Part shown: positions 1 through 64,000 of the stretch, in pieces
Position numbering within the stretch: the stretch's first letter is position 1
Layout of the letters: every line of letters begins with the position of its first letter
Assembly: GCF_900215725.1 (NCBI RefSeq)
Contig: NZ_LT962469.1
Span: 937,872 to 1,001,871, forward strand
DNA length: 64,000 nucleotides
Direction of reading: 5' to 3'
Origin: Ezakiella peruensis
GTDB taxonomy: Bacteria; Bacillota; Clostridia; Tissierellales; Peptoniphilaceae
Program-made: the position numbers and the translations under genes
The notes under the pieces: generated by a model
What the model saw: the letters and a program-made list of their open reading frames with translations, nothing else
Told to the model about the DNA's origin: nothing
The model's database searches: none

Positions 1-1440
1 TGGGTTTTCTCTAATGATTATATCGTAAGCTTTTTCGCTTTCATAAGTGAATTCTCCGTCAGTCTTAGAACCGTATTCTACAACCTTGTTCTTTGGCTCA
101 GTTCTTTCCTCTTTGACTTCAAGCTTACCAGTTTCCTTGTTGAAAGTTGTTGTGTATTTTACAGATCCCTTAGAACCTTCTTCGATTGTATTTGTTTCAC
201 CTTCTTTTAGGTCTGGATTATGTCTGTACTCAGTATCATGTCCAAGTTCAGTTTCTTTAACTACTGGTTTTACACCAATTCTTACTACCCTATCTTCTTT
301 TTCTGTAATAGTTTTTGTAGTTTCTGTCGGATTACCAACTGGCTTAGAGTCCTTAATCTTTTGAGTAATTGTAACTTCTTCCTTGCCTGCTTTTCCTTCT
401 TTTTCAATCTTTTGGAAACCAGCTTCAAGAGTATCATCATAGATTACCTTAGTTTCGTAAGGAATTTCTCTTTCAATAGTCTTTGTAGTTTCACCTTCAG
501 ATGATTTTCTACCAATCTTAATTAATCTTTCTTGAGGCTCTTTAGTTGTCTTGAATTCGCCTTCTTTAGTTTCAACAACTTTTCCATCTTTGATTACAAG
601 AGTATTTGTTCTTTCTTGTTCTCCTGGTGAGCCTGGGGTGACGACTTTTTCTTCACCTGGTTCTAATGAGTCATCATACTCATATCTTGTTTCAAAAGGA
701 AGTTCCTTCTTTTCAACTATTTCATGAGTACCTTCGTTAGTTCCCTTACCTACTTGGATAAGAGCATCTTCTGCGGCAACTTCTGTGACAGTTGGCTCGC
801 CTTCGACTTTAGAATTTTTGATTATCCAGGTTGTTGTTTTTGTACCGACCTTGCCTGGTTTTACAATCTTGTATTCGCCTTTTTTAAGTGTATCTACTTC
901 TTCTACCTTATATTTGAATGGCAGTTCCTCTTTGTGTTCTACCTTGCCTTCGGTGTTTCTACCTAATTTTATAATTCTCTTTTTAGGAGCCTTAGTTTCA
1001 GTAAACTCACCTGTTTCAGTCTTTGTTACATTTCCGTCCTCTATTGTAAGAGTAATATCTCTCTTCTTTTCTCCGGCTTCACCTTTTTGAACTTCTTTGG
1101 TTTCCCCAGGAGCAAGGCTATCATCAAATTGGATTTCAGTTTCAAATCCTACTTCAACCTTTTCTTCAATCTTGTGAGTTCCGTCATTTACACCTTCACC
1201 AACGTGAATTTCTCTAATTTGTGGTTTTTCTATTTCTTGTTCTTCTTCTTTTACGATTTTTGAATCTTCAATAGTATAGGTTATTTTCTTAGAGCCTTTT
1301 TTACCTTCGGTGATGACTTTGATTTCGCCCTTTTTAAGATTTGGATCTTTTTCAACCTTTGTTTCAAATGGAATTTCTTCAGTCTTTTCAACCTTTCCAT
1401 TCGTACCATAAGCCACAAATTGCACTTCTGTACTTTTTAT
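1..1440 (-). repeat. Array of G5-type modules, alternating two types
   Basis: From about residue 913 the protein repeats in modules of roughly 65-80 residues. One type begins with GEGVNDGTHKIEEK-like text and another with GRNTEGKVEHKEEL-like text; they alternate, giving a superrepeat of about 450 bp. The array continues out of the window, so the copy number is unknown. Such arrays commonly vary in length between strains. Confidence 0.75.
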
Positions 1441-4179
1441 ACCAACTTCAATTAGTTTTTGGTCTTTGTCTTCCTCATAGTAGTGGGCTGTTACTGGTAT
1501 ATTTAAAAGTGCACCGTCAATTGACTGGCCTTCCTTAGGATTTGGAACTGTTGCACTTACCTTACCTGTCTTTTCATCTATTGTAACTTGCCATTTATTA
1601 CCCTTATCATCTGTAATGAATTTATTACCAGCCTCATCTGTATCTAGAGTATCTGGAAGCGTATACTTGCCTGGTCTTCTATTGTATTTATCTTCAGTGT
1701 TAAGAATGACATCTGAAACAAGCTTATCTTCTGCCTTGCCAGCCTTGGCGTTGTAGCGAGGAGTCATGTTAGATTTTTCTTCAATGACGAAGTAGGCGTT
1801 GGCTTCTTCAGTTATATCTTCCCCTGGTTTTTGTTCATCTACATAGTGAGAAATTACTGGGACTGTCAGTTTTTCCCCACCATTAAAGTCTAAAGGATTT
1901 ACTGGTTTAGCACTTACTTTACCTGTTTTCCCATCAAGAGTTACAGTCCATTTGTTACCCTTATCATCTGTAGCCATTTTATTACCCGCCTCATCTGTTT
2001 CTAGAGTATCCGGAAGCGTATAATGGTCCGGTTTAATTCTCTTAGTATCTTGTGCAACTGTTGCCTCTGATGTTTGTTTATTAACCGGGAAGTTAACTTG
2101 GGCATCGTATTCCGGCTTGATATAGTCTGATTCTTGGACAACAAAGTGGAACCAGTGTGTGTCTGTTGAGCCGTTTGTATAGGTGTATTCAACTGGTATG
2201 GCTACAAAGTCTCCTGCCTTGGCGGATTTCGGTGGAGTGATGGTGAACTTAGAAATATCGTGTTCATCAACATCTAGTTTCCACTGGTCTTCTGCTCCCT
2301 TGCCTTCATTTTCCTTGTTGATAAAGTCCATTATCAGCTTACCGGAAGCTTCTCCCTTCTTATCTGCTTCGTTCATTTCATCAGCAGTCTTTTGATTTGG
2401 TTTTGGACTTTCCGGCTTGTACATCTCAACATCGAAAGCTTCCCCTGGTTTTACCTTTGAATAAGTCTTCTCAGATGTGTCCTCTTTGTGACCATCTTTA
2501 AAGGATTGGTCATAGTATCTTGTATCATCTAGGTTTAGCTTAAATCCACCTATAAGGTTATAGTGGTCGTAACGGTCTATGCCTTGCTTATCGATTGTGA
2601 CATTAGTTCCCTTGTGATTGATGTCGGCAGTACCAGCTTCTGAGCCAGTGTATTTTCCTGTTTCACCAAACTCATCTGGTGTTTTTGCTATATTTCTAAA
2701 TTCTTCAGCTGTTCTCGGACGAGCAAAGAATTTAACATCTAGATTTTGAAGAGCCTTGTAATCAGGTGTATTGAAGATTGAGTCTTCATTAATGACAGTT
2801 TTTCCATTTTCGTCCTTCTTTAGGGCACCTTCCGGCAACTTAACGTGGATATTGCCATCATCTCCTATATAGGCACTTGCCCCTGGTACGATATCGCCAT
2901 TAATAGGATTGTATACTTGGCCGACTAGCCTTTCCTTGGCATTGTCATCGATATTGTCTACCTTGACACCAGTGTTGATATCTTGGCCTTGAACAAATAC
3001 CTTATCATTGTATTGCCCACTTAGTTTCATTAGCTCAAGCTTGTCGTTTTCATTTGGCCATGGATTTACCTTGTAATCTAAGGTGAAGCTGCCTCCAAAA
3101 AACTTCACTCCTGGGTTGTCTTTTGTGTAATTATCCTTCATACCAAAGGAAGTAGAGTCGTTTTCATTATTATTGATATGCTTTAGGGTATCTTCGCTAG
3201 CTTCATAGTGAAAGTTCCTTTGCCTTCCACCAGCGGTCATTTCTCCTTTTTCATCTGGCGTAAATGTTACATCAGGGGATTCAGGTGTTAATTTATCTCC
3301 CTGACCCATCATTGGTTTTTCGCCTAATTCTGCTGGAACAAGTCCAGAATCTGTAACATAAATCCTAGTATAGGTTCTTTGTCCAGTCTTCTTGTCTATG
3401 GTGATTTGGTAACCATATTCAGTCTTACTTGGTGATGTTTCGGATGGGTTTTTAAGTTCAAATTTAAAACCGTCTTTTTCTTCTTTTTCATCAGTCTTAT
3501 AGAATTCTTGGTTGGTATCTCCCGGTTGGAGGTCTGTTTCCCTATAACGTTCAGATTCATTATAGTCTTTAATCTTTGCTTCATCTTCAGAATAATTAGG
3601 CTCAGTAACTTCTTCTCCTGCCTTTTGAACTTGGGCTTGATTTTCTTCTGATGTTTCTAGCTTTTCTTCTTCATCTGCTTCGTTTGCATCTAGATTAAAA
3701 ATATTCTCTAAAGTGTCATCTTTAATAAATTCATCTAGAGTAATACCATCTTTTCCTTCAGTTGAATTTTCTGGATCAGACGAATTATTTACATTGTTTT
3801 CTGAGTCATCTGACTGGCTTTCATCAGCAGGACCTTCATCTTCACTAGTCCCATTGACACTACTTAGAGCTAGTTCTTCTTTATTGTCTGAATTTAGAGC
3901 TTGATCTTTTTGTGGCAATATATTTTCCACAGCAGCTGCAAGTGCTTGATCATATTGTGCTATTTCTTCGTCTTTTGCTTCTTCAACTATAGCAGTTGGA
4001 TTTTCTACAGTTTCGGCCTTAACTTGTGTGGCTCCACCTGCAATCATAACCCCAGCTATAGAGATCCCTAAGATTGACTTAGTAATATTTGATTTAATTT
4101 TGTTTACTGCCTCATTGGACATAGGGACGACGATTTTGTATTCGTTTATGTCTTTTTGTGAATTTTGTTTCCTATTCAT
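1..4179 (-). CDS. G5/Rib-like repeat surface protein (C-terminus outside window)
   Basis: Open frame of 1393 codons running off the left edge; the ATG at 4179 has an AAGGAG ribosome site 6 nt upstream. The N-terminus has a basic stretch, then a hydrophobic segment at about residues 31-48 ending in VKA, a signal peptide. An acidic Asp/Glu/Ser-rich linker follows (about 55-200), then a non-repeated region (about 210-620) that may be an adhesive domain, two Rib/alpha-like units of about 120 residues (about 690-905), and from about 910 a run of at least six G5-type modules (motif with E-IPFET and Gly-x-x-G). G5 arrays are known from biofilm adhesins such as SasG and Aap. A cell-wall anchor cannot be checked because the end is missing. 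Family assignment is by motif only; the exact ligand is unknown. Confidence 0.85.
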   Translation of the reverse strand, partial: MNRKQNSQKDINEYKIVVPMSNEAVNKIKSNITKSILGISIAGVMIAGGATQVKAETVENPTAIVEEAKDEEIAQYDQALAAAVENILPQKDQALNSDNKEELALSSVNGTSEDEGPADESQSDDSENNVNNSSDPENSTEGKDGITLDEFIKDDTLENIFNLDANEADEEEKLETSEENQAQVQKAGEEVTEPNYSEDEAKIKDYNESERYRETDLQPGDTNQEFYKTDEKEEKDGFKFELKNPSETSPSKTEYGYQITIDKKTGQRTYTRIYVTDSGLVPAELGEKPMMGQGDKLTPESPDVTFTPDEKGEMTAGGRQRNFHYEASEDTLKHINNNENDSTSFGMKDNYTKDNPGVKFFGGSFTLDYKVNPWPNENDKLELMKLSGQYNDKVFVQGQDINTGVKVDNIDDNAKERLVGQVYNPINGDIVPGASAYIGDDGNIHVKLPEGALKKDENGKTVINEDSIFNTPDYKALQNLDVKFFARPRTAEEFRNIAKTPDEFGETGKYTGSEAGTADINHKGTNVTIDKQGIDRYDHYNLIGGFKLNLDDTRYYDQSFKDGHKEDTSEKTYSKVKPGEAFDVEMYKPESPKPNQKTADEMNEADKKGEASGKLIMDFINKENEGKGAEDQWKLDVDEHDISKFTITPPKSAKAGDFVAIPVEYTYTNGSTDTHWFHFVVQESDYIKPEYDAQVNFPVNKQTSEATVAQDTKRIKPDHYTLPDTLETDEAGNKMATDDKGNKWTVTLDGKTGKVSAKPVNPLDFNGGEKLTVPVISHYVDEQKPGEDITEEANAYFVIEEKSNMTPRYNAKAGKAEDKLVSDVILNTEDKYNRRPGKYTLPDTLDTDEAGNKFITDDKGNKWQVTIDEKTGKVSATVPNPKEGQSIDGALLNIPVTAHYYEEDKDQKLIEVGIKSTEVQFVAYGTNGKVEKTEEIPFETKVEKDPNLKKGEIKVITEGKKGSKKITYTIEDSKIVKEEEQEIEKPQIREIHVGEGVNDGTHKIEEKVEVGFETEIQFDDSLAPGETKEVQKGEAGEKKRDITLTIEDGNVTKTETGEFTETKAPKKRIIKLGRNTEGKVEHKEELPFKYKVEEVDTLKKGEYKIVKPGKVGTKTTTWIIKNSKVEGEPTVTEVAAEDALIQVGKGTNEGTHEIVEKKELPFETRYEYDDSLEPGEEKVVTPGSPGEQERTNTLVIKDGKVVETKEGEFKTTKEPQERLIKIGRKSSEGETTKTIEREIPYETKVIYDDTLEAGFQKIEKEGKAGKEEVTITQKIKDSKPVGNPTETTKTITEKEDRVVRIGVKPVVKETELGHDTEYRHNPDLKEGETNTIEEGSKGSVKYTTTFNKETGKLEVKEERTEPKNKVVEYGSKTDGEFTYESEKAYDIIIRENP
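1581..2027 (-). repeat. Two Rib-like units, similar at DNA level
   Basis: The segment near 1581-1666 and the segment near 1940-2027 are nearly identical (shared codons for LPDTL-x-TDEAGNK and DDKGNKW), about 360 bp apart. This is an in-frame 120-residue repeat, suggesting recent duplication or homogenisation by recombination. Confidence 0.7.
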
Positions 4180-4241
4180 ATAGATCTCCTTCCTATTAAA
4201 AATTATATAAATTATTATAAAAATCCCTTTTCAACTCTTAC

Positions 4242-4270
4242 ATTATATCATATAGTTCGGATTTTGTACA
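4242..4270 (-). promoter_or_regulatory. Promoter of the surface protein gene
   Basis: TATAAT at 4242-4247 with TGTACA at 4265-4270 and a 17-bp spacer. The start codon is about 60 nt downstream. The -35 is weak, so confidence is moderate. Confidence 0.55.
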
Positions 4271-4374
4271 ATACAATTTGGTTACAATTACTTGAGTATG
4301 CAAGGAATTGTGTTTTTTTATTTTAAAAAAAAGGACAAAATAAAACATTACTTTGCCCTTGAAAAAAATTATTC

Positions 4375-4571
4375 CCAATAAAAAAAACACCCCAATGGGG
4401 TGGCCCACATAGGCCGTCCGTCTTGTAATTCACACCCGCCATGAACAGGTGGGTAATTGGTGCGAATATCCAATGTCCACACGAAGAGGCATATTGTCCA
4501 AACGCACACATAAGGTTTCCCTAAAACAATTTGTCGGTTGAATTAAAAAACATAACGCACCTTGTAGGTCT
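4375..4571 (-). ncRNA. Structured RNA of about 190 nt, 6S-like candidate
   Basis: A consensus promoter (4578-4606) initiates near 4571 and an intrinsic terminator (stem CACCCC/GGGGTG at 4388-4402, then a U-run) ends it near 4380. No convincing protein frame lies within. The 5' end (CCTACAAGG) can pair with CCTATGTGGG near the 3' end, giving a closing stem around a long, loosely paired interior. Stand-alone RNA of about 190 nt with a long-range closing stem is the layout of bacterial 6S RNA; I did not recognise other known RNA classes. The identity is inference and needs a covariance-model search. Confidence 0.5.
4388..4402 (-). terminator. Terminator of the structured RNA
   Basis: Six-bp GC-rich stem with a three-nt loop, followed on the minus strand by a run of seven to eight T. 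It ends the RNA about 200 nt upstream of the surface protein gene. Confidence 0.75.
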
Positions 4572-4577
4572 ACATAT

Positions 4578-4606
4578 ATTATAACTCAAGACTTTTTCTT
4601 TTTCAA
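4578..4606 (-). promoter_or_regulatory. Consensus promoter of the structured RNA
   Basis: TTGAAA at 4601-4606, 17-bp spacer, TATAAT at 4578-4583. It drives the RNA that starts a few nt downstream. Confidence 0.75.
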
Positions 4607-4741
4607 GTTTTATGAGTGAGATAATTTGTATTGTTAGTTGATAATTTCTGCTCTAAGTAAATTATCTTTATAAGATTTATTAGTCGGGAATTGTCATCAA
4701 GATATTGATATCAATCGTTTCCTCTAATATATTTGCCCAAG

Positions 4742-4765
4742 AAAAAAGACGCTATCGCTAGCGTC
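4742..4765 (-). terminator. Terminator overlapping the end of the DtxR-type gene
   Basis: Seven-bp stem (4748-4754 with 4759-4765), four-nt loop, then six T on the minus strand. The stem includes the last codons and the stop codon of the regulator gene. Confidence 0.8.
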
Positions 4766-5126
4766 TTTTGTTCATTACTAAGTCTTTTATTTTCTTAATC
4801 GATTTATCACTCAAAACATGCTCAAGCTTACAAGCGTCTTCATGAGCCGTTTCTTCGTCAACACCGATCATCATCAGAGCATCTTTAATAAAAATATATT
4901 TATCGTAGACTTCCAGAGCTTTTTTTCTGCCCTCATCTGTAAATGTCAGGGTGCCTCCTTGTTCAATTGTGATATAATCTTCGTCTTTTAATATACCAAC
5001 TGCTCGTGATACACTTGCTTTCGAATATCCCAATTCATTCGCAACATCAACACTTCTGGCTGATTTGTTTCTTAGATGTAGCAAAAGAATGGTCTTTAGA
5101 TACATCTCCTGGGATTCATTGGCCAT
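4758..5126 (-). CDS. DtxR/TroR-type metal-dependent repressor
   Basis: 122 residues. The first 70 residues form a winged helix with a recognition helix around SKASVSRAVGIL. The second half matches the metal-binding/dimerisation domain; the ACKLEH segment supplies the Cys, Glu and His found as primary-site ligands in DtxR-type iron sensors, so iron or manganese sensing is likely. It lacks the C-terminal SH3-like domain of long family members. It lies 3 nt after the YerC-type gene in the fhs operon. The troABCD-type transporter at 39747-43363 has a palindrome over its -10 and is a plausible target, which is inference. The last codons overlap the operon terminator. Confidence 0.85.
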   Translation of the reverse strand: MANESQEMYLKTILLLHLRNKSARSVDVANELGYSKASVSRAVGILKDEDYITIEQGGTLTFTDEGRKKALEVYDKYIFIKDALMMIGVDEETAHEDACKLEHVLSDKSIKKIKDLVMNKRR

Positions 5127-5129
5127 AGC

Positions 5130-5459
5130 TTAGTCCTCGAATAATCCTAATTTTTTAAAGATTAAGTTATAGCCGTCTGCTCCGTAGTTTAATGCACGAT
5201 TAATTCTACTGATGGTTGCTGTTGATGCACCAGTTTCAGCTTCAATTTCATTGTAGGTCTTATTTTCGCGAAGTTGTTTTGCTACTTCTAGACGTTGTGA
5301 AATTGCTTGAATTTCTTTGATTGTGCAGATGTCTTCAAAAAATCTGTAGCATTCTTCAATTGTTTCGAGCTTTAAAATTGCTTCGAAAAAGCTATCTGTT
5401 TGTTCGCTTTTTAGTCTTGAGTTATAATCCATAATTTCCTCCTTAGAATAATCCGACAA
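5130..5459 (-). CDS. YerC/YecD-type TrpR-related DNA-binding protein
   Basis: 109 residues, all-helical, with a helix-turn-helix about residues 65-95 ([18 protein letters not shown]). This resembles the YerC/YecD family, related to the Trp repressor fold; the regulated genes are mostly unknown. The frame overlaps the end of fhs by 17 bp, which suggests translational coupling, and is followed by the DtxR-type gene 3 nt downstream. Its ligand cannot be read from the sequence. Placed with fhs, a role in one-carbon or amino acid control is possible but unproven. Confidence 0.8.
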
Positions 5460-7113
5460 TTTGTCCGTCTGGTAAAATGTCGATATTGTTTGCTGCAGGA
5501 ACCTTTGGTAGTCCAGGCATTGTCATGATATCACCTGTTAAGGCTACAACGAATCCTGCACCGTTAGAGATTCTGACTTCTCTAATTGTTATTTCAAATC
5601 CCTCTGGTCTGCCAAATAGATTTTTGTCGTCAGACAAGGAATATTGAGTCTTTGCCATACATACTGGAACTTTATCCATGCCGTTTGCTTCAATTTGTTT
5701 GATTGAGTTTAATGCAGCCTTTGTGAAGTTGACTGATTCTGCTCCGTAAATTTCTTTGGCAACTGTTTCAATCTTTTCTTTGATTGACATATCTAAGCTG
5801 TATAGTGGTTTGAAGTGGCTTTCTTCTTCGTCACAAATTCTGACAACTTCTTTTGCTAGATCAATAGCTCCGTCGCCGCCCTTAGCAAATACATCTGTTA
5901 GGATGCATGTTGAGCCAGCTTTTTCAGTTAATTCTGTGAGGAGTTTGATTTCAGCTTCTGTGTCTGTTGGGAATTTGTTGATAGCAACTACTGAAGGTAC
6001 ACCGAATTTCTTAACGTTTTCGATGTGTTTTTCTAGGTTAGCAAATCCTTTTTCTAGAGCTTCTAGATTTTCTAGGCCGTATTCTTCTTTTGTAGCTCCA
6101 CCGTGGTGTTTAAGAGCACGGATTGTAGCAACGATTACAACTGCGTCTGGGTGTAAGTCACCGTATACGCACTTGATGTCAAAGAATTTTTCAGCTCCAA
6201 GGTCTGCACCGAATCCTGCTTCTGTTACTGTGTAATCAGCAAGTTTTAATGAGTATTTGGTTGCAAGGACTGAGTTACATCCGTGGGCAATATTTGCAAA
6301 TGGTCCACCGTGTAACATAGCTGGTGTGTTTTCTAGAGTTTGTACAAGATTTGGTAAAATAGCGTCCTTCATTAGAAGGGTTACTGCACCTTCACCGCCA
6401 ATATCTTTTAAAAATACTGGGCTCTTGTCTCTTCTGTAAGCGATAACTACTTTTGATACTCTTGCTTTGAAGTCTTCAAGGCTTGTTGATAGACATAGGA
6501 TAGCCATGATTTCACTGGCAACTGTGATATCAAATCCGTCTTGTCTTGGGTAGCCGTTTGAAACTCCGCCTAGGCCTACAACAATATTTCTAAGAGCTCT
6601 GTCGTTCATGTCGACAACTCTCTTCCATGTTATTCTTCTGACGTCGATTTCTTGTTCGTTGCCTTGGTGGATGTGGTTATCCAAGAGGGCTGCGATTAGG
6701 TTGTTGGCTGATGTTATTGCGTGGAAGTCTCCTGTGAAGTGGAGGTTGATGTCTTCCATTGGAACAACTTGAGCGTATCCGCCGCCAGCTGCACCGCCCT
6801 TAACACCAAAGCTAGGTCCAAGTGATGGTTCTCTGAGAGCTGAGATTGCTTTTTTACCAATCTTGTTTAAGCCCATTGATAAACCGATATTTACAGTTGT
6901 CTTACCTTCACCAGCTGGTGTTGGGTTGATAGCTGTAACTAGGATTAGTTTACCATCTTTTTTATCTTTTAAGTTTTCATATACCTGTGGTTCAATTTTT
7001 GCCTTGTAGTGGCCGTATTGAATCAAATCTTCTTGGCTAATTCCCAAGCCACTTGCAATTTCTGTAATGTTTTTCATTTTTGCTTCTTGAGCAATTTGTA
7101 CGTCTGTTTTCAA
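5443..7113 (-). CDS. fhs: Formate-tetrahydrofolate ligase
   Basis: Cytosolic enzyme that makes 10-formyl-THF from formate, THF and ATP. The P-loop TPAGEGKTT and the FTHFS signature regions are present and the length of 557 residues is normal. I use TTG at 7113 as start: AGGAGGT lies 6 nt upstream and the protein then begins [11 protein letters not shown], like other family members; the upstream ATG at 7143 would place the ribosome site inside the coding region. Product feeds purN and purH in this window and links to the glycine cleavage operon at 55874-60197. Transcribed from 7201-7229. Confidence 0.97.
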
Positions 7114-7200
7114 AGTTCTACCTCCTATATAACTAAAATTCATACATTAGTTTTCTACCCGTAATTAATATACTTTAAACAGATAAATAACTCTAACTAT

Positions 7201-7229
7201 AAGATAACACATCTCTTTAATTAAGTCAA
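7201..7229 (-). promoter_or_regulatory. Promoter of fhs operon
   Basis: TTGACT at 7224-7229, 17-bp spacer, TATCTT at 7201-7206. The -35 is flanked by two TTAATTAA octamers (7217-7224 and 7233-7240), the second overlapping the pepF stop codon. About 90 nt of leader precede the TTG start. Confidence 0.6.
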
Positions 7230-7232
7230 GTG

Positions 7233-8996
7233 TTAATTAATCTTGTCAACAATTTCTCCAATAAAATCTATTGTTGTTTTTATAAAGTCGCCTTCAATGT
7301 CTACGCCAAGTTTGCCTGCCCATTCTTTTGGTAAATAATGCCCGCCACTTGCCAAGACTTCCTTGTATGGTTTTAAAATATTTTCATTGCCAGCCATGAG
7401 CTCTTTGAAAACATTGGTGGCAATTGAAAGTCCAGCTTGATAAGTGAATGGATAAAGGCCCATATAATAGTGTGGCTGTCTGGTCCATGTGAGTTCAGCG
7501 CCATCGATTATTTCAACTTCATCGCCCCAGAATTCTTCAAGGACATTTCTAAAAATTCTGTTTAAAATTTTGTCGTTAACAGATTCACCCTTATCGATTA
7601 GTCTCAAGACTTCTCTTTGAAATACTGCTTCGATTCCGTGCGTTACGAAGTTGTGATAGTAAGTTCTTTCGATCATTTGTGTGTGAACCCAGTTCTTGGT
7701 CTCGTCGTCATTTGCATTTTTGATTAGGTAATTACTCATAATCATTTCATTCATAGTCGATGGACACTCGGACACATACATTGATGATTCTGTGTTTAGA
7801 TAGGCATTATTTCTCATAGTATATCTGCCGTGGCCTGCGTGGCCAAGTTCGTGGGCCAGGACAAAGACGTCTTCCATCTTGCCTGTCCAGCTAATGAGAA
7901 CGTATGAGTGAACATTATGGACTGATGCGCAGAAGGCTCCTGTGGTCTTGCCTTCGTTTTCTGCAAAGTCAATCCACCTGTTGTCTATATATTTTAAAGT
8001 ATCAGCTACATAATCGTCGCCAAGGATTTTTAAACCATCACTCAAATAGTCCTTGCTAGCTTCAATAGTAATATGTTTTTCAAATTCTGGCATGAGTGGA
8101 GCTTTTAAATCTGCATAGGTCATTTTATCCAACTTATATTTTTCTTTGATTTTCTTGGCATACTTTCTCATGACCTTTGGCAATTCGTTTTTAATTGTAT
8201 CGACGTGGTGTTCATAACTTTCCCTGGAAATATCTTGCATATCCAAGAGGTAATCAAAAACAGAATCAAAACCCTTGATTTCACTGAAAGCCTTTTCCAT
8301 TTTTAATTGGGAATTGTAAACGGTCGCCAAAGTTGATTGATATTTTCTCATCTCTTCATAAAAGACTCTATGAGCCTCTCTTCTTAAATTTGTATCTGAA
8401 TTTGCCTCGTATCTTTCTTCAAAAAAACCAAAGGTCATGGGATAAGTTTTTCCATTTACTTCAAAGTCAGGGAACCTGATGTCGTTGTTCTTGGTTATTT
8501 CAGAAATTTCGTATGGAGCCGCCCAGGTGTCTGAAAATTTTGATAGAGCATTTTCAACTTCAAAAGGAAGTTTTCTTGATTTTTTCTTTATGACTTCCCT
8601 TAAATATACAAAGGCGTCTGGAGATTTGTTCATGGCTTCTGATAAAATTTTTTCGTCTAAATTCATGAGCTCATCTTCCAAGAAAATTGTATTTTCTCTA
8701 ACTTCTTTGTTAACCTTGTTCATTTCCGTAACTAGCTTAAAGGCTTCCTCATCGGAACTGTCAACAGAATAAGTCAAGTTTGCATAGTGATTTGTATGGT
8801 TCAAGAACTCATACATCTCGTTTAAAATTTCTGTGACCTTGTTGATGTCGTTAGTAGTTTTGATTGTGCCTTTTAGGTCCTTAAGTTTTTTTGAAAGTTC
8901 TATAGCCGATTTGTTTTTACTTTCAAATTCTGCATAGTCTTTGGCCAAGTCGGTCAAATCCCAAGTGAGTTCTTTTTTTACATCTTGTCTCTTCAT
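7233..8996 (-). CDS. pepF: Oligoendopeptidase F (M3 metallopeptidase)
   Basis: 587 residues from the ATG at 8996, chosen because AAGGATGG lies just upstream and the ATG overlaps the asnB stop codon (ATGA), coupling the two genes. The catalytic zinc motif HELGH is present at about residue 380, with a Glu-rich helix further on. The family cleaves short peptides in the cytosol. It is the last gene of the pyr-asnB operon and would supply amino acids from imported peptides (opp operon at 24416-29996). No signal peptide is seen. Confidence 0.95.
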   Translation of the reverse strand: MKRQDVKKELTWDLTDLAKDYAEFESKNKSAIELSKKLKDLKGTIKTTNDINKVTEILNEMYEFLNHTNHYANLTYSVDSSDEEAFKLVTEMNKVNKEVRENTIFLEDELMNLDEKILSEAMNKSPDAFVYLREVIKKKSRKLPFEVENALSKFSDTWAAPYEISEITKNNDIRFPDFEVNGKTYPMTFGFFEERYEANSDTNLRREAHRVFYEEMRKYQSTLATVYNSQLKMEKAFSEIKGFDSVFDYLLDMQDISRESYEHHVDTIKNELPKVMRKYAKKIKEKYKLDKMTYADLKAPLMPEFEKHITIEASKDYLSDGLKILGDDYVADTLKYIDNRWIDFAENEGKTTGAFCASVHNVHSYVLISWTGKMEDVFVLAHELGHAGHGRYTMRNNAYLNTESSMYVSECPSTMNEMIMSNYLIKNANDDETKNWVHTQMIERTYYHNFVTHGIEAVFQREVLRLIDKGESVNDKILNRIFRNVLEEFWGDEVEIIDGAELTWTRQPHYYMGLYPFTYQAGLSIATNVFKELMAGNENILKPYKEVLASGGHYLPKEWAGKLGVDIEGDFIKTTIDFIGEIVDKIN

Positions 8997-10816
8997 AATC
9001 CCATCCTTTCGCACCAAACCATAAATACATAAACCGAGTAGAGCCTTCTGTGATTGCGAGCCCTGCCCTCCTTGTGATCATCGAGGAGTTGCATTAACTG
9101 GTCTCTTTTGAAAAACTCTGCGGTCTCTGGGCTGGTAAATACTTCTTTAAATTTATTATAAAAATTGTCTTCCTGTAGCCAGTACCTAAATGGAACTGGG
9201 AAACCTTTCTTTGGCCTGTTGTACCATTCCTCAGGTAGGTTTTCCTTGGCCGCCATCCTGAGGGCGTACTTGGTCAGGCCTGCTTGCAATTTTAAATCAT
9301 CTGTGAGCTTGCTGGCAACATCATAAACTCCTAGATCTAAAAACGGCATGCGAACCTCCAGGCTGTTGGCCATGCTCATCCTGTCGCCTTTTAAAATAAT
9401 ATCCTTTTGCATAAAGACATTTAGGTCAACCAGCTGTTTAGATTTAATTTTGCTGGACCCATTAAAGTATTTTTTGGTCTCTTGGCTGGCAGGATATCCA
9501 TTTTTATATGCCTTTGCAATAATTTCCTTTACCTGATCCCCATCTGCAATATTGGCTTCACCAATAAAGATTTCATTTTCATCCATAGCACCTTTTTTTA
9601 ATTTGTGTTTGATGCTTTGGTTAGGAATAATATTTGCAAGTCCGCCGTTAAACTTACGGAGGGCCCTTGGCAGCTTCATATATTTGCTTAGACTATCTGC
9701 AGTCCTATATCCATCGTAACCGCCAAAGAGCTCGTCTGCTCCCTCGCCTGATAAGACGACAGTTACTTCTTCACGAGCAAGCTTGGATAAAAAATAAAGT
9801 GGAATGCTTGATAAATTTGCCTGAGGCTCGTCCAAGTAATAAATAATATCGTCCAGCTTATTTAAAACCTCTGATGGATCAATTATCTCCGTCCGATTTT
9901 TGATGCCAAGAATTTCTGAAAGTTCTCTGGCATGGACGCTCTCGTCAAATTTGTTGTCAGCTGACTTAAAGCCCACACTAAAAGTATACTCAGGCATGGT
10001 AAGGGCCGTTATATATGAGGAGTCAATGCCCCCTGATAAAAATGTGCCCAGAGGAACGTCGGCGTTTTTGTGGAGGTCCACAGATTCCCTTACTGCTTCT
10101 TGGATTAAAGCAACGGCCTCATCTAATTCATTGATCTCGTCAGTTAAGTTAAAGGAAAAATATTTTTTAATTTTTATTTCTTTGCTCTCATTAAAATTAT
10201 TTACAATTCCTATGGACCCATGTGGTAGTCTCTTGATGTTTTTTATCATGGTATTGTCGCCAGCCATGTGTTGGAGCTCTAAGTAAGAAAATAGCTCACT
10301 AGCATTTATTTCTCTAGCCATATTTTTATAAGCGACTAAACCTTTGAGCTCTGATCCAAAGACCAGGGCCCCATCATCGGCGTATCCATAATATAAGGGC
10401 TTCATACCAAAATGGTCGCGAGCAAGTACCAGCTTGTTTCCGTCTATTATTGCAATGGCAAACATGCCGCGCAGGTGGTTTACAAAGTCCTCTCCCCACT
10501 CTTCATAGGACCTCAATACTACCTCTGTGTCAGATTCGGTTGAAAATTCGTGGCCCTTATTTTTTAATTGGTCTCTTAAAATTTTATAATTATAAATTTC
10601 CCCATTAAAAACAAGGCTTATGCCTCGGCTTTCATCAATCATGGGTTGGTTGCTGCGTGCATTTAAGTCAATTATTGACAGACGACAAAAGCCCAATGCA
10701 TAATTTATAGCGTGATCATAATTTACAGCATCTGGCCCTCGATGACCTATAGCCTTGGTCATAGCCTCTATATTATCTAAATTTTTATTATTAATAATTC
10801 CAACAAATCCGCACAT
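8993..10816 (-). CDS. asnB: Asparagine synthase (glutamine-hydrolysing)
   Basis: 607 residues. N-terminal Ntn glutaminase domain begins MCGFVGI, so the nucleophile Cys2 is intact; the synthetase domain carries the PP-loop LSGGIDSS near residue 260. It makes asparagine from aspartate, ATP and glutamine. It starts 2 nt after the preceding membrane protein gene and overlaps pepF by 4 nt. Aspartate is also the substrate of pyrB at the head of the same operon. The C-terminus retains the usual YNRPKKGFP region. Confidence 0.95.
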   Translation of the reverse strand: MCGFVGIINNKNLDNIEAMTKAIGHRGPDAVNYDHAINYALGFCRLSIIDLNARSNQPMIDESRGISLVFNGEIYNYKILRDQLKNKGHEFSTESDTEVVLRSYEEWGEDFVNHLRGMFAIAIIDGNKLVLARDHFGMKPLYYGYADDGALVFGSELKGLVAYKNMAREINASELFSYLELQHMAGDNTMIKNIKRLPHGSIGIVNNFNESKEIKIKKYFSFNLTDEINELDEAVALIQEAVRESVDLHKNADVPLGTFLSGGIDSSYITALTMPEYTFSVGFKSADNKFDESVHARELSEILGIKNRTEIIDPSEVLNKLDDIIYYLDEPQANLSSIPLYFLSKLAREEVTVVLSGEGADELFGGYDGYRTADSLSKYMKLPRALRKFNGGLANIIPNQSIKHKLKKGAMDENEIFIGEANIADGDQVKEIIAKAYKNGYPASQETKKYFNGSSKIKSKQLVDLNVFMQKDIILKGDRMSMANSLEVRMPFLDLGVYDVASKLTDDLKLQAGLTKYALRMAAKENLPEEWYNRPKKGFPVPFRYWLQEDNFYNKFKEVFTSPETAEFFKRDQLMQLLDDHKEGRARNHRRLYSVYVFMVWCERMGL

Positions 10817-10818
10817 AA

Positions 10819-11466
10819 CTATCCCTTCTTCACTATCATCTTTGCAGTGGTGATTATATTTCTATAGGGTTCAATGCCCTCTTGCATGTTCAAATCGCTG
10901 AGCATCCTTAAGCCCTCTTCACTTCCCCTGTGCTTCCTAATAACTTCTGTAATTTTAAATAAAGGATTGTCTCTCTTCACCTTATCGCTTTGTAAGGCTT
11001 GGTCAAAAAGTCTGTCCCCAGCTTCAAATTCATCAATCATATAATAAATAATAATTTTATTGAGAGCAGCATTTTCATAATTTCTTTTGCCAAAATCTTT
11101 TAAATCAATATCATCTAAGGTTTCTTTTGCAAGTTTAAAATCTTTTTTATCAGCATAGGCGCCGGCAAGATTTAATTTCACCATGGACTTTACACTATCG
11201 TCATTTGAGTTTTCGATTAAGTTTTTATTTGTTCTTATAAATTTGTCAACATCCTTGTCTGCAACATATTCTGCAACTGCTTGGCGCATCAGATCGAATT
11301 CTCTTCTGATGGTCCTTAAATCCAACCATGATAATACAAGGACAACCATAGCTGCAAGGCCACCTGCCAAAAGTGAATCTACTGGTTTTTTAAAAATTAC
11401 GCAAACTAACATATAAGCCGCCAGAGTCATGGTAGCTGCTAGTATATATTTTCTGTATTTAAGCAT
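10819..11466 (-). CDS. Membrane-anchored protein with TPR-like helices
   Basis: 215 residues from the ATG at 11466 (GGGAGAAG 8 nt upstream; the frame overlaps the nnrD end by 8 nt). Two hydrophobic segments at about residues 6-45 form an N-terminal hairpin, followed by a soluble helical domain of about 165 residues with repeated charged helices, resembling tetratricopeptide-type proteins. I do not recognise a named family. It lies between acpS::nnrD and asnB in the pyr operon, so it is probably co-expressed; its function is unknown. Confidence 0.75.
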   Translation of the reverse strand: MLKYRKYILAATMTLAAYMLVCVIFKKPVDSLLAGGLAAMVVLVLSWLDLRTIRREFDLMRQAVAEYVADKDVDKFIRTNKNLIENSNDDSVKSMVKLNLAGAYADKKDFKLAKETLDDIDLKDFGKRNYENAALNKIIIYYMIDEFEAGDRLFDQALQSDKVKRDNPLFKITEVIRKHRGSEEGLRMLSDLNMQEGIEPYRNIITTAKMIVKKG

Positions 11467-12577
11467 TGTCTTCTCCCTTAAAAACATATTTTAACATAGC
11501 GGATAAATCGCCTGACTTCATAGACCGTTTGGAATATTTGGCAGAAAAAATATCTGCAGCAAGTCCATGGAAGTAAGCGCCAGCCACTGCTGAATTCCAT
11601 ACGCCCATGCCCTGGGCTAAGAATCCTCCTATAATGCCCGTAAGGACATCACCTGAGCCCGCAGTTGCAAGAGCATTTGATCCGCTTGTATTTATTATTA
11701 TATTATTTTTCTCGTCTGCAATCAAGGTCCCATTACCTTTTAAGAGGCAGACGGCCTTGTATTTTTGGGCGAGCTTTAGTGCGGCTTCTTTTCTATTGTT
11801 TATAACATAATCAATATCACAATTCAAAAGATATGCGGCTTCCTTGGGATGAGGGGTGATGACAAGGTCTGTATCAAGTCCATGTTTTTTTAAATAGTAA
11901 AAACCGTCAGCGTCGATAACACTTGGAATCTTATTTTTTTCTATAAAATCAAAGAGCTTATCTACATCTGGCATTTCAAATCCAAGACCCGGCCCAAAGG
12001 CAATGGCATCAAAATTTTCCCTTAAAAAAAAGCAACCAAAGCTATTAATTATAGCCTCGGTTGATTTACTTTGTAAAATTGGAATCATTTGATCTGATGA
12101 ATATAAATATACATAGCCAACCCCTGACCTAAAGGCAGCATCGGTCGCAAGCAAAGCAGACCCCGGCATATTATTGTAGCCGGCGATTAAACCCAGCCTG
12201 CCAAAAGTCCCCTTGTTGGAATCCTCTGGTCGCTTATTTAATAAATCCAAATATTTTTGGTCAGCGATAAAACTCGATGCATCGACATTTGCCACAGCAT
12301 AATCACCATCGTGGGAAATGCTAATAATATATCTTTTATTTTTGTAAGACAAAAAGGGTTGACCCTTCTCACCATAAATAACTTTTGAATTCTTTAAAAT
12401 ATCTGTGGAAATCCCTATGCCCATAGCCTTGGCAAAGGCTTCTTTGGCAGCATAATGGCCGGCCAGAGTCTCAGTCTTATCTGCGTCTGACCCAACCATC
12501 TTTTGTGCAAAGTCTAAGCCTTTATTATTTATAATTTCATCAATGCGTGAAATTTTTACAAGATCAATTCCAATCAT
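11459..12577 (-). CDS. Fusion of holo-ACP synthase and ADP-dependent NAD(P)HX dehydratase
   Basis: 372 residues with two enzymes in one frame. Residues 1 to about 115 match AcpS, which loads phosphopantetheine onto acyl carrier protein: GIDLVKISRI with the metal Asp, then the AAKEA catalytic Glu, and SISHDGDYAVA. The VFT-type loop is shortened. From about residue 125 the protein matches NnrD (YjeF C-terminal, ribokinase-like): FGPGLG, ITPHPKEAA, and the GSGDVLTG anion hole. In most bacteria NnrD is fused to the epimerase NnrE, or separate; here no NnrE part is visible. It overlaps pyrE by 4 nt. Confidence 0.9.
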   Translation of the reverse strand: MIGIDLVKISRIDEIINNKGLDFAQKMVGSDADKTETLAGHYAAKEAFAKAMGIGISTDILKNSKVIYGEKGQPFLSYKNKRYIISISHDGDYAVANVDASSFIADQKYLDLLNKRPEDSNKGTFGRLGLIAGYNNMPGSALLATDAAFRSGVGYVYLYSSDQMIPILQSKSTEAIINSFGCFFLRENFDAIAFGPGLGFEMPDVDKLFDFIEKNKIPSVIDADGFYYLKKHGLDTDLVITPHPKEAAYLLNCDIDYVINNRKEAALKLAQKYKAVCLLKGNGTLIADEKNNIIINTSGSNALATAGSGDVLTGIIGGFLAQGMGVWNSAVAGAYFHGLAADIFSAKYSKRSMKSGDLSAMLKYVFKGEDNA

Positions 12578-13143
12578 TTCTTTAAAAATCTGCTTCCTGG
12601 TTTTTCAATTGGAATATTTTTTTCACATAGGGGGCAAGCGTCTGCTTCAAAGAGTTTTGCTTCTTCGTAAATAGCTGCGTAGATTGGAAGTTCTACCTTG
12701 TCAACTGTCCTATCTACAATAGCGCCGATGCCTACAACTTTGCCGCCCAGTTCTTCGATGACTTTTGCAGTTTCCATAGAGCTCTTGCCTGTTGTAATTA
12801 CGTCTTCGCAAATCAAAACTCTTTCGCCTTCTTCAATTCTAAAGCCGCGTCTAAAGGTCATCTTACCTTCAACTCTTTCTGTAAAAACGCTTCTAACTTT
12901 TAAAGCTCTGGCAAGTTCATAACCAATTATAATTCCGCCCATGGCAGGTCCAACAACTACATCAACTTCTACACCAGCGTCACTTAATTTTTTTGCAATT
13001 TCACCTGCAATAAATTCTGCGTCTTCAGGATATTCAGTTGCCTTGGCACATTGAAAATATTGGTCAGAGTGCTTACCACTTGATAGGCAAAAGTGTCCTT
13101 CAAGCAAGGCGTGTCTTTTAATCATAAGTTCTTTTACATACAT
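12574..13143 (-). CDS. pyrE: Orotate phosphoribosyltransferase
   Basis: 189 residues; converts orotate and PRPP to OMP in the cytosol. The PRPP-binding segment (VLICEDVITTGKSS) and the conserved flexible-loop region are present. The C-terminus has an ACPLCEKN motif that could bind a metal or be decorative; it is a common feature of one long PyrE group. The ATG shares one nt with the pyrD stop (TAATG), and the 3' end overlaps acpS::nnrD by 4 nt, indicating a coupled operon. Confidence 0.96.
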   Translation of the reverse strand: MYVKELMIKRHALLEGHFCLSSGKHSDQYFQCAKATEYPEDAEFIAGEIAKKLSDAGVEVDVVVGPAMGGIIIGYELARALKVRSVFTERVEGKMTFRRGFRIEEGERVLICEDVITTGKSSMETAKVIEELGGKVVGIGAIVDRTVDKVELPIYAAIYEEAKLFEADACPLCEKNIPIEKPGSRFLKK

Positions 13144-14039
13144 TATATAATCCCCCTAATTTCATCTAAGCTCTTTATTCCGTGTCTGGTCATATATTCT
13201 TCCATGCCTTCAATGATATCGATTGCAGCAGATGGATTTACCAGATTAGCTGTGCCAATTTCAAATAATGTCGCACCGACCATAATAAATTCCAAGGCGT
13301 CACTGGCAGTCATTATGCCACCAATGCCAATTACAGGAATCTTAACTGATTTTACAACATCGTGGACCATCCTTACGGCAATTGGTCGAATGGCAGGACC
13401 CGATAGGCCAGCTGTCACATTATCAAAAACCGGTTTTCTTCTTTCAACATCAACTGCCAAGGCATTAAAGGTATTTACCAAACTAATGGCGTCTGCACCT
13501 TCAGCTTCAACGGTCTTGGCCATGGATTTTAAATCAAAAGCATTTGGCGATAACTTTACAATCAAAGGTTTTTTGACAATTGATCTGATTTCTCTGACGA
13601 CGACAGATGCGTCTTGGCATTGGATACCAAAGGCCATACCACCTTCTTTTACATTTGGGCAGGAAATGTTTAATTCAATTGCGTCAACATCTGTCTGATC
13701 TAAAAGTTTGGCCCCTTCCATATAGTCTTCCAGTGAGTTGCCGCCCAAGTTTGCAATAATATAATCATTAAGCTTGTGCATTTCTGGGAGTTCATGTTCG
13801 ATAAAGTGTGGGATGCCAGGATTTTGTAAACCGATTGAATTCATAATTCCCGATGGAGTTTCGTGAATTCTAATTCCACTGTTTCCTTCCTTTTCGCGAA
13901 TGGTTAAGCCTTTGGAAATAAGTCCACCAAGTCTTGATAGGTCCATGTAAGGAGTAAATTCAGTGCCAAAACCAAAAGTGCCGCTTGCAACGAGCAGGGG
14001 ATTTTTTAATTCTTTACCTAAAAATTTTGTTTCTAACAT
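13143..14039 (-). CDS. pyrD: Dihydroorotate dehydrogenase, class 1B catalytic subunit
   Basis: 298 residues. FMN-dependent TIM-barrel enzyme with the Cys-containing active-site segment SCPNVKEGG and the NTFNA and GIGGI phosphate-binding stretches. Class 1B enzymes work with PyrK, which is the preceding gene and overlaps it by 7 nt, and use NAD+. It has no membrane anchor, as expected for this class. Product orotate passes to PyrE, encoded next. Confidence 0.96.
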
Positions 14040-14746
14040 AAATCCCTCCCGTTAATTATTGGTCCTTCCTTGCAAATCCTGATGTGGCCGTCCTTGGTCT
14101 TGCAGTTGCATGACAAGCATGCGCCAACACCGCAGCCCATACGGGCCTCTAGGCTCACTTCTATATTTGCATTCGGATATTTTTTTACAAGGGCATTTAT
14201 CATTGGCATTGGTCCACATGCATATATTTTATCATACTTTTCTGCATCCAATATATCAAGAGCATAACCCTTGTGGCCAACGCTGCCGTCTTCAGTTGCT
14301 ATATAAATATTTTCTACATAGTCTTTGAACTTGTCAGTATAATATTCTCCTGACCTGTAGCCCACATATAAGTCTGGCTTGGTCTTTAAATTTTTTGCCA
14401 GATATAGCATGGGAGCGATTCCTGCTGTGCCAGCGAGCAAAGCGGTCTTGCCTTCAGTTAAGTTAAAGCCGTTACCCAGTGGTCCCAAGAGACCGACTTT
14501 GTCTCCAACTCTTAGATTAGACAAGTATTTAGTGCCTCTTCCCATTATTTGTATTAGAAAAACGATTTTGTTTCCATCAATATCTGAAATTGAAATTGGC
14601 CTGCCCAATAGTGGATCTTGAAATTCATTTACCTTGAGCATATAAAATTGGCCAGGCTTGCCCTCAAAGTCGCCTTCAAAAGTCAAGGTAAAAACTTCAT
14701 CGGTCAAGATTTCTTTATTGGAAATTTCTACAAATTTATATGACAT
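14033..14746 (-). CDS. pyrK: Dihydroorotate dehydrogenase electron-transfer subunit
   Basis: 237 residues. Flavodoxin-reductase-like FAD and NAD-binding fold (RPISIS near residue 50, GTAGIAPM near 105) followed by a C-terminal [2Fe-2S] segment with Cys residues in CGVGACLSC and a later Cys. It transfers electrons from PyrD to NAD+. It overlaps the pyrF end by 11 nt and pyrD by 7 nt. Confidence 0.96.
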
Positions 14747-15581
14747 TAAAATCTCTCCTCATTTTTTCAACAGCTTCTCTGGTGGCTTCTTCAAAAGATT
14801 TTTCACTCTTTTCAAAGGCCCTGATAATGCCGCGTGATGAATTTACAACTCCGCCATTACCTGAGTTTAAAAGTTCCATTGCATCATGAGCTCCACCGCC
14901 TTGGGCCCCGTAACCTGGTATTAAAAAGAATACATCTTTAAAAGTTTCTCTGATGATCTTGCCCTCATCTGCGTTTTTATTTGTAGCTCCAATTACAAAA
15001 CCAATATTTCTATAGCCAGATTCATTTACAGAATTCCCTGACATTTGGCAAATCTTTTTGCCAATATTCATATAGAGTGGATCGTCTCCAACCATGAGCT
15101 CTTCAAAATCAGCGCTGCCTGGGTTTGAAGTTTTAATAATTACAAATAAACCCTTGTTTTTCTTTTCAGCATATTCCATATAAGGCTCAATGCTGTCCAG
15201 GCCCATGTATGGATTCAATGTCACGAAGTCACCTTCGTAGTCGCCTTCAAAATAAGCCTTGGCATATTGGCTGGCAGTTGAAGAAATATCAGAACGTTTA
15301 ACGTCATTTATAATTAGGGCGTCTTTCTTTCTTAAGTATTCCAGTGTCCTCTTGTAAGCTTTGAGTCCGTCCAGACCAGCCCCCTCATAGTAGGCAGCTT
15401 GTGGTTTATAAACAGCGACCAAATCATGGGTGGCATCTATAATTGCCTTGTTGTAAGAAAAAATTTTTTCTTCAATGCTTAGGTCCTTTACAAAGTCTGG
15501 TAGATGGTCAAGGTTTGGGTCCAGGCCCACACAGATGGGCCCCCTCTCCTCAACTCTCTTGTATAATTTATTTATTGACAT
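14736..15581 (-). CDS. pyrF: Orotidine 5'-phosphate decarboxylase
   Basis: 281 residues, the long (type 2) form. The active-site segment NDVKRSDIS near residue 95 contains the Asp-Lys-Asp triad; GLDPN is at the N-terminus. It decarboxylates OMP to UMP. The start overlaps the pyrI end by 14 nt and the 3' end overlaps pyrK by 11 nt. An AACTCTCTT-type weak ribosome site is consistent with coupling. Confidence 0.95.
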
Positions 15582-16005
15582 CGTCTTTTACCACTTGATG
15601 GTCACAGTAAGTGCATTTGTAAATTCCCTTTTCCCTGTCGACCAAATGGAATTCATGTTCTATACCGCGTTCAATACTGGTGATGCATCTTGGGTTCTTA
15701 CATTGGATAACTCCAACAACTTTTTCAGGTAGGGTTAGATTAATTTTATCTACAATTTTTTCGTCTTCAATTATATTTACTGTAATTTCAGGATCGATAA
15801 AGCCAAGAGCTGATAAGTCGAGATCAATTACGTTTTCGATTTTTATAATATCTTTTCTTCCGATCTTGCCTGATTGAGCATTCATAATAAGGGCAACTGT
15901 ATAATCAGCATCTCTTAGGCCCAAATAATCAAAAATCTTTACGCCAAGTCCTGCGTGGATGTGGTCTATAACTATACCTTTTTTAATTGAATTTATACTT
16001 AACAT
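15568..16005 (-). CDS. pyrI: Aspartate carbamoyltransferase regulatory subunit
   Basis: 145 residues. N-terminal nucleotide-binding domain and a C-terminal zinc domain with four Cys (CKNPRC and CTYC at about residues 105-138). In the E. coli-type enzyme this subunit gives CTP inhibition and ATP activation. It overlaps pyrB by 7 nt, so the holoenzyme subunits are made together. Its presence implies feedback-regulated ATCase, in addition to the leader attenuator. Confidence 0.95.
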
Positions 16006-16925
16006 GCTTCTACCCCCAACAATTCCATAATAAGTGCCATTCTTACGAACATTCCGTTTTTAACTTGCCTAAAGTACCATGCACGTGGGTCATCGTCGAC
16101 TTCGTTTGCAATTTCAGTTACACGTGGTAGTGGATGGAGGATTGCAAGGTCTGCTTTAGCAGATTTTAATTTTTCTTCATCCAAGATATATGAATCTTTG
16201 AGTCTAATATAGTCAGCTTCGTTGAAGAATCTTTCCTTTTGAACCCTTGTCATGTAGAGGACATCCAATTCGTCCATTACATTTTCAAGTCTTTCCACTT
16301 CCTTGTATTCGATATTTTTATCATCTAAAATATTTTTAATATAATCTGGAACGCGAAGTTCTTCAGGAGAAATTAAAACGAATTTAATATTTTCTCTAAT
16401 GCTCATGGCCTTGATCAGTGAGTGAACTGTTCTACCAAATTTCAAGTCTCCGCAAAGGCCGATAACCATGTCGGCTAGTCTGCCCTTGCTTTCTTGAATG
16501 GTAAAAAGATCTGTCAGCGTTTGTGTTGGATGTTGGTGGCCACCATCTCCAGCATTAATTAGTGGCACATAAGTATATTCGCGTGCGTAGTTTGGAGCAC
16601 CTTCTTTTGGATGTCTCATGGCGATAATATCAGAATAACATCCAACTGTTCTAATTGTGTCGCGTAAGCTTTCACCCTTCTGAACAGAACTAGAGCCCGG
16701 CTCCGAGAAACCAATAACTTGACCGCCAAGTCTTAACATGGCAGCTTCAAATGAAAAACGTGTTCTCGTGCTGGGCTCATAAAATAGGGTAGCTAATAAT
16801 TTACCTTTGCAAACATCGGTAAATAATTCAGGTTTATCTTTAATTTTTTGTGCTAGACTCATTACCTCGTCTAATTCCTCTACAGAAAAATCTGTCGGAT
16901 CGATATAATTTCTTCCTTTAAGCAT
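15999..16925 (-). CDS. pyrB: Aspartate carbamoyltransferase catalytic subunit
   Basis: 308 residues from the ATG at 16925, which follows GGAGGA by 5 nt; an upstream ATG at 16964 lies inside the terminator hairpin and is rejected. The carbamoyl phosphate motif STRTR and the aspartate-site HPTQ stretch are present. First committed step of pyrimidine synthesis. The 70-nt leader carries an attenuator. No pyrC, carA or carB are in the window, so the remaining pyrimidine genes must lie elsewhere or be lacking. Confidence 0.97.
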
Positions 16926-16946
16926 TGCATCCTCCAATCGTATTTT

Positions 16947-16991
16947 AAAAAAAGCCATCCACAAGGATGGCCTCTACCACCCTCGGTGGAT
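16947..16991 (-). promoter_or_regulatory. pyr leader: PyrR-like site, antiterminator and terminator
   Basis: Two hairpins occupy the 70-nt leader. The first (16977-16989, CCACC/GGTGG arms with GAG loop) spells AATCCACCGAGGGT, matching about 12 of 14 positions of the PyrR consensus ARUCCNGNGAGGYU. The second (16954-16960 with 16965-16971, then seven T) is an intrinsic terminator. ATCCAC of the first can pair with GTGGAT of the second, an antiterminator that would exclude both hairpins. This fits PyrR-type attenuation with UMP. pyrR is not in the window. Confidence 0.7.
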
Positions 16992-17004
16992 TTTTATCTA
17001 AATA

Positions 17005-17033
17005 ATTATACATCAAGACCAAGGGCCTGTCAA
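17005..17033 (-). promoter_or_regulatory. Consensus promoter of the pyr operon
   Basis: TTGACA at 17028-17033, 17-bp spacer, TATAAT at 17005-17010. All twelve positions are consensus. The start site lies about 70 nt before pyrB. Confidence 0.85.
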
Positions 17034-17087
17034 GTATTTTTAAAAAATATTTTTAATATTTTTCTTTGCACTTTATTTATTTTTTTC

Positions 17088-17113
17088 AAAAAAAGAGGGA
17101 CTATAAATCCCTC
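17088..17113 (-). terminator. Terminator after tyrosine phenol-lyase
   Basis: Stem GAGGGA/TCCCTC (17095-17100 with 17108-17113) with a seven-nt loop, followed by seven T on the minus strand. Confidence 0.85.
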
Positions 17114-17122
17114 TTATAAATT

Positions 17123-18574
<1,452 letters not shown>

Positions 18575-18576
18575 TT

Positions 18577-18605
18577 ATTATATTAAAAAGCATTGTGTAT
18601 GTCAA
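18577..18605 (-). promoter_or_regulatory. Consensus promoter of tpl
   Basis: TTGACA at 18600-18605, 17-bp spacer, TATAAT at 18577-18582. The start codon lies about 60 nt downstream. No TyrR-type operator is evident. Confidence 0.85.
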
Positions 18606-18681
18606 TGGATTTTTTAATAAAATATAACTTTTTACAAAAATAGTTAGCACTTTATCAACCATCAGTGATATCAATTATAAG

Positions 18682-18710
18682 TTGAAGAGCAAATTAAAAA
18701 TTGCTATACT
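18682..18710 (+). promoter_or_regulatory. Promoter of ogt
   Basis: TTGAAG at 18682-18687, 17-bp spacer, TATACT at 18705-18710, followed by a GGGAGG ribosome site and ATG at 18732. Confidence 0.55.
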
Positions 18711-18731
18711 TATGAAGGGAGGTATCAGTGC

Positions 18732-19192
18732 ATGAACTTTGTAATAAAAACTGCCATTGGCAATTTAAAAATTACCTGTGAGGACTCACATATTATAAGA
18801 ATTGAAATGACAGATGAAAACGAAAATAAAAATTTAAATAAAATGCAAAATGAAATTAAAAAAAATTTGCGGATTATTTTAAGGGTCAGGGCCTCTTGGA
18901 TGATCTACCTATTAAAATAAAAGCGACTGCCTTTAGGGAAAAAGTTTATAAAGAATTATTATTAGTCCCCTACGGTCAGACGGTCACTTACAAAGACCTA
19001 GCCATGAGAATTAACAATCCCAAGGCAGCCCGAGCTGTTGGCTCTGCTATGAAAAATAACCCCCTGCCATTTGTAATTCCCTGCCACCGAGTTGTGGGCA
19101 CAAATAATCCCGGAGCCTATGCCTATGGAGCGGACTTAAAATACTTTTTGCTCAATATGGAAAAAGCAAATGCCCAAAAATTTAATCTATGA
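18732..19192 (+). pseudogene. ogt: O6-methylguanine-DNA methyltransferase, frameshifted at an A8 run
   Basis: The N-terminal part starts at ATG 18732 (AGGGAGGT upstream) and the catalytic part continues in a different frame from about 18867 to 19192 with the active-site PCHRV motif, ARAVGSAM and PYGQTVTY. The break lies in a homopolymer of eight A at 18858-18865; nine A would restore one frame (NEIKKKFADYFKGQ). The joined protein would be about 153 residues, the normal size. The enzyme repairs alkylated bases. It may be a true frameshift, a phase-variable tract or a sequencing error. Confidence 0.8.
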
Positions 19193-19270
19193 TTTTTTCA
19201 TAATTTCTATTATAATATGACTTGGAGATTTAAATGAAAATTTAAATAATAATAATTTATTAAACGCAAA

Positions 19271-19300
19271 AGCCTGGGTGCATTTCAGCAAACCCAGGCT
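19271..19300. terminator. Bidirectional terminator between ogt and the DUF4097 gene
   Basis: Nine-bp stem AGCCTGGGT/ACCCAGGCT with an 12-nt loop, T-rich on both sides. It separates convergent genes. Confidence 0.75.
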
Positions 19301-19336
19301 TTAATTGTATCTTTTAACTTTATTTATAATATTTTA

Positions 19337-20440
19337 TTAATCAATATTTACAGATCCAAAAGAAGATTCTACATTTATTATGAGACTTGTCTCATCATCT
19401 ACATAATCATCCGTATAGGCAATAATTTTATTACCTATCTCTTCGAATCTGGTAAACCTATAGCCGAAAAACTCTCTGGAATTCGATCTCTTCTTCCTCC
19501 TACCTATGAGTTTAACTGGCTTGTCAAGCCCGTCTAAGCCTAAGTTAATACTGCCAGAAACAACTTCAATGTCGATCTTTTCAGCTGAGTTTCTAATGTC
19601 ATCAATTTCAACTTTACCCGAAACCGTCTCTAAGTAGGAGTTTTTATAATCGATTTCATCTGCAACAACCTTGCCAGAAACTGTGCTTGCATTTAAATTT
19701 GTACCGGAAATATTGTCTATTTCAACCTTGCCAGAAACTGCTTCGATATTTGCCTTGTCCATCTTGGAGTTTTTAACCATAACCTTGCCAGAAACTGCTT
19801 CTATATCTGCTTCATCCGCATTTAATCCTTCAGCCTCTATGCAGCCGGAAACATTTTCTAATTTGATTTCTTCAAAATTCCTCTTTGGCAGGGTCAACCT
19901 TATATCAGAAATGTAGGAGTCGGCCTTGTATTTTTTAAACTTTGGTTTAACCTTTAGAGTGTCTCCTTCAAGGTAAATATCATAGTAATCATTTTTATTG
20001 TTCTTGTTGTCTCTTTCGTCGTATTTAATGTCGATTTCAACTTTTATTTGGTCTGACAAATCTGTGATTACATCTAATCTACCGCGTATGTTTTCAACAT
20101 CAATGCCTTTTACTTCACCATCCTCATTTAAGTCATGAGTATACTCTTGCCTGGTCCTAGCATTTAAATCTTCAAAGCAAGATCCTATATTTACGCTGAT
20201 GCCTTCCCACAGATTATCCAGATTTAATTTCTTAATGGCCTCTTCGGTCTTGGTGCCAATCTTTGAAATGGAATCTGTGACCTTGTCTACAAAGCTATCA
20301 TCAAAAACCTTGTTAGAAGATTTGCTTTTCTTTTCTTGACTCTTGTTTTCACCAATGGCGTCCAAGAGTTTTAAGGCTTCATCATTTGTAATCTTGCCAT
20401 CCTTTAGCATCTCTAGAATCATTTCTCTTTCTCTACTCAT
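19337..20440 (-). CDS. DUF4097-type protein with N-terminal SHOCT-like motif
   Basis: 367 residues with no signal peptide or membrane segment. Residues 6-28 form a short helical motif (ILEMLKDGKITNDEALKLL) shared with the end of the preceding gene product. From about residue 125 a beta-rich region repeats VSGKVEI-like units about every 20-25 residues, typical of DUF4097 (YvlB/LiaX-like) proteins, which have been linked to envelope stress responses in some Firmicutes. AAGGAGG precedes the ATG. It lies 13 nt after the DUF2089 gene. The exact role is unknown. Confidence 0.8.
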   Translation of the reverse strand: MSREREMILEMLKDGKITNDEALKLLDAIGENKSQEKKSKSSNKVFDDSFVDKVTDSISKIGTKTEEAIKKLNLDNLWEGISVNIGSCFEDLNARTRQEYTHDLNEDGEVKGIDVENIRGRLDVITDLSDQIKVEIDIKYDERDNKNNKNDYYDIYLEGDTLKVKPKFKKYKADSYISDIRLTLPKRNFEEIKLENVSGCIEAEGLNADEADIEAVSGKVMVKNSKMDKANIEAVSGKVEIDNISGTNLNASTVSGKVVADEIDYKNSYLETVSGKVEIDDIRNSAEKIDIEVVSGSINLGLDGLDKPVKLIGRRKKRSNSREFFGYRFTRFEEIGNKIIAYTDDYVDDETSLIINVESSFGSVNID

Positions 20441-20453
20441 AAGAACCTCCTTT

Positions 20454-20816
20454 TTATTTATATTCTTTTAAAAGTTCAGTGGCTTCTTCAGGGCTAATCT
20501 CCCCTTCATTAAGCCTGTTTAAGATATCTATCCTAGACTCTTCTTTGCCTACATCGTGACCAAGAGATTTAATTACACCATCCAGTTTATTCCTAACCGT
20601 TGGATAGGATATGCCCAATTCCTTCTCAATCTCTTTGATTGACCCCCTCTTCATTACAAAAATTTCTATAAAATCTTTTTCCTCTTGGCTGAGCTTTGAA
20701 AACTTATCTTCTTCAAAGTCGCCTTTAATAGTTGTCCCGCAATTCTCGCAGGAGACCTCTTTGATAATTAAAGATCCTCCGCAAACCGGACAGGATGATA
20801 ATTTTTTATTTGCCAT
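20454..20816 (-). CDS. DUF2089-type zinc-ribbon helix-turn-helix protein
   Basis: 120 residues. Two Cys-x2-Cys pairs at about residues 9-12 and 23-26 make a zinc ribbon, followed by a helix-turn-helix around residues 66-90 (KEIEKELGISYPTVRNKL) and a C-terminal ILNRLNEGEISPEEATELL motif. This fits DUF2089-type regulators that are often encoded with DUF4097 proteins. The start has its own promoter 17 nt upstream. It probably controls the DUF4097 gene and itself, by inference. Confidence 0.85.
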   Translation of the reverse strand: MANKKLSSCPVCGGSLIIKEVSCENCGTTIKGDFEEDKFSKLSQEEKDFIEIFVMKRGSIKEIEKELGISYPTVRNKLDGVIKSLGHDVGKEESRIDILNRLNEGEISPEEATELLKEYK

Positions 20817-20833
20817 ATGATCACCTCAAGTAT

Positions 20834-20862
20834 ATTTTAACACCTCTTTTAATATTTGTCAA
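20834..20862 (-). promoter_or_regulatory. Promoter of the DUF2089-DUF4097 operon
   Basis: TTGACA at 20857-20862, 17-bp spacer, TAAAAT at 20834-20839; the ATG is about 17 nt downstream. Confidence 0.75.
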
Positions 20863-20957
20863 TAATATTAAGATTAAAATTAATAAAATTAATTTAATAA
20901 TTAATATTTTTAAAATTTCGTTTGAAAATTTGCTCTATCACTTTTTATCTTATAGGT

Positions 20958-20986
20958 TTGATAAAATTATTTAATAATGCTATAAT
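20958..20986 (+). promoter_or_regulatory. Promoter of the pst operon
   Basis: TTGATA at 20958-20963, 17-bp spacer, TATAAT at 20981-20986. A Pho box is not obvious. Confidence 0.65.
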
Positions 20987-21025
20987 ATCAAATGAACATT
21001 TTTATTTTTTAAGGAGGAAATATTA

Positions 21026-21913
21026 ATGAAAAAAACATTAGCAATTATTATTGCAGCCCTACTTTTATTCGTAGGATGCACCAAGCCTGCTGATTCAGGC
21101 GAAAAAGCATCTGATGCAAGTGGCGAATTATCATTCGCAGGTTCATCAACACTCGGACCTGTAGTATCAGCAGTCACAGATGACTTCAAATCAAATTACA
21201 AAACTTGGAAAGAATACGACAATAGCCTAGCAGACAAACCTGTTGTAGTAAATGTGTCAACTGGCGGTTCAGGTGCTGGTATTAAAGCTATCCAAGAGAA
21301 AACTGCAGACTTTGGTATGCTTGCTCGCGACTTAAAAGACAGCGAAAAAGAAATTGAAAATTTGGTTGTAAATAAAATCGGTATCGACGCTCTTACAATT
21401 TCTGTTAACCCAGAAAACCCAATTTGCAATTTGGTTGATGATCTTTCAAGCGAAGAAATCAAAAAATTCTTCTCAGGCGAATACAAAAAATGGTCAGACT
21501 TTGACCCAAGCCTACCTGATGAAGAAATCGTTGTGGTTGCTAGAGACTTAGGCGGCGGAGCCCACCAAGTTTTCCAAAAAGTTATCATGGGTGAAACACC
21601 AGTTCGCGAAGACGTTATCCAAGCCCCATCAATGGGTGCCCTAGTTCAAAAAGTTATTGAAAACAAGAACGCTATCGGCTATGCATCATTTGGTGTATCA
21701 AACCAAAACGAAGGTAAACTATTCCCTATCAAGGTTAATGGCGTTGCAGCAACTGAAGAAACAATCTTAAATGGTTCATATATCATTTCAAGACCACTAA
21801 TTATTGTTCACGACGGAGAATTAAAAGGTGAAGCAAAAGCTTTTATGGATTATTTAAAATCAGATAAGGGCGAAGCTATCCTTCACGACCTAGGATTTGT
21901 TCCTGTAAAATAG
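21026..21913 (+). CDS. pstS: Phosphate ABC transporter substrate-binding lipoprotein
   Basis: 295 residues. N-terminal signal with lipobox LLFVGC, so the protein is a lipoprotein anchored at Cys18. The mature part has the SSTLGPV phosphate-loop near residue 39 and the GGSGAG segment that caps the site. First gene of pstSCAB; AAGGAGG precedes the start. The operon has no phoU in the window. Confidence 0.96.
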   Translation: MKKTLAIIIAALLLFVGCTKPADSGEKASDASGELSFAGSSTLGPVVSAVTDDFKSNYKTWKEYDNSLADKPVVVNVSTGGSGAGIKAIQEKTADFGMLARDLKDSEKEIENLVVNKIGIDALTISVNPENPICNLVDDLSSEEIKKFFSGEYKKWSDFDPSLPDEEIVVVARDLGGGAHQVFQKVIMGETPVREDVIQAPSMGALVQKVIENKNAIGYASFGVSNQNEGKLFPIKVNGVAATEETILNGSYIISRPLIIVHDGELKGEAKAFMDYLKSDKGEAILHDLGFVPVK

Positions 21914-21932
21914 TTTTAAAGGAGGTAAAGAT

Positions 21933-22793
21933 ATGAAGAAGAACGATAAATTTTTTAAAGGTATTCTCTCTGTCTTTACCTTTTTTTCTATTTCTTTATT
22001 GTTTTTAGTTTTGATTTTTATAATTATAGAAAGTTTACCATTTTTTAAAAATCATTCCATAATTGAATTTATTTCAGGAAAGACTTGGCGACGAGGAGTT
22101 GAATTAGAGCTTGGCCTCTTGCCAATCATCTTGGCCAGCGCCTACACATCTTTTCTTGCAATATTATTTGCCACACCAATTTCCCTAGGGCTTAGCTTGC
22201 TTATAGTCGGCTATGTCCCTGGCAAGTACAAGAAATACATAAATAATTTATTAAATATCCTGGCTGGAGTTCCGTCAGTTATTTACGGATTTTTAGGCTT
22301 AACCGTTATAGTCAAAATTTTTGAAGATAAATTTAATTTAGCTACTGGCGAGTCTGTTCTGGCTGGCGGCATCCTCTTGGCCCTGATGATTATCCCCTAT
22401 ATAACTTCAGTCACCTTTGATAAGATGGAAGAGTCTTATCAAAAATACAATGAAATCTACAAGTCACTCGGACTAAGCAAGGACTTTTTCTTAAGGAAAA
22501 TCATTATTAAGGATGCCCTTAAAAATATTATCGCAGGCATAATCCTTGGGCTGGGTAGAGCCTTTGGTGAAACTATGGCCGTTATGATGGTAATTGGCAA
22601 CGCGCCAATTATGCCGACACTATTGAGCAAGGGGCAAACCATTCCTTCGCTCATTGCCCTAGAGATGGGTATGGTCGAACTAAACAGCATGCACTACCAC
22701 AGCCTCTACGCTGCTGGCCTAGTCCTAATGCTTATAACAATACTTACAAATATTTTATTTTCCTTTATAGTTACTAAGGGGGACCAAAGATGA
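21933..22793 (+). CDS. pstC: Phosphate ABC transporter permease PstC
   Basis: 286 residues, six membrane segments, and the EAA-type loop around GLGRAFGETMAV near residue 210. The 3' end overlaps pstA by 4 nt (ATGA). Forms the membrane channel with PstA for phosphate uptake. Confidence 0.95.
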   Translation: MKKNDKFFKGILSVFTFFSISLLFLVLIFIIIESLPFFKNHSIIEFISGKTWRRGVELELGLLPIILASAYTSFLAILFATPISLGLSLLIVGYVPGKYKKYINNLLNILAGVPSVIYGFLGLTVIVKIFEDKFNLATGESVLAGGILLALMIIPYITSVTFDKMEESYQKYNEIYKSLGLSKDFFLRKIIIKDALKNIIAGIILGLGRAFGETMAVMMVIGNAPIMPTLLSKGQTIPSLIALEMGMVELNSMHYHSLYAAGLVLMLITILTNILFSFIVTKGDQR

Positions 22794-23620
22794 GAAAGTT
22801 TAAAGATACAATTTTTAAGGTCCTACTTTTTATAAATTTATTGATATTTGCATCTATACTTATCGCCCTCTTCTCTAAATTAATTAAAGAAGGGGCACAT
22901 GTCCTATCTTGGGATTTTCTCTTTGGAAGCCCATCTGGCCTGCCTCCAGGAAAGGAAGGCGGCATTTGGCCAGCCATAATAGGTTCGCTTATAACATTTT
23001 TCTTGTCGTCCTTTATTTCATCAATTCTAGCTTTGATGACGGCAATTTATATTGTCTTTTACCTAAAGGAAGGCAGAACTAAAAATATTTTAAGAATTAT
23101 AATCCAATGCATATCAGGTATTCCATCAATTGTCCTAGGACTCTTTGGATATACCTTACTCGTATACAAGCTAAGACTAGGCAGGTCAGTATTATCTGCA
23201 TCTGCAACTTTAGCGGTAATGATCTTTCCCTTTATGGAAATAAGGATGGAGAAATTATTTATAAATTACGACTATGATAAATTAGAAACTGCTCTCTCAC
23301 TAGGAATTGACAAAGGCTTTGTAATTAGACATATAGTTTTAAAGGGCCTAAGAAATAAAATTATCCAAACCGTTACACTCGGTGGGAGCTTGGCTATTGG
23401 TGCCACAGCTCCAATAATGCTCACAGGAGCTGTTATCCACACTGGCATACCAAGCGGGCTATTTAAACCCTTTATGGCCCTGCCTTACCACTTATATATT
23501 TTAATTAACGAAGGCATTTCAACCACCATGGGCTACGGGACAGCCCTCGTCCTTATGATAATCCTACTTATCATAAACACATTCTCTCTTTTGATAGGAG
23601 GTAAAGATGACAATTATTAG
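22790..23620 (+). CDS. pstA: Phosphate ABC transporter permease PstA
   Basis: 276 residues, about six membrane helices, cytoplasmic loop GGSLAIGATAPIMLTG near residue 200. The start ATG overlaps pstC by 4 nt and the 3' end overlaps pstB by 14 nt, so translation is coupled. Confidence 0.95.
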   Translation: MRKFKDTIFKVLLFINLLIFASILIALFSKLIKEGAHVLSWDFLFGSPSGLPPGKEGGIWPAIIGSLITFFLSSFISSILALMTAIYIVFYLKEGRTKNILRIIIQCISGIPSIVLGLFGYTLLVYKLRLGRSVLSASATLAVMIFPFMEIRMEKLFINYDYDKLETALSLGIDKGFVIRHIVLKGLRNKIIQTVTLGGSLAIGATAPIMLTGAVIHTGIPSGLFKPFMALPYHLYILINEGISTTMGYGTALVLMIILLIINTFSLLIGGKDDNY

Positions 23621-24338
23621 CACAAAAGATTTGAACATTTACTATGGTGACAATCATGTTGTCAAGAATGTAAATATAGATTTTGCAGAAAATAAAATAA
23701 CATCTATAATTGGGCCATCGGGTTGTGGTAAAACTACATTTTTGGTTACCTTAAATAAGATTATTGAAGAGCGTGGCGGATCCTATACGGGCGAAATTTT
23801 TTATATGGATAAAAATATAAATTCCTACGATATAAATGACCTAAGAAAACAAATTGGCATGGTCTTTCAAAAGCCAACACCCTTTCCTTTATCTATCAAA
23901 GGCAATGTGGAACTCGCCCTCAAATATCATAATATGAATTATAAAGATGCGGCTATTGAAGCTATAAAAAAAGTTAGTCTCTATGATGAAGTCGCCAACG
24001 ACCTAGACAAATCGGCCTTTGAACTTTCTGGCGGCCAACAGCAAAGGCTGTCTATAGCTAGAAGCATAGCCATCAAGCCCAAAGTCCTTTTACTTGATGA
24101 ACCCTGCTCTAGTTTAGACATACGAAACACAGAAAAAATCGAAAGACTCTTGGTCAATCTCAAGGACGAAATCACTATAATAATCGTTACCCACAACCTC
24201 CAGCAAGCAAAGAGGATTTCGGATAACACACTCTTTATGTTAAACGGAGAATTAATTGAGTGGGGACCGACAAATCAAATATTTGAAAACCCAAAAGACA
24301 AACGCACAGAAGATTATGTAGCTGGCTTATTTGGATAA
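23607..24338 (+). CDS. pstB: Phosphate ABC transporter ATPase PstB
   Basis: 243 residues. Walker A GPSGCGKTT, Q-loop VFQKPTPFP (typical for PstB), signature ELSGGQQQRL and Walker B LLLDEP are present. It energises phosphate import through PstCA. A strong bidirectional hairpin follows, ending the operon. The expected phosphate regulator phoU is not adjacent. Confidence 0.96.
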   Translation: MTIISTKDLNIYYGDNHVVKNVNIDFAENKITSIIGPSGCGKTTFLVTLNKIIEERGGSYTGEIFYMDKNINSYDINDLRKQIGMVFQKPTPFPLSIKGNVELALKYHNMNYKDAAIEAIKKVSLYDEVANDLDKSAFELSGGQQQRLSIARSIAIKPKVLLLDEPCSSLDIRNTEKIERLLVNLKDEITIIIVTHNLQQAKRISDNTLFMLNGELIEWGPTNQIFENPKDKRTEDYVAGLFG

Positions 24339-24359
24339 AAATTATATTTACACAAAAGA

Positions 24360-24394
24360 AAAACTGCTTTGATTTTTAATTTCAAAGCAGTTTT
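24360..24394. terminator. Bidirectional terminator between pstB and oppF
   Basis: Thirteen-bp stem AAAACTGCTTTGA with its complement, 9-nt loop, T-rich flanks on both strands; it serves the convergent pst and opp operons. Confidence 0.85.
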
Positions 24395-24415
24395 ATTTTT
24401 ATAAATAATAATTAA

Positions 24416-25366
24416 TTATACCAAGTGGCAAGCTACGAAGTGTCCTGGAGATACTTCTCTTATTTGTGGGTGTGGACCATCGCAAATGCCTTCTTTTCTA
24501 TTTTTACATCTTCCATAGAATACACATCTATCTGGTGGATCAATTGGAGAAGGTACATCGCCTTCAAGGATAATCCTATTTGCATGATAGTCATATTCAG
24601 GAACAGGTATAGCTGATAAGAGCGCCTGAGTATATGGATGCAAGGCATTTTCAAAGATCGCCTTGTAGTCTGCAAGTTCAACCATACGGCCCAAATACAT
24701 AACAGCAACCCTGTCCGACAAGTGTCTTACGACTGAAAGGTCATGAGATATAAATAGATAGGTAAGATCTTTGTCTTGTTGAATGTCTTGAAGTAGGTTC
24801 AAAACTTGAGCTTGAATAGAAACGTCAAGAGCAGATACTGGTTCGTCGAGGACGATAAATTCTGGCTTCATAACCAGGGCCCTTGCTATACCAATTCTTT
24901 GCCTTCTACCACCGTCAAGTTCATGAGGATATGAGTTCATTAATCTCTTTTCAAGACCAACTGTTTCCATCATTTCAAGAACTACTTCTTCAATTTCCTT
25001 TTTATCCTTGTAAATCTTGTTTACATACAAAGCATCAGCTATAAGATCAAAGGTATTTAATCTTGGGTTTAGTGATGAATATGGATCTTGGAAAACAATT
25101 TGCATTTCCCGTCTTAAGAGGCGCAAATCTTTTTTGCTGTGCCTATCCATAATGTTTTCGCCATTTAGGTAAATTTCACCTGAGGTTGGTTCGTGTAGTC
25201 TAATTATAGCACGGCCTGCAGTGGATTTACCGCATCCAGATTCACCAACCAGTCCTAAAGTTTCACCCTTATCGATATATAAGGACAAATCTTCAACAGC
25301 ATGTAAGAGACCTTTTTTAGTAGGAAAGTATTTTTTTAAATTTTTAACTTCAATAAAATGATCCAT
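24416..25366 (-). CDS. oppF: Oligopeptide ABC transporter ATPase OppF
   Basis: 316 residues from the ATG at 25366 (AAGGAGG lies at the oppD end). Walker A GESGCGKST, Walker B VLDEP, oligopeptide C-terminal Cys-containing domain with CVFYGRCKNR. The signature region reads LDGGRRQR, where the usual Leu-Ser-Gly-Gly is Leu-Asp-Gly-Gly, a mild departure worth noting. Works with OppD to power peptide import. Last gene of the operon. Confidence 0.93.
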   Translation of the reverse strand: MDHFIEVKNLKKYFPTKKGLLHAVEDLSLYIDKGETLGLVGESGCGKSTAGRAIIRLHEPTSGEIYLNGENIMDRHSKKDLRLLRREMQIVFQDPYSSLNPRLNTFDLIADALYVNKIYKDKKEIEEVVLEMMETVGLEKRLMNSYPHELDGGRRQRIGIARALVMKPEFIVLDEPVSALDVSIQAQVLNLLQDIQQDKDLTYLFISHDLSVVRHLSDRVAVMYLGRMVELADYKAIFENALHPYTQALLSAIPVPEYDYHANRIILEGDVPSPIDPPDRCVFYGRCKNRKEGICDGPHPQIREVSPGHFVACHLV

Positions 25367-25367
25367 A

Positions 25368-26363
25368 TTATACCTCCTTATCTTCGGCCTTATCCGAATT
25401 TTCAAACAAGAAACACTTTACAAAGTGGTCTTCTTCGACTTCGTACATCTTCGGATCCTGTGTCTTACATTTTTCCATGCAATGTGTGCATCTTGGGTGG
25501 AATTTGCATCCTTTTGGCAAATCAGTTGGGTCAGGTGTGGCACCTGGAATAACTGCAAGTCTTTCAACATCATCAGTTAAGCTTGGAATTGATTCGAACA
25601 AACCAATTGTATATGGATGCAATTTATTTGTGTAAATATCTTTTGTTGATCCGCTTTCTACAACTTCACCAGCGTAGACAACATCAACCCTATCTGCGAT
25701 TTCAGCTATAACTCCTAAGTCGTGAGTAATCATAATAATCGAAGTGTTAAACTTTCTCTTGAGGTCCTTCATAAGTTCCAATACTTGGGCTTGAATAGTA
25801 ACGTCAAGAGCTGTTGTAGGTTCGTCAGCTATTATGATTTCAGGATTACAAGCAAGGGCCATAGCGATAACTATCCTTTGTTTCATACCACCTGATAATT
25901 GGTGAGGATAGTCGTTTACACGCTCTGGTCTAATGCCAACGAGTTCTAGCATTTCAAGAACTCTTTTATCTTGGTCTTTTTTATTTAGATCGGTGTGAAG
26001 TTCAATAACTTCCTTGATTTGATCACCAATTGTCATAACAGGGTTTAGAGATGTCATAGGGTCTTGGAAGATCATGGAGATTTTTTTACCACGAATCGCC
26101 CTCATTTCTTTGCCCTTTTTCTTTAGTACATCTTCTCCTTCAAATTCAACAAAACCATCTGTAATTACTCCGGGTGGATCTGGAATCAAGTTTAGTATTG
26201 ATAAAGCTGTTGTAGTTTTGCCAGCCCCAGTCTCTCCAACAAGACCCAAAGTTTCTGATCTATTTAGCGATAAATTCATATTGTTTACTGCTTTAACTAT
26301 TCCTGAGTCGGTATGAAATTCAACGCATAGATTTCTTATATTTAATAAATCTCCTTTTTGCAT
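25368..26363 (-). CDS. oppD: Oligopeptide ABC transporter ATPase OppD
   Basis: 331 residues. Walker A GETGAGKTT, signature QLSGGMKQR, Walker B IIADEP, and the C-terminal peptide-transporter domain with CKFHPRCTHC Cys ligands. Stop codon lies 1 nt before the oppF start. AGGAGG precedes the ATG. Confidence 0.96.
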   Translation of the reverse strand: MQKGDLLNIRNLCVEFHTDSGIVKAVNNMNLSLNRSETLGLVGETGAGKTTTALSILNLIPDPPGVITDGFVEFEGEDVLKKKGKEMRAIRGKKISMIFQDPMTSLNPVMTIGDQIKEVIELHTDLNKKDQDKRVLEMLELVGIRPERVNDYPHQLSGGMKQRIVIAMALACNPEIIIADEPTTALDVTIQAQVLELMKDLKRKFNTSIIMITHDLGVIAEIADRVDVVYAGEVVESGSTKDIYTNKLHPYTIGLFESIPSLTDDVERLAVIPGATPDPTDLPKGCKFHPRCTHCMEKCKTQDPKMYEVEEDHFVKCFLFENSDKAEDKEV

Positions 26364-26372
26364 AATTCCCTC

Positions 26373-27251
26373 CTATCTCTTAAGCTTAGGATCAAGAGCA
26401 TCTCTTAAACCATCGCCCATAACATTTAAAGCAAAAATTGTAATTACAATTGCAAGTCCTGGAAATACCGTGATGTGTGGGTAGTGCATGATGTATGTTC
26501 TACCATCAGAAAGCATTGCGCCCCATTCAGGTGTTGGAGGTTCTAGCCCCAAACCTATAAATGATAGACCTGCAGCATTGATAATTGCATAAGCAACACC
26601 AAGTGTAGCTTGAACTATAATAGGAGCCATACAGTTAGGGATTATGTGTTTAAAAATAATTCTAAAATCTGTAGAACCATTAGCTTTTGCAGCTTCTACA
26701 AATTCATTATCCTTGATTGTTAAAACTGATGACCTAACAATTCTTGCATAAGCAGGAACGGATGCAATACCAACAGCAATCATAAGGTTGCCAAGGCCTG
26801 TGCCAAGTGCAGCCATAATTGCAATTGCAAGCAAAATATCAGGAATAGCTTGTAGGATATCTATAAATCTCATAATGAGTGTATCGACCTTGCCTCCATA
26901 ATAACCTGTTATAGCACCCATAGTTACCCCAAATACCAGTGCAATCGAAACAGAAATAAAACCAACCTTTAATGAAATTCTGGAACCGTAAACTACACGA
27001 GAGAAGATATCACGACCAAGGTGGTCTGTTCCAAAAATAAATTCACTGTTCGGTGTAACAAAAGGATCAGCCACGATTTCATTGTATTTAAATGGTGCAA
27101 TTACATCTGCAAATATAGCGCTTAAAATCAATATTACTAGGATTACAAGACCAACCATAGAAAGTTTGTTCCTTGACATCCTCTTCATAACTTCGCTAAG
27201 ACCAGTTTGGCGTCTAGATTTTTCTTTTTTAACTTTATTTTCTTTAGCCAT
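26373..27251 (-). CDS. oppC: Oligopeptide ABC transporter permease OppC
   Basis: 292 residues from the ATG at 27251 with GGTGAT just upstream; an earlier ATG 9 nt before is less likely. N-terminal basic tail, about six membrane helices, and the FIGLGLEPPTPEWG region typical of DppC/OppC. The oppB stop overlaps the ribosome site. Confidence 0.94.
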   Translation of the reverse strand: MAKENKVKKEKSRRQTGLSEVMKRMSRNKLSMVGLVILVILILSAIFADVIAPFKYNEIVADPFVTPNSEFIFGTDHLGRDIFSRVVYGSRISLKVGFISVSIALVFGVTMGAITGYYGGKVDTLIMRFIDILQAIPDILLAIAIMAALGTGLGNLMIAVGIASVPAYARIVRSSVLTIKDNEFVEAAKANGSTDFRIIFKHIIPNCMAPIIVQATLGVAYAIINAAGLSFIGLGLEPPTPEWGAMLSDGRTYIMHYPHITVFPGLAIVITIFALNVMGDGLRDALDPKLKR

Positions 27252-27260
27252 AATTATCAC

Positions 27261-28190
27261 CTACACATATTGACTCTTAACACGTGGATCGATGAAGGTA
27301 TATAGAATATCAACGATCAAATTAACAAAAGCAAAGGTAATAGCTACAAAAAGTACGCAGCCCATAACCATTGGCATATCACGTTTATTAATTGAGTCAA
27401 CCATTAAACGACCAATTCCTGGTATCGAAAAGATAACTTCTGTCATTAGAGCTCCGCCCATCAACTGACCAAATTGTGTACCAATAACTGTAGTGATTGG
27501 TATTAAAGCATTGGCAAGAGCGTGTTTTTTTCTGATAACCTTGTCTTCTTGGCCTTTAGCTTTAGCAGTTCTTATATAGTCTTGTCTAATAACTTCAAGC
27601 ATGGAGCTTCTGGTTTGTCTGGTAATAACACTAACAGATTGTGCGCCAAGAGCAACTGCTGGAAGTATCCATTGTTTTGGTGTGTCAAATCCAGACGCTG
27701 GTAGCCAGCCGAGTTTTACAGAAAACAACATTATAAGCAAGAGCCCCAGCCAGAATACCGGCATAGAAATCCCTATGAGGGCAAAAATCATTGTTATGTT
27801 ATCAAAAATACTATATTGTTTGACAGCCGAGATAATTCCAATAGGAATACCTAGAATTACTGCAAAAGTAATAGCTAAAAATGCAAGTCTAATAGTTGCG
27901 CCAGCACGACTTTGAATTTCTTTTACTACTGGCACCCTAGTAATATAACTTCTTCCTAAATCTCCCTTAAGTACCATATTTTTTAGATATCTTCCATATT
28001 GTACAAAAAACGGATCATCCAAACCCAATTCTGCTCTTAAATCCTTAACTTGTTGTTCTGTTGCAGATGGACCTAAAACGTTTCTCGCCGGATCACCAGG
28101 CGTTACATACAATAACCAGAAAACAAATAAACTTACAAGTAGAATAACGGGAATAAGATACAATAATCTTTTTAAAATATATTTTGCCAT
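27261..28190 (-). CDS. oppB: Oligopeptide ABC transporter permease OppB
   Basis: 309 residues, six membrane segments, ASSMLEVIRQDYIRTAKAKG loop characteristic of OppB/DppB. AGGAGG precedes the start. It forms the peptide channel with OppC. Confidence 0.95.
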   Translation of the reverse strand: MAKYILKRLLYLIPVILLVSLFVFWLLYVTPGDPARNVLGPSATEQQVKDLRAELGLDDPFFVQYGRYLKNMVLKGDLGRSYITRVPVVKEIQSRAGATIRLAFLAITFAVILGIPIGIISAVKQYSIFDNITMIFALIGISMPVFWLGLLLIMLFSVKLGWLPASGFDTPKQWILPAVALGAQSVSVITRQTRSSMLEVIRQDYIRTAKAKGQEDKVIRKKHALANALIPITTVIGTQFGQLMGGALMTEVIFSIPGIGRLMVDSINKRDMPMVMGCVLFVAITFAFVNLIVDILYTFIDPRVKSQYV

Positions 28191-28213
28191 TTGTACCTCC
28201 TAATATTAAAGAA

Positions 28214-28238
28214 AAGGCCACTAAATTGAAGTGGCCTT
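28214..28238 (-). terminator. Hairpin between oppA and oppB
   Basis: Eight-bp stem AAGGCCAC/GTGGCCTT with a nine-nt loop, then TTTTCTTT on the minus strand. A leaky terminator here would give more oppA than oppBCDF, as is common for binding-protein genes. Confidence 0.65.
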
Positions 28239-28252
28239 ATTCAATTTAATAA

Positions 28253-29794
28253 CTATTCTTCTATTGTTACTTTGTTTAGCTTGTAGAAACCAAATGGATT
28301 CATTTCAAATCCCTTAACCTTTGCTGATGTAGCAACTGTTAATTCTGACCAGTATTGAGGAATCCAAACTTGTGTATCAAGAATTCTTTGTTGAGCTTCC
28401 TTATATAGTTCTCCACGTTTTGCATCGTCTTGTTCTTCTCTAGCGTCTTCTAGAAGTTTGTCTAGTTCTGGGTCGTCTAGGAAGCAGTAGTTTCCACCTT
28501 CACCCTTTGCAGATGAGTGGAAGCATGGGAATAAGAATGTATCTGGGTCTGGTGTATCAGAAATCCAAGCGATTTCAAACATATCTTGTTGACTGTTCTT
28601 TAACAAGTCATTATATGCTGACCATTCCATAACTTGAATTGTTACATCGATGCCGATTTCAGCAAGTTGTTCTTTTATAATAGTAGCCATATCAACTCTT
28701 TGTTTTCTTTCATTTGTTGATAGAGTTGTAGCAAATCCGTTTTCATATCCAGCTTCTTTTAATAAAGCCTTAGCTTTTTCAATATCACGTTTCTTAGGTT
28801 GTGTTGAGTCACCGATTGAGTATTTTAGTGTTGGTGGCATTGAGTTGGATGCTGTGCGTCCTAGACCTAACCATACCTTTGGAATAATTTCTTCCATGTC
28901 AATACCGTAAGCAATAGCTTCTCTTACCTTTGGATTGTCAAATGGAGCCTTGGATGTGTTAAATCCTAAATATGTTGTACCATAGTCGTCTGATTTGAAC
29001 ATTTGAAGTTTGTCGTCTTTTTCAACTTGTTCAACGTCTAGAGGTTGAATTTCGTAAGCGATTTGTGCTCCACCAGTTTGCAATTCAACGAATCTGTTTG
29101 TTGGTTCAGGAACGATCTTCATTTCAAGTTTAGCAACGCCAGCTTTTTCTCCGTGATAATCTTCAAAACGTGAGAATTTTAAAACTGTAGCTTTTTGCCA
29201 TTCATCAAGTTTAAATGGACCTGTACCTACAACTTTGTCGCCTGTTTGACCATAGTCTTTGCCAGCTTATTCAACAGCTTTTTTGCAAAGAATTGATCCG
29301 CCTGGGTGCATAAAGGCCATCAAAACGCCCTTGAACGGGTGTTTTAATTGCATTTTTACTGTGTAATCATCAACGGCTTCAATGGAATCTTTGTCGATTG
29401 TGTTGAATAAGTGAAGAACGTTTGGAGCTTCACATGCTCTCTTGATTGAGAATACAACGTCTTCAGCCTTCATTTCTTCTCCATTGTGGAATTTAACTCC
29501 CTTTTTCAGATGGAATACATATTCTGTATCTGAAGGTTGATCATAGCTTTCACATAGTAAAGGTTTGATTGAGCCGTCTCCTGTAAGTTCAAATAAACCT
29601 TCGTATACTTGTACTAATGCCTTTGATGAAGCATTGTCGTTTGATCCCATAGGATCCATTGTTACAGCGTCTGAGTCGTTAACTACTACAAGTGTAGCGT
29701 CTTTTCCGCCCTTTGATGAGCTGTTTCCTCCACAGCCGGTTAATAGTGTCATAACCATAGCTATAGAAATGATGATTGTCAAAAATCTTTTCAT
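28253..29794 (-). pseudogene. oppA: Oligopeptide-binding lipoprotein oppA with in-frame TAA
   Basis: The ATG at 29794 follows GGAGGA. The first part is a signal peptide with lipobox LLTGC and the start of the SBP_bac_5 fold (175 residues), ending at TAA 29269-29267. The same frame continues for 337 codons to 28253 with normal SBP sequence (AGKDYGQTGDKVVGTG, KVWLGLGRTAS, end VTIEE), so it is a single nonsense change (e.g. GAA, AAA or CAA to TAA), not a frameshift. The full protein would be about 513 residues. Whether this is real, suppressed or a sequencing error is open. Confidence 0.85.
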
Positions 29795-29862
29795 ATTATC
29801 CTCCTTGTTTTGTGACAATTTATATTTACGTGATAACCACGGAAATACCAGAAAATTTGTAC

Positions 29863-29894
29863 AAAAAAACTACAAGAAATCCCTATCCTTGTAG
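29863..29894 (-). terminator. Terminator overlapping the leader ORF end
   Basis: Seven-bp stem CTACAAG/CTTGTAG (29870-29876 with 29888-29894), then seven T. The leader peptide's stop codon lies within the stem-loop. It lies about 70 nt before the oppA start. Confidence 0.75.
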
Positions 29895-29996
29895 TTTGCT
29901 TAATGACTGCATAAAAATATAATAGTACATACTCTCGAACGAATAATTACTACTATGATAAGTTATATTATAATTTTTTTCAAAATATGTAGCCAT
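29883..29996 (-). CDS. Tyr-rich leader peptide upstream of oppA
   Basis: 37 residues (ATG 29996; GGAAGG 8 nt upstream) with seven Tyr including three in a row (Tyr24-26) and a total of nine aromatic residues. The promoter at 30034-30061 lies upstream and the terminator hairpin at its end. The layout (promoter, short ORF with a run of one amino acid's codons, terminator, structural gene) is that of ribosome-mediated attenuation. It could instead be a small functional protein. The Tyr codons lie about 35 nt upstream of the terminator. Function is inference. Confidence 0.55.
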   Translation of the reverse strand: MATYFEKNYNITYHSSNYSFESMYYYIFMQSLSKLQG

Positions 29997-30033
29997 AATA
30001 TTTCCTTCCAACAATTTTTTTGTACTTGAGTAT

Positions 30034-30061
30034 ATTATACCACATTTAATAATTTTGTAAA
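30034..30061 (-). promoter_or_regulatory. Promoter of the opp leader
   Basis: TTTACA at 30056-30061, 16-bp spacer, TATAAT at 30034-30039. Confidence 0.65.
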
Positions 30062-30195
30062 CATTTAAACACAACTTTGTTTTAAAATTTCTATTTATTT
30101 TTTGCATTAAAAGTATTCAACATTTTTATAAGAATTGACCAGCAACTTAAAATGGCTTCTTTTAAATATATGTAAGATATAATTATAAAATAAAA

Positions 30196-30215
30196 ACCTG
30201 GAGTTTCCTCCAGGT
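30196..30215 (-). terminator. Terminator after rsmG
   Basis: Eight-bp stem ACCTGGAG/CTCCAGGT with a four-nt GAAA loop, followed by T-rich sequence on the minus strand. Confidence 0.8.
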
Positions 30216-30220
30216 AAAAT

Positions 30221-30883
30221 TTATAGTGGTTTGGTCTTTGCCTTATTTTGTTCACGGGGATATTTTTTGGGTGTTGGCTTAATTTTTTTAATAACTAAAA
30301 TATTTCTTTCCCCATAGTCGTAATCAAATTTTACATTCTCAACTATTTCTCCACCAAGAATTTTTATTGCTTTTTTGGCTTCTTCTATCTCTTCACCTAT
30401 AGCCGGCCCCTTCATGGCGAAGAAATATCCACCGACTTTAACAAATGGCAAGCAGTATTCTACAAGTGTGTTTAATCTAGCAACCGCCCTTGAAATCGCC
30501 CCATCATAGGCCTCGCGTTCAGGAGTTTTGGCCAAATCTTCTGCCCTGGCATGAATGGTCTTTACATTTTTTAATCCAAGGTCTTCTACAACTTCGTCTA
30601 AAAAATTAATTCTCTTTTTTAAACTATCCATAAGGGTAATTTTTAAATCTTCGTCTTGAAGTTTTATAATCACGCCTGGTATACCTGCGCCAGTGCCAAT
30701 GTCAATCAAACTTTTGATCTCGTATTTTTCCAGCAAAGGCATTATGGTTGCAGAATCTATGACATGCTTATCCCACATCTCATCGTAATCATCAACTGCC
30801 GTTAGATTCATCACCTTATTTTTTTCTTGGATTAACTTTAAATATCTATCAACTTTTTCCTTATTAACTATTTCTGTTTTCAT
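30221..30883 (-). CDS. rsmG: 16S rRNA (guanine-N7) methyltransferase
   Basis: 220 residues from the ATG at 30883 (AAGGCGG just upstream). SAM-binding motif DIGTGAGIPG near residue 65. Methylates G527 of 16S rRNA in the family. The start overlaps the mnmG end by 20 nt and the gene ends at a terminator. The C-terminus is a Lys-rich basic tail (residues about 205-220). Confidence 0.95.
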   Translation of the reverse strand: MKTEIVNKEKVDRYLKLIQEKNKVMNLTAVDDYDEMWDKHVIDSATIMPLLEKYEIKSLIDIGTGAGIPGVIIKLQDEDLKITLMDSLKKRINFLDEVVEDLGLKNVKTIHARAEDLAKTPEREAYDGAISRAVARLNTLVEYCLPFVKVGGYFFAMKGPAIGEEIEEAKKAIKILGGEIVENVKFDYDYGERNILVIKKIKPTPKKYPREQNKAKTKPL

Positions 30884-32744
30884 GTTTCCGCCTTTCCAGT
30901 TCAAGATGAATCATGAGCACATTCATATCAGATGGGCTGACCCCGCTAATCCTACTTGCTTGAGACAAGGTCTCCGGCCTAATTTGTGTGAGCTTGTCAG
31001 CCGCCTCATGTTTAAGGCCCTTTATCTCATGATAATTAATATCCTCTGGCAATTTACGATCTTCAAATTTGTGCATGCGAGCAATTCTATCGTTGTTTTT
31101 CTTTATATAGCCCTCATATTTAATTTCTGTTTCAATGAGGAGTTTTGTTTCCTTGTCTAAATTAATATTTATAGGAAACATTTCAAGGGCTTGGTCAATT
31201 CGAATTTCTGGCCGCCTAATTAGCTCTTTTAAGGAAATAGCCGTCTTAATCGGCGTTGTATACTTTGACAAAAGCTCATTTGTCTCTTCAGTTGGGGTGA
31301 TTTTTTTATCTTCCAACAATTTAATCGCGTCTTCCAAAACTTTTTTTCTTTCAAGCATTTTCTTTAGACGCTCATCACTTGCCAGGCCAATATCATAGCC
31401 TTTTTGTGTGAGCCTTAAATCGGCATTGTCTTGGCGAAGGGTTAGGCGATATTCAGCACGCGCCGTCATCATCCTGTAAGGTTCATAGGTGATCTTTGTT
31501 ACAAGGTCATCGATTAAAACCCCAATGTAACCTTCATCGCGTTTAATTGTAAACTCATCTTGGCCCTTGATTTTTCTCGCCGCATTTATTCCAGCGACAA
31601 GGCCTTGGGCTGCGGCTTCTTCATAACCAGAAGACCCATTTATTTGGCCCGCAAAGAAAAGATTGCTTATGTCCTTACTTTCAAGCGTAGACTTAAGAGA
31701 TGTAGCAAAAATTGCATCATATTCAATGGCATAGCCCGGACGCATAATACGAACGTCATCCATGCCTTCAATCATCTTGTACATATTTTCTTGAATGTAT
31801 TCGGGCATGGAAGTCGAAACGCCCTGAACATAAATTTCATCAGTCGACTCAGCTTCAGGTTCCAAAAATACTTGATGGTCGTCCCTATCTGGAAAACGCT
31901 TGATCTTGTCCTCAATACTTGGACAATAGCGTGGGCCTGTCCCTTCTATGGCCCCAGAATAAAGGGCCGATTCTTCCATGTGGTCTCTAATATAATCATG
32001 CATCTTCTTGGTCGTTCTGGTTAAATAACAATTTACCTGTGGGCGATCAATGTCTTCTCTTGTATTTAAAAATGAGAAAGGTGTTATCTCTTCATCGCCA
32101 GGTTGGACTTCCATATTTTCAAAATTTATAGTCTTCCTGTCAACCCTTGCCGGCGTCCCAGTCTTTAATCTCCTAAGGACAATGCCATGTTTTCTTAGAT
32201 TGTCTCCAAGCAAAACCGATGGAAACCTACCATCCGGTCCAGATTCATAAATATTTTTACCAATAAAGACCCTGCCCTTTAGGTAAGTTCCTGTTGCTAA
32301 GATAACAGCCTGTGCACAAATTTCTCTACCGTCGCGAAGGACAATGCCCTTTACCTCATTATCTTCTACAATAATATCGACGGCCTCCATTTGACGAAGG
32401 ATTAAATTTTCTGTGTTCTCCAATTTTTGCTTCATGTGCTTGTGGTATTCAAGTTTATCAGCTTGGACTCTAAGCGAGTGAACAGCTGGACCCTTGGATG
32501 TGTTTAGCATCCTTGATTGGATGAAGGACTTATCAATATTAAGTCCCATGTAGCCACCAAGGGCGTCAACTTCTCTAACCAAGTGGCCCTTGCCTGTTCC
32601 ACCGATATTTGGATTACAGGAAAGAGCTGCAATTCCGTCCAAGTTCATGGTAATTATTAAAGTTTTTATTCCCATATTTGCAGCAGCAATAGCGGCCTCG
32701 CATCCAGCGTGACCAGCCCCTACTACTATTAAATCATAATCCAT
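30864..32744 (-). CDS. mnmG: tRNA uridine-5-carboxymethylaminomethyl modification enzyme MnmG (GidA)
   Basis: 626 residues. FAD-binding GAGHAGCEAA at the N-terminus, GGTGKGHLVREVDALGG with the conserved Lys, and the C-terminal helical domain. It works with MnmE to modify the wobble uridine of several tRNAs. It starts 4 nt after mnmE, and overlaps rsmG. Confidence 0.97.
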   Translation of the reverse strand: MDYDLIVVGAGHAGCEAAIAAANMGIKTLIITMNLDGIAALSCNPNIGGTGKGHLVREVDALGGYMGLNIDKSFIQSRMLNTSKGPAVHSLRVQADKLEYHKHMKQKLENTENLILRQMEAVDIIVEDNEVKGIVLRDGREICAQAVILATGTYLKGRVFIGKNIYESGPDGRFPSVLLGDNLRKHGIVLRRLKTGTPARVDRKTINFENMEVQPGDEEITPFSFLNTREDIDRPQVNCYLTRTTKKMHDYIRDHMEESALYSGAIEGTGPRYCPSIEDKIKRFPDRDDHQVFLEPEAESTDEIYVQGVSTSMPEYIQENMYKMIEGMDDVRIMRPGYAIEYDAIFATSLKSTLESKDISNLFFAGQINGSSGYEEAAAQGLVAGINAARKIKGQDEFTIKRDEGYIGVLIDDLVTKITYEPYRMMTARAEYRLTLRQDNADLRLTQKGYDIGLASDERLKKMLERKKVLEDAIKLLEDKKITPTEETNELLSKYTTPIKTAISLKELIRRPEIRIDQALEMFPININLDKETKLLIETEIKYEGYIKKNNDRIARMHKFEDRKLPEDINYHEIKGLKHEAADKLTQIRPETLSQASRISGVSPSDMNVLMIHLELERRKHENRNS

Positions 32745-32748
32745 AATA

Positions 32749-34077
32749 TCACTTCCCTACGCAGAAGTCATGAAAGACTCTGTCAATCAAATCTTCATCA
32801 TAATTTTTTCCTAAAATCGAATAGAGGTCATCCAAAGCCATCCTGAGACTTACTTCGACTATTTCAAAAGGCATAAAGTCCATATCGTTTTTGGCTTGTA
32901 TTAACTCATCCTTTGCTGCCTCCAGGGCCTGCCTGTGGCGAAGGTTAAATATAGATGTAAAGGACGCATCTACATCAATGGTAAATATTTTTTTAATTAG
33001 TGACATGATCTCGCGAATTCCTTGATCCTCTTTAATAGAACCAATAACCAGATTATCACTGTATTTTTTTATCTCTTCAAGGTCAGCGCTTGTGCCCTTG
33101 TCAGCCTTGTTTATAAAAATAATTTTATTTTTATCTTCTACAGAATTTAAAATTTCCCTGTCTTCATCGGAAATTTTATCTGACCCATCGATAACCACGA
33201 TTACAATATCCGCTTCCCTTGCAGATTTTTTGCTGAGTTCAATGCCAATCGATTCAACAACCTCGCTTGTGTGCCTAATGCCTGCAGTATCTATCAAGTG
33301 CAGATAAAGTCCCTCGTAATTTATAAATTCTTCAATAGTATCACGGGTCGTCCCAGGTATTTCAGTAACAATAGCCCTGTCCTTATTTGTAATTGCATTT
33401 AACAAGGAGCTCTTGCCTACATTTGGCCTGCCGATAATAGCAGTCTTGATGCCTTCTCTAATAAAGCTTGACCTGTTTTGGTCGTCCAAAAGATTTTCAA
33501 TAGCCAAATAAATTTCATCAACTCTTGCCTTCATATCATCGACATTGCCAAGTTCAGGATAATCAATCTTGGCCTCGCACTCAGCAATCAAAGACAAAAG
33601 TTCATTCGCCAAAGAATCTATTTTTTCTGACAGGCTGCCTCCAAGGACATTAGTATATAAAACTTGCTCTTCCTTGTTTTGGGCATCGATGATTCCTGAC
33701 ACAGCTTCTGCTTCCAAGAGGTCAATCCTGCCATTTAAAAAGGCAAGTTTAGTAAACTCTCCAGCGTCAGCTTGGACAGCTCCCTCTTTTAAAAGGATTT
33801 CATAGATATAAAGAGTCGAAACATAACCACCATGGCAATATATTTCAACCATATCCTCAGTCGTGTATGAATAAGGCCCTTTAAAATAGCAAGCCATAAC
33901 CTCGTCTATTATTTTATCATCATAGGCAATGTGGCCATAGTGCATAAATCTTGGCTTAATTTCTTTTTTTGTTTTAAATATTTTCTTTAATATGTCAAGG
34001 CTCATAGGTCCTGACATCCTCACGATGCCAATGCCTCCACGACCAGGTGGAGTGGCGATAGCTGCAATAGTTCTCAT
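32749..34077 (-). CDS. mnmE: tRNA modification GTPase MnmE (TrmE)
   Basis: 442 residues from ATG 34077, giving MRTIAAIATPPGRGGIGI, the family N-terminus. G domain: GRPNVGKSS, DTAG, NKAD; the C-terminus ends in FCVGK, the conserved Cys. The 30 nt before the ATG contain the jag terminator hairpin and its T-run but no clear ribosome site, so translation start is unusual. Works with MnmG, encoded next. Confidence 0.95.
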   Translation of the reverse strand: MRTIAAIATPPGRGGIGIVRMSGPMSLDILKKIFKTKKEIKPRFMHYGHIAYDDKIIDEVMACYFKGPYSYTTEDMVEIYCHGGYVSTLYIYEILLKEGAVQADAGEFTKLAFLNGRIDLLEAEAVSGIIDAQNKEEQVLYTNVLGGSLSEKIDSLANELLSLIAECEAKIDYPELGNVDDMKARVDEIYLAIENLLDDQNRSSFIREGIKTAIIGRPNVGKSSLLNAITNKDRAIVTEIPGTTRDTIEEFINYEGLYLHLIDTAGIRHTSEVVESIGIELSKKSAREADIVIVVIDGSDKISDEDREILNSVEDKNKIIFINKADKGTSADLEEIKKYSDNLVIGSIKEDQGIREIMSLIKKIFTIDVDASFTSIFNLRHRQALEAAKDELIQAKNDMDFMPFEIVEVSLRMALDDLYSILGKNYDEDLIDRVFHDFCVGK

Positions 34078-34081
34078 AACT

Positions 34082-34104
34082 AAAAAACCCGCTTTATTGC
34101 GGGT
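34082..34104 (-). terminator. Terminator-like hairpin at the jag-mnmE boundary
   Basis: Six-bp stem ACCCGC/GCGGGT (34099-34104 with 34087-34092), six-nt loop holding the jag TAA, then six T. It lies 5-27 nt upstream of the mnmE ATG. Confidence 0.65.
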
Positions 34105-35050
34105 CTCTTGTAATAACAATGGAGCGTCTCGGTTCTTCACCTTCAGAATGAGTAGAGACCCCTTCCATATCATTTAATGCCTTGTGGACAATTCTTCTAT
34201 CGTAAGCGTTCATAGGTCTTAATCTGTATTCGCCATCTCTGATAGCGCGCTCACCAGCATCTCTTGCAAAGGCCTTGAGCTTTTCTTTTTGATCGTAGAT
34301 ATAGTCTCCGCAATCAACTTCAAGCATGAGTCTTTCATCATAGCGACCTCTGACAAATTGACCTACCATATATCCAAGGGCATCAATAGTTGCACCTTTT
34401 TTGCCGATGATTCTAGAATTTTGTTCGTAGTCATCAAGCATGATATCAAGGACAAGGTTTTCACCTTTTTCTCTTTCATCAATAATTTCTACATGGCCTT
34501 TAAAACCCATTAGATTAATTGTTTTTTCAAGATATTTTCTAGCAGCCTCAGCCATGTCTTCTTCAGTTTTATAGTGGTCAACACCTTCGAGTAAGAATGA
34601 CTTCATAGGTCTAGCTATCTTTTCGTCAACAAAATCCTCTGTGCTTTCCTTCATGTCTTCGAATTTATCTTTTACATCTTCTTTTACATCATTAAATTTA
34701 TCGCTTGCATCATTAGCGAGTTCGGATACCTTATCTGATGCTTTCTCAGCCATCTCAGAAACGTCTTCTTTTATATCATCATAAGCGTTTTTAGCATCAG
34801 CTGTAACTTCATCAATCTTTTTTTCAAAATCTGATTTATTTTCTTCAATTTCATTTAATACTTGAGCCGTTTGACCTGTGCCCTTGCGTACAACAGTAAC
34901 CTTGGCTTCTTTGGCACCTAAGCCAAGAAAACCCTTGGAAGGCTCTTCTTCTATAATAACATCTACTTCATCTCTTGTAGCATCAAGCATTTTTAATGCG
35001 GATTCAATAGCTTCTTCAACAGTTTTCATTTCAAGTGTAACTCTATCCAT
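34094..35050 (-). CDS. khpB: KhpB/Jag RNA-binding protein with long coiled linker
   Basis: 318 residues: Jag-N domain (1-55), KH-like domain (about 180-245) and R3H domain (about 250-310). Between about 85 and 175 lies an unusually long, charged, helical linker with repeated KASDKVSEL/DASDKFNDV-type heptads, predicted amphipathic or coiled coil. Jag family proteins bind RNA and are linked to cell elongation in other Firmicutes. The stop codon is inside the terminator loop. It starts 1-2 nt after yidC. Confidence 0.9.
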   Translation of the reverse strand: MDRVTLEMKTVEEAIESALKMLDATRDEVDVIIEEEPSKGFLGLGAKEAKVTVVRKGTGQTAQVLNEIEENKSDFEKKIDEVTADAKNAYDDIKEDVSEMAEKASDKVSELANDASDKFNDVKEDVKDKFEDMKESTEDFVDEKIARPMKSFLLEGVDHYKTEEDMAEAARKYLEKTINLMGFKGHVEIIDEREKGENLVLDIMLDDYEQNSRIIGKKGATIDALGYMVGQFVRGRYDERLMLEVDCGDYIYDQKEKLKAFARDAGERAIRDGEYRLRPMNAYDRRIVHKALNDMEGVSTHSEGEEPRRSIVITRDPQ

Positions 35051-35051
35051 C

Positions 35052-35753
35052 TTATTCTCCTTTTTTAAACAACAAATCTCTATTAGAAATTAAAGATTGA
35101 ACAGCTGTAAACATTGTGCTTACAGTCCAATATAGGGCTAGACCACCAGGGTATTTAAGAGCAAACCAGAAAATCATAATAGGCATTATATAATTCATAG
35201 TTGACATACTTTGTTGCTCTTGTGATTGAGCCCCTACCTTAGGTGTAGTTAATGTTTGTAAGTAGGTCATAACAGCAGTAATAAGCGGTAAACCATACCA
35301 ATATGGGTCGGCTTGGGTCAAATCTTTAATCCAGAAAAATGTCTTTAGCATATTGTCATACATGCCAGATTCGTGGAAAACATAAAGACTTGGATCTCTC
35401 ATTACACTGAAAAATGCAAGTATTATTGGAAATTGGATTAGAAGTGGCAGACATCCGCCTGTCATACTAGCTCCATTTTCTCTATATAGCTGCTGGATTT
35501 TCATATTTGCTGCCTGCGGGTCGTGTTTATATTTAATTTGAATTTCCTTTACTTGGGGTTGGAGCTCTTGAGTCTTTTTCATTTGCTTGGAACTCCTGAG
35601 TTGTAAAGGTAGCAAAAGCAATTTAACAATAATAGTTGTAAGTATAATTGTAATTGCAAGGTAGCTAAAGTTTTCGTTTTCCGGGCCAATGGATGCTACG
35701 AAATCATAGACATATCTCATAATCCAGCCCAGAGCGTTCGCTAAAAATTCCAT
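35052..35753 (-). CDS. yidC: Membrane protein insertase YidC (Oxa1 family)
   Basis: 233 residues, about five membrane segments, with the conserved LLLPLQLRSSKQM and positively charged groove. No N-terminal lipobox, and the protein is short, as for Gram-positive YidC2-like forms. It inserts membrane proteins with or without SecYEG. Immediately followed by jag. Confidence 0.95.
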   Translation of the reverse strand: MEFLANALGWIMRYVYDFVASIGPENENFSYLAITIILTTIIVKLLLLPLQLRSSKQMKKTQELQPQVKEIQIKYKHDPQAANMKIQQLYRENGASMTGGCLPLLIQFPIILAFFSVMRDPSLYVFHESGMYDNMLKTFFWIKDLTQADPYWYGLPLITAVMTYLQTLTTPKVGAQSQEQQSMSTMNYIMPIMIFWFALKYPGGLALYWTVSTMFTAVQSLISNRDLLFKKGE

Positions 35754-35778
35754 TTAGTCTTTCCTTTCGATTTTATAT

Positions 35779-35994
35779 TTATGGTAAAGGGTCATAACCC
35801 CCATCGCAATATGGATTGCATCTTAAAATTCGTCTAAAACTAATGTAAGAGGCCTTAAAAAAATTGTATTTCTTAAAAGCCTGGAGGGCATATTCGCTGC
35901 AAGTAGGAGTAAACCTACAATGAGCGCCCCTTAAAATATATTTTGATATTACTTTTTGATAGAATTTAATAAATCCTATTGCAATATACTTCAT
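35779..35994 (-). CDS. yidD: Membrane protein insertion efficiency factor YidD
   Basis: 71 residues with the family's Cys-containing TPTCSEYALQAFKKYN and a CNPYCDGGYDP tail. It assists YidC. The start overlaps rnpA by 4 nt. Confidence 0.95.
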   Translation of the reverse strand: MKYIAIGFIKFYQKVISKYILRGAHCRFTPTCSEYALQAFKKYNFFKASYISFRRILRCNPYCDGGYDPLP

Positions 35995-36317
35995 TTAATA
36001 ATTCCACCGAGCCTTAGAACATGCAAGAGATTTCTAGAAAGCTCACTATACGACAGATCACTGGCACCAATCTTTGGAGTAATTATTATATCGTAATTTT
36101 CCATATTTGGAATCTGTTCTCTCATGATGGCACGAATTCTTCTTTTTAATTTATTTCTAACATTAGCCTTGCCATGCTTGTTTGATACGACAATTCCCAC
36201 GCGTTTAACCCCCCGCCTATAGCGGATTTTAAAAACGCGATTGGCCTTAAAATTTGATCTCTTATAAAGTGAGCTGAAATCCTCTTTTTTCTTCAGACGG
36301 TTTTCTTTTGCTAGCAT
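35991..36317 (-). CDS. rnpA: Ribonuclease P protein component
   Basis: 108 residues, basic; the conserved KRVGIVVSNKHGKANVRNKLKRRIR stretch is split here (RNKLKRRIR motif). It binds RNase P RNA. The ATG shares one nt with the rpmH stop (TAATG). Confidence 0.95.
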   Translation of the reverse strand: MLAKENRLKKKEDFSSLYKRSNFKANRVFKIRYRRGVKRVGIVVSNKHGKANVRNKLKRRIRAIMREQIPNMENYDIIITPKIGASDLSYSELSRNLLHVLRLGGIIK

Positions 36318-36451
36318 TAAGCGCTTAGAACCTTTCTGCCTTTTGCTCTTCTTCTTTTTAAGACTTTGCGTCCGGCAGTTGTGCTCATTCTTTCTCTAAA
36401 ACCGTGAACTTTCTTTCTAGCTTTTCTTTTTGGTTGGTAAGTTCTTTTCAT
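36317..36451 (-). CDS. rpmH: Ribosomal protein bL34
   Basis: 44 residues, very basic: [20 protein letters not shown]-type start and [14 protein letters not shown] end. GGAGGT precedes the ATG at 36451. First gene of rpmH-rnpA-yidD-yidC-jag. In most relatives dnaA is divergently located upstream; here guaB is. Confidence 0.96.
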
Positions 36452-36483
36452 AACCACACCTCCTTTATCTAATTTACCTATCT

Positions 36484-36512
36484 ATTTTATCATAAAGATA
36501 TTTTTTTGTAAA
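36484..36512 (-). promoter_or_regulatory. Promoter of the rpmH cluster
   Basis: TTTACA at 36507-36512, 17-bp spacer, TAAAAT at 36484-36489; the rpmH ATG lies about 33 nt downstream. Confidence 0.65.
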
Positions 36513-36535
36513 GGAAATTCACCCAATAAAAACAA

Positions 36536-36563
36536 AAATTGCAGAGCAAAAACCCTGCAATTT
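36536..36563 (-). terminator. Terminator after guaB
   Basis: Nine-bp stem AAATTGCAG/CTGCAATTT with a ten-nt loop, then TTTGTTTTT on the minus strand. Confidence 0.8.
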
Positions 36564-36572
36564 AAATTTAAA

Positions 36573-38036
<1,464 letters not shown>

Positions 38037-38145
38037 TTAAGTAAATTCATTTTGCAAAATTCTTTCTAGTATTCATTATATAACAAATTTTAAAAAAAAT
38101 CACGCGAAAAACGTATTTTTTAAAAAATATTTTTAGAAATATTGC

Positions 38146-38174
38146 TTGACAACTTATACCACATGTGGTAAAAT
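38146..38174 (+). promoter_or_regulatory. Promoter of metK with a palindrome in its spacer
   Basis: TTGACA at 38146-38151, 17-bp spacer, TAAAAT at 38169-38174. A perfect 14-bp palindrome TACCACATGTGGTA (38157-38170) lies within the spacer and overlaps the -10, a possible operator. Confidence 0.7.
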
Positions 38175-38182
38175 GATATTGT

Positions 38183-38283
38183 TCATCAAGAGAGGCGGAG
38201 GGAATAGGCCCTGTGAAGCCCGGCAACCTAATTTTAAGGTGCCAAGTCCTACAGATTAATCTGAAAGATGATCTTATCTTTAA
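38183..38283 (+). promoter_or_regulatory. SAM-I (S-box) riboswitch aptamer
   Basis: Contains the S-box core: AAGAGAGG, GGCGGAGGGA, GAAGCCCGGCAACC and AAGGTGCCAAGTCC, in order, with a P1 helix TCATC/GATGA. S-box aptamers bind S-adenosylmethionine and turn transcription off. metK is a textbook target. A terminator follows at 38307-38328. Confidence 0.95.
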
Positions 38284-38306
38284 GATGTTTTTGTGGCTCC
38301 TGATGA

Positions 38307-38328
38307 AGGAGTTTTTTTATTTTAAATT
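38307..38328 (+). terminator. Riboswitch expression-platform terminator
   Basis: Stem CTCCT/AGGAG (38307-38311 with 38317-38321), loop five nt, then seven T. The upstream ATCTTA/TAAGAT stretch can form a competing hairpin. Confidence 0.75.
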
Positions 38329-38342
38329 TGAAAGGAGAATAA

Positions 38343-39512
38343 ATGATTAGATTTCATACTAGTGAAAGTGTTACAGAAGGTCACCCAGACAAAGTCTGTG
38401 ACAAAATTTCCGACTCAATCTTAGATGCGATACTTGAAAAAGATAAAAATGCACGCGTCGCTTGCGAAACAGTCGCATCTACCGGCTACATTATTGTTAG
38501 CGGACAAATTACAACCAATTGCTATATCGATATACCTGCTATAGTTAGAAAAACTATAGAATCAATTGGCTACACAAGAGGCAAATACGGTTTCGATGCT
38601 GAAAACTGTGGCATCTTAACTTCTATCGAAGAGCAAAGCCCTGATATTGCCATGGGTGTTTCTGACTCATACGAAAAGAAAGGCAGTTCAACTGACAAGT
38701 ACGACGAAATTGGCGCTGGCGACCAAGGTATGATGTATGGTTATGCATCAAACGAAACTGAAGAGTTGATGCCACTTGCCATCAAGCTAGCTCACGATTT
38801 GACCAGGCGTTTAACCGCTGTTAGAAAAGAAGGCATCCTTCCTTATATTTTACCAGACGGAAAATCACAAGTTACAGTTGAGTACCATGACAACAAGCCA
38901 GTTAGAATTACAAATGTAGTTATCTCTACCCAACACTTGGCATCAGTTGATATCGAAGACCTAAGAAAAGATGTAAAGCGTGAAGTTATAGATAAAATTA
39001 TTCCACCAGAATATGTAGACGATGAAACCGTTTATTACATCAACCCAACTGGTAGATTTGTAATCGGTGGTCCAAAATCTGACACAGGTCTAACCGGCCG
39101 CAAGATTATTGTAGATACCTACGGCGGATATGCAAAACACGGTGGCGGAGCCTTTAGCGGCAAGGACCCAACAAAGGTTGATAGATCTGCTGCTTATGCT
39201 GCCCGCTATGTTGCAAAAAATATTGTGGGAGCAGGTCTCGCTGATAAATGTGAAGTTGCCCTATCCTACGCAATCGGCGTTGCAAGACCAACTTCAATTG
39301 ATATCGACTGCTTCGGCACAGAAAAAATTGATATTGAAAGCATTAGAGAAAGAGTTTACAAAAACTTTGACCTAAGGCCAGCTGCAATTATCGAAAACTT
39401 TGACCTAAGAAGACCAATCTACTCTCAAGTTACCAACTATGGCCACTTTGGTAGACCAGAACTAGATCTTCCATGGGAAAAATTAGATAAGGTGGATGCA
39501 TTAAAATGTTAA
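38343..39512 (+). CDS. metK: S-adenosylmethionine synthetase
   Basis: 389 residues. GHPDK near residue 15, [12 protein letters not shown] near 117 and [16 protein letters not shown] near 255 are the ATP/methionine site motifs. It makes SAM from methionine and ATP. Controlled by the S-box upstream, closing a feedback loop. AAAGGAG precedes the ATG. Confidence 0.98.
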
Positions 39513-39610
39513 AAGATCCGTTTTTAAAAAGAGCTTTTTTAGTTGGAAGTGCTTTGCTTCTAATGTCTCTGCTCTTGTACTTGCTAATGAAGAAAGAAGG
39601 AATCTTATAA
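39506..39610 (+). CDS. Small single-span membrane peptide after metK
   Basis: 34 residues with one hydrophobic stretch (about residues 11-27) flanked by Lys/Arg and ending KKEGIL. ATG 39506 lies 7 nt before the metK stop, with AAGGTGG about 11 nt upstream, so translation could be coupled. The terminator follows 1 nt after the stop. No homologue recognised. Confidence 0.5.
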
Positions 39611-39637
39611 ACTGCGATTTATTTCGCAGTTTTTTTA
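39611..39637 (+). terminator. Terminator after metK and the small peptide
   Basis: Seven-bp stem ACTGCGA/TCGCAGT with a six-nt loop, followed by seven T. Confidence 0.85.
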
Positions 39638-39720
39638 TTTTTTAAAAATACATAACCATTTACCTCTGCCCTTTTCATTTATTTTGAAATTAATTTTTTA
39701 GAATTAATTTAATGCAAATA

Positions 39721-39742
39721 AAAAACTCCGGCCATCCGGAGT
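39721..39742 (-). terminator. Terminator of the metal transporter operon
   Basis: Seven-bp stem ACTCCGG/CCGGAGT with a four-nt loop, then T-rich sequence on the minus strand. Confidence 0.8.
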
Positions 39743-39746
39743 TTAT

Positions 39747-40844
39747 TTAAATTCCATTTCTCTTTTCAATTTCTCTAAAATATTCTATCCCCTTATCTGT
39801 AAGCGAATAAAATTCACCAGCTTGAATTATATTTTTATCCATCAACCTATCTATGGTCTCATTCATGGTATTTAAATTCATCTTTAAATGATCTTGAATT
39901 GTGTTTACACCAAGTTCAATATTTTGGTTATCATGACCCATGTGGTTTTGTATGTGAATAAGCACGAGTACTTCGTTCAAATAATCCAACTGCTTTTTGC
40001 GGTTTAAAAGCTTGGTCATAAGACCTCCCGGCTTTATTATATGGCAGATAATATAGGTTAACATGCCTATAAGAGCCGTGGTACCAGCTATATTAATATT
40101 TAAATTGTAGCCTAGATAAACTCCTAAACTTACGTTAATAAAAGCTATTAAAATTGTAAGCAGTATTGAATCTCTGAGATCTTTGGTTAGTAGAATTGCC
40201 GAAGCGGCAGGCGCTACCATAAATGAAATTACCAAGATGCTTCCCACAGAGTTAAAAGCAATAACTGAGTTAAGGCTGACCAAGGTCATAGTCATATAGT
40301 GGATAAAGGCTGCTGAAAAACCAGATATGATTGCAAATCCAGTGTCAAAAGCAGTGACCTTTAGCTCTTTGAAAAATACCATTATAAATATCAAATTTAC
40401 TGTCAAAACAATTAGCGCCATCTTTAAGGCAAGGGGCATATCAATTCCTAAAAACACAGTTCTGTTGAACTTGCTCATTAGAATTTCCCCCATAAGGACT
40501 CCATCAACACAAAGATGAGTGTTCTTTAAAAGCCTGCTCATTATTATAACTCCAAGGGAGAATAATAATGGGAATACAATTCCAAGGGCCGAGTCTTCGT
40601 TGATTCTGCCGGATTTTAACAAGAGCTCAACCAATACAACTGTAAGCAAGCCTGCAAGTACAGCTCCAACAATTAAAACTGGACTGTTAAAGTCTCTGGA
40701 AATTAAAAATCCAACAACGATGCCCAAAAGCACAGAGTGGCTAATGCCATCTGCCGTCATAGAAAGATTTCTAAGAACTAAAAATGTTCCAATAATCGAA
40801 AGAGCAATTGCAGTGATTAGCATTGTCAAATAAATCTCAAACAT
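39747..40844 (-). CDS. Metal ABC transporter permease with C-terminal winged-helix-like domain
   Basis: 365 residues from the ATG at 40844 (AGGAGGG upstream); an earlier ATG at 40895 would overlap the previous gene further and lacks that site. Residues 1-270 are a TroC/ZnuB-type permease with eight or nine membrane helices. The C-terminal 90 residues are soluble, with helix-turn-helix-type text (GVNTIQDHLKMNLNTMNETIDRL) and a wing-like end, resembling the DNA-binding or dimer domain of DtxR proteins. This fusion is known in some Firmicute metal transporters but its job is not clear. It overlaps the other permease by 8 nt. Confidence 0.85.
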   Translation of the reverse strand: MFEIYLTMLITAIALSIIGTFLVLRNLSMTADGISHSVLLGIVVGFLISRDFNSPVLIVGAVLAGLLTVVLVELLLKSGRINEDSALGIVFPLLFSLGVIIMSRLLKNTHLCVDGVLMGEILMSKFNRTVFLGIDMPLALKMALIVLTVNLIFIMVFFKELKVTAFDTGFAIISGFSAAFIHYMTMTLVSLNSVIAFNSVGSILVISFMVAPAASAILLTKDLRDSILLTILIAFINVSLGVYLGYNLNINIAGTTALIGMLTYIICHIIKPGGLMTKLLNRKKQLDYLNEVLVLIHIQNHMGHDNQNIELGVNTIQDHLKMNLNTMNETIDRLMDKNIIQAGEFYSLTDKGIEYFREIEKRNGI

Positions 40845-41718
40845 TTTTAATAGCCCTCCTTCTAAGAGCAGTCTTAACAACTCCCCACCTGCCAAAAATT
40901 ATTGAAATGATTGCAATAAAACTCATGACAAGAACAATAGCAGGTCCAGTTGAAACTCCGGCATAGAGACTTGAAAATACCGTTCCAATAAAACTTGATA
41001 GTCCACCTACCAAAGCAGCAATAAAAACTACTATATTGTATTTTTTGCTCCACTGCATGGCAGCAACTACTGGTGCAATTAGCATGGAGGAAATCAAAAT
41101 TGATCCCACTACCTTTAGGCCAGCAGCAATAATGGCGACCATGGTAATAGTTATAAGGGTATCGATAATTTTATTGTTAAAGCCAGATGCTTCCATGTAC
41201 TGGGCATCAAAGACATAGAGCTTGATTTCTTTATAAAACAAAGTCATCACGAGCATTGATGCAAGACTAACTCCAAAGATCAACCAGAGGTCCTGCTTGG
41301 TTATGAATGCTGCTTGGCCAAAAATATAATTTGCAAGCCCGCTTTGAGATGCTCCCTGATAAGATGGATTTCCTTGGATATAACTATTGAGCGCCATACC
41401 AAGTCCAAAAAATCCTGAGAGAACAACCGCAAGACTCGTATCCGTCTTATGGGTCTCAGCCTTTGCAATCCTTTGAATAATCATATAAGCTAAAAATCCA
41501 CTAAAGACTGCTCCCATCAAAAGTACATAGGGCGACCTGGTAGAAAAAACCATAAAGGCAAGAACAATGCCAGGAAAACTCGAATGGCCAATAGCATCTC
41601 CTATCAAACTTTTTTTATTTAAAACCGTTATTGTACCAATCATCGCCGCGGCTATACCAAGTAGAGTTGTGCCAATAGCAACCATAATAAAGAGGTGGTT
41701 GGTAAATAAGTCTTTCAC
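40837..41718 (-). CDS. Metal ABC transporter permease (TroC/ZnuB type)
   Basis: 293 residues, eight to nine membrane helices with the ABC-3 family IGHSSFPGIVLAF motif near residue 40. It directly abuts the ATPase gene (no intergenic base), and overlaps the other permease. A heterodimeric channel with that permease is likely. Confidence 0.92.
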   Translation of the reverse strand: MKDLFTNHLFIMVAIGTTLLGIAAAMIGTITVLNKKSLIGDAIGHSSFPGIVLAFMVFSTRSPYVLLMGAVFSGFLAYMIIQRIAKAETHKTDTSLAVVLSGFFGLGMALNSYIQGNPSYQGASQSGLANYIFGQAAFITKQDLWLIFGVSLASMLVMTLFYKEIKLYVFDAQYMEASGFNNKIIDTLITITMVAIIAAGLKVVGSILISSMLIAPVVAAMQWSKKYNIVVFIAALVGGLSSFIGTVFSSLYAGVSTGPAIVLVMSFIAIISIIFGRWGVVKTALRRRAIKNV

Positions 41719-42441
41719 TTAATCACGCCCCTTCTTGTATGCTATTTGTAAATTTTCTTCCGTAAATACTTGGTCCATTGGCCCATAGGCAAGGACCCTC
41801 TTATTTATTATAACAACATGGTCAAAATATTCTTTAATTGTATTTAAATCGTGATGGACTGCTACTATGGTCTTGCCATTTGCCTGAAACTCCTTGATGG
41901 TATCCATGATAATCTTTTCTGTTGTCATGTCTACACCTGCAAGGGGCTCATCCATAAAATAAATTTGAGCGTCACTGCAAATTGCACGAGCTAAAAAAAC
42001 TCTTTGCCTTTGGCCACCAGATAATTCAGATATCTGTCTGTTTTTGTACTCGTACATACCCATTTTGTTTAGGGCTTCCTTTGCAATCTCCATATCTTTT
42101 TTGCCAGGTCTTTTGATCCAGCCCAAACTTTTATAGCGGCCCATAAGGACCACGTCTAAAACATTGGTTGGAAAATCCCAATTGACACTAGCAGTTTGAG
42201 GAATATATGCAATATATTTTCTTGCATCCTTTGGATTTTTCCCCATAATCTTAACTTCACCGGCCAAGGGCTTTATAAGTCCCAAAATTCCCTTTAGAAA
42301 TGTTGACTTACCAGCTCCATTTGGTCCAATAATAGCCGTCCTGGAATTATTTATAATCTCAACATCCGCATCCCATACAACTGGGTTTTCGTTGTAAGCT
42401 AGGGTTAAATCTTCAACATCTATAATTATTTCATTATTCAT
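41719..42441 (-). CDS. Metal ABC transporter ATPase
   Basis: 240 residues. Walker A GPNGAGKST, signature ELSGGQRQR, Walker B FMDEP, and the metal transporter Q-loop. Its stop abuts the permease start; the binding protein gene lies 7 nt upstream. Powers Mn/Zn uptake, by context. Confidence 0.95.
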   Translation of the reverse strand: MNNEIIIDVEDLTLAYNENPVVWDADVEIINNSRTAIIGPNGAGKSTFLKGILGLIKPLAGEVKIMGKNPKDARKYIAYIPQTASVNWDFPTNVLDVVLMGRYKSLGWIKRPGKKDMEIAKEALNKMGMYEYKNRQISELSGGQRQRVFLARAICSDAQIYFMDEPLAGVDMTTEKIIMDTIKEFQANGKTIVAVHHDLNTIKEYFDHVVIINKRVLAYGPMDQVFTEENLQIAYKKGRD

Positions 42442-42448
42442 TAGTCAC

Positions 42449-43363
42449 CTACTTTAAATTATTTACGATCAAATCAATATTGTGTTTGTACATGTCAATA
42501 TAGTTGTCGCCTTTTTTCCCCTCCGTTGCCAAGCTGTCAGAAAACAATTCATTGCCTTCGCCTTGAACTACCAAAACATCAAAACCCTTCTTCAAAACAG
42601 AAGCTCTTAGGGCCTCCATCCTCTTAGGATCTGTTGTGCTCTCTGCAAAAATTGCCTTTATTTTGTGTTCGTAAATAAAGTTTGCAGTTTCATCCATATC
42701 CTTAACCCCAACTTCAGTTTCAGTTGAAACGCCTTGTGGAGCTATGACAGGAATATTATAATGCCTTGACATATAATTAAATGCATCATGTGGAGTTACG
42801 ATATATCTTGATTCGACCGGTATCTCATCAAGTCTTTCTCTATTATAAGCATCCAGCTTATCAAGTTCTACTAGATATTCATCGCAATTCTTTTGATAAT
42901 CTTCAGCTTTTTCTGGCACAAGCTTCTTTAATTCCTCACAAGCAGCAATAGTTGCTTTCTTATAAAGAGGAATATCAAACCAAAAATGCGGGTCTAACTC
43001 TGTCTCATCTCCATCGAGTGTTCCTATCTCTTGGTCTGTAAAATCTTTTGTTACTGGAACTCCAACTGCCTCAAGTGCTTCATTCATCTTGCCTTCAAAG
43101 TGCAAACCGTGATACAAAACAAGGTCAGCTCTCTCAAGTTTTTTAGAATCCTCTGGCTTCATTAAATATAGGTGTGGGTCTTCTCCAGCAGGAATAATCA
43201 AATCCCTCTCCACACTATCACCTGCAATAACCTTTACCATATCATAAAGAAATGAAGTTGTAACAGTAACTTTTCTTTTGTCACTGGCAAGGTTTTCTGT
43301 CTTTGGGCCGCACCCTGTAAACATTAGCGCGATTAATAAAATAAAAATAAAAGTTTTTTTCAT
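42449..43363 (-). CDS. TroA-type metal-binding lipoprotein
   Basis: 304 residues. Lipobox LIALMFTGC anchors the mature protein at Cys18. Metal ligands of the cluster A-I family appear in order: His in DPHLYL, His in DPHFWFD, His in TPHDAF, and Asp in ESTTDP. A His at the third position (Glu in PsaA-type Mn proteins) resembles TroA/ZnuA, so zinc or manganese is possible. It begins the operon behind a promoter with an inverted repeat across its -10. Confidence 0.93.
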   Translation of the reverse strand: MKKTFIFILLIALMFTGCGPKTENLASDKRKVTVTTSFLYDMVKVIAGDSVERDLIIPAGEDPHLYLMKPEDSKKLERADLVLYHGLHFEGKMNEALEAVGVPVTKDFTDQEIGTLDGDETELDPHFWFDIPLYKKATIAACEELKKLVPEKAEDYQKNCDEYLVELDKLDAYNRERLDEIPVESRYIVTPHDAFNYMSRHYNIPVIAPQGVSTETEVGVKDMDETANFIYEHKIKAIFAESTTDPKRMEALRASVLKKGFDVLVVQGEGNELFSDSLATEGKKGDNYIDMYKHNIDLIVNNLK

Positions 43364-43401
43364 AAAATCTCCTCATCTAATTAATAATTTTTATCAATTA
43401 C

Positions 43402-43418
43402 GATAAGTTAATCTTATC
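43402..43418 (-). promoter_or_regulatory. Inverted repeat over the -10 of the metal transporter operon
   Basis: GATAAG and CTTATC arms around a five-nt centre, within the -10 of the promoter. It resembles operators of DtxR-type repressors in position, though the sequence is not a canonical box. Confidence 0.55.
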
Positions 43419-43439
43419 ATATGAAAAAAATTATGTCAA
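43411..43439 (-). promoter_or_regulatory. Promoter of the metal transporter operon
   Basis: TTGACA at 43434-43439, 17-bp spacer, TAAGAT at 43411-43416, about 48 nt before the lipoprotein ATG. Confidence 0.75.
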
Positions 43440-43633
43440 GCTAAAAAATTGTTTTTTACTTCTTTCACCCATATTAATTCTTCATCCTTTTAAGTCTTTT
43501 TGCAATTTTTTATACTCCACTTTTATTTTTACAAGTTTGCCGAGGTTATTATTTCTATTTTGATAAGTGCTTGCAGTTCCTTGCTTTTACATGATAAACC
43601 TCTATTGCTAGTTTATGTTTATTTTTGTTTTTG
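43440..43633. other. Gene-free spacer between metal transporter and first YitT
   Basis: The 313-nt gap from 43364 to 43676 holds the divergent metal-transporter promoter, operator-like repeat and the extended -10 of the first YitT gene. In the remaining roughly 190 nt I see only AT-rich sequence with no ORF, no strong hairpin and no repeat. Confidence 0.6.
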
Positions 43634-43642
43634 TGCTATAAT
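43634..43642 (+). promoter_or_regulatory. Extended -10 promoter of first YitT gene
   Basis: TGC-TATAAT (TATAAT at 43637-43642), 35 nt before the ATG; no clear -35. Confidence 0.5.
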
Positions 43643-43676
43643 TGTCCTAGTTTATTTTTTTAAGGAGGTTTGAAAA

Positions 43677-44549
43677 ATGGATGTAACTGTAAAATCAAAA
43701 AGAACCACGACCACCAAGGAGATTGTACTTATTACTATTGGAGTTTTGATGGTGGCTGTGGCTATTCATTTTTTCCTGGTTCCAAGTAATTTAACTACTG
43801 GTGGAGCTGGTGGACTTGCAATTGTCCTTGCCCACTACTTACCCTTTGATGTTGGTCCTATTTATACTGTTCTAAATATTTTACTCTTCTTAGTTGGTTT
43901 AATATTTATTGGTAGAGACTTCGGTTTAAAAACTGTTATAGTTACCCTTTCATTATCCGGAGTTGTTTGGCTACTGGAAATTCTTTATCCAAACCCTACT
44001 CCACTCTCAGACAACTTATTCTTAATTGTGTTTTTAGGAACCATTATACAAGGAGCGGGAGTCGGAATCGTTTTAAACCAATACACATCAACAGGTGGTA
44101 CCGATATTATCGCCAAGATTTTACAAAAATACTTTGGACTAAACCTGAGCATTGGCTGCTTTATAGCTGACTTTGTTGTAGTTGTCCTAGCTGGAATTGC
44201 CTTTGGTGTTGAGCTCATGCTTTACTCAGTCGTCGGTGTTTTAATTAACTCAGCCCTAATCGACATTGTAATCGATGGATTAAACTCATCCAAGCTATGC
44301 TATATTAACACCTGCAAGGTCGCCGAAGTTTGTGAATTTATAATCAAGGACTTGGACAGGTCTGCAAATCTATTAAACAGCCGCGGTGCTTATTCCCAAC
44401 AGGAATTTCAATTAATTTTAACAGCCATTAATAACCGCGAGTTTATGAGGCTAAAAGAATTTGTTCACTCAATTGATCCCAAGGCCTTTGTGGTCGTTTC
44501 AAGTGCCAACGAAGTTCTGGGAGAAAAATGGAGAAAGTTTATCGGATAA
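43677..44549 (+). CDS. YitT-family (DUF161/DUF2179) membrane protein
   Basis: 290 residues, five to six membrane helices then a cytoplasmic DUF2179-type domain. The conserved NQYTSTGGTDIIAKIL stretch lies near residue 140. The family is common in Firmicutes, of unknown activity. About two-thirds identical to the next gene by eye, an obvious tandem duplicate. A terminator follows. Confidence 0.92.
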   Translation: MDVTVKSKRTTTTKEIVLITIGVLMVAVAIHFFLVPSNLTTGGAGGLAIVLAHYLPFDVGPIYTVLNILLFLVGLIFIGRDFGLKTVIVTLSLSGVVWLLEILYPNPTPLSDNLFLIVFLGTIIQGAGVGIVLNQYTSTGGTDIIAKILQKYFGLNLSIGCFIADFVVVVLAGIAFGVELMLYSVVGVLINSALIDIVIDGLNSSKLCYINTCKVAEVCEFIIKDLDRSANLLNSRGAYSQQEFQLILTAINNREFMRLKEFVHSIDPKAFVVVSSANEVLGEKWRKFIG

Positions 44550-44568
44550 GATAAAATATGAAATAATT

Positions 44569-44602
44569 TTGCCAGGTAAGTTTTTTTACCTGGCAATTTC
44601 TT
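44569..44602 (+). terminator. Terminator after the first YitT gene
   Basis: Eleven-bp stem TTGCCAGGTAA with its complement, short loop, T-rich tail. Confidence 0.85.
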
Positions 44603-44649
44603 TTTTCTGCTAAATTTATAGCAGTAATTTATGTATTTATTCTTTTTTG

Positions 44650-44658
44650 TGTTATAAT
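44650..44658 (+). promoter_or_regulatory. Extended -10 promoter of second YitT gene
   Basis: TGT-TATAAT (TATAAT at 44653-44658) about 32 nt before the ATG; similar to the first copy. Confidence 0.5.
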
Positions 44659-44689
44659 ATTTGCAGTTTGTTTTTTAGGGGGTATATTT

Positions 44690-45562
44690 ATGGATAAAAA
44701 TTTAGATAATAAAAAATCTACTAGTCTTAAGGAACTATCGCTAATAAGCTTAGGTATTTTAATGGTTGCAACGGCTGTCCATTTCTTTTTGGTCCCCAGC
44801 AACCTTACCACAGGTGGTGCCGGCGGTCTTTCAATAGTCCTTGCCCACTACCTACCCTTTAATGTTGGTCCAATATATACAGCTGTAAATATAATTCTAT
44901 TTGCAGTCGGTTTGATATTTGTCGGCAAGAGTTTTGGGATCAAGACTATTATCGTAGGCATGACCTTGTCCGCTGTGGTTTGGCTATTTGAAATTATTTT
45001 TCCAAACCCTCAGCCGCTTTCAGATAATTTAATTTTAATTTTACTAGTTGGCACAATCCTCCAAGGAGCTGGCGTTGGCCTAGTCCTAAACCAGTATACA
45101 TCAACTGGTGGCACTGATATTATCGCCAAGATTCTACAAAAATATTTTGGTTTAAATTTAAGCATTGGATGTTTTATAACAGATATGATTGTAGTAATTA
45201 TGGCTGGTTTGGCCTTTGGTACAGAGCTTATGCTCTATTCATTTATAGGTGTTCTTATAAACTCAGTTTTAATTAATACTGTAATTGATGGACTAAACTC
45301 ATCCAAGATGTGCTTTATAAATACATCCAAAGTCGATGAGGTATCTGACTTTATTATAAATGATCTGCATAGAAGTGCAAACTTAATTCCAAGCGAAGGT
45401 GCCTACACCCACGAGAAACGCAAGATGATTCTAACAGCAATTAACAATCGTGAGTACATGCAATTAAAAGCCTATGTGCATTCAATAGATCCTAAAGCCT
45501 TTGTTGTAGTTTCCAGTACAAATGAAGTCCTGGGAGAAAAATGGAGGAGGTTTATAGGATAA
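44690..45562 (+). CDS. YitT-family membrane protein, tandem paralogue
   Basis: 290 residues, same layout as the preceding gene, with the same NQYTSTGGTDIIAK motif. It has its own promoter but its stop overlaps the folC start (TAATG), so folC is likely co-transcribed and coupled. A third paralogue lies at 54929-55828. Confidence 0.92.
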   Translation: MDKNLDNKKSTSLKELSLISLGILMVATAVHFFLVPSNLTTGGAGGLSIVLAHYLPFNVGPIYTAVNIILFAVGLIFVGKSFGIKTIIVGMTLSAVVWLFEIIFPNPQPLSDNLILILLVGTILQGAGVGLVLNQYTSTGGTDIIAKILQKYFGLNLSIGCFITDMIVVIMAGLAFGTELMLYSFIGVLINSVLINTVIDGLNSSKMCFINTSKVDEVSDFIINDLHRSANLIPSEGAYTHEKRKMILTAINNREYMQLKAYVHSIDPKAFVVVSSTNEVLGEKWRRFIG

Positions 45563-46878
45563 TGACTTACAAAGAAAAAATTGATAAAATTTTTGTGAAT
45601 GAAAAACCTTTCTCAAAAGAAGAAACAAATAAAATTATAGATAAGCTTGAATCTCGGGCTGGAAACCTTCCCGACCGTGAACTAAATAGGATGAGGGCTG
45701 CTCTTGAAATTTTGAATTTACAGCCAATAAAAGTTGTAAATATTGTGGGTACAAACGGCAAGGGAACTGTTTCCAAGGCAATTTTTGACTCTCTAAATGA
45801 TTTTGACATGCGCCTTGGCCTCTACACCTCCCCTCACCTGGTTTCCTACAATGAAAGAATCATTACAAGCGACGGAGAGATTCCTGATAATATATTTTAT
45901 GCCTTGATTGACTTGGTGTCTGACCTGGAAGCGGAAATTAAAGATGAATATGGCAACTTCACTTATTTTGAAGTTCTGACATTAGTTGCGAATATTTATT
46001 TTGCCAATAAAAATCTGGACCTTGTTATACTTGAAGCCGGAGTCGGTGGAAGATGCGATGCCACAAAAGCTCTTGGCCAAAGCATTTTGTCTGTAATCAC
46101 TTCCCTGTCCATCGACCACATATCTGCCCTGGGTAATACCATCGAATCTATTGCCTGGCACAAGGCTGGCATTATGAAGGATAATACATGTTCTATAAGT
46201 CTAAACAAGGGCTTAGCTCATGATGTTATAAATGAAGAAGCCTCCAAGCTAAATGAATTTAAGCTTTATGATTACAGGAATTTTATCTTGCCAGATAATA
46301 TTCCTGTTAAGGGAGAATTTGAAGTAACTTTTGAAAATAAAAGTGTAAAAATAAATCCCAAGCAATTTGGCCTTATAAGAGGAGAAAATTTTCCTCTTGC
46401 TTATGCAGCAATCATAAAAATCCTAGAGTATTTTAAAATTGATGTCGATACAAATCTAGAAAAAATTGCAAATTCTCTGTCCAATTCTCAGTGGAAGGGT
46501 CGCATGCAAGTAATTGGCACAGACCCTATTATAATACTAGACGGAGCCCATAATGTTGATGCTATAGAAAAACTCTTTAAGTCTATAGAAGGTGTCAACC
46601 ACAAGAGACTGATTACAATAATCGCAATTATGGACCGGAAAAACCACGAGGATATGACCAAGTTTATGAGGTCCAAATCCGATTTACTAATTGTCACATC
46701 AAATGGCGACTCCAACAGCACCAGCATAGATATCCTATCCAAGGAATCGAACGCAGACCAGGCCTTTGAAGATATTGACCATGCCCTGGCCTATGCCAAA
46801 AAAATAGCAAACCCTGATGATCTAATTCTCATCGCAGGTTCGCTATACTTGGTCGGTGAAGTTTTAAAATTAATCTAA
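45562..46878 (+). CDS. folC: Folylpolyglutamate/dihydrofolate synthase
   Basis: 438 residues from ATG 45562, which shares one nt with the YitT stop; GGAGGAGG is 11 nt upstream. GTNGKGT P-loop near residue 60, and the Mur ligase-like region around GGRCDATK. Adds glutamates to folates, complementing fhs and gcv. The 3' end overlaps a convergent gene by 4 nt. Confidence 0.93.
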   Translation: MTYKEKIDKIFVNEKPFSKEETNKIIDKLESRAGNLPDRELNRMRAALEILNLQPIKVVNIVGTNGKGTVSKAIFDSLNDFDMRLGLYTSPHLVSYNERIITSDGEIPDNIFYALIDLVSDLEAEIKDEYGNFTYFEVLTLVANIYFANKNLDLVILEAGVGGRCDATKALGQSILSVITSLSIDHISALGNTIESIAWHKAGIMKDNTCSISLNKGLAHDVINEEASKLNEFKLYDYRNFILPDNIPVKGEFEVTFENKSVKINPKQFGLIRGENFPLAYAAIIKILEYFKIDVDTNLEKIANSLSNSQWKGRMQVIGTDPIIILDGAHNVDAIEKLFKSIEGVNHKRLITIIAIMDRKNHEDMTKFMRSKSDLLIVTSNGDSNSTSIDILSKESNADQAFEDIDHALAYAKKIANPDDLILIAGSLYLVGEVLKLI

Positions 46879-47321
46879 AAAGATAACATTGATATAAAGT
46901 TAAAAACGTAGACGTATAATATATAAGAAATTATTATGGTCGTTAATAAAAACCAGGCCATGCTTATATATTGTGGGAGTCTGCGTTTTTTTCTTATAAT
47001 AAAATCAACCACAGTTAAAAGAGCATTCAGCCAATATAAGCCACAGTTGAATATAAGTAAAATTTTCATCAGGCCGTATCCTATTACTCCCTTAAGGAAA
47101 ATCCAGGTAAAAAACCAGGCTAAAAACAAGGATACAAAGCTAATTACTATATGGATGGGCCTTATCCATCTCTTATATGCAATGATTACATTGCAAACGA
47201 CAAAATATATGACTCCTGTAAAGATTAAAATCTTCTTGCTTTTTACCAGGATCGAAACTAAAAACATAATTACCGTAAGCACAGCTAAAGCTATCAGCGG
47301 TGCATAATCTCTCTTTTTCAT
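46875..47321 (-). CDS. Small integral membrane protein, unknown
   Basis: 148 residues from the ATG at 47321 (GGAGGT 6 nt upstream). Four or five hydrophobic helices fill the protein, with short basic loops. I recognise no family. The 3' end overlaps convergent folC by 4 nt; no terminator between them is seen. Confidence 0.7.
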   Translation of the reverse strand: MKKRDYAPLIALAVLTVIMFLVSILVKSKKILIFTGVIYFVVCNVIIAYKRWIRPIHIVISFVSLFLAWFFTWIFLKGVIGYGLMKILLIFNCGLYWLNALLTVVDFIIRKKRRLPQYISMAWFLLTTIIISYILYVYVFNFISMLSF

Positions 47322-47410
47322 ATTACCTCCAATATTTAAATTATACATTATTTTATTTTATTAATCAATCGGCCACTTGGCCTTTGATTTAAAAAATTCA
47401 TTTTTCAAAT

Positions 47411-47444
47411 AAAAAAACGGACCAGGTCTTGCACACCCAGGTCC
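47411..47444 (-). terminator. Terminator after the purine permease
   Basis: GGACC/GGTCC closing stem with further partly paired GC-rich arms, then TTTTTTT on the minus strand. Confidence 0.75.
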
Positions 47445-47474
47445 ATCTTATTTTAAATATTTTATTAAAAACTT

Positions 47475-48773
47475 TTATAAGAAAATATATCTGAGAACAA
47501 AGAGGATTGAAAGTATCCACATAAGTATAGATACGTCCTTTGCCTTGCCTGTAAAGCTTTTAACGATTGTGTAGGAAATAATACCAAATACAATACCCTC
47601 TGCAATTGAATATGCAAATGGCATCATGGCGATTGCTAAAAATGCTGGTACTGCTTCTGTTAAATCGTGCCAATCAATTTCTCCAACTTGACTCATCATA
47701 AATACACCAACTATAATAAGGGCTGGTGCTGTTGCTGCTCCAGGAATAATTGCAAATAGTGGAGCAATAAATAGTGCGAGTAAGAACATAATAGCTGTAG
47801 TAAGTGATGTTAAACCTGTTCTGCCACCTTCTGCAACGCCAGCTGAGCTTTCAACAAAAGTTGTAACTGTTGATGTACCCATGCAAGCGCCAAAAATTGT
47901 ACCTATAGAGTCCGCTGTTAGCGCTTGAGAGACTCTTTCAAGTTTCCCATCTTTATCAAGCATACCTGACTTTGAAGCAACACCTGCTAGAGTTCCGACT
48001 GTGTCGAAAATATCTACAAACAAGAATGTTGCAACTACGATCCAAAATTCCTTGGTCATAATTTGATCAAAGCCAACAAACTTAAAGGCAACATTGCTAA
48101 GTGATGGTGGTAAGCTAAAGATCTTAAAGCTTTCTGGAAGTTCAGTAACTCCAAGTGGTATACCGATAATTGTGGATGCTATAATGCCGATTAATAGAGC
48201 TCCCTTAACATTTCTTGCATATAGAATTGATATAATTAATAAACCACAAATTGCAACTATAGCTGGGTTTGCAGTTAATTTACCAAGTCCAACCAGAGTT
48301 GATTCATTGCCTACAATAATTCCAGCATTTTGCATACCGATTAGAGCTATAAACAAACCAATACCTGCGGAAACGGCTTTCTTTAATGATAATGGAATTA
48401 AATCAAAAATTGCTTCCCTTGCTTTCAAAAAGCTAAGGATAATAAATATAAATCCTTCTACAAGTACTGCTGTAAGTGCAAATTGCCAATCATAACCTAG
48501 CCCCAAGCAAACTGTAAAGGCAAAATAGGCATTTAGTCCCATGCCTGGTGCTAGTGCAAATGGATATTTTGCATAGAGAGCCATAATAATTGTGGCCACA
48601 CCAGCTGAGAGAGCTGTTGCAGTAAATACTCCGCCTGCATCCATGCCAGCTGCTCCCAATAACATTGGGTTAACAGCTAGGATGTAGGCCATTGTCATAA
48701 ATGTTGTAAGACCTGCAATAATCTCGGTCTTGACATCTGTGCCATGTTCTTTTAATTTAAAAAACTTTTCCAT
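47475..48773 (-). CDS. NCS2-family purine permease (PbuG/GhxP type)
   Basis: 432 residues, about 12 membrane segments. The N-terminal EIIAGLTTFMTMAYI and the GTSTVTTFVESSAGV stretch are typical of guanine/hypoxanthine permeases of the AzgA/PbuG group. Imports purine bases by proton symport. It follows purH by 19 nt as the last gene of the purine operon. Confidence 0.92.
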   Translation of the reverse strand: MEKFFKLKEHGTDVKTEIIAGLTTFMTMAYILAVNPMLLGAAGMDAGGVFTATALSAGVATIIMALYAKYPFALAPGMGLNAYFAFTVCLGLGYDWQFALTAVLVEGFIFIILSFLKAREAIFDLIPLSLKKAVSAGIGLFIALIGMQNAGIIVGNESTLVGLGKLTANPAIVAICGLLIISILYARNVKGALLIGIIASTIIGIPLGVTELPESFKIFSLPPSLSNVAFKFVGFDQIMTKEFWIVVATFLFVDIFDTVGTLAGVASKSGMLDKDGKLERVSQALTADSIGTIFGACMGTSTVTTFVESSAGVAEGGRTGLTSLTTAIMFLLALFIAPLFAIIPGAATAPALIIVGVFMMSQVGEIDWHDLTEAVPAFLAIAMMPFAYSIAEGIVFGIISYTIVKSFTGKAKDVSILMWILSILFVLRYIFL

Positions 48774-48792
48774 ACCTTCTCCTTTTTATATA

Positions 48793-50322
48793 TTAATGTT
48801 TAAAATGACGCTTACCTGAGAATAGTAGTGCAAGTTCTAATTCATCAGCAGCGTTGATAGAATCTTTATCCTTAATGCTTCCGCCTGGCTCAACAATAGC
48901 TTTGACTCCGTGCTTGGCCAAAAGTCTAATGCAATCGTCAAATGGGAAGAAACCATCTGAAGCAAGGACTGCTCCATTTGCCTTGTCGCCTGCTTGTTTT
49001 AAAGCGGCTTCAACAGCAAAGAACCTATTTACATTGCCAAGGCCAATTCCAACTGTAGCTCCGTCCTTAGCCAGGACAACAGCATTTGATTTTGCAAATT
49101 TAACAGCCTTTAGGGCAAATTTAATATCTTCAAGTTCCTTATCAGTAGGTTGAACCTTGCTCATAACTGTCAGCTTACAATCCTCAGCCATGTCTCTCTC
49201 TTGAATGATCATGGTTCCTGGTACAATCTTCATATCCATACCGTCTTTTGGACCGTCAACTATTTCAGGAATTTCAATTAGCCTTAAATTTTTCTTTCTC
49301 ATTAAAACTTCTAGAGCTTCCTCGCTAAAGCTTGGCGCAATGATTACTTCAAGGAAAATCTTTACCATTTCTTCGGCAGTTTCCTTGTCTATTTCACGAT
49401 TAGCTGCGACAATTCCACCAAAGATTGACGATGTATCACATGCGTAGGCCTTTAGATAAGCTTCCTTAATGGTATCAGCCTCAGCTACTCCGCATGGATT
49501 TGTATGTTTAACTGCAACGATTGCTGGCTTTTCATAAAAGAGTTTTACCATTTCAACAGCTGCACTAGCATCATAGATATTATTGAAGCTTAACTCTTTG
49601 CCGTGAAGGACTTTTCCTTGGCAAATGCCTCCCACTTCTCCATTATACATATTGTATCTAAAAGCTTTTTGATGTGGGTTTTCGCCATATCTTAATTCAC
49701 CTTCCTTGTGGAAAGGAATAGTTAAGAGATCTGGGAATTCATCATCCATTTTTTCATTAAAGTATTTGGCAATCCATGCGTCATAATTAGCTGTTAGGTT
49801 AAAAGCCTTCTTTGCAAGATACATCCTGGTTTCCGGCTTTGTATCGCCACGTTCTTTTAATTCTTCGATAACTCTATCAAAGTCGCTGTTGTCGACGATA
49901 ATATTTGTATATTTGAAATTTTTAGCAGCGGCTCTGATCATACTTGGTCCACCGATGTCAATTTTTTCTACGATTTCATCATCGCTTGCATCTGAAAGAT
50001 ATGTGTTTACAAATGGATATAGGCTGTTTACAACTATATCAATCGGTTGAGCACCAAGATCTTTTAATTCCTTGACGTCTTTTGTATTTTCGCGTCTGTA
50101 CAAAATACCTGCGTGAACCTTTGGATGAAGGGTCTTTACCCTTCCATCAAAACATTCTTGAAAACCTGTGTACTCGCTGACATCCATAGCTTCAATTCCC
50201 TTGTCGTGAAGATACTTTAATGTTCCGCCTGTGGATAAAATTCCATAACCTAAATTAACAAGTTCTTTGGCAAAGTCTTCAATCCCATTCTTATCATAGC
50301 ATGAAAATAATGCTAGCTTCAT
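48793..50322 (-). CDS. purH: Bifunctional AICAR transformylase/IMP cyclohydrolase
   Basis: 509 residues. N-terminal IMP cyclohydrolase (STGGT near residue 31, FDGRVKTLHPKVHAG) and C-terminal AICAR transformylase with KHTNPCG near residue 270. Uses 10-formyl-THF, linking to fhs. Overlaps purN by 4 nt; GGAGG upstream. Confidence 0.97.
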   Translation of the reverse strand: MKLALFSCYDKNGIEDFAKELVNLGYGILSTGGTLKYLHDKGIEAMDVSEYTGFQECFDGRVKTLHPKVHAGILYRRENTKDVKELKDLGAQPIDIVVNSLYPFVNTYLSDASDDEIVEKIDIGGPSMIRAAAKNFKYTNIIVDNSDFDRVIEELKERGDTKPETRMYLAKKAFNLTANYDAWIAKYFNEKMDDEFPDLLTIPFHKEGELRYGENPHQKAFRYNMYNGEVGGICQGKVLHGKELSFNNIYDASAAVEMVKLFYEKPAIVAVKHTNPCGVAEADTIKEAYLKAYACDTSSIFGGIVAANREIDKETAEEMVKIFLEVIIAPSFSEEALEVLMRKKNLRLIEIPEIVDGPKDGMDMKIVPGTMIIQERDMAEDCKLTVMSKVQPTDKELEDIKFALKAVKFAKSNAVVLAKDGATVGIGLGNVNRFFAVEAALKQAGDKANGAVLASDGFFPFDDCIRLLAKHGVKAIVEPGGSIKDKDSINAADELELALLFSGKRHFKH

Positions 50323-50879
50323 TTGTCTCCTCCATTTCTAATAAATTCATTAATAGCCATACTGTAAAGCTTATGCTCAGTAGTTAAAACTCTCGCTGCA
50401 ATTTCCTCAGCAGTTTTTAATCCTTCAATAGATATAAAGGACTGCATGATTATAGGCCCTGTATCTATGCCGGTGTCAACAATATGCACACTCGCACCAG
50501 AATACTTATCATTAGCCTCTAAAACCATCCTGTGAACATTTATACCGTGACATCCCTTGCCCCCATATTTAGGAAGCAATGATGGATGTATATTTAAAAT
50601 TGGAGGACCTGACTTAACGAAATCGCTTGGAAGAATTTTTAAAAAACCAGCTAAAATTATAAAATCAACTTGCTTTTCTTCTATTATCTTTGCAATATTT
50701 TTAAAAAAGTCACTAGCAATTAACTCTGCTCTCAAGCCTAGATTTTTTGCCCTGTCAATTCCACCGCATTCACGGTCGGCATATACGCCCACAATATCAA
50801 TATCCTTTACATTTCTGGCGATGGATTCCATATTGGATCCACCACCTGAAATTAGAATTATAACCCTTTTATTATGCAT
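50319..50879 (-). CDS. purN: Phosphoribosylglycinamide formyltransferase
   Basis: 186 residues. GGGSNM near residue 11, NIHPSLLPKYGG with the catalytic Asn and His near 106-108, and Asp in HIVDTGIDTGP. Transfers formyl from 10-formyl-THF. The start overlaps purM by 22 nt. Confidence 0.96.
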   Translation of the reverse strand: MHNKRVIILISGGGSNMESIARNVKDIDIVGVYADRECGGIDRAKNLGLRAELIASDFFKNIAKIIEEKQVDFIILAGFLKILPSDFVKSGPPILNIHPSLLPKYGGKGCHGINVHRMVLEANDKYSGASVHIVDTGIDTGPIIMQSFISIEGLKTAEEIAARVLTTEHKLYSMAINEFIRNGGDK

Positions 50880-51889
50880 TTGTCTCCTTGACCTTTTTTG
50901 ATTTCTCCAAGTACAACCGGATTTTCTCCAGCAGCTTTCAGAGCTTCTAGAGCTGCATCCTTATCGTCCTTGGCAACAGCAAATATAAAGCCTATGCCCA
51001 TATTAAAAGTCGAATACATTTCTTTTGTATTGATGTTTGCCCATTCTTGCAAGAGATCAAAAATTGCAGGCTTTTTAATATCCTTTGTATCAACTTCTGC
51101 AAAAAGTCCATCAGGAATCATCCTAGGAATATTTTCATAGAAGCCACCACCTGTAATATGGCACATACCGTGTATTTTAACCTTGTCTTTTAAAGCAAAA
51201 ACTGCATCTTTATAAATTCTGGTTGGAGTTAAAAGTTCTTCTTTAAGAGGCTTATCAAGTTTATCGTAAACCTTATCCAAGTCAGCCTTTGAAACATCAA
51301 ATACAATCTTTCTAACCAAGGAATAGCCGTTAGAGTGAATGCCTGATGAAGGAAGTCCGATTAACACATCTCCTTCGCTAACTGCGTCATTAGTGATAAT
51401 TTCATCTTCTTCTACGCAGCCAACTGCAAAACCTGCAATGTCATACTCGTCTTCGCTGTAAAAACCTGGCATCTCTGCTGTTTCACCGCCTATTAAAGCA
51501 GCTCCAGCTTGAACGCAGCCATCGGCAACACCCTTTACGATTTCAGTCATCTTTTCTGGAATAAGTTTTCCTGTTGCAATATAATCCAAAAAGAATAAAG
51601 GTTCAGCGCCTTGGCATAAAATATCGTTAACGCACATAGCAACAGCGTCAATACCTATTGTGTCGTGCTTATCGCATAGGAAAGCAAATTTTAACTTGGT
51701 TCCAACACCATCTGTACCACTTACTAGCACTGGATTTTTGTAATTATTTAATTTAAATAATCCGCTAAAACCACCAATGCCACCCATGACCCCATCACGG
51801 TTTGTCCTCTGGATGTGCTCCTTAATCATTTGAACTTGACGGTAACCCTGCTCCTTGTCAACGCCTGCATCTTTGTAAGATAATGTCAT
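50858..51889 (-). CDS. purM: Phosphoribosylformylglycinamidine cyclo-ligase
   Basis: 343 residues from ATG 51889 (AAGGAGG upstream). DGVGTK and TGGGFYENIPRM motifs present. Makes AIR. It follows purF by 10 nt; an upstream ATG would lie inside purF and is rejected. Confidence 0.96.
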   Translation of the reverse strand: MTLSYKDAGVDKEQGYRQVQMIKEHIQRTNRDGVMGGIGGFSGLFKLNNYKNPVLVSGTDGVGTKLKFAFLCDKHDTIGIDAVAMCVNDILCQGAEPLFFLDYIATGKLIPEKMTEIVKGVADGCVQAGAALIGGETAEMPGFYSEDEYDIAGFAVGCVEEDEIITNDAVSEGDVLIGLPSSGIHSNGYSLVRKIVFDVSKADLDKVYDKLDKPLKEELLTPTRIYKDAVFALKDKVKIHGMCHITGGGFYENIPRMIPDGLFAEVDTKDIKKPAIFDLLQEWANINTKEMYSTFNMGIGFIFAVAKDDKDAALEALKAAGENPVVLGEIKKGQGDKCIIKGL

Positions 51890-51899
51890 ACAATCCTCC

Positions 51900-53240
51900 T
51901 TATATTGTCCCTTCTGGGAATACTCCTGTAAAACACGCCTCAGTAAATTCTCTGCCTCCAAGGGCTTTATATAATCCTTCTGTAGAAATAAATTCCAAAC
52001 TATCGGCACCAATCATATCTCTAATTTCATCTTTTGTGTGATTAGCTGCAATGAGCTCAGCTTTGGTAGGTGTATTCATAACTAAATTTGATGAATACTT
52101 AACCATTGGGCTTCCAATCCTCAAATGAATTTCCTTAACACCTACATCCCTAAGCATTTTAACAGTCCTCTTCATGGTTGTTCCCCTTACAATAGAGTCG
52201 TCAACCAAGACTATTCTCTTGCCTTCGATGTACTCTCTAAGAGGATTTAATTTGATCCTAACAGCTAGCTCACGCATTTCTTGGGTCGGCTGAATAAAGG
52301 TCCTGCCTACATATCTATTTTTGATAATACCCTCTGTATATTTAATGCCTGATTCTTCTGCATAACCAATAGCAAAGCTAATGCCACTATCAGGAGCTCC
52401 AACAACTAGGTCTGCATCTACCGGAGATTCTTGAGCCAATATTTTTCCTGCATTTCTTCTGACCGAGTAAATTGATTTGCCATCAATATATGAATCAGGT
52501 CTTGCTATATATACCATTTCAAAAACTCCAAGCTTCCTTCTAGATGGATCACCTTTTTGAATGACTTCTATACCATTTTCGTTAATCCTAACTATTTCAC
52601 CTGGTTCCACATCTCTGACAAATTCAGCGCCTATTGAGTCAAAGGCACAAGTCTCGCTTGCGACCAGGTATTTATCATTGAGCTTGCCAATTGAAAGTGG
52701 CTTTATCCCATAAAAATCTCTCACTGCATAAAGACTTTCATTGGCCATAATTATAATTGAATAGGATCCTTTTAACATCTTAACAGTATCTAAAATGGAT
52801 TGTTCAATATTTTCCTTGGTATTTTTTGCAAGCAAGGTCGCAATTACTTCAGTATCTAAAAAGGATTGGAACATATAACCTTGGTTTTGCAATTCTTCTT
52901 TTAGTTGAGGTGCATTTGAGATATGTCCATCGTGGACAATACCCAGGGCCCCTTGCCTGTAACCAGCAACTATTGGTTGCAAATAAGGGTAATCAAGACC
53001 CTCATCCTTGGCAGCCATTCTAACATGGCCAATGGCAATATTGCCAGCCAATCTTTCCATAATATCCTTTGGAAAAACATCATTAACCAAGCCTTGTGAC
53101 TTATGATAATCTATAAGACCATTGTTGTAGCAAGCAATCCCTGCTGACTCTTGGCCCCTGTGTTGGAGGGCGTAGAGCATATAATAAATATACTCTTTTG
53201 CACTACTATTTTTTGAATAAACACCAGCTACGCCGCTCAT
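51900..53240 (-). CDS. purF: PurF-type amidophosphoribosyltransferase lacking the catalytic Cys
   Basis: 446 residues. The phosphoribosyltransferase half looks intact (GAPDSGIS, KNRYVGRTF, VLVDDSIVRGTT). The glutaminase half begins MSGVAGVYS, so residue 2 is Ser (codon AGC) where the nucleophile Cys should be. Other site changes: GHVRMAA instead of GHVRYST-type, and VHDGHI instead of AHNGNL, so the oxyanion Asn is Asp. Cysteines that bind the Fe-S cluster in B. subtilis PurF are largely gone (KYSSN, FTEACF). The start codon directly follows the purE stop. The enzyme may use ammonia, or be inactive; which is not decided by sequence. Confidence 0.9.
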   Translation of the reverse strand: MSGVAGVYSKNSSAKEYIYYMLYALQHRGQESAGIACYNNGLIDYHKSQGLVNDVFPKDIMERLAGNIAIGHVRMAAKDEGLDYPYLQPIVAGYRQGALGIVHDGHISNAPQLKEELQNQGYMFQSFLDTEVIATLLAKNTKENIEQSILDTVKMLKGSYSIIIMANESLYAVRDFYGIKPLSIGKLNDKYLVASETCAFDSIGAEFVRDVEPGEIVRINENGIEVIQKGDPSRRKLGVFEMVYIARPDSYIDGKSIYSVRRNAGKILAQESPVDADLVVGAPDSGISFAIGYAEESGIKYTEGIIKNRYVGRTFIQPTQEMRELAVRIKLNPLREYIEGKRIVLVDDSIVRGTTMKRTVKMLRDVGVKEIHLRIGSPMVKYSSNLVMNTPTKAELIAANHTKDEIRDMIGADSLEFISTEGLYKALGGREFTEACFTGVFPEGTI

Positions 53241-53720
53241 TTATTTGCCTAGCTCCTCATTCATTTCGACTACTTGGTCCTTTAGCTCTTGCCTGTAAGC
53301 AGCGAGTTTGGGGGCTAGTTCAGGGTATTTCAAGGATAGCATTGAAACTGCAAGTAGACCTGCATTTTCTCCACCATCAATTGCAACTGTTGCAACTGGA
53401 ATTCCCTTTGGCATTTGAACAACTGAGAAGAGTGAATCAAGTCCACCCATTACAGATGTTTTGCCTGGAACACCAATTACTGGCACAGTTGTAATTGCAG
53501 CTACAACACCTGCTAGGTGAGCAGCCTTTCCTGCAATGGCAATAATTGCGTCGATTCCATTTTCCCTAGCTGTAGATGCAAATTCAATGGCTCTCTCTGG
53601 AGTCCTGTGAGCAGAAATAACTTCACAATGTGTTTCAATTTCAAACTTATCTAAAATTTTCTTTGCCCTTTCCATTACATCCCTGTCGCTAATGCTTCCC
53701 ATAATAATTGCTACTTTCAT
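53241..53720 (-). CDS. purE: N5-CAIR mutase (PurE class I)
   Basis: 159 residues. SAHRTP near residue 43 and GKAAHLAG near 72 mark a class I PurE, which needs PurK; purK is not adjacent. First gene of purE-F-M-N-H. GGAGGT precedes the ATG at 53720. No purC, purL, purD or purB is in the window. Confidence 0.95.
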   Translation of the reverse strand: MKVAIIMGSISDRDVMERAKKILDKFEIETHCEVISAHRTPERAIEFASTARENGIDAIIAIAGKAAHLAGVVAAITTVPVIGVPGKTSVMGGLDSLFSVVQMPKGIPVATVAIDGGENAGLLAVSMLSLKYPELAPKLAAYRQELKDQVVEMNEELGK

Positions 53721-53768
53721 AATGACCTCCTATTTTACAAAATATTAACAAATGTCCATTAAAAACAC

Positions 53769-53810
53769 AAAACCCAGACGGGTAGGGAAAACCTACCCGT
53801 CTGGGTTTTT
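53769..53810 (-). terminator. Riboswitch terminator upstream of purE
   Basis: Fifteen-bp stem ACCCAGACGGGTAGG with its complement (53772-53786 with 53792-53806), five-nt loop, T-rich tail. The 5' arm overlaps the conserved end of the aptamer. Confidence 0.85.
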
Positions 53811-53893
53811 ATCCCTACGGTGTGGAAGTGCCAATGAAGCACTTCTTGCATCGCTTGGTCCTTTGATAAATCACGGTTCCCTAGATGCACTTA
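53791..53893 (-). promoter_or_regulatory. ykkC-class riboswitch, probably PRPP (type 2b)
   Basis: Minus-strand RNA shows the ykkC core in order: CTAGGG-x2-CCG, GGACCAAGCG, a variable hairpin (AAGTGC/GCACTT), and ACACCGTAGGGATAAAAACCC. TGCATC pairs with GATGCA. Type 2b ykkC RNAs sense PRPP and occur upstream of purine genes. The gene context supports PRPP over guanidine or ppGpp. It sits 3 nt after the stop codon of the secreted-protein gene, leaving no room for a promoter between. Confidence 0.8.
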
Positions 53894-53895
53894 TC

Positions 53896-54870
53896 CTAAC
53901 GATCGAACAAAAATTCTCCATATTTTGAAGAAAGATGCTCTAACTCATATAATTTAAAATATTTATTTATCGTTTTATTTTGCTCTGAGTTTTTATATAT
54001 TACCAGGGCATCTTTTACTATATACATTTTAAAATCTTCAATCCTAAAGTCATAGTCATCATCCAAATTCATTTTCTCTTTCAAGAACTTATTGGATGAC
54101 TTTGTGTCGACTATAATATCTTTAAAATCAATCTTCTTTTGGTTCTTTATATCAAAGTTCAAAGAATCAAAAAAGTATTTTGAATCCTCACCACTGATCA
54201 GATCACCTTTAAAGATAACGCTTACAACTTTTGAATTGGAAATCGCAATGTCATACAAAAGATTAACTTGGTCAAACCTGTACTCTTCTTTTATGCGTTC
54301 TATATATTTTTCTATTTCTCTATTTACGAATTCATATTTTTTAGCAGTAAAGGCTGGGTATGCGATCGTTACATCACTTGTCCCACTATTTTCATATTTG
54401 ATAATGGATTCACTAGACCTGGAGATTATACCGTCAATCTTTTTTCTAAGATAAACACTATCACCTATAATAAAGGTGTCATATTCCAAAACCTGAGTAA
54501 AAAAAGTATTTGGCACATAACAAACCCCGTCATTGTAAACTGGAGTTGTGTAAATCTTTTTCAGTTCGTCATACCTATCTCTATATTCATCCTTGTTTAC
54601 TATGAGAGATGCTCTAATCAAGCCTTTTTTTACAGTTATCCTACCATCTCTATACCAGGTTACATTGTAACCCAGAGCCTCCATAGTTTCTCTTAAAGGA
54701 AGCATAAAGAGCGTATCATCGCTTACAGAATCCACAATATAAGGTTTTTCTTTAAAGTCATGATTTATAATACCCTTCATTCTAACAAGGTCTTTTTCTT
54801 TTGCCTGAATTGGCAAAACCAAAAAACACATAAGAACAATTATTAAAGAGTACTTAAATAATTTTTTCAT
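53896..54870 (-). CDS. Secreted protein with copper amine oxidase N-like and PdaC/DUF4163-like domains
   Basis: 324 residues from ATG 54870 (AAAGGGG upstream). Signal peptide about residues 1-25. Residues about 30-135 resemble the copper-amine-oxidase N-terminal-like module (PLRETMEALGYNVTWYRDG, then a second half). Residues about 165-280 resemble DUF4163/PdaC-like (YPAF near the start, FKDII near the end). It looks like a wall-associated protein, and follows the third YitT gene by 58 nt. Function unknown; domain calls are by motif. Confidence 0.75.
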   Translation of the reverse strand: MKKLFKYSLIIVLMCFLVLPIQAKEKDLVRMKGIINHDFKEKPYIVDSVSDDTLFMLPLRETMEALGYNVTWYRDGRITVKKGLIRASLIVNKDEYRDRYDELKKIYTTPVYNDGVCYVPNTFFTQVLEYDTFIIGDSVYLRKKIDGIISRSSESIIKYENSGTSDVTIAYPAFTAKKYEFVNREIEKYIERIKEEYRFDQVNLLYDIAISNSKVVSVIFKGDLISGEDSKYFFDSLNFDIKNQKKIDFKDIIVDTKSSNKFLKEKMNLDDDYDFRIEDFKMYIVKDALVIYKNSEQNKTINKYFKLYELEHLSSKYGEFLFDR

Positions 54871-54928
54871 TGTGAATCCGAACCCCTTTCTAAGGTAATT
54901 GTAACATAAAAACAGTAAAATTAAAAGT

Positions 54929-55828
54929 CTAATCCCAAATATTTTTCCAGTGCCAGCCAAATACCTGGTGGGCATTTGTAACAACCATAAAGACCTTATC
55001 ATCTATTTGGTGGATAAAAGTCCTTAGCCTTATCAGGTCACGGTTATTAATTACAGTCTGTATAATTTCCCTATCTGTGTTTGAGTAGGCACCCTTTGCC
55101 TTGTAGACAGTGGCGCTTCTTCCAATAGAGATTAAAAATTCGCAGATCTTTTCCGGTTGAGAAGTTGTTATATAGCATAGCTTACCAACATTTAGACCAT
55201 CTATTGTATAGTCAACAATAAGCCCAGTTAAAATAACACCAACCAGGCAGAATAAAGCAATTTCTAAACCGTAGTTAAAGCCAACTATCATAGTTATGAT
55301 AAAGTCTGTTAGTAAGCAGCCCTTGCCTAAGTCTAATCCTAAAAATTTATTTAATATCTTGGCAATAATATCACTGCCACCTGTAGACGCGTTTTGGTTT
55401 AAAACAATACCAACCCCCGCCCCGTATAAAATACAGGCAACTATTAATGACAAGAACATATTATCGATTATAGGTCCTTGAAGCGGAATTAAAACGTCTA
55501 AAATCCATACCAGAGCTGATAAACCAAGAGAAGCAATTACAGTAAGCACTCCAAATTTATTGCCTATAAATATGAATCCCATTATAAATAAAAATATGTT
55601 AGCCACTATTAAAAGTGGTGGAGCTGATATGCCAGTTAACTTACTCAAGATAAGGGCAATACCTGTTGCACCTCCAAGTGATAAGTCATTAGGAAGTAAA
55701 AAGAAATGGATTGCAATAGCAATCATAATTACTCCTATTACAATTAATATAGCCTGCTTAACAGTGGTCTGTGGCTTTATATTTCTAAGGCGTTTGACCT
55801 TATCCTTATTTAAATCCAATTCCTTCAT
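54929..55828 (-). CDS. YitT-family membrane protein, third paralogue
   Basis: 299 residues from ATG 55828 (GGAGGA upstream). Same layout as the two at 43677-45562, with NQNASTGGSDIIAKIL where they have NQYTSTGGTDIIAKIL. It is more diverged. It lies 45 nt after gcvPB with an imperfect hairpin between. Confidence 0.9.
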   Translation of the reverse strand: MKELDLNKDKVKRLRNIKPQTTVKQAILIVIGVIMIAIAIHFFLLPNDLSLGGATGIALILSKLTGISAPPLLIVANIFLFIMGFIFIGNKFGVLTVIASLGLSALVWILDVLIPLQGPIIDNMFLSLIVACILYGAGVGIVLNQNASTGGSDIIAKILNKFLGLDLGKGCLLTDFIITMIVGFNYGLEIALFCLVGVILTGLIVDYTIDGLNVGKLCYITTSQPEKICEFLISIGRSATVYKAKGAYSNTDREIIQTVINNRDLIRLRTFIHQIDDKVFMVVTNAHQVFGWHWKNIWD

Positions 55829-55873
55829 ACTTTCCTCCATTATGTAAGGCGACTTAAAAAGCCGCCTATAATT

Positions 55874-57334
55874 TTACCAAGCGTGTTTAACGATTGGGTT
55901 TCTAGCAGCCTGCGTTTCATCAGGTCTGCAAATATCTGTATTGTGTGGAGCTTCTTTGAGCTCTTGTGGATTTTCCTTTGCAACCTTTGCAATATCTAAC
56001 ATTGCTCCTGCAAATGCATCCAGTGTTTCTAGAGATTCAGTTTCTGTAGGTTCAATCATTAGAGCCTCGTCAACAATTAATGGGAAGTAAACTGTTGGTG
56101 GGTGGAAGCCTCTATCGATTAATCCCTTAGCAACATCAAGTGTTGTAACACCTGACATTTCATGGTCTTTGAGTCCTGCTAGAACAAATTCGTGTTTGTA
56201 AGTTGTATCAATTGGTAGGTTGTATTCACCTTTTAATAAACTTGCCAAGTAGTTAGCGTTTAATACTGCTAATTCACTTGCCCTCTTAAGTCCGTCAGAA
56301 CCCATTGTCAAGCAGTATGTGTAACCTCTGACTAGGATTCCAAAGTGACCGTAGAAGTCTTTCATCTTACCAATTGAGTTTTCCTTATCGTAATTTAAGA
56401 AGTACTTATCTCCATCTTTTTCTACAATTGGAACAGGTAGGAATTCTTTTAAGAAGTCCTTGCATCCAACTGGGCCTGCACCTGGTCCGCCGCCACCGTG
56501 AGGTGTGGATAGGGTCTTGTGAACGTTAAAGTGGATAACGTCAAAGCCCATTTTACCAGGACGTGCCTTACCCATAATAGCGTTGGCATTTGCACCGTCA
56601 TAGTAGCAAAGTCCGCCAGCTTCGTGGATAATTGAGGTGATTTCCTTGATGTGCTTATCAAATAGTCCCAAAGTGTTTGGATTTGTAAGCATAAGTGCAG
56701 CTGTATCTTCACCTACAGCAGCTCTTAGAGCATCTAGGTCAACCAGACCGTTTTCATCAGATGGTACTTCAACTGGAGTATAACCTGCTACTGAAGATGT
56801 AGCTGGGTTTGTACCGTGAGCTGAGTCAGGTACAATAACCTTGTTTCTCTTGAAGTCGCCTCTTGATTCGTGGTACTTTCTGATTAACATAATACCTGTG
56901 AGCTCACCTTGAGCACCAGCAGCTGGTTGGAGAGTAACTTCATCCATGCCACTGATTTCTGCCAAGATATTTTGGAAATTATACATTAGTTCAAGAGCAC
57001 CTTGAACTTGTCTTGAATCTTGGTAAGGGTGCAAGCCAGCAAAACCTGGTAGTGCAGCCATTTCTTCATTTATCTTTGGGTTGTACTTCATGGTACAGCT
57101 TCCTAGTGGATAGAAACCTGTATCTACTCCGTAGTTTTTGTTGGAAAGATTTGTGTAGTGACGAACGATATCAACTTCGTTAACTTCTGGAAGTTTTGGG
57201 CATTCATCTGACAAATAATCAGCTGGAATAAAGTCCTTCAAATCTTTTTCTTCAACATCGCAAGCTGGTAATTGGTATGCAGTTCTGCCTGGAGTTGAAA
57301 CTTCGAAAATTAAACTATCATATTTTCTAAACAT
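55874..57334 (-). CDS. gcvPB: Glycine dehydrogenase (decarboxylating) subunit 2
   Basis: 486 residues. PLP Lys in [16 protein letters not shown] near residue 270. Split P-protein: this is the C-terminal half. It shares one nt with gcvPA and completes the glycine cleavage P-protein. Confidence 0.96.
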
Positions 57335-58671
57335 TATTTTACCTCCAAGTATTTAGCCAAAGCGTCCATTTCTTCTTTTGTACGCTTTTCAGTAACTGCA
57401 AACATAATTTCCTTATCCATGTCCTTGAAGAATCTATCTAGGGCTAAGCCACCGATAATATTCTTTTCATGGAGAGCATTGTATTGTTCTTCTTCATTAA
57501 TGCCTGTAACTACAAATTCTTTGAAGAAAGGTTGATCATATTTTAGCTTCAAGCCCTTATTTTCTAATTCTTTTTGTAGGTAGTGAGCCTTTTGTGTGCA
57601 AAGTTCAGCAACGCGTCTTAGGCCTTGTTTACCCATTACGCACATATAAATGCTGGCTGCCAAAGTATTTACACCTTGGTTAGAGCAGATATTTGAAGTT
57701 GCCTTGTCACGTCTAATGTGTTGCTCACGAGCTGTAAGTGTTAGTACGTAGCAGCGTTTGCCATTGTGATCAACAGTTTGACCAACAATACGGCCTGGCA
57801 TCTTTCTCATAAACTTTTCTTTTACTGCAAAGAAACCAAGAGATGGACCACCAAAGCTCATATTAACGCCCATGGCTTGGCCTTCACCTATAACAACGTC
57901 TGCACCATATTCTGAAGGTTTCTTCATGATACCAAGTGAAATAGGATCAACACTTACTACAAAGGATGTCTTTTTGCCTGTGTGGGCAATTTCGCCAAGC
58001 TTCTTAGCATCTTCAATAATACCAAAGAAGTTTGGATTTTGAACCATAACACAAGCTACATCATCGCTCATATTTTTTTCTAATTCTTCAGCATCTGTAA
58101 CCCCATCTTTTTGTGGAATTGTGATAACTTCCAAACCTTGTGCGTGTGCATAGGTGTCTAAAACCATTCTAGCACTTGGATTCAAAGTTTCAGAAACGAT
58201 AACTTTCTTTTTCTTTGAAACAGCAGCGCACATAATAGCTGCTTCAACAACTGCGTTTGAGTGGTCATAAACAGAAGCGTTTGCAACATCCATGCCAGTT
58301 AAATCACAGATCATTGTTTGGAATTCATAAATATATTGTAGGGTACCTTGGCTTACTTCTGGTTGATATGGAGTGTATGAAGTATAGAACTCCGATCTAG
58401 AAGTAATAGCTGGTATAATACTTGGAATATAGTGATCATAAATTCCTGCACCTAAGAATGAAGGGATAAAAGCTGGTGTAAGGTTTTTAGCAGCCATTCC
58501 ACCAACTATATTTCTAACTTCGATTTCTGATTTTGACTTATCGAAATTTAGATCTCCCTTTACCCTCATATCTTCAGGAATATCATTAAAAAGATCGTCA
58601 ATAGACTTTACGCCTATTGTATCAAGCATCTTCTTAATATCACTTTCCGTATGGGAAAGATATGGGTGCAT
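57334..58671 (-). CDS. gcvPA: Glycine dehydrogenase (decarboxylating) subunit 1
   Basis: 445 residues, N-terminal half of a split P-protein, with [10 protein letters not shown] near residue 74 and the SQGTLQYI motif. Starts 3 nt after gcvH. Forms a heterotetramer with subunit 2. Confidence 0.96.
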
Positions 58672-58674
58672 TAC

Positions 58675-59058
58675 TTATGCCTCCTCTGCAAGATATTTTT
58701 CGTATTCTTCAGCGTTCATTAGATCATCAGTAGCTGATGCGTCTTCTAATTTCATTTTTACAACCCATGCGTCGTATGGTTTTTCATTTAATAGTTCAGG
58801 AGCGTCTTCAAGTTCTTCGTTAACTTCTGTAACTACACCAGCCATAGGTGCAAATAAGTCACTTGCTGCCTTTGTAGATTCGATAGCTGCAACAGCATCT
58901 TCTACATCAAATTCATCATCTACGTCAGGTAGTTCAACGTAAACGATTTCACCTAGATGATCTTGAGCATAGTCACATAGGCCTACATATGCTTCTTCGC
59001 CTTCAATTTTGACCCATTCGTGGTCTTTTGTGTACATTAAATCTTTTTTTACTTCCAT
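58675..59058 (-). CDS. gcvH: Glycine cleavage H protein
   Basis: 127 residues, all-beta lipoyl carrier; the lipoylated Lys lies in AAIESTKAASDLFAP near residue 64. It shuttles the aminomethyl group between P, T and L. Starts 26 nt after gcvT. Confidence 0.97.
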   Translation of the reverse strand: MEVKKDLMYTKDHEWVKIEGEEAYVGLCDYAQDHLGEIVYVELPDVDDEFDVEDAVAAIESTKAASDLFAPMAGVVTEVNEELEDAPELLNEKPYDAWVVKMKLEDASATDDLMNAEEYEKYLAEEA

Positions 59059-59084
59059 TTTAATCCTCCTAAAATTTAATTAGT

Positions 59085-60197
59085 TTATTTGTTTTTATGT
59101 TGGTCGCCTCTAGCTTCTAAGAATTTCTTTGAAATAATCTTAGCTTCTACAGGTTTGTTCCTAACCATAACATCAAATGTGTTGCCAATACCCTTGTACT
59201 CTACATCTATCAAGGCGTTTCCAATTCTGGTTCCAAGAGTTGGTGATAGATAGCCTGTTGTAACATGGCCAATTTCTTTTCCATCTTTTTCAATCTTGTA
59301 TCCTTCTCTAGGAATACCTCTGCCTACTAGTTCAAATCCAACCAAAACTTTCTTTGGATCTTCAGCAATCTTTAATAGAGCTTCTCTTCCAATGTAATCG
59401 TTGTCGGATTTTCTATCTACAAAGTATTTAAAGCCTGATTCTACAGGATTTAATTCCTTTGAAATTTCCTGTCCATATAATGGAAGTGAAGCTTCAAATC
59501 TTAAAGTATCTCTGCAGCCAAGTCCGCATGGTTTCAAGTCAACATCCTTGCCAGCTTCCAAAACTGCATCCCAAACTTTAACTATGCCTTCGTTAGTTGT
59601 GTAGATTTCAAAACCATCTTCTCCGGTGTAGCCAGTTCTGGAAATCATACATTTAACTCCAGCAATTTCAACATCATCCTTGAAATAGAAGAACTTTATA
59701 GTATCTAAGTCAAGATCTGTAAGTTTTTGGACAACTTCTTGAGCCTTAGGGCCTTGAACAGCTACTTCGCCAACTTCATTGCTAACATTTGTAACCTTTA
59801 CATCAAAATCCTTAGATTGTTCTTTAATCCAATCAAAATCTTTGTCTACATTAGCAGCGTTAACTACTAGGTAGTACTTTTCATTATTATATTTGTAGAC
59901 TAAAAGGTCATCTACAACACCACCATCTTCATAGCACATAAATGTGTATTGAATTTGATTGTCTTCTTGATTAATAATGTTATTTGTCATCAGGTAGTTA
60001 ACAAATTTTTCTGCTTCCTTGCCTTCGACCCAAATCTCACCCATGTGAGAAACGTCAAACATTCCGGCTCTTTCACGAACAGCATTGTGTTCGTCCTTTA
60101 GACCTGTGTATTCTACAGGTAACATCCAGCCAGCATATTCAACAACATTGCCACCGAGTGCAACATGCTTTTCATAAAGCGGAGTCTTCATTGTCAT
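59085..60197 (-). CDS. gcvT: Glycine cleavage T protein (aminomethyltransferase)
   Basis: 370 residues. N-terminal EYAGWMLPVEYTG and the folate-binding GYTGEDGFEIY region. Transfers the methylene unit to THF. AAGGAGG is 8 nt before the ATG. An L-protein gene is not in the window. Confidence 0.96.
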   Translation of the reverse strand: MTMKTPLYEKHVALGGNVVEYAGWMLPVEYTGLKDEHNAVRERAGMFDVSHMGEIWVEGKEAEKFVNYLMTNNIINQEDNQIQYTFMCYEDGGVVDDLLVYKYNNEKYYLVVNAANVDKDFDWIKEQSKDFDVKVTNVSNEVGEVAVQGPKAQEVVQKLTDLDLDTIKFFYFKDDVEIAGVKCMISRTGYTGEDGFEIYTTNEGIVKVWDAVLEAGKDVDLKPCGLGCRDTLRFEASLPLYGQEISKELNPVESGFKYFVDRKSDNDYIGREALLKIAEDPKKVLVGFELVGRGIPREGYKIEKDGKEIGHVTTGYLSPTLGTRIGNALIDVEYKGIGNTFDVMVRNKPVEAKIISKKFLEARGDQHKNK

Positions 60198-60250
60198 AAT
60201 ACATACCTCCTTTATATTATTGGGACATCCTCATAACAGTCCTTGTGTTT

Positions 60251-60279
60251 ATTATACCCCAATAAAGTATAATATTCAA
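60251..60279 (-). promoter_or_regulatory. Promoter of the gcv operon
   Basis: TTGAAT at 60274-60279, 17-bp spacer, TATAAT at 60251-60256. No glycine riboswitch core is visible in the leader of about 50 nt. Confidence 0.7.
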
Positions 60280-60743
60280 CACATCCAGGCAAAATTCAAT
60301 TATTAAAAAATAGAAATATCCTATTAAAAACTCTTATGACATAATTAAAGTAAGTAAAGGTTTAAAAAAACTAGGCTTTCAAATATAACTTAACTAAAAT
60401 AAAATCGACTAAATTAAATAATCATATAAAATAAATTTAAACCACATTTAGCAGTTGCCCCAAGCAAAAGAATTTTAAAAATAAAGTTTACATAACACAA
60501 GTACATTATAATCCACTTAGCTATATTACTTACAGATAAAGATAATTTTCCTTTCTGTATACAAGCAAAATAAAAAGCAAAAAACTTGTAAGTTTAATCT
60601 ACAAGCTTAGCCATTTATAAGTATACAATTTACATAAATACAGGTCTCGACAAATCATTCAACAATTTCGTGTTAGCTACGTGTTAGTTATGTGTTAGTT
60701 ACCATCGTTTATTTCCCTTTATTTTAATGAATATTAAGCCAAC
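60280..60743. other. Gene-free AT-rich region with an orphan terminator and a triple repeat
   Basis: In this 460-nt stretch I see no ORF. Three near-identical 11-nt units (CGTGTTAGCTA, CGTGTTAGTTA, TGTGTTAGTTA) run from 60669 to 60701. A minus-strand stem CTTGTA/TACAAG at 60585-60605 with six T could be a terminator without an obvious gene. The remainder is AT-rich with no assigned function. Confidence 0.5.
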
Positions 60744-60776
60744 AAAAAACCCTGCAAGTATTAAAACTGCAGGGTT
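60744..60776 (-). terminator. Terminator after rpsI
   Basis: Nine-bp stem AACCCTGCA/TGCAGGGTT, 11-nt loop, T-run on the minus strand. Confidence 0.85.
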
Positions 60777-60802
60777 TATAATTTCTATATAAGCAATAAA
60801 TA

Positions 60803-61183
60803 CTATCTCTTTGAGAATTGTGTTGATTTTCTTGCCTTTTTGAAACCGTATTTCTTTCTTTCCTTCATTCTTGAATCTCTTGTCAAGTAACCAGCTTGTT
60901 TTAAAACTGGACGAAGGTCTGGTTCAGCAACTAACAAAGCACGGCTAACTGCGTGTCTTACAGCACCAGCTTGTCCACTCTTTCCACCGCCATTAACAAG
61001 AATTGTAATGTCGTATTTATCAAGAGTGTTTGTTAAATCAAGTGGGCTCTTTGCAAGTCTTCTGAGTGTTTCATATTCGAAATATTCGTTAACATCAAGA
61101 CCGTTTACAACAAAATTTCCGTTGCCTTCTCTTAGAATAGCACGAGCTGTTGAAGTTTTTCTTCTACCATTTGCTTGATACAT
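60803..61183 (-). CDS. rpsI: Ribosomal protein uS9
   Basis: 126 residues ending in the conserved KARKSTQFSKR-type basic tail. GRRKTSTARA at the N-terminus. The ATG abuts the rplM stop with GAAGGAGG upstream. It is the usual rplM-rpsI pair. Confidence 0.97.
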   Translation of the reverse strand: MYQANGRRKTSTARAILREGNGNFVVNGLDVNEYFEYETLRRLAKSPLDLTNTLDKYDITILVNGGGKSGQAGAVRHAVSRALLVAEPDLRPVLKQAGYLTRDSRMKERKKYGFKKARKSTQFSKR

Positions 61184-61626
61184 TATCTGCGACCTCCTTC
61201 AAATTCGTACTTTTCTGGCATTTGTGCCTCATGACCATGGTCTTCTCCTGAGTAAACACGGAGTTTTTTGATCATCTTTCTACCTAGGGCATTCTTTGGA
61301 AGCATACCCTTAACAGCTAACATTAAAGCCTTTTCAGGTGTATCGCTCATCATTGTTTTGTAATCAACTGAACGAAGTCCTCCTGGGTATCCTGTGTGAT
61401 AGTAATACTTCTTTTGATCTAGTTTCTTTCCTGTAAGAATCATCTTATCTACGTTTGTAACAATTACATAATCTCCTGTATCAACATGTGGAGTGTAAGT
61501 TACCTTGTGTTTTCCACGAAGAAGTTTTGCAACCTCAGTAGCTAGACGACCTAGAACCATGCCATCGGCGTCAATTAATAGCCACTTGCGCTCTACTTCA
61601 TGTGGTTTAGCCATATATGATTTCAT
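61183..61626 (-). CDS. rplM: Ribosomal protein uL13
   Basis: 147 residues: [12 protein letters not shown] near residue 18, the conserved [11 protein letters not shown] stretch. AAAAGGAG is upstream of the ATG at 61626. Single promoter at 61707-61735; the leader of about 80 nt could fold, but I cannot assign the known L13 leader with certainty. Confidence 0.97.
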
Positions 61627-61706
61627 AATTTCTTCTCCTTTTCGAGCAATATAGTGACGTTTAATAACGAGGTTTCCGGGTCCTCCTTAAAAAACAATAC
61701 TCATGT

Positions 61707-61735
61707 ATTATACACGTTTAACATACATTTGTCAA
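61707..61735 (-). promoter_or_regulatory. Consensus promoter of rplM-rpsI
   Basis: TTGACA at 61730-61735, 17-bp spacer, TATAAT at 61707-61712. Confidence 0.85.
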
Positions 61736-61938
61736 GCATTTAAAACAAACAAATCTGCTTTTATAATAATATTTTTATCATATAAAAATAAAAACAAAGA
61801 TTTTCTTATAAAACAAGTTTAGCTTTCTGTTTCAACCTATCTACATCATTGATATAAAAAATTAACAACCTTATTTATATAAAAAATATAGGACCAGGAA
61901 AGAATCGATAATCATTAAAGGAACGAATCTTTTGGATT
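61736..61938. other. Gap between Nudix gene and rplM
   Basis: Around 200 nt of AT-rich sequence upstream of the rplM promoter; no ORF, no clear hairpin with a T-run for the Nudix gene was identified (only an imperfect AAAGATTCG/CGATTCTTT pairing). Confidence 0.4.
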
Positions 61939-62412
61939 TTAATCCCCATCAATCCTCCTAAATGATTTTAGACCCTTATTGTCGTAATAGAGTTCCATGT
62001 CAGGAAATTCTTTACCAATAATAGCCTTTTGTAAAAACAAAACATCACCTTCCCAGTGAGGCATCTCTATAAACTCTTCAAAGCTTAACCAGTGTAAGCT
62101 GCCCTCGTCACACTCTCTAAGATCTCCCGTATAATCATCTGAGTAGTAGACATACATATTCTCAAAATAATCTTCATTTAAATAATATTTAACAAGTCCA
62201 CAAAATTTAATATTCTTTAAACTAAGTCCCGTTTCTTCATATACTTCTCGTTTGACACACTCATCAGGACTCTCGCCCTCTTCAATCTTACCGCCTATAC
62301 CGATAAACATTGCATGATTAATATCATTTTTCTTCTTATTCCTTTCAAGAAATAAAGTTTTTCCATCGAGTCTTCTAATATAACAAACAGTATAAGACTG
62401 CTTTAAAAACAT
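61939..62412 (-). CDS. Nudix hydrolase (MutT-like)
   Basis: 157 residues from ATG 62412 (AGGAGG upstream). Complete Nudix box of GGKIEEGES ... REVYEETGL at about residues 38-60. It may act on oxidised nucleotides such as 8-oxo-dGTP; the substrate is not determinable. Stands alone between rplM and rpsT. Confidence 0.9.
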   Translation of the reverse strand: MFLKQSYTVCYIRRLDGKTLFLERNKKKNDINHAMFIGIGGKIEEGESPDECVKREVYEETGLSLKNIKFCGLVKYYLNEDYFENMYVYYSDDYTGDLRECDEGSLHWLSFEEFIEMPHWEGDVLFLQKAIIGKEFPDMELYYDNKGLKSFRRIDGD

Positions 62413-62549
62413 AATCAACCTCCTATTATATAAATTATCAAAAGACATATTTTCAAAACATAAATCCGTGCTTACAAACCCCTATTTGATCTAAACAGCA
62501 ATCATATATAAAGAAACTAAAGCATAAGATCAAAATAAAAATTTATAAT

Positions 62550-62573
62550 AAAAAAAGGACTTTTATCAAGTCC
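62550..62573 (-). terminator. Terminator after rpsT
   Basis: Six-bp stem GGACTT/AAGTCC, five-nt loop, then seven T on the minus strand. Confidence 0.75.
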
Positions 62574-62582
62574 CATGAGTTC

Positions 62583-62852
62583 TTATTTTGAAGCTGCAAC
62601 ATTAAGCTTTCTGTGTAGCTGTGACATCTTCCTTGAAACATTGTTCTTGTTAAGGAGGTTTCTTTGTTCAGCTTTCTTGAGCTTCTTATCGATAAGTTTT
62701 AAAACTTGTTCTGCTTCAGCATAATTTTCTGCATCAATAAGTTGATCAAATTTCTTAATGTAAGTTTTAATTTCACTCTTTCTTCTCTTGTTTACCAAAG
62801 TTTTCTTTTCAATAACGCGAATTTTCTTTTCAGCTGCTTTAATATTAGCCAT
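62583..62852 (-). CDS. rpsT: Ribosomal protein bS20
   Basis: 89 residues, Lys-rich helical protein: RRKSEIKTYIKKFD and NLLNKNNVSRKMSQLHR are typical. GGAGGT precedes the ATG. Monocistronic with its own promoter and terminator. Confidence 0.97.
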   Translation of the reverse strand: MANIKAAEKKIRVIEKKTLVNKRRKSEIKTYIKKFDQLIDAENYAEAEQVLKLIDKKLKKAEQRNLLNKNNVSRKMSQLHRKLNVAASK

Positions 62853-62876
62853 TTTTCACCTCCAAATAATAGATAT

Positions 62877-62905
62877 ATTATACAAAATATAATGTAAAAA
62901 GTCAA
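62877..62905 (-). promoter_or_regulatory. Promoter of rpsT
   Basis: TTGACT at 62900-62905, 17-bp spacer, TATAAT at 62877-62882; the ATG lies about 25 nt downstream. Confidence 0.8.
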
Positions 62906-62920
62906 GAAAAAGCTCAGAAT

Positions 62921-62944
62921 AAAACCACCTCACTGGGTGGTTTT
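62921..62944 (-). terminator. Terminator of the tRNA cluster
   Basis: Nine-bp stem AAAACCACC/GGTGGTTTT with a six-nt loop, 3 nt after the last tRNA's CCA; a short T-run follows. Confidence 0.75.
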
Positions 62945-62946
62945 AC

Positions 62947-63023
62947 TGGCGCGGCACAGAGGAATCGAACCCCTGACCTTTTGATTCGTAGTCAAACACT
63001 CTATCCAGCTGAGCTAGTGCCGC
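62947..63023 (-). tRNA. tRNA-Arg (ACG)
   Basis: Acceptor GCGGCAC, anticodon loop CTACGAA, encoded CCA. Anticodon ACG reads CGN Arg codons after A-to-I editing. Last tRNA of the cluster. Confidence 0.95.
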
Positions 63024-63026
63024 ATA

Positions 63027-63103
63027 TGGCGCGGCTAGGAGGATTCGAACCCCCGGCACACGGATTAGAAGTCCGTTGCTCTATCCTACTGAGCTATAGC
63101 CGC
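63027..63103 (-). tRNA. tRNA-Arg (TCT)
   Basis: Acceptor GCGGCTA, anticodon loop CTTCTAA, encoded CCA. Reads AGA/AGG. Confidence 0.95.
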
Positions 63104-63106
63104 AAA

Positions 63107-63180
63107 TGGAGCGGGTGAAGGGGATCGAACCCTCGCAACCAGCTTGGAAGGCTGGGGCTCTACCACTGAGCTACACCCGC
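63107..63180 (-). tRNA. tRNA-Gly (TCC)
   Basis: Acceptor GCGGGTG, anticodon loop CTTCCAA, encoded CCA. Reads GGA/GGG. Confidence 0.95.
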
Positions 63181-63208
63181 AAAGTTTGAATTTATAATTA
63201 TAAAAAAT

Positions 63209-63283
63209 TGGAGCGGAAGACGAGATTCGAACTCGCGACCCTCGCCTTGGCAAGGCGATGCTCTACCACTGAGCCACTTCCGC
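63209..63283 (-). tRNA. tRNA-Gly (GCC)
   Basis: Acceptor GCGGAAG, anticodon loop TTGCCAA, encoded CCA. Reads GGC/GGT. Confidence 0.95.
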
Positions 63284-63289
63284 ATAAAA

Positions 63290-63375
63290 TGGTGGAGGAG
63301 AGTGGATTTGAACCACTGAAAGCTAAGCTAACGGATTTACAGTCCGTCCCCTTTGGCCAACTTGGGTACTCCTCC
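63290..63375 (-). tRNA. tRNA-Tyr (GTA)
   Basis: 86 nt with a long variable arm, as for class II tRNAs. Anticodon loop CTGTAAA, encoded CCA. Confidence 0.95.
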
Positions 63376-63380
63376 ATAAA

Positions 63381-63457
63381 TGGCGACCCGGAACGGACTC
63401 GAACCGTCGACCTCCAGCGTGACAGGCTGGCATTCTAACCAACTGAACTACCGGGCC
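63381..63457 (-). tRNA. tRNA-Asp (GTC)
   Basis: Acceptor GGCCCGG, anticodon loop CTGTCAC, encoded CCA. Reads GAC/GAT. Confidence 0.95.
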
Positions 63458-63506
63458 TCATGCTTTCACATATATGCTAATGCATATACCTCCTATTAAA
63501 TTTAAT

Positions 63507-63582
63507 TGGTGGGCGGTATAGGGCTCGAACCTATGACCCCCTGCTTGTAAGGCAGATGCTCTCCCAACTGAGCTAACCGCCC
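63507..63582 (-). tRNA. tRNA-Val (TAC)
   Basis: Acceptor GGGCGGT, anticodon loop CTTACAA, encoded CCA. Reads GTA/GTG. Confidence 0.95.
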
Positions 63583-63603
63583 ATAGTTTTATATTAATAA
63601 AAT

Positions 63604-63678
63604 TGGTGACCCTACCGGGATTCGAACCCGGGATACCGCCGTGAAAGGGCGATGTCTTAACCGCTTGACCATAGGGCC
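63604..63678 (-). tRNA. tRNA-Glu (TTC)
   Basis: Acceptor GGCCCTA, anticodon loop CTTTCAC, encoded CCA. Confidence 0.95.
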
Positions 63679-63682
63679 TAAA

Positions 63683-63758
63683 TGGTTGCGGAGGCAGGAT
63701 TTGAACCTGCGACCTTCGGGTTATGAGCCCGACGAGCTGCCAACTGCTCCACTCCGCG
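63683..63758 (-). tRNA. Initiator tRNA-fMet (CAT)
   Basis: Starts CGCGGAG with an unpaired first base, three G:C pairs in the anticodon stem (CGGG-CTCATAA-CCCG) and anticodon CAT, all initiator features. Encoded CCA. Confidence 0.95.
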
Positions 63759-63777
63759 TCAAAGATAAAAGTTATAT

Positions 63778-63852
63778 TGGCGCTTGTGGTAGGGCTCGAA
63801 CCTACAGCCTACCGGTTAACAGCCGGTTGCTCTACCGTTGAGCTACACAAGC
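63778..63852 (-). tRNA. tRNA-Asn (GTT)
   Basis: Acceptor GCTTGTG, anticodon loop CTGTTAA, encoded CCA. First tRNA after 5S rRNA. Confidence 0.95.
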
Positions 63853-63880
63853 TGGGTGAAATACTTATCTTTAGAATACA

Positions 63881-63912
63881 TTAAAGAGGGGCATTCAAAT
63901 GTCCCTCTTTAA
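63881..63912 (-). other. Hairpin between 5S rRNA and tRNA-Asn
   Basis: Thirteen-bp inverted repeat (arms 63881-63893 and 63900-63912, one mismatch) with no following T-run, likely a processing site (RNase III type) or attenuator. Confidence 0.55.
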
Positions 63913-63918
63913 TTTCTT

Positions 63919-64000
63919 CTGTGCGGCTTTGACCTATTCTCCCGTGACGCTGCCGTCAGAGTACCTTCGGCGCTGTGAGGCTTAACTTCTGTGTTCGGCA
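63919..64000 (-). rRNA. 5S rRNA (5' end outside window)
   Basis: Minus strand gives CCGAACACAGAAGTTAAGC, CAGCGCCGAAGGTAC and CACGGGAGAATAGG, the conserved core of 5S rRNA. The 3' end is estimated near 63919 from CTGTGCGGC complementarity. The upstream 16S and 23S genes should lie beyond 64000. Confidence 0.9.

Follow-up and report, generated by a model that had tools for sequence, protein, structure and literature searches.

The PurF protein of Ezakiella peruensis lacks the residues with which enzymes of its family hydrolyse glutamine. Judged from its own residues and from those of its relatives, it is most probably an ammonia-dependent enzyme, and it would represent the first stage of a shift, repeated and mostly nested, by which purine synthesis passes from glutamine to ammonia. 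In the textbook pathway three steps of purine synthesis depend on glutamine, and we describe below where the corresponding glutaminases appear to have been given up in this genus and in related bacteria. The gene was found in a window of 64,000 nucleotides, by which we mean the whole stretch of DNA that was analysed (Table 1).

The open reading frame at 51900-53240 (minus strand) scores 464 bits against the PurF profile TIGR01134, whose cut-off is 350, and 431.7 bits against the Bacillus subtilis PurF (1GPH). It belongs to an intact local cluster with the gene order purE-purF-purM-purN-purH. The TAA stop codon of purE is in frame with the abutting ATG of purF and the stop-to-stop frame of purF is exactly 446 codons long, so that no upstream start or propeptide could bring a Cys; an alternative start supplying this residue is therefore ruled out. 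The second codon encodes Ser at the sole possible start, as the first-pass annotation of this DNA had read it, and since Gly3 aligns with residue 2 of 1GPH, this Ser2 occupies the position of the catalytic Cys1.

Alignments also confirmed two other replacements that had been pointed out in the glutaminase half, namely GHVRMAA instead of GHVRYST and VHDGH instead of AHNGN. With the roles of the pocket residues assumed from E. coli PurF numbering, Cys1 is changed to Ser2, Tyr74 to Met75, Thr76 to Ala77 and Asn101 to Asp104, while Arg73 (R74), Gly102 (G105) and Asp127 (D129) are kept; R74 and D129 are presumably binders of the amino-acid part of glutamine. Both the N-terminal catalytic Cys of Ntn glutaminases and the oxyanion-hole Asn-Gly are absent, the latter being replaced by Asp104-Gly105, and Asp104 is invariant in our first alignment (A1, 26/26 rows). 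With changes at the nucleophile, at the oxyanion Asn and also at Thr76, glutaminase activity is not expected. The PRPP-binding loop DDSIVRGTT is intact, with D347, D348, S349, V351, R352, G353, T354 and T355 invariant in alignments A1 and A2, and the gene sits between purE and purM, in agreement with the earlier view that it is not simply decayed. The four Cys that we take to be the Fe-S ligands of B. subtilis-type PurF had been described as mostly missing, and indeed only one of the four is left in the five own-genus sequences compared; five relatives compared from families f16 and f18 keep all four.

Table 1. Features of the window considered here, with positions counted from its first letter.
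Feature	Positions	Strand	Description
Asparagine synthase	8993..10816	-	TIGR01536, 491 bits; MCG and FNGE motifs intact
SAM riboswitch	38180..38274	+	81 bits
purH	48793..50322	-	NF002049, 677 bits
purN	50319..50879	-	TIGR00639, 133 bits, below the cut-off of 150
purM	50858..51889	-	TIGR00878, 460 bits
purF	51900..53240	-	446 aa; PRTase half intact, glutaminase half without catalytic residues
purF codon 104 (GAT)	52929..52931	-	Asp in the column of oxyanion-hole Asn101
purF codons 75-77	53010..53018	-	Met-Ala-Ala; Tyr-(Ser/Ala)-Thr in glutamine-dependent PurF
purF codon 2 (AGC)	53235..53237	-	Ser aligned with the catalytic N-terminal Cys
purE	53241..53720	-	TIGR01162, 202 bits; its stop codon abuts the purF start
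gcvPB, gcvPA, gcvH, gcvT	55874..60197	-	Glycine cleavage genes, further upstream, near the purine genes
tRNA genes	62947..63852	-	Ten consecutive genes beside a 5S rRNA truncated at the window edge

The genome is 1.67 Mb long and 99.96% complete, and a TIGR01134 search of all of it, of the kind that the first-pass annotation had called for, found this PurF and no second one. The other match (57 bits) is the asparagine synthase, which keeps its Cys and its Asn-Gly and serves as an internal control, showing that a glutamine-dependent class II enzyme has been retained in the same genome. When the genome was searched with PF00117, the matches were confined to GMP synthetase and a hydrolase-like protein of 238 aa; no CTP synthase and no CarA were seen.

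To compare PurF proteins, we name each by its residues at the positions of the catalytic Cys and the oxyanion Asn, so that the window protein is Ser+Asp. A Ser+Asp PurF is encoded in all six genomes of the genus, its own included, and the other five proteins are 68-98% identical to it; the change is thus shared by other strains, a case that had been raised earlier as a condition, and an error in one assembly, or chance, is ruled out by the agreement of the six. Among the 80 best matches listed for named relatives, 76 are Cys+Asn and four are Ser+Asp (Ezakiella coagulans, a Tissierellia MAG, a Clostridiales MAG and a Tepidimicrobium MAG), the nearest named record among the matches listed being the Ser+Asp protein of Ezakiella coagulans DSM 20705 (73% identity). 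Within the family, 124 of 130 genomes gave a PurF-type match and six did not; the protein was read from 116 of the 124, and the 114 that could be scored comprise 34 Cys+Asn, 7 Cys+Asp and 73 without Cys. The 65 sequences from other families of the order (63 genomes) comprise 30 Cys+Asn, 27 Ser+Asp, 6 Cys+Asp and 2 others, frequencies that are not unbiased because these PurFs were chosen partly for a profile match beginning at position 2. In all, 181 PurF sequences were tabulated, two of which are fragments.

The Ser form is conserved across several genera and families: Ser+Asp accounts for most of the f16 and f18 sequences read, is also found in f5 and f13 and, outside the order, occurs in three genomes (G384, G316 and G412). 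A class-wide search returned, among the 30 best loci of 391 genomes, 9 Ser+Asp proteins (6 of them from the order) and 21 Cys+Asn proteins. Other lineages have Gly, Ala, Val or no residue at the Cys position. Thirteen sequences carry the Asp with the Cys still present, which indicates that the change from Asn to Asp can precede loss of the Cys, and eight have lost the Cys and kept the Asn. One genome (G221) was the only one seen with both kinds of PurF, a Ser+Asp protein inside the purine cluster and a Cys+Asn protein elsewhere (L167 and L168).

Several further forms of PurF were met during this survey. Seven genomes (G081, G078, G066, G091, G094, G093 and G090) encode a far more divergent Cys-less PurF of 477-509 aa (L118-L124), with HLGT instead of QHRGQ and scores of 153-178 bits to TIGR01134 in the two that were scanned; it is the best PurF match of these genomes and lies between purE and purM, clustered with purN, purH and purD. 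A third Cys-less type (L080-L087), from genera g3, g7 and g25 of the own family, has a frame starting near MFGIW and Val or no residue at the Cys position, and the PurL Cys is kept in all eight genomes. The own family also contains a class of short PurFs of 414-443 aa (L090-L092, L094-L098 and L100-L115), which lack a portion of the glutaminase half and have an intact PRTase half. Finally, purF is split by stop codons in G117 (L116) and G119 (L117), which belong to a genus with otherwise mostly Cys+Asn PurF.

Trees indicate that the Cys was lost more than once. On a quick tree of the PRTase half, with 140 rows, Cys and non-Cys had to be exchanged 10 times, and supported branches forced 5 of these changes; near-identical rows had been merged and 11 rows left out (the duplicate of the window protein, three fragments or broken genes and seven very divergent sequences). 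A more careful tree of 81 rows required 11 such changes (bootstrap range 10-12), and 9 of these are imposed by branches with support. The window PurF falls within a 50-row set without the catalytic Cys in the quick tree (SH-aLRT 97), and in the careful tree no set bigger than the own-genus pair, among sets of at most half of the rows, has support, which leaves the exact neighbours of the window PurF uncertain. Parsimony on the quick tree counts five changes from Cys to Ser and six from Asn to Asp against one from Asn to Ser, the Asp itself having changed again three times. Free parsimony also posits two returns from Ser to Cys, which we take to be extra losses instead.

The spread of this trait and the losses in two further purine enzymes among relatives lie beyond what the first-pass annotation could see. 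In FGAM synthetase (PurL), the C-terminal GATase_5 domain is a class I glutaminase whose motif is GICNGFQ. The Cys of this motif has been lost, mostly to Gly, in 44 of the 107 genomes read, which are not an unbiased sample as genomes with weak GATase_5 scores were given priority when PurL was retrieved. Sorted by PurF state, the loss was seen in 0/25 genomes with Cys+Asn, 5/7 with Cys and no Asn and 39/71 without Cys, and in none of the 4 genomes lacking a PurF state; it concerns all 28 genomes read from f16 and f18 and 14 of 70 in the own family. The window's own genome encodes PurD and PurL fused in one 1641-aa frame (L224, G000:C1:857290-862200) with the PurL Cys kept, and many other members of the family have frames of about 1630-1675 aa that match both PurD and PurL.

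For GMP synthetase (GuaA), 59 genomes were searched, 57 gave a match and 56 were scored (two had no match and one gave a fragment only): the Cys is kept in 29 and replaced in 11, and the glutaminase domain is shortened in 5 and deleted in 11, so that 27 of 56 genomes, again not an unbiased sample, have lost one or the other. The GuaA Cys is kept in all 10 genomes with a Cys+Asn PurF. When the 11 deletions and one shortened form were reread in longer DNA, no frame was found to be cut by the end of a stretch. In the domain-deleted frames the PP-loop is preceded by 24-47 residues, and the stretches of 3.3-3.9 kb from the 11 genomes held no part of a glutaminase beside them. A whole-genome PF00117 search of one of the converted genomes with a short GuaA (G238, a single contig) matched only CTP synthase, hence no separate GMP-synthetase glutaminase subunit was seen there, and none was recognisable by eye in a whole-genome search of G087, also a genome with the short GuaA. 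CTP synthase keeps its GICLGMQ motif and Cys in the four converted genomes read (G238, G245, G205 and G211), showing that glutamine use has not been given up across the board. In G219, a second, shorter GuaA frame (430 aa) lies beside an intact one, and this genome was scored as intact.

Losses follow the order PurF, PurL, GuaA in all genomes but G188, in which GuaA is shortened while PurL keeps its Cys. After correction for kinship, no opposite pair was found for the PurF/PurL or the PurL/GuaA pairing in 200 random pairings, with too few pairs for significance. The conversion would start with PurF, often from Asn to Asp before Cys to Ser, proceed to PurL, with the Cys mostly changed to Gly, and then reach GMP synthetase, by loss of the Cys or by shortening or deletion of the glutaminase domain. 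Judged by these motifs, the own genus is at the first stage, having lost only the PurF glutaminase: its PurL keeps the Cys, and GuaA keeps GICYGAQ in 6/6 genomes.

No glutamine synthetase (PF00120) was matched in the six genomes of the genus, in a search that was positive in 14/14 control genomes, and 74 of 130 genomes of the family had a match. By PurF state, glutamine synthetase was found in 27/34 Cys+Asn genomes and 39/80 others of the family (Fisher p 0.0034, raw), and in 18/18 and 7/34, respectively, in the rest of the order (Fisher p 1.1e-8, raw; 60 genomes searched, 52 with a PurF state), a link that is not significant once kinship is allowed for, where supported branches yield 4 independent pairs and the median p is 1. 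Counting against an ammonia-dependent conversion, 39 genomes with a non-Cys PurF do have glutamine synthetase.

According to the part of PMC3261824 available to us, which cites Mei and Zalkin 1989, E. coli PurF with Ser or Ala in place of the Cys has no detectable glutamine activity and still uses ammonia. Since this Cys is needed for glutamine and not for ammonia, the intact PRTase site of the window PurF should make 5-phosphoribosylamine from PRPP and free NH3, with no glutamine hydrolysis. From this precedent and the changed residues we infer the use of ammonia, and both support the earlier proposal that the enzyme would have lost glutamine hydrolysis and would use NH3. Comparable behaviour is described, in the portions of these reports that we could consult, for an archaeal GMP-synthetase ATPPase subunit, which works alone with NH4+ (Km 4.1 mM; PMC10526850), and for a Plasmodium glutaminase-domain double mutant without the catalytic Cys, whose Km for NH4Cl lies below that of the wild type (PMC9312489).

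The ammonia would probably be supplied by amino-acid fermentation. The glycine cleavage system, whose genes lie in the window, is ammonia-releasing. With much free ammonium, as we presume for these bacteria, a glutaminase would burden the cell by using up an amino acid in short supply. That the Ser copy of G221 sits in the purine cluster even with a Cys copy elsewhere speaks for an ammonia-dependent PurF; against it stand the conserved R74 and D129 of the window protein and the PurL and GuaA Cys of its own genome, which show that the organism is not glutamine-free. We also compared how well the two halves of PurF are conserved, and the identity ratio of the glutaminase to the PRTase half is 0.90 in the f16/f18 Ser lineage, as in the order's Cys enzymes outside the own family (0.90), against 0.82 for the 5 sequences of the own genus and 0.74 for the 23 of the short PurF class. 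These ratios indicate that the dead domain is kept in many lineages and is decaying in others; where kept, it is perhaps retained for structure, regulation or ammonia entry.

Other explanations have to be weighed against ammonia use. A glutaminase acting in trans, be it GlsA or the glutaminase half of another amidotransferase, might feed the dead PurF, so that glutamine would be an indirect nitrogen source, and the first-pass annotation had kept such a separate glutaminase as its second branch. We consider this unlikely: GlsA (PF04960) was matched in 28 of 38 genomes searched, including 15/15 of those searched in f16 and f18, and the own genome keeps the glutaminases of PurL, GuaA and asparagine synthase, but GlsA was found in 0/6 genomes of the genus by a search positive in 4/14 controls, which leaves that branch without a GlsA candidate in the genus. 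GlsA is moreover found in genomes with an intact PurF as well (G151, G217, G187, G157, G046 and G108), no glutaminase was seen among the listed purF neighbours, and free NH3 released by GlsA would enter the same pool as other ammonia. Ntn hydrolases with Ser as their nucleophile exist, and Ser2 could in principle make the window PurF a weak glutaminase with altered specificity, for which one could invoke the conserved pocket residues R74, G105 and D129 and the f16/f18 ratio, equal to that of Cys enzymes. This is highly improbable, given that Asn101 and Thr76 have changed too, that other lineages have Gly, Ala, Val or nothing at the Cys position and that E. coli PurF with this very substitution (C1S) is, in the available part of PMC3261824, devoid of detectable glutamine activity.

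It is just as hard to believe that purF is decaying toward loss in a strain living by purine salvage. The six family members without a PurF match, the broken genes of G117 and G119 and the somewhat relaxed glutaminase half of the own genus would fit this, as would the gene adjoining purH, which we assume to belong to a permease-like family (no NCBIfam hit at E 1e-20); yet the PRTase motifs are invariant, the surrounding purine genes are intact, the Ser form has persisted over several genera and families, and in the f16/f18 lineage not even the dead half is relaxed. Least credible of all is that the protein no longer makes phosphoribosylamine and instead aminates another group or transfers one: a second, far more divergent Cys-less PurF type does exist (L118-L124), but no PurF besides the window protein was found in its genome, which keeps purD, purL, purN, purM, purE and purH.

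Returning to the ammonia-dependent reading, a bolder version of it, which we regard as doubtful, is that whole lineages of the order make purines with no glutamine at any step, because the glutaminases of PurF, PurL and GMP synthetase have all been lost, and that the dead PurF glutaminase domain has turned into an ammonium port. The Asp replacing the oxyanion Asn would then capture NH4+ at the entrance to the former ammonia channel. The excess of Asn-to-Asp over Asn-to-Ser changes (six against one), the 13 Cys+Asp sequences, the invariance of Asp104 (26/26) and the unrelaxed domain of f16/f18 are consistent with such a port; the relaxed appearance of the own genus and of the short class, the eight Cys-less sequences that keep the Asn and the three further changes of the Asp argue against it.

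If our main reading is right, related bacteria have been caught at different stages of removing glutamine dependence, a process that took place repeatedly and mostly in one order. This removal would probably be tied to an ammonia-rich amino-acid fermentation, and in raw counts it goes with a lack of glutamine synthetase. A long-standing question thereby becomes testable, namely what makes amidotransferases retain glutamine and an ammonia channel at all, and under which conditions free ammonia is enough. Purine synthesis in converted bacteria should then be left unharmed by glutamine analogues, azaserine and DON among them, and annotation by family name would wrongly label such enzymes as glutamine-dependent.

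We found no literature on Cys-less PurF in this order, nor on a joint loss of the PurF, PurL and GuaA glutaminases, in a literature search that covered few subscription journals. A Cys-less PurF as such is already known: the available part of PMC3261824 describes, in Crenarchaeota, a Cys-less PurF' beside a normal PurF, with ammonia use as the authors' hypothesis. As far as that part goes, PurF' resembles the window PurF in lacking the Cys and in lying in purine gene clusters, but it is a second copy, often with Ala or Val, whereas the window PurF is the only copy and is Ser+Asp; unlike in the crenarchaeal case, PurL and GuaA have been converted too in relatives of the window PurF. With glutamine PRPP amidotransferases of the 1GPH and 1ECC type (TIGR01134), the window protein shares its whole length, its PRTase loops and its place in a purine cluster, and it differs from them by the missing catalytic Cys, the Asp for the oxyanion Asn and the lost Thr76, and from the B. 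subtilis type also by the loss of three of four Fe-S Cys in the own genus. The domain-deleted GMP synthetases recall the ATPPase of the archaeal two-subunit enzyme, which likewise has no glutaminase domain and uses NH4+ (from the accessible part of PMC10526850); Archaea have a separate glutaminase subunit for it, whereas the whole-genome PF00117 search of G238 shows none. Compared with the known large PurL carrying a C-terminal GATase_5, the domain order is the same in the relatives and CNGFQ has become GNGFQ, GAGF and similar, while the motif is intact in the own genus.
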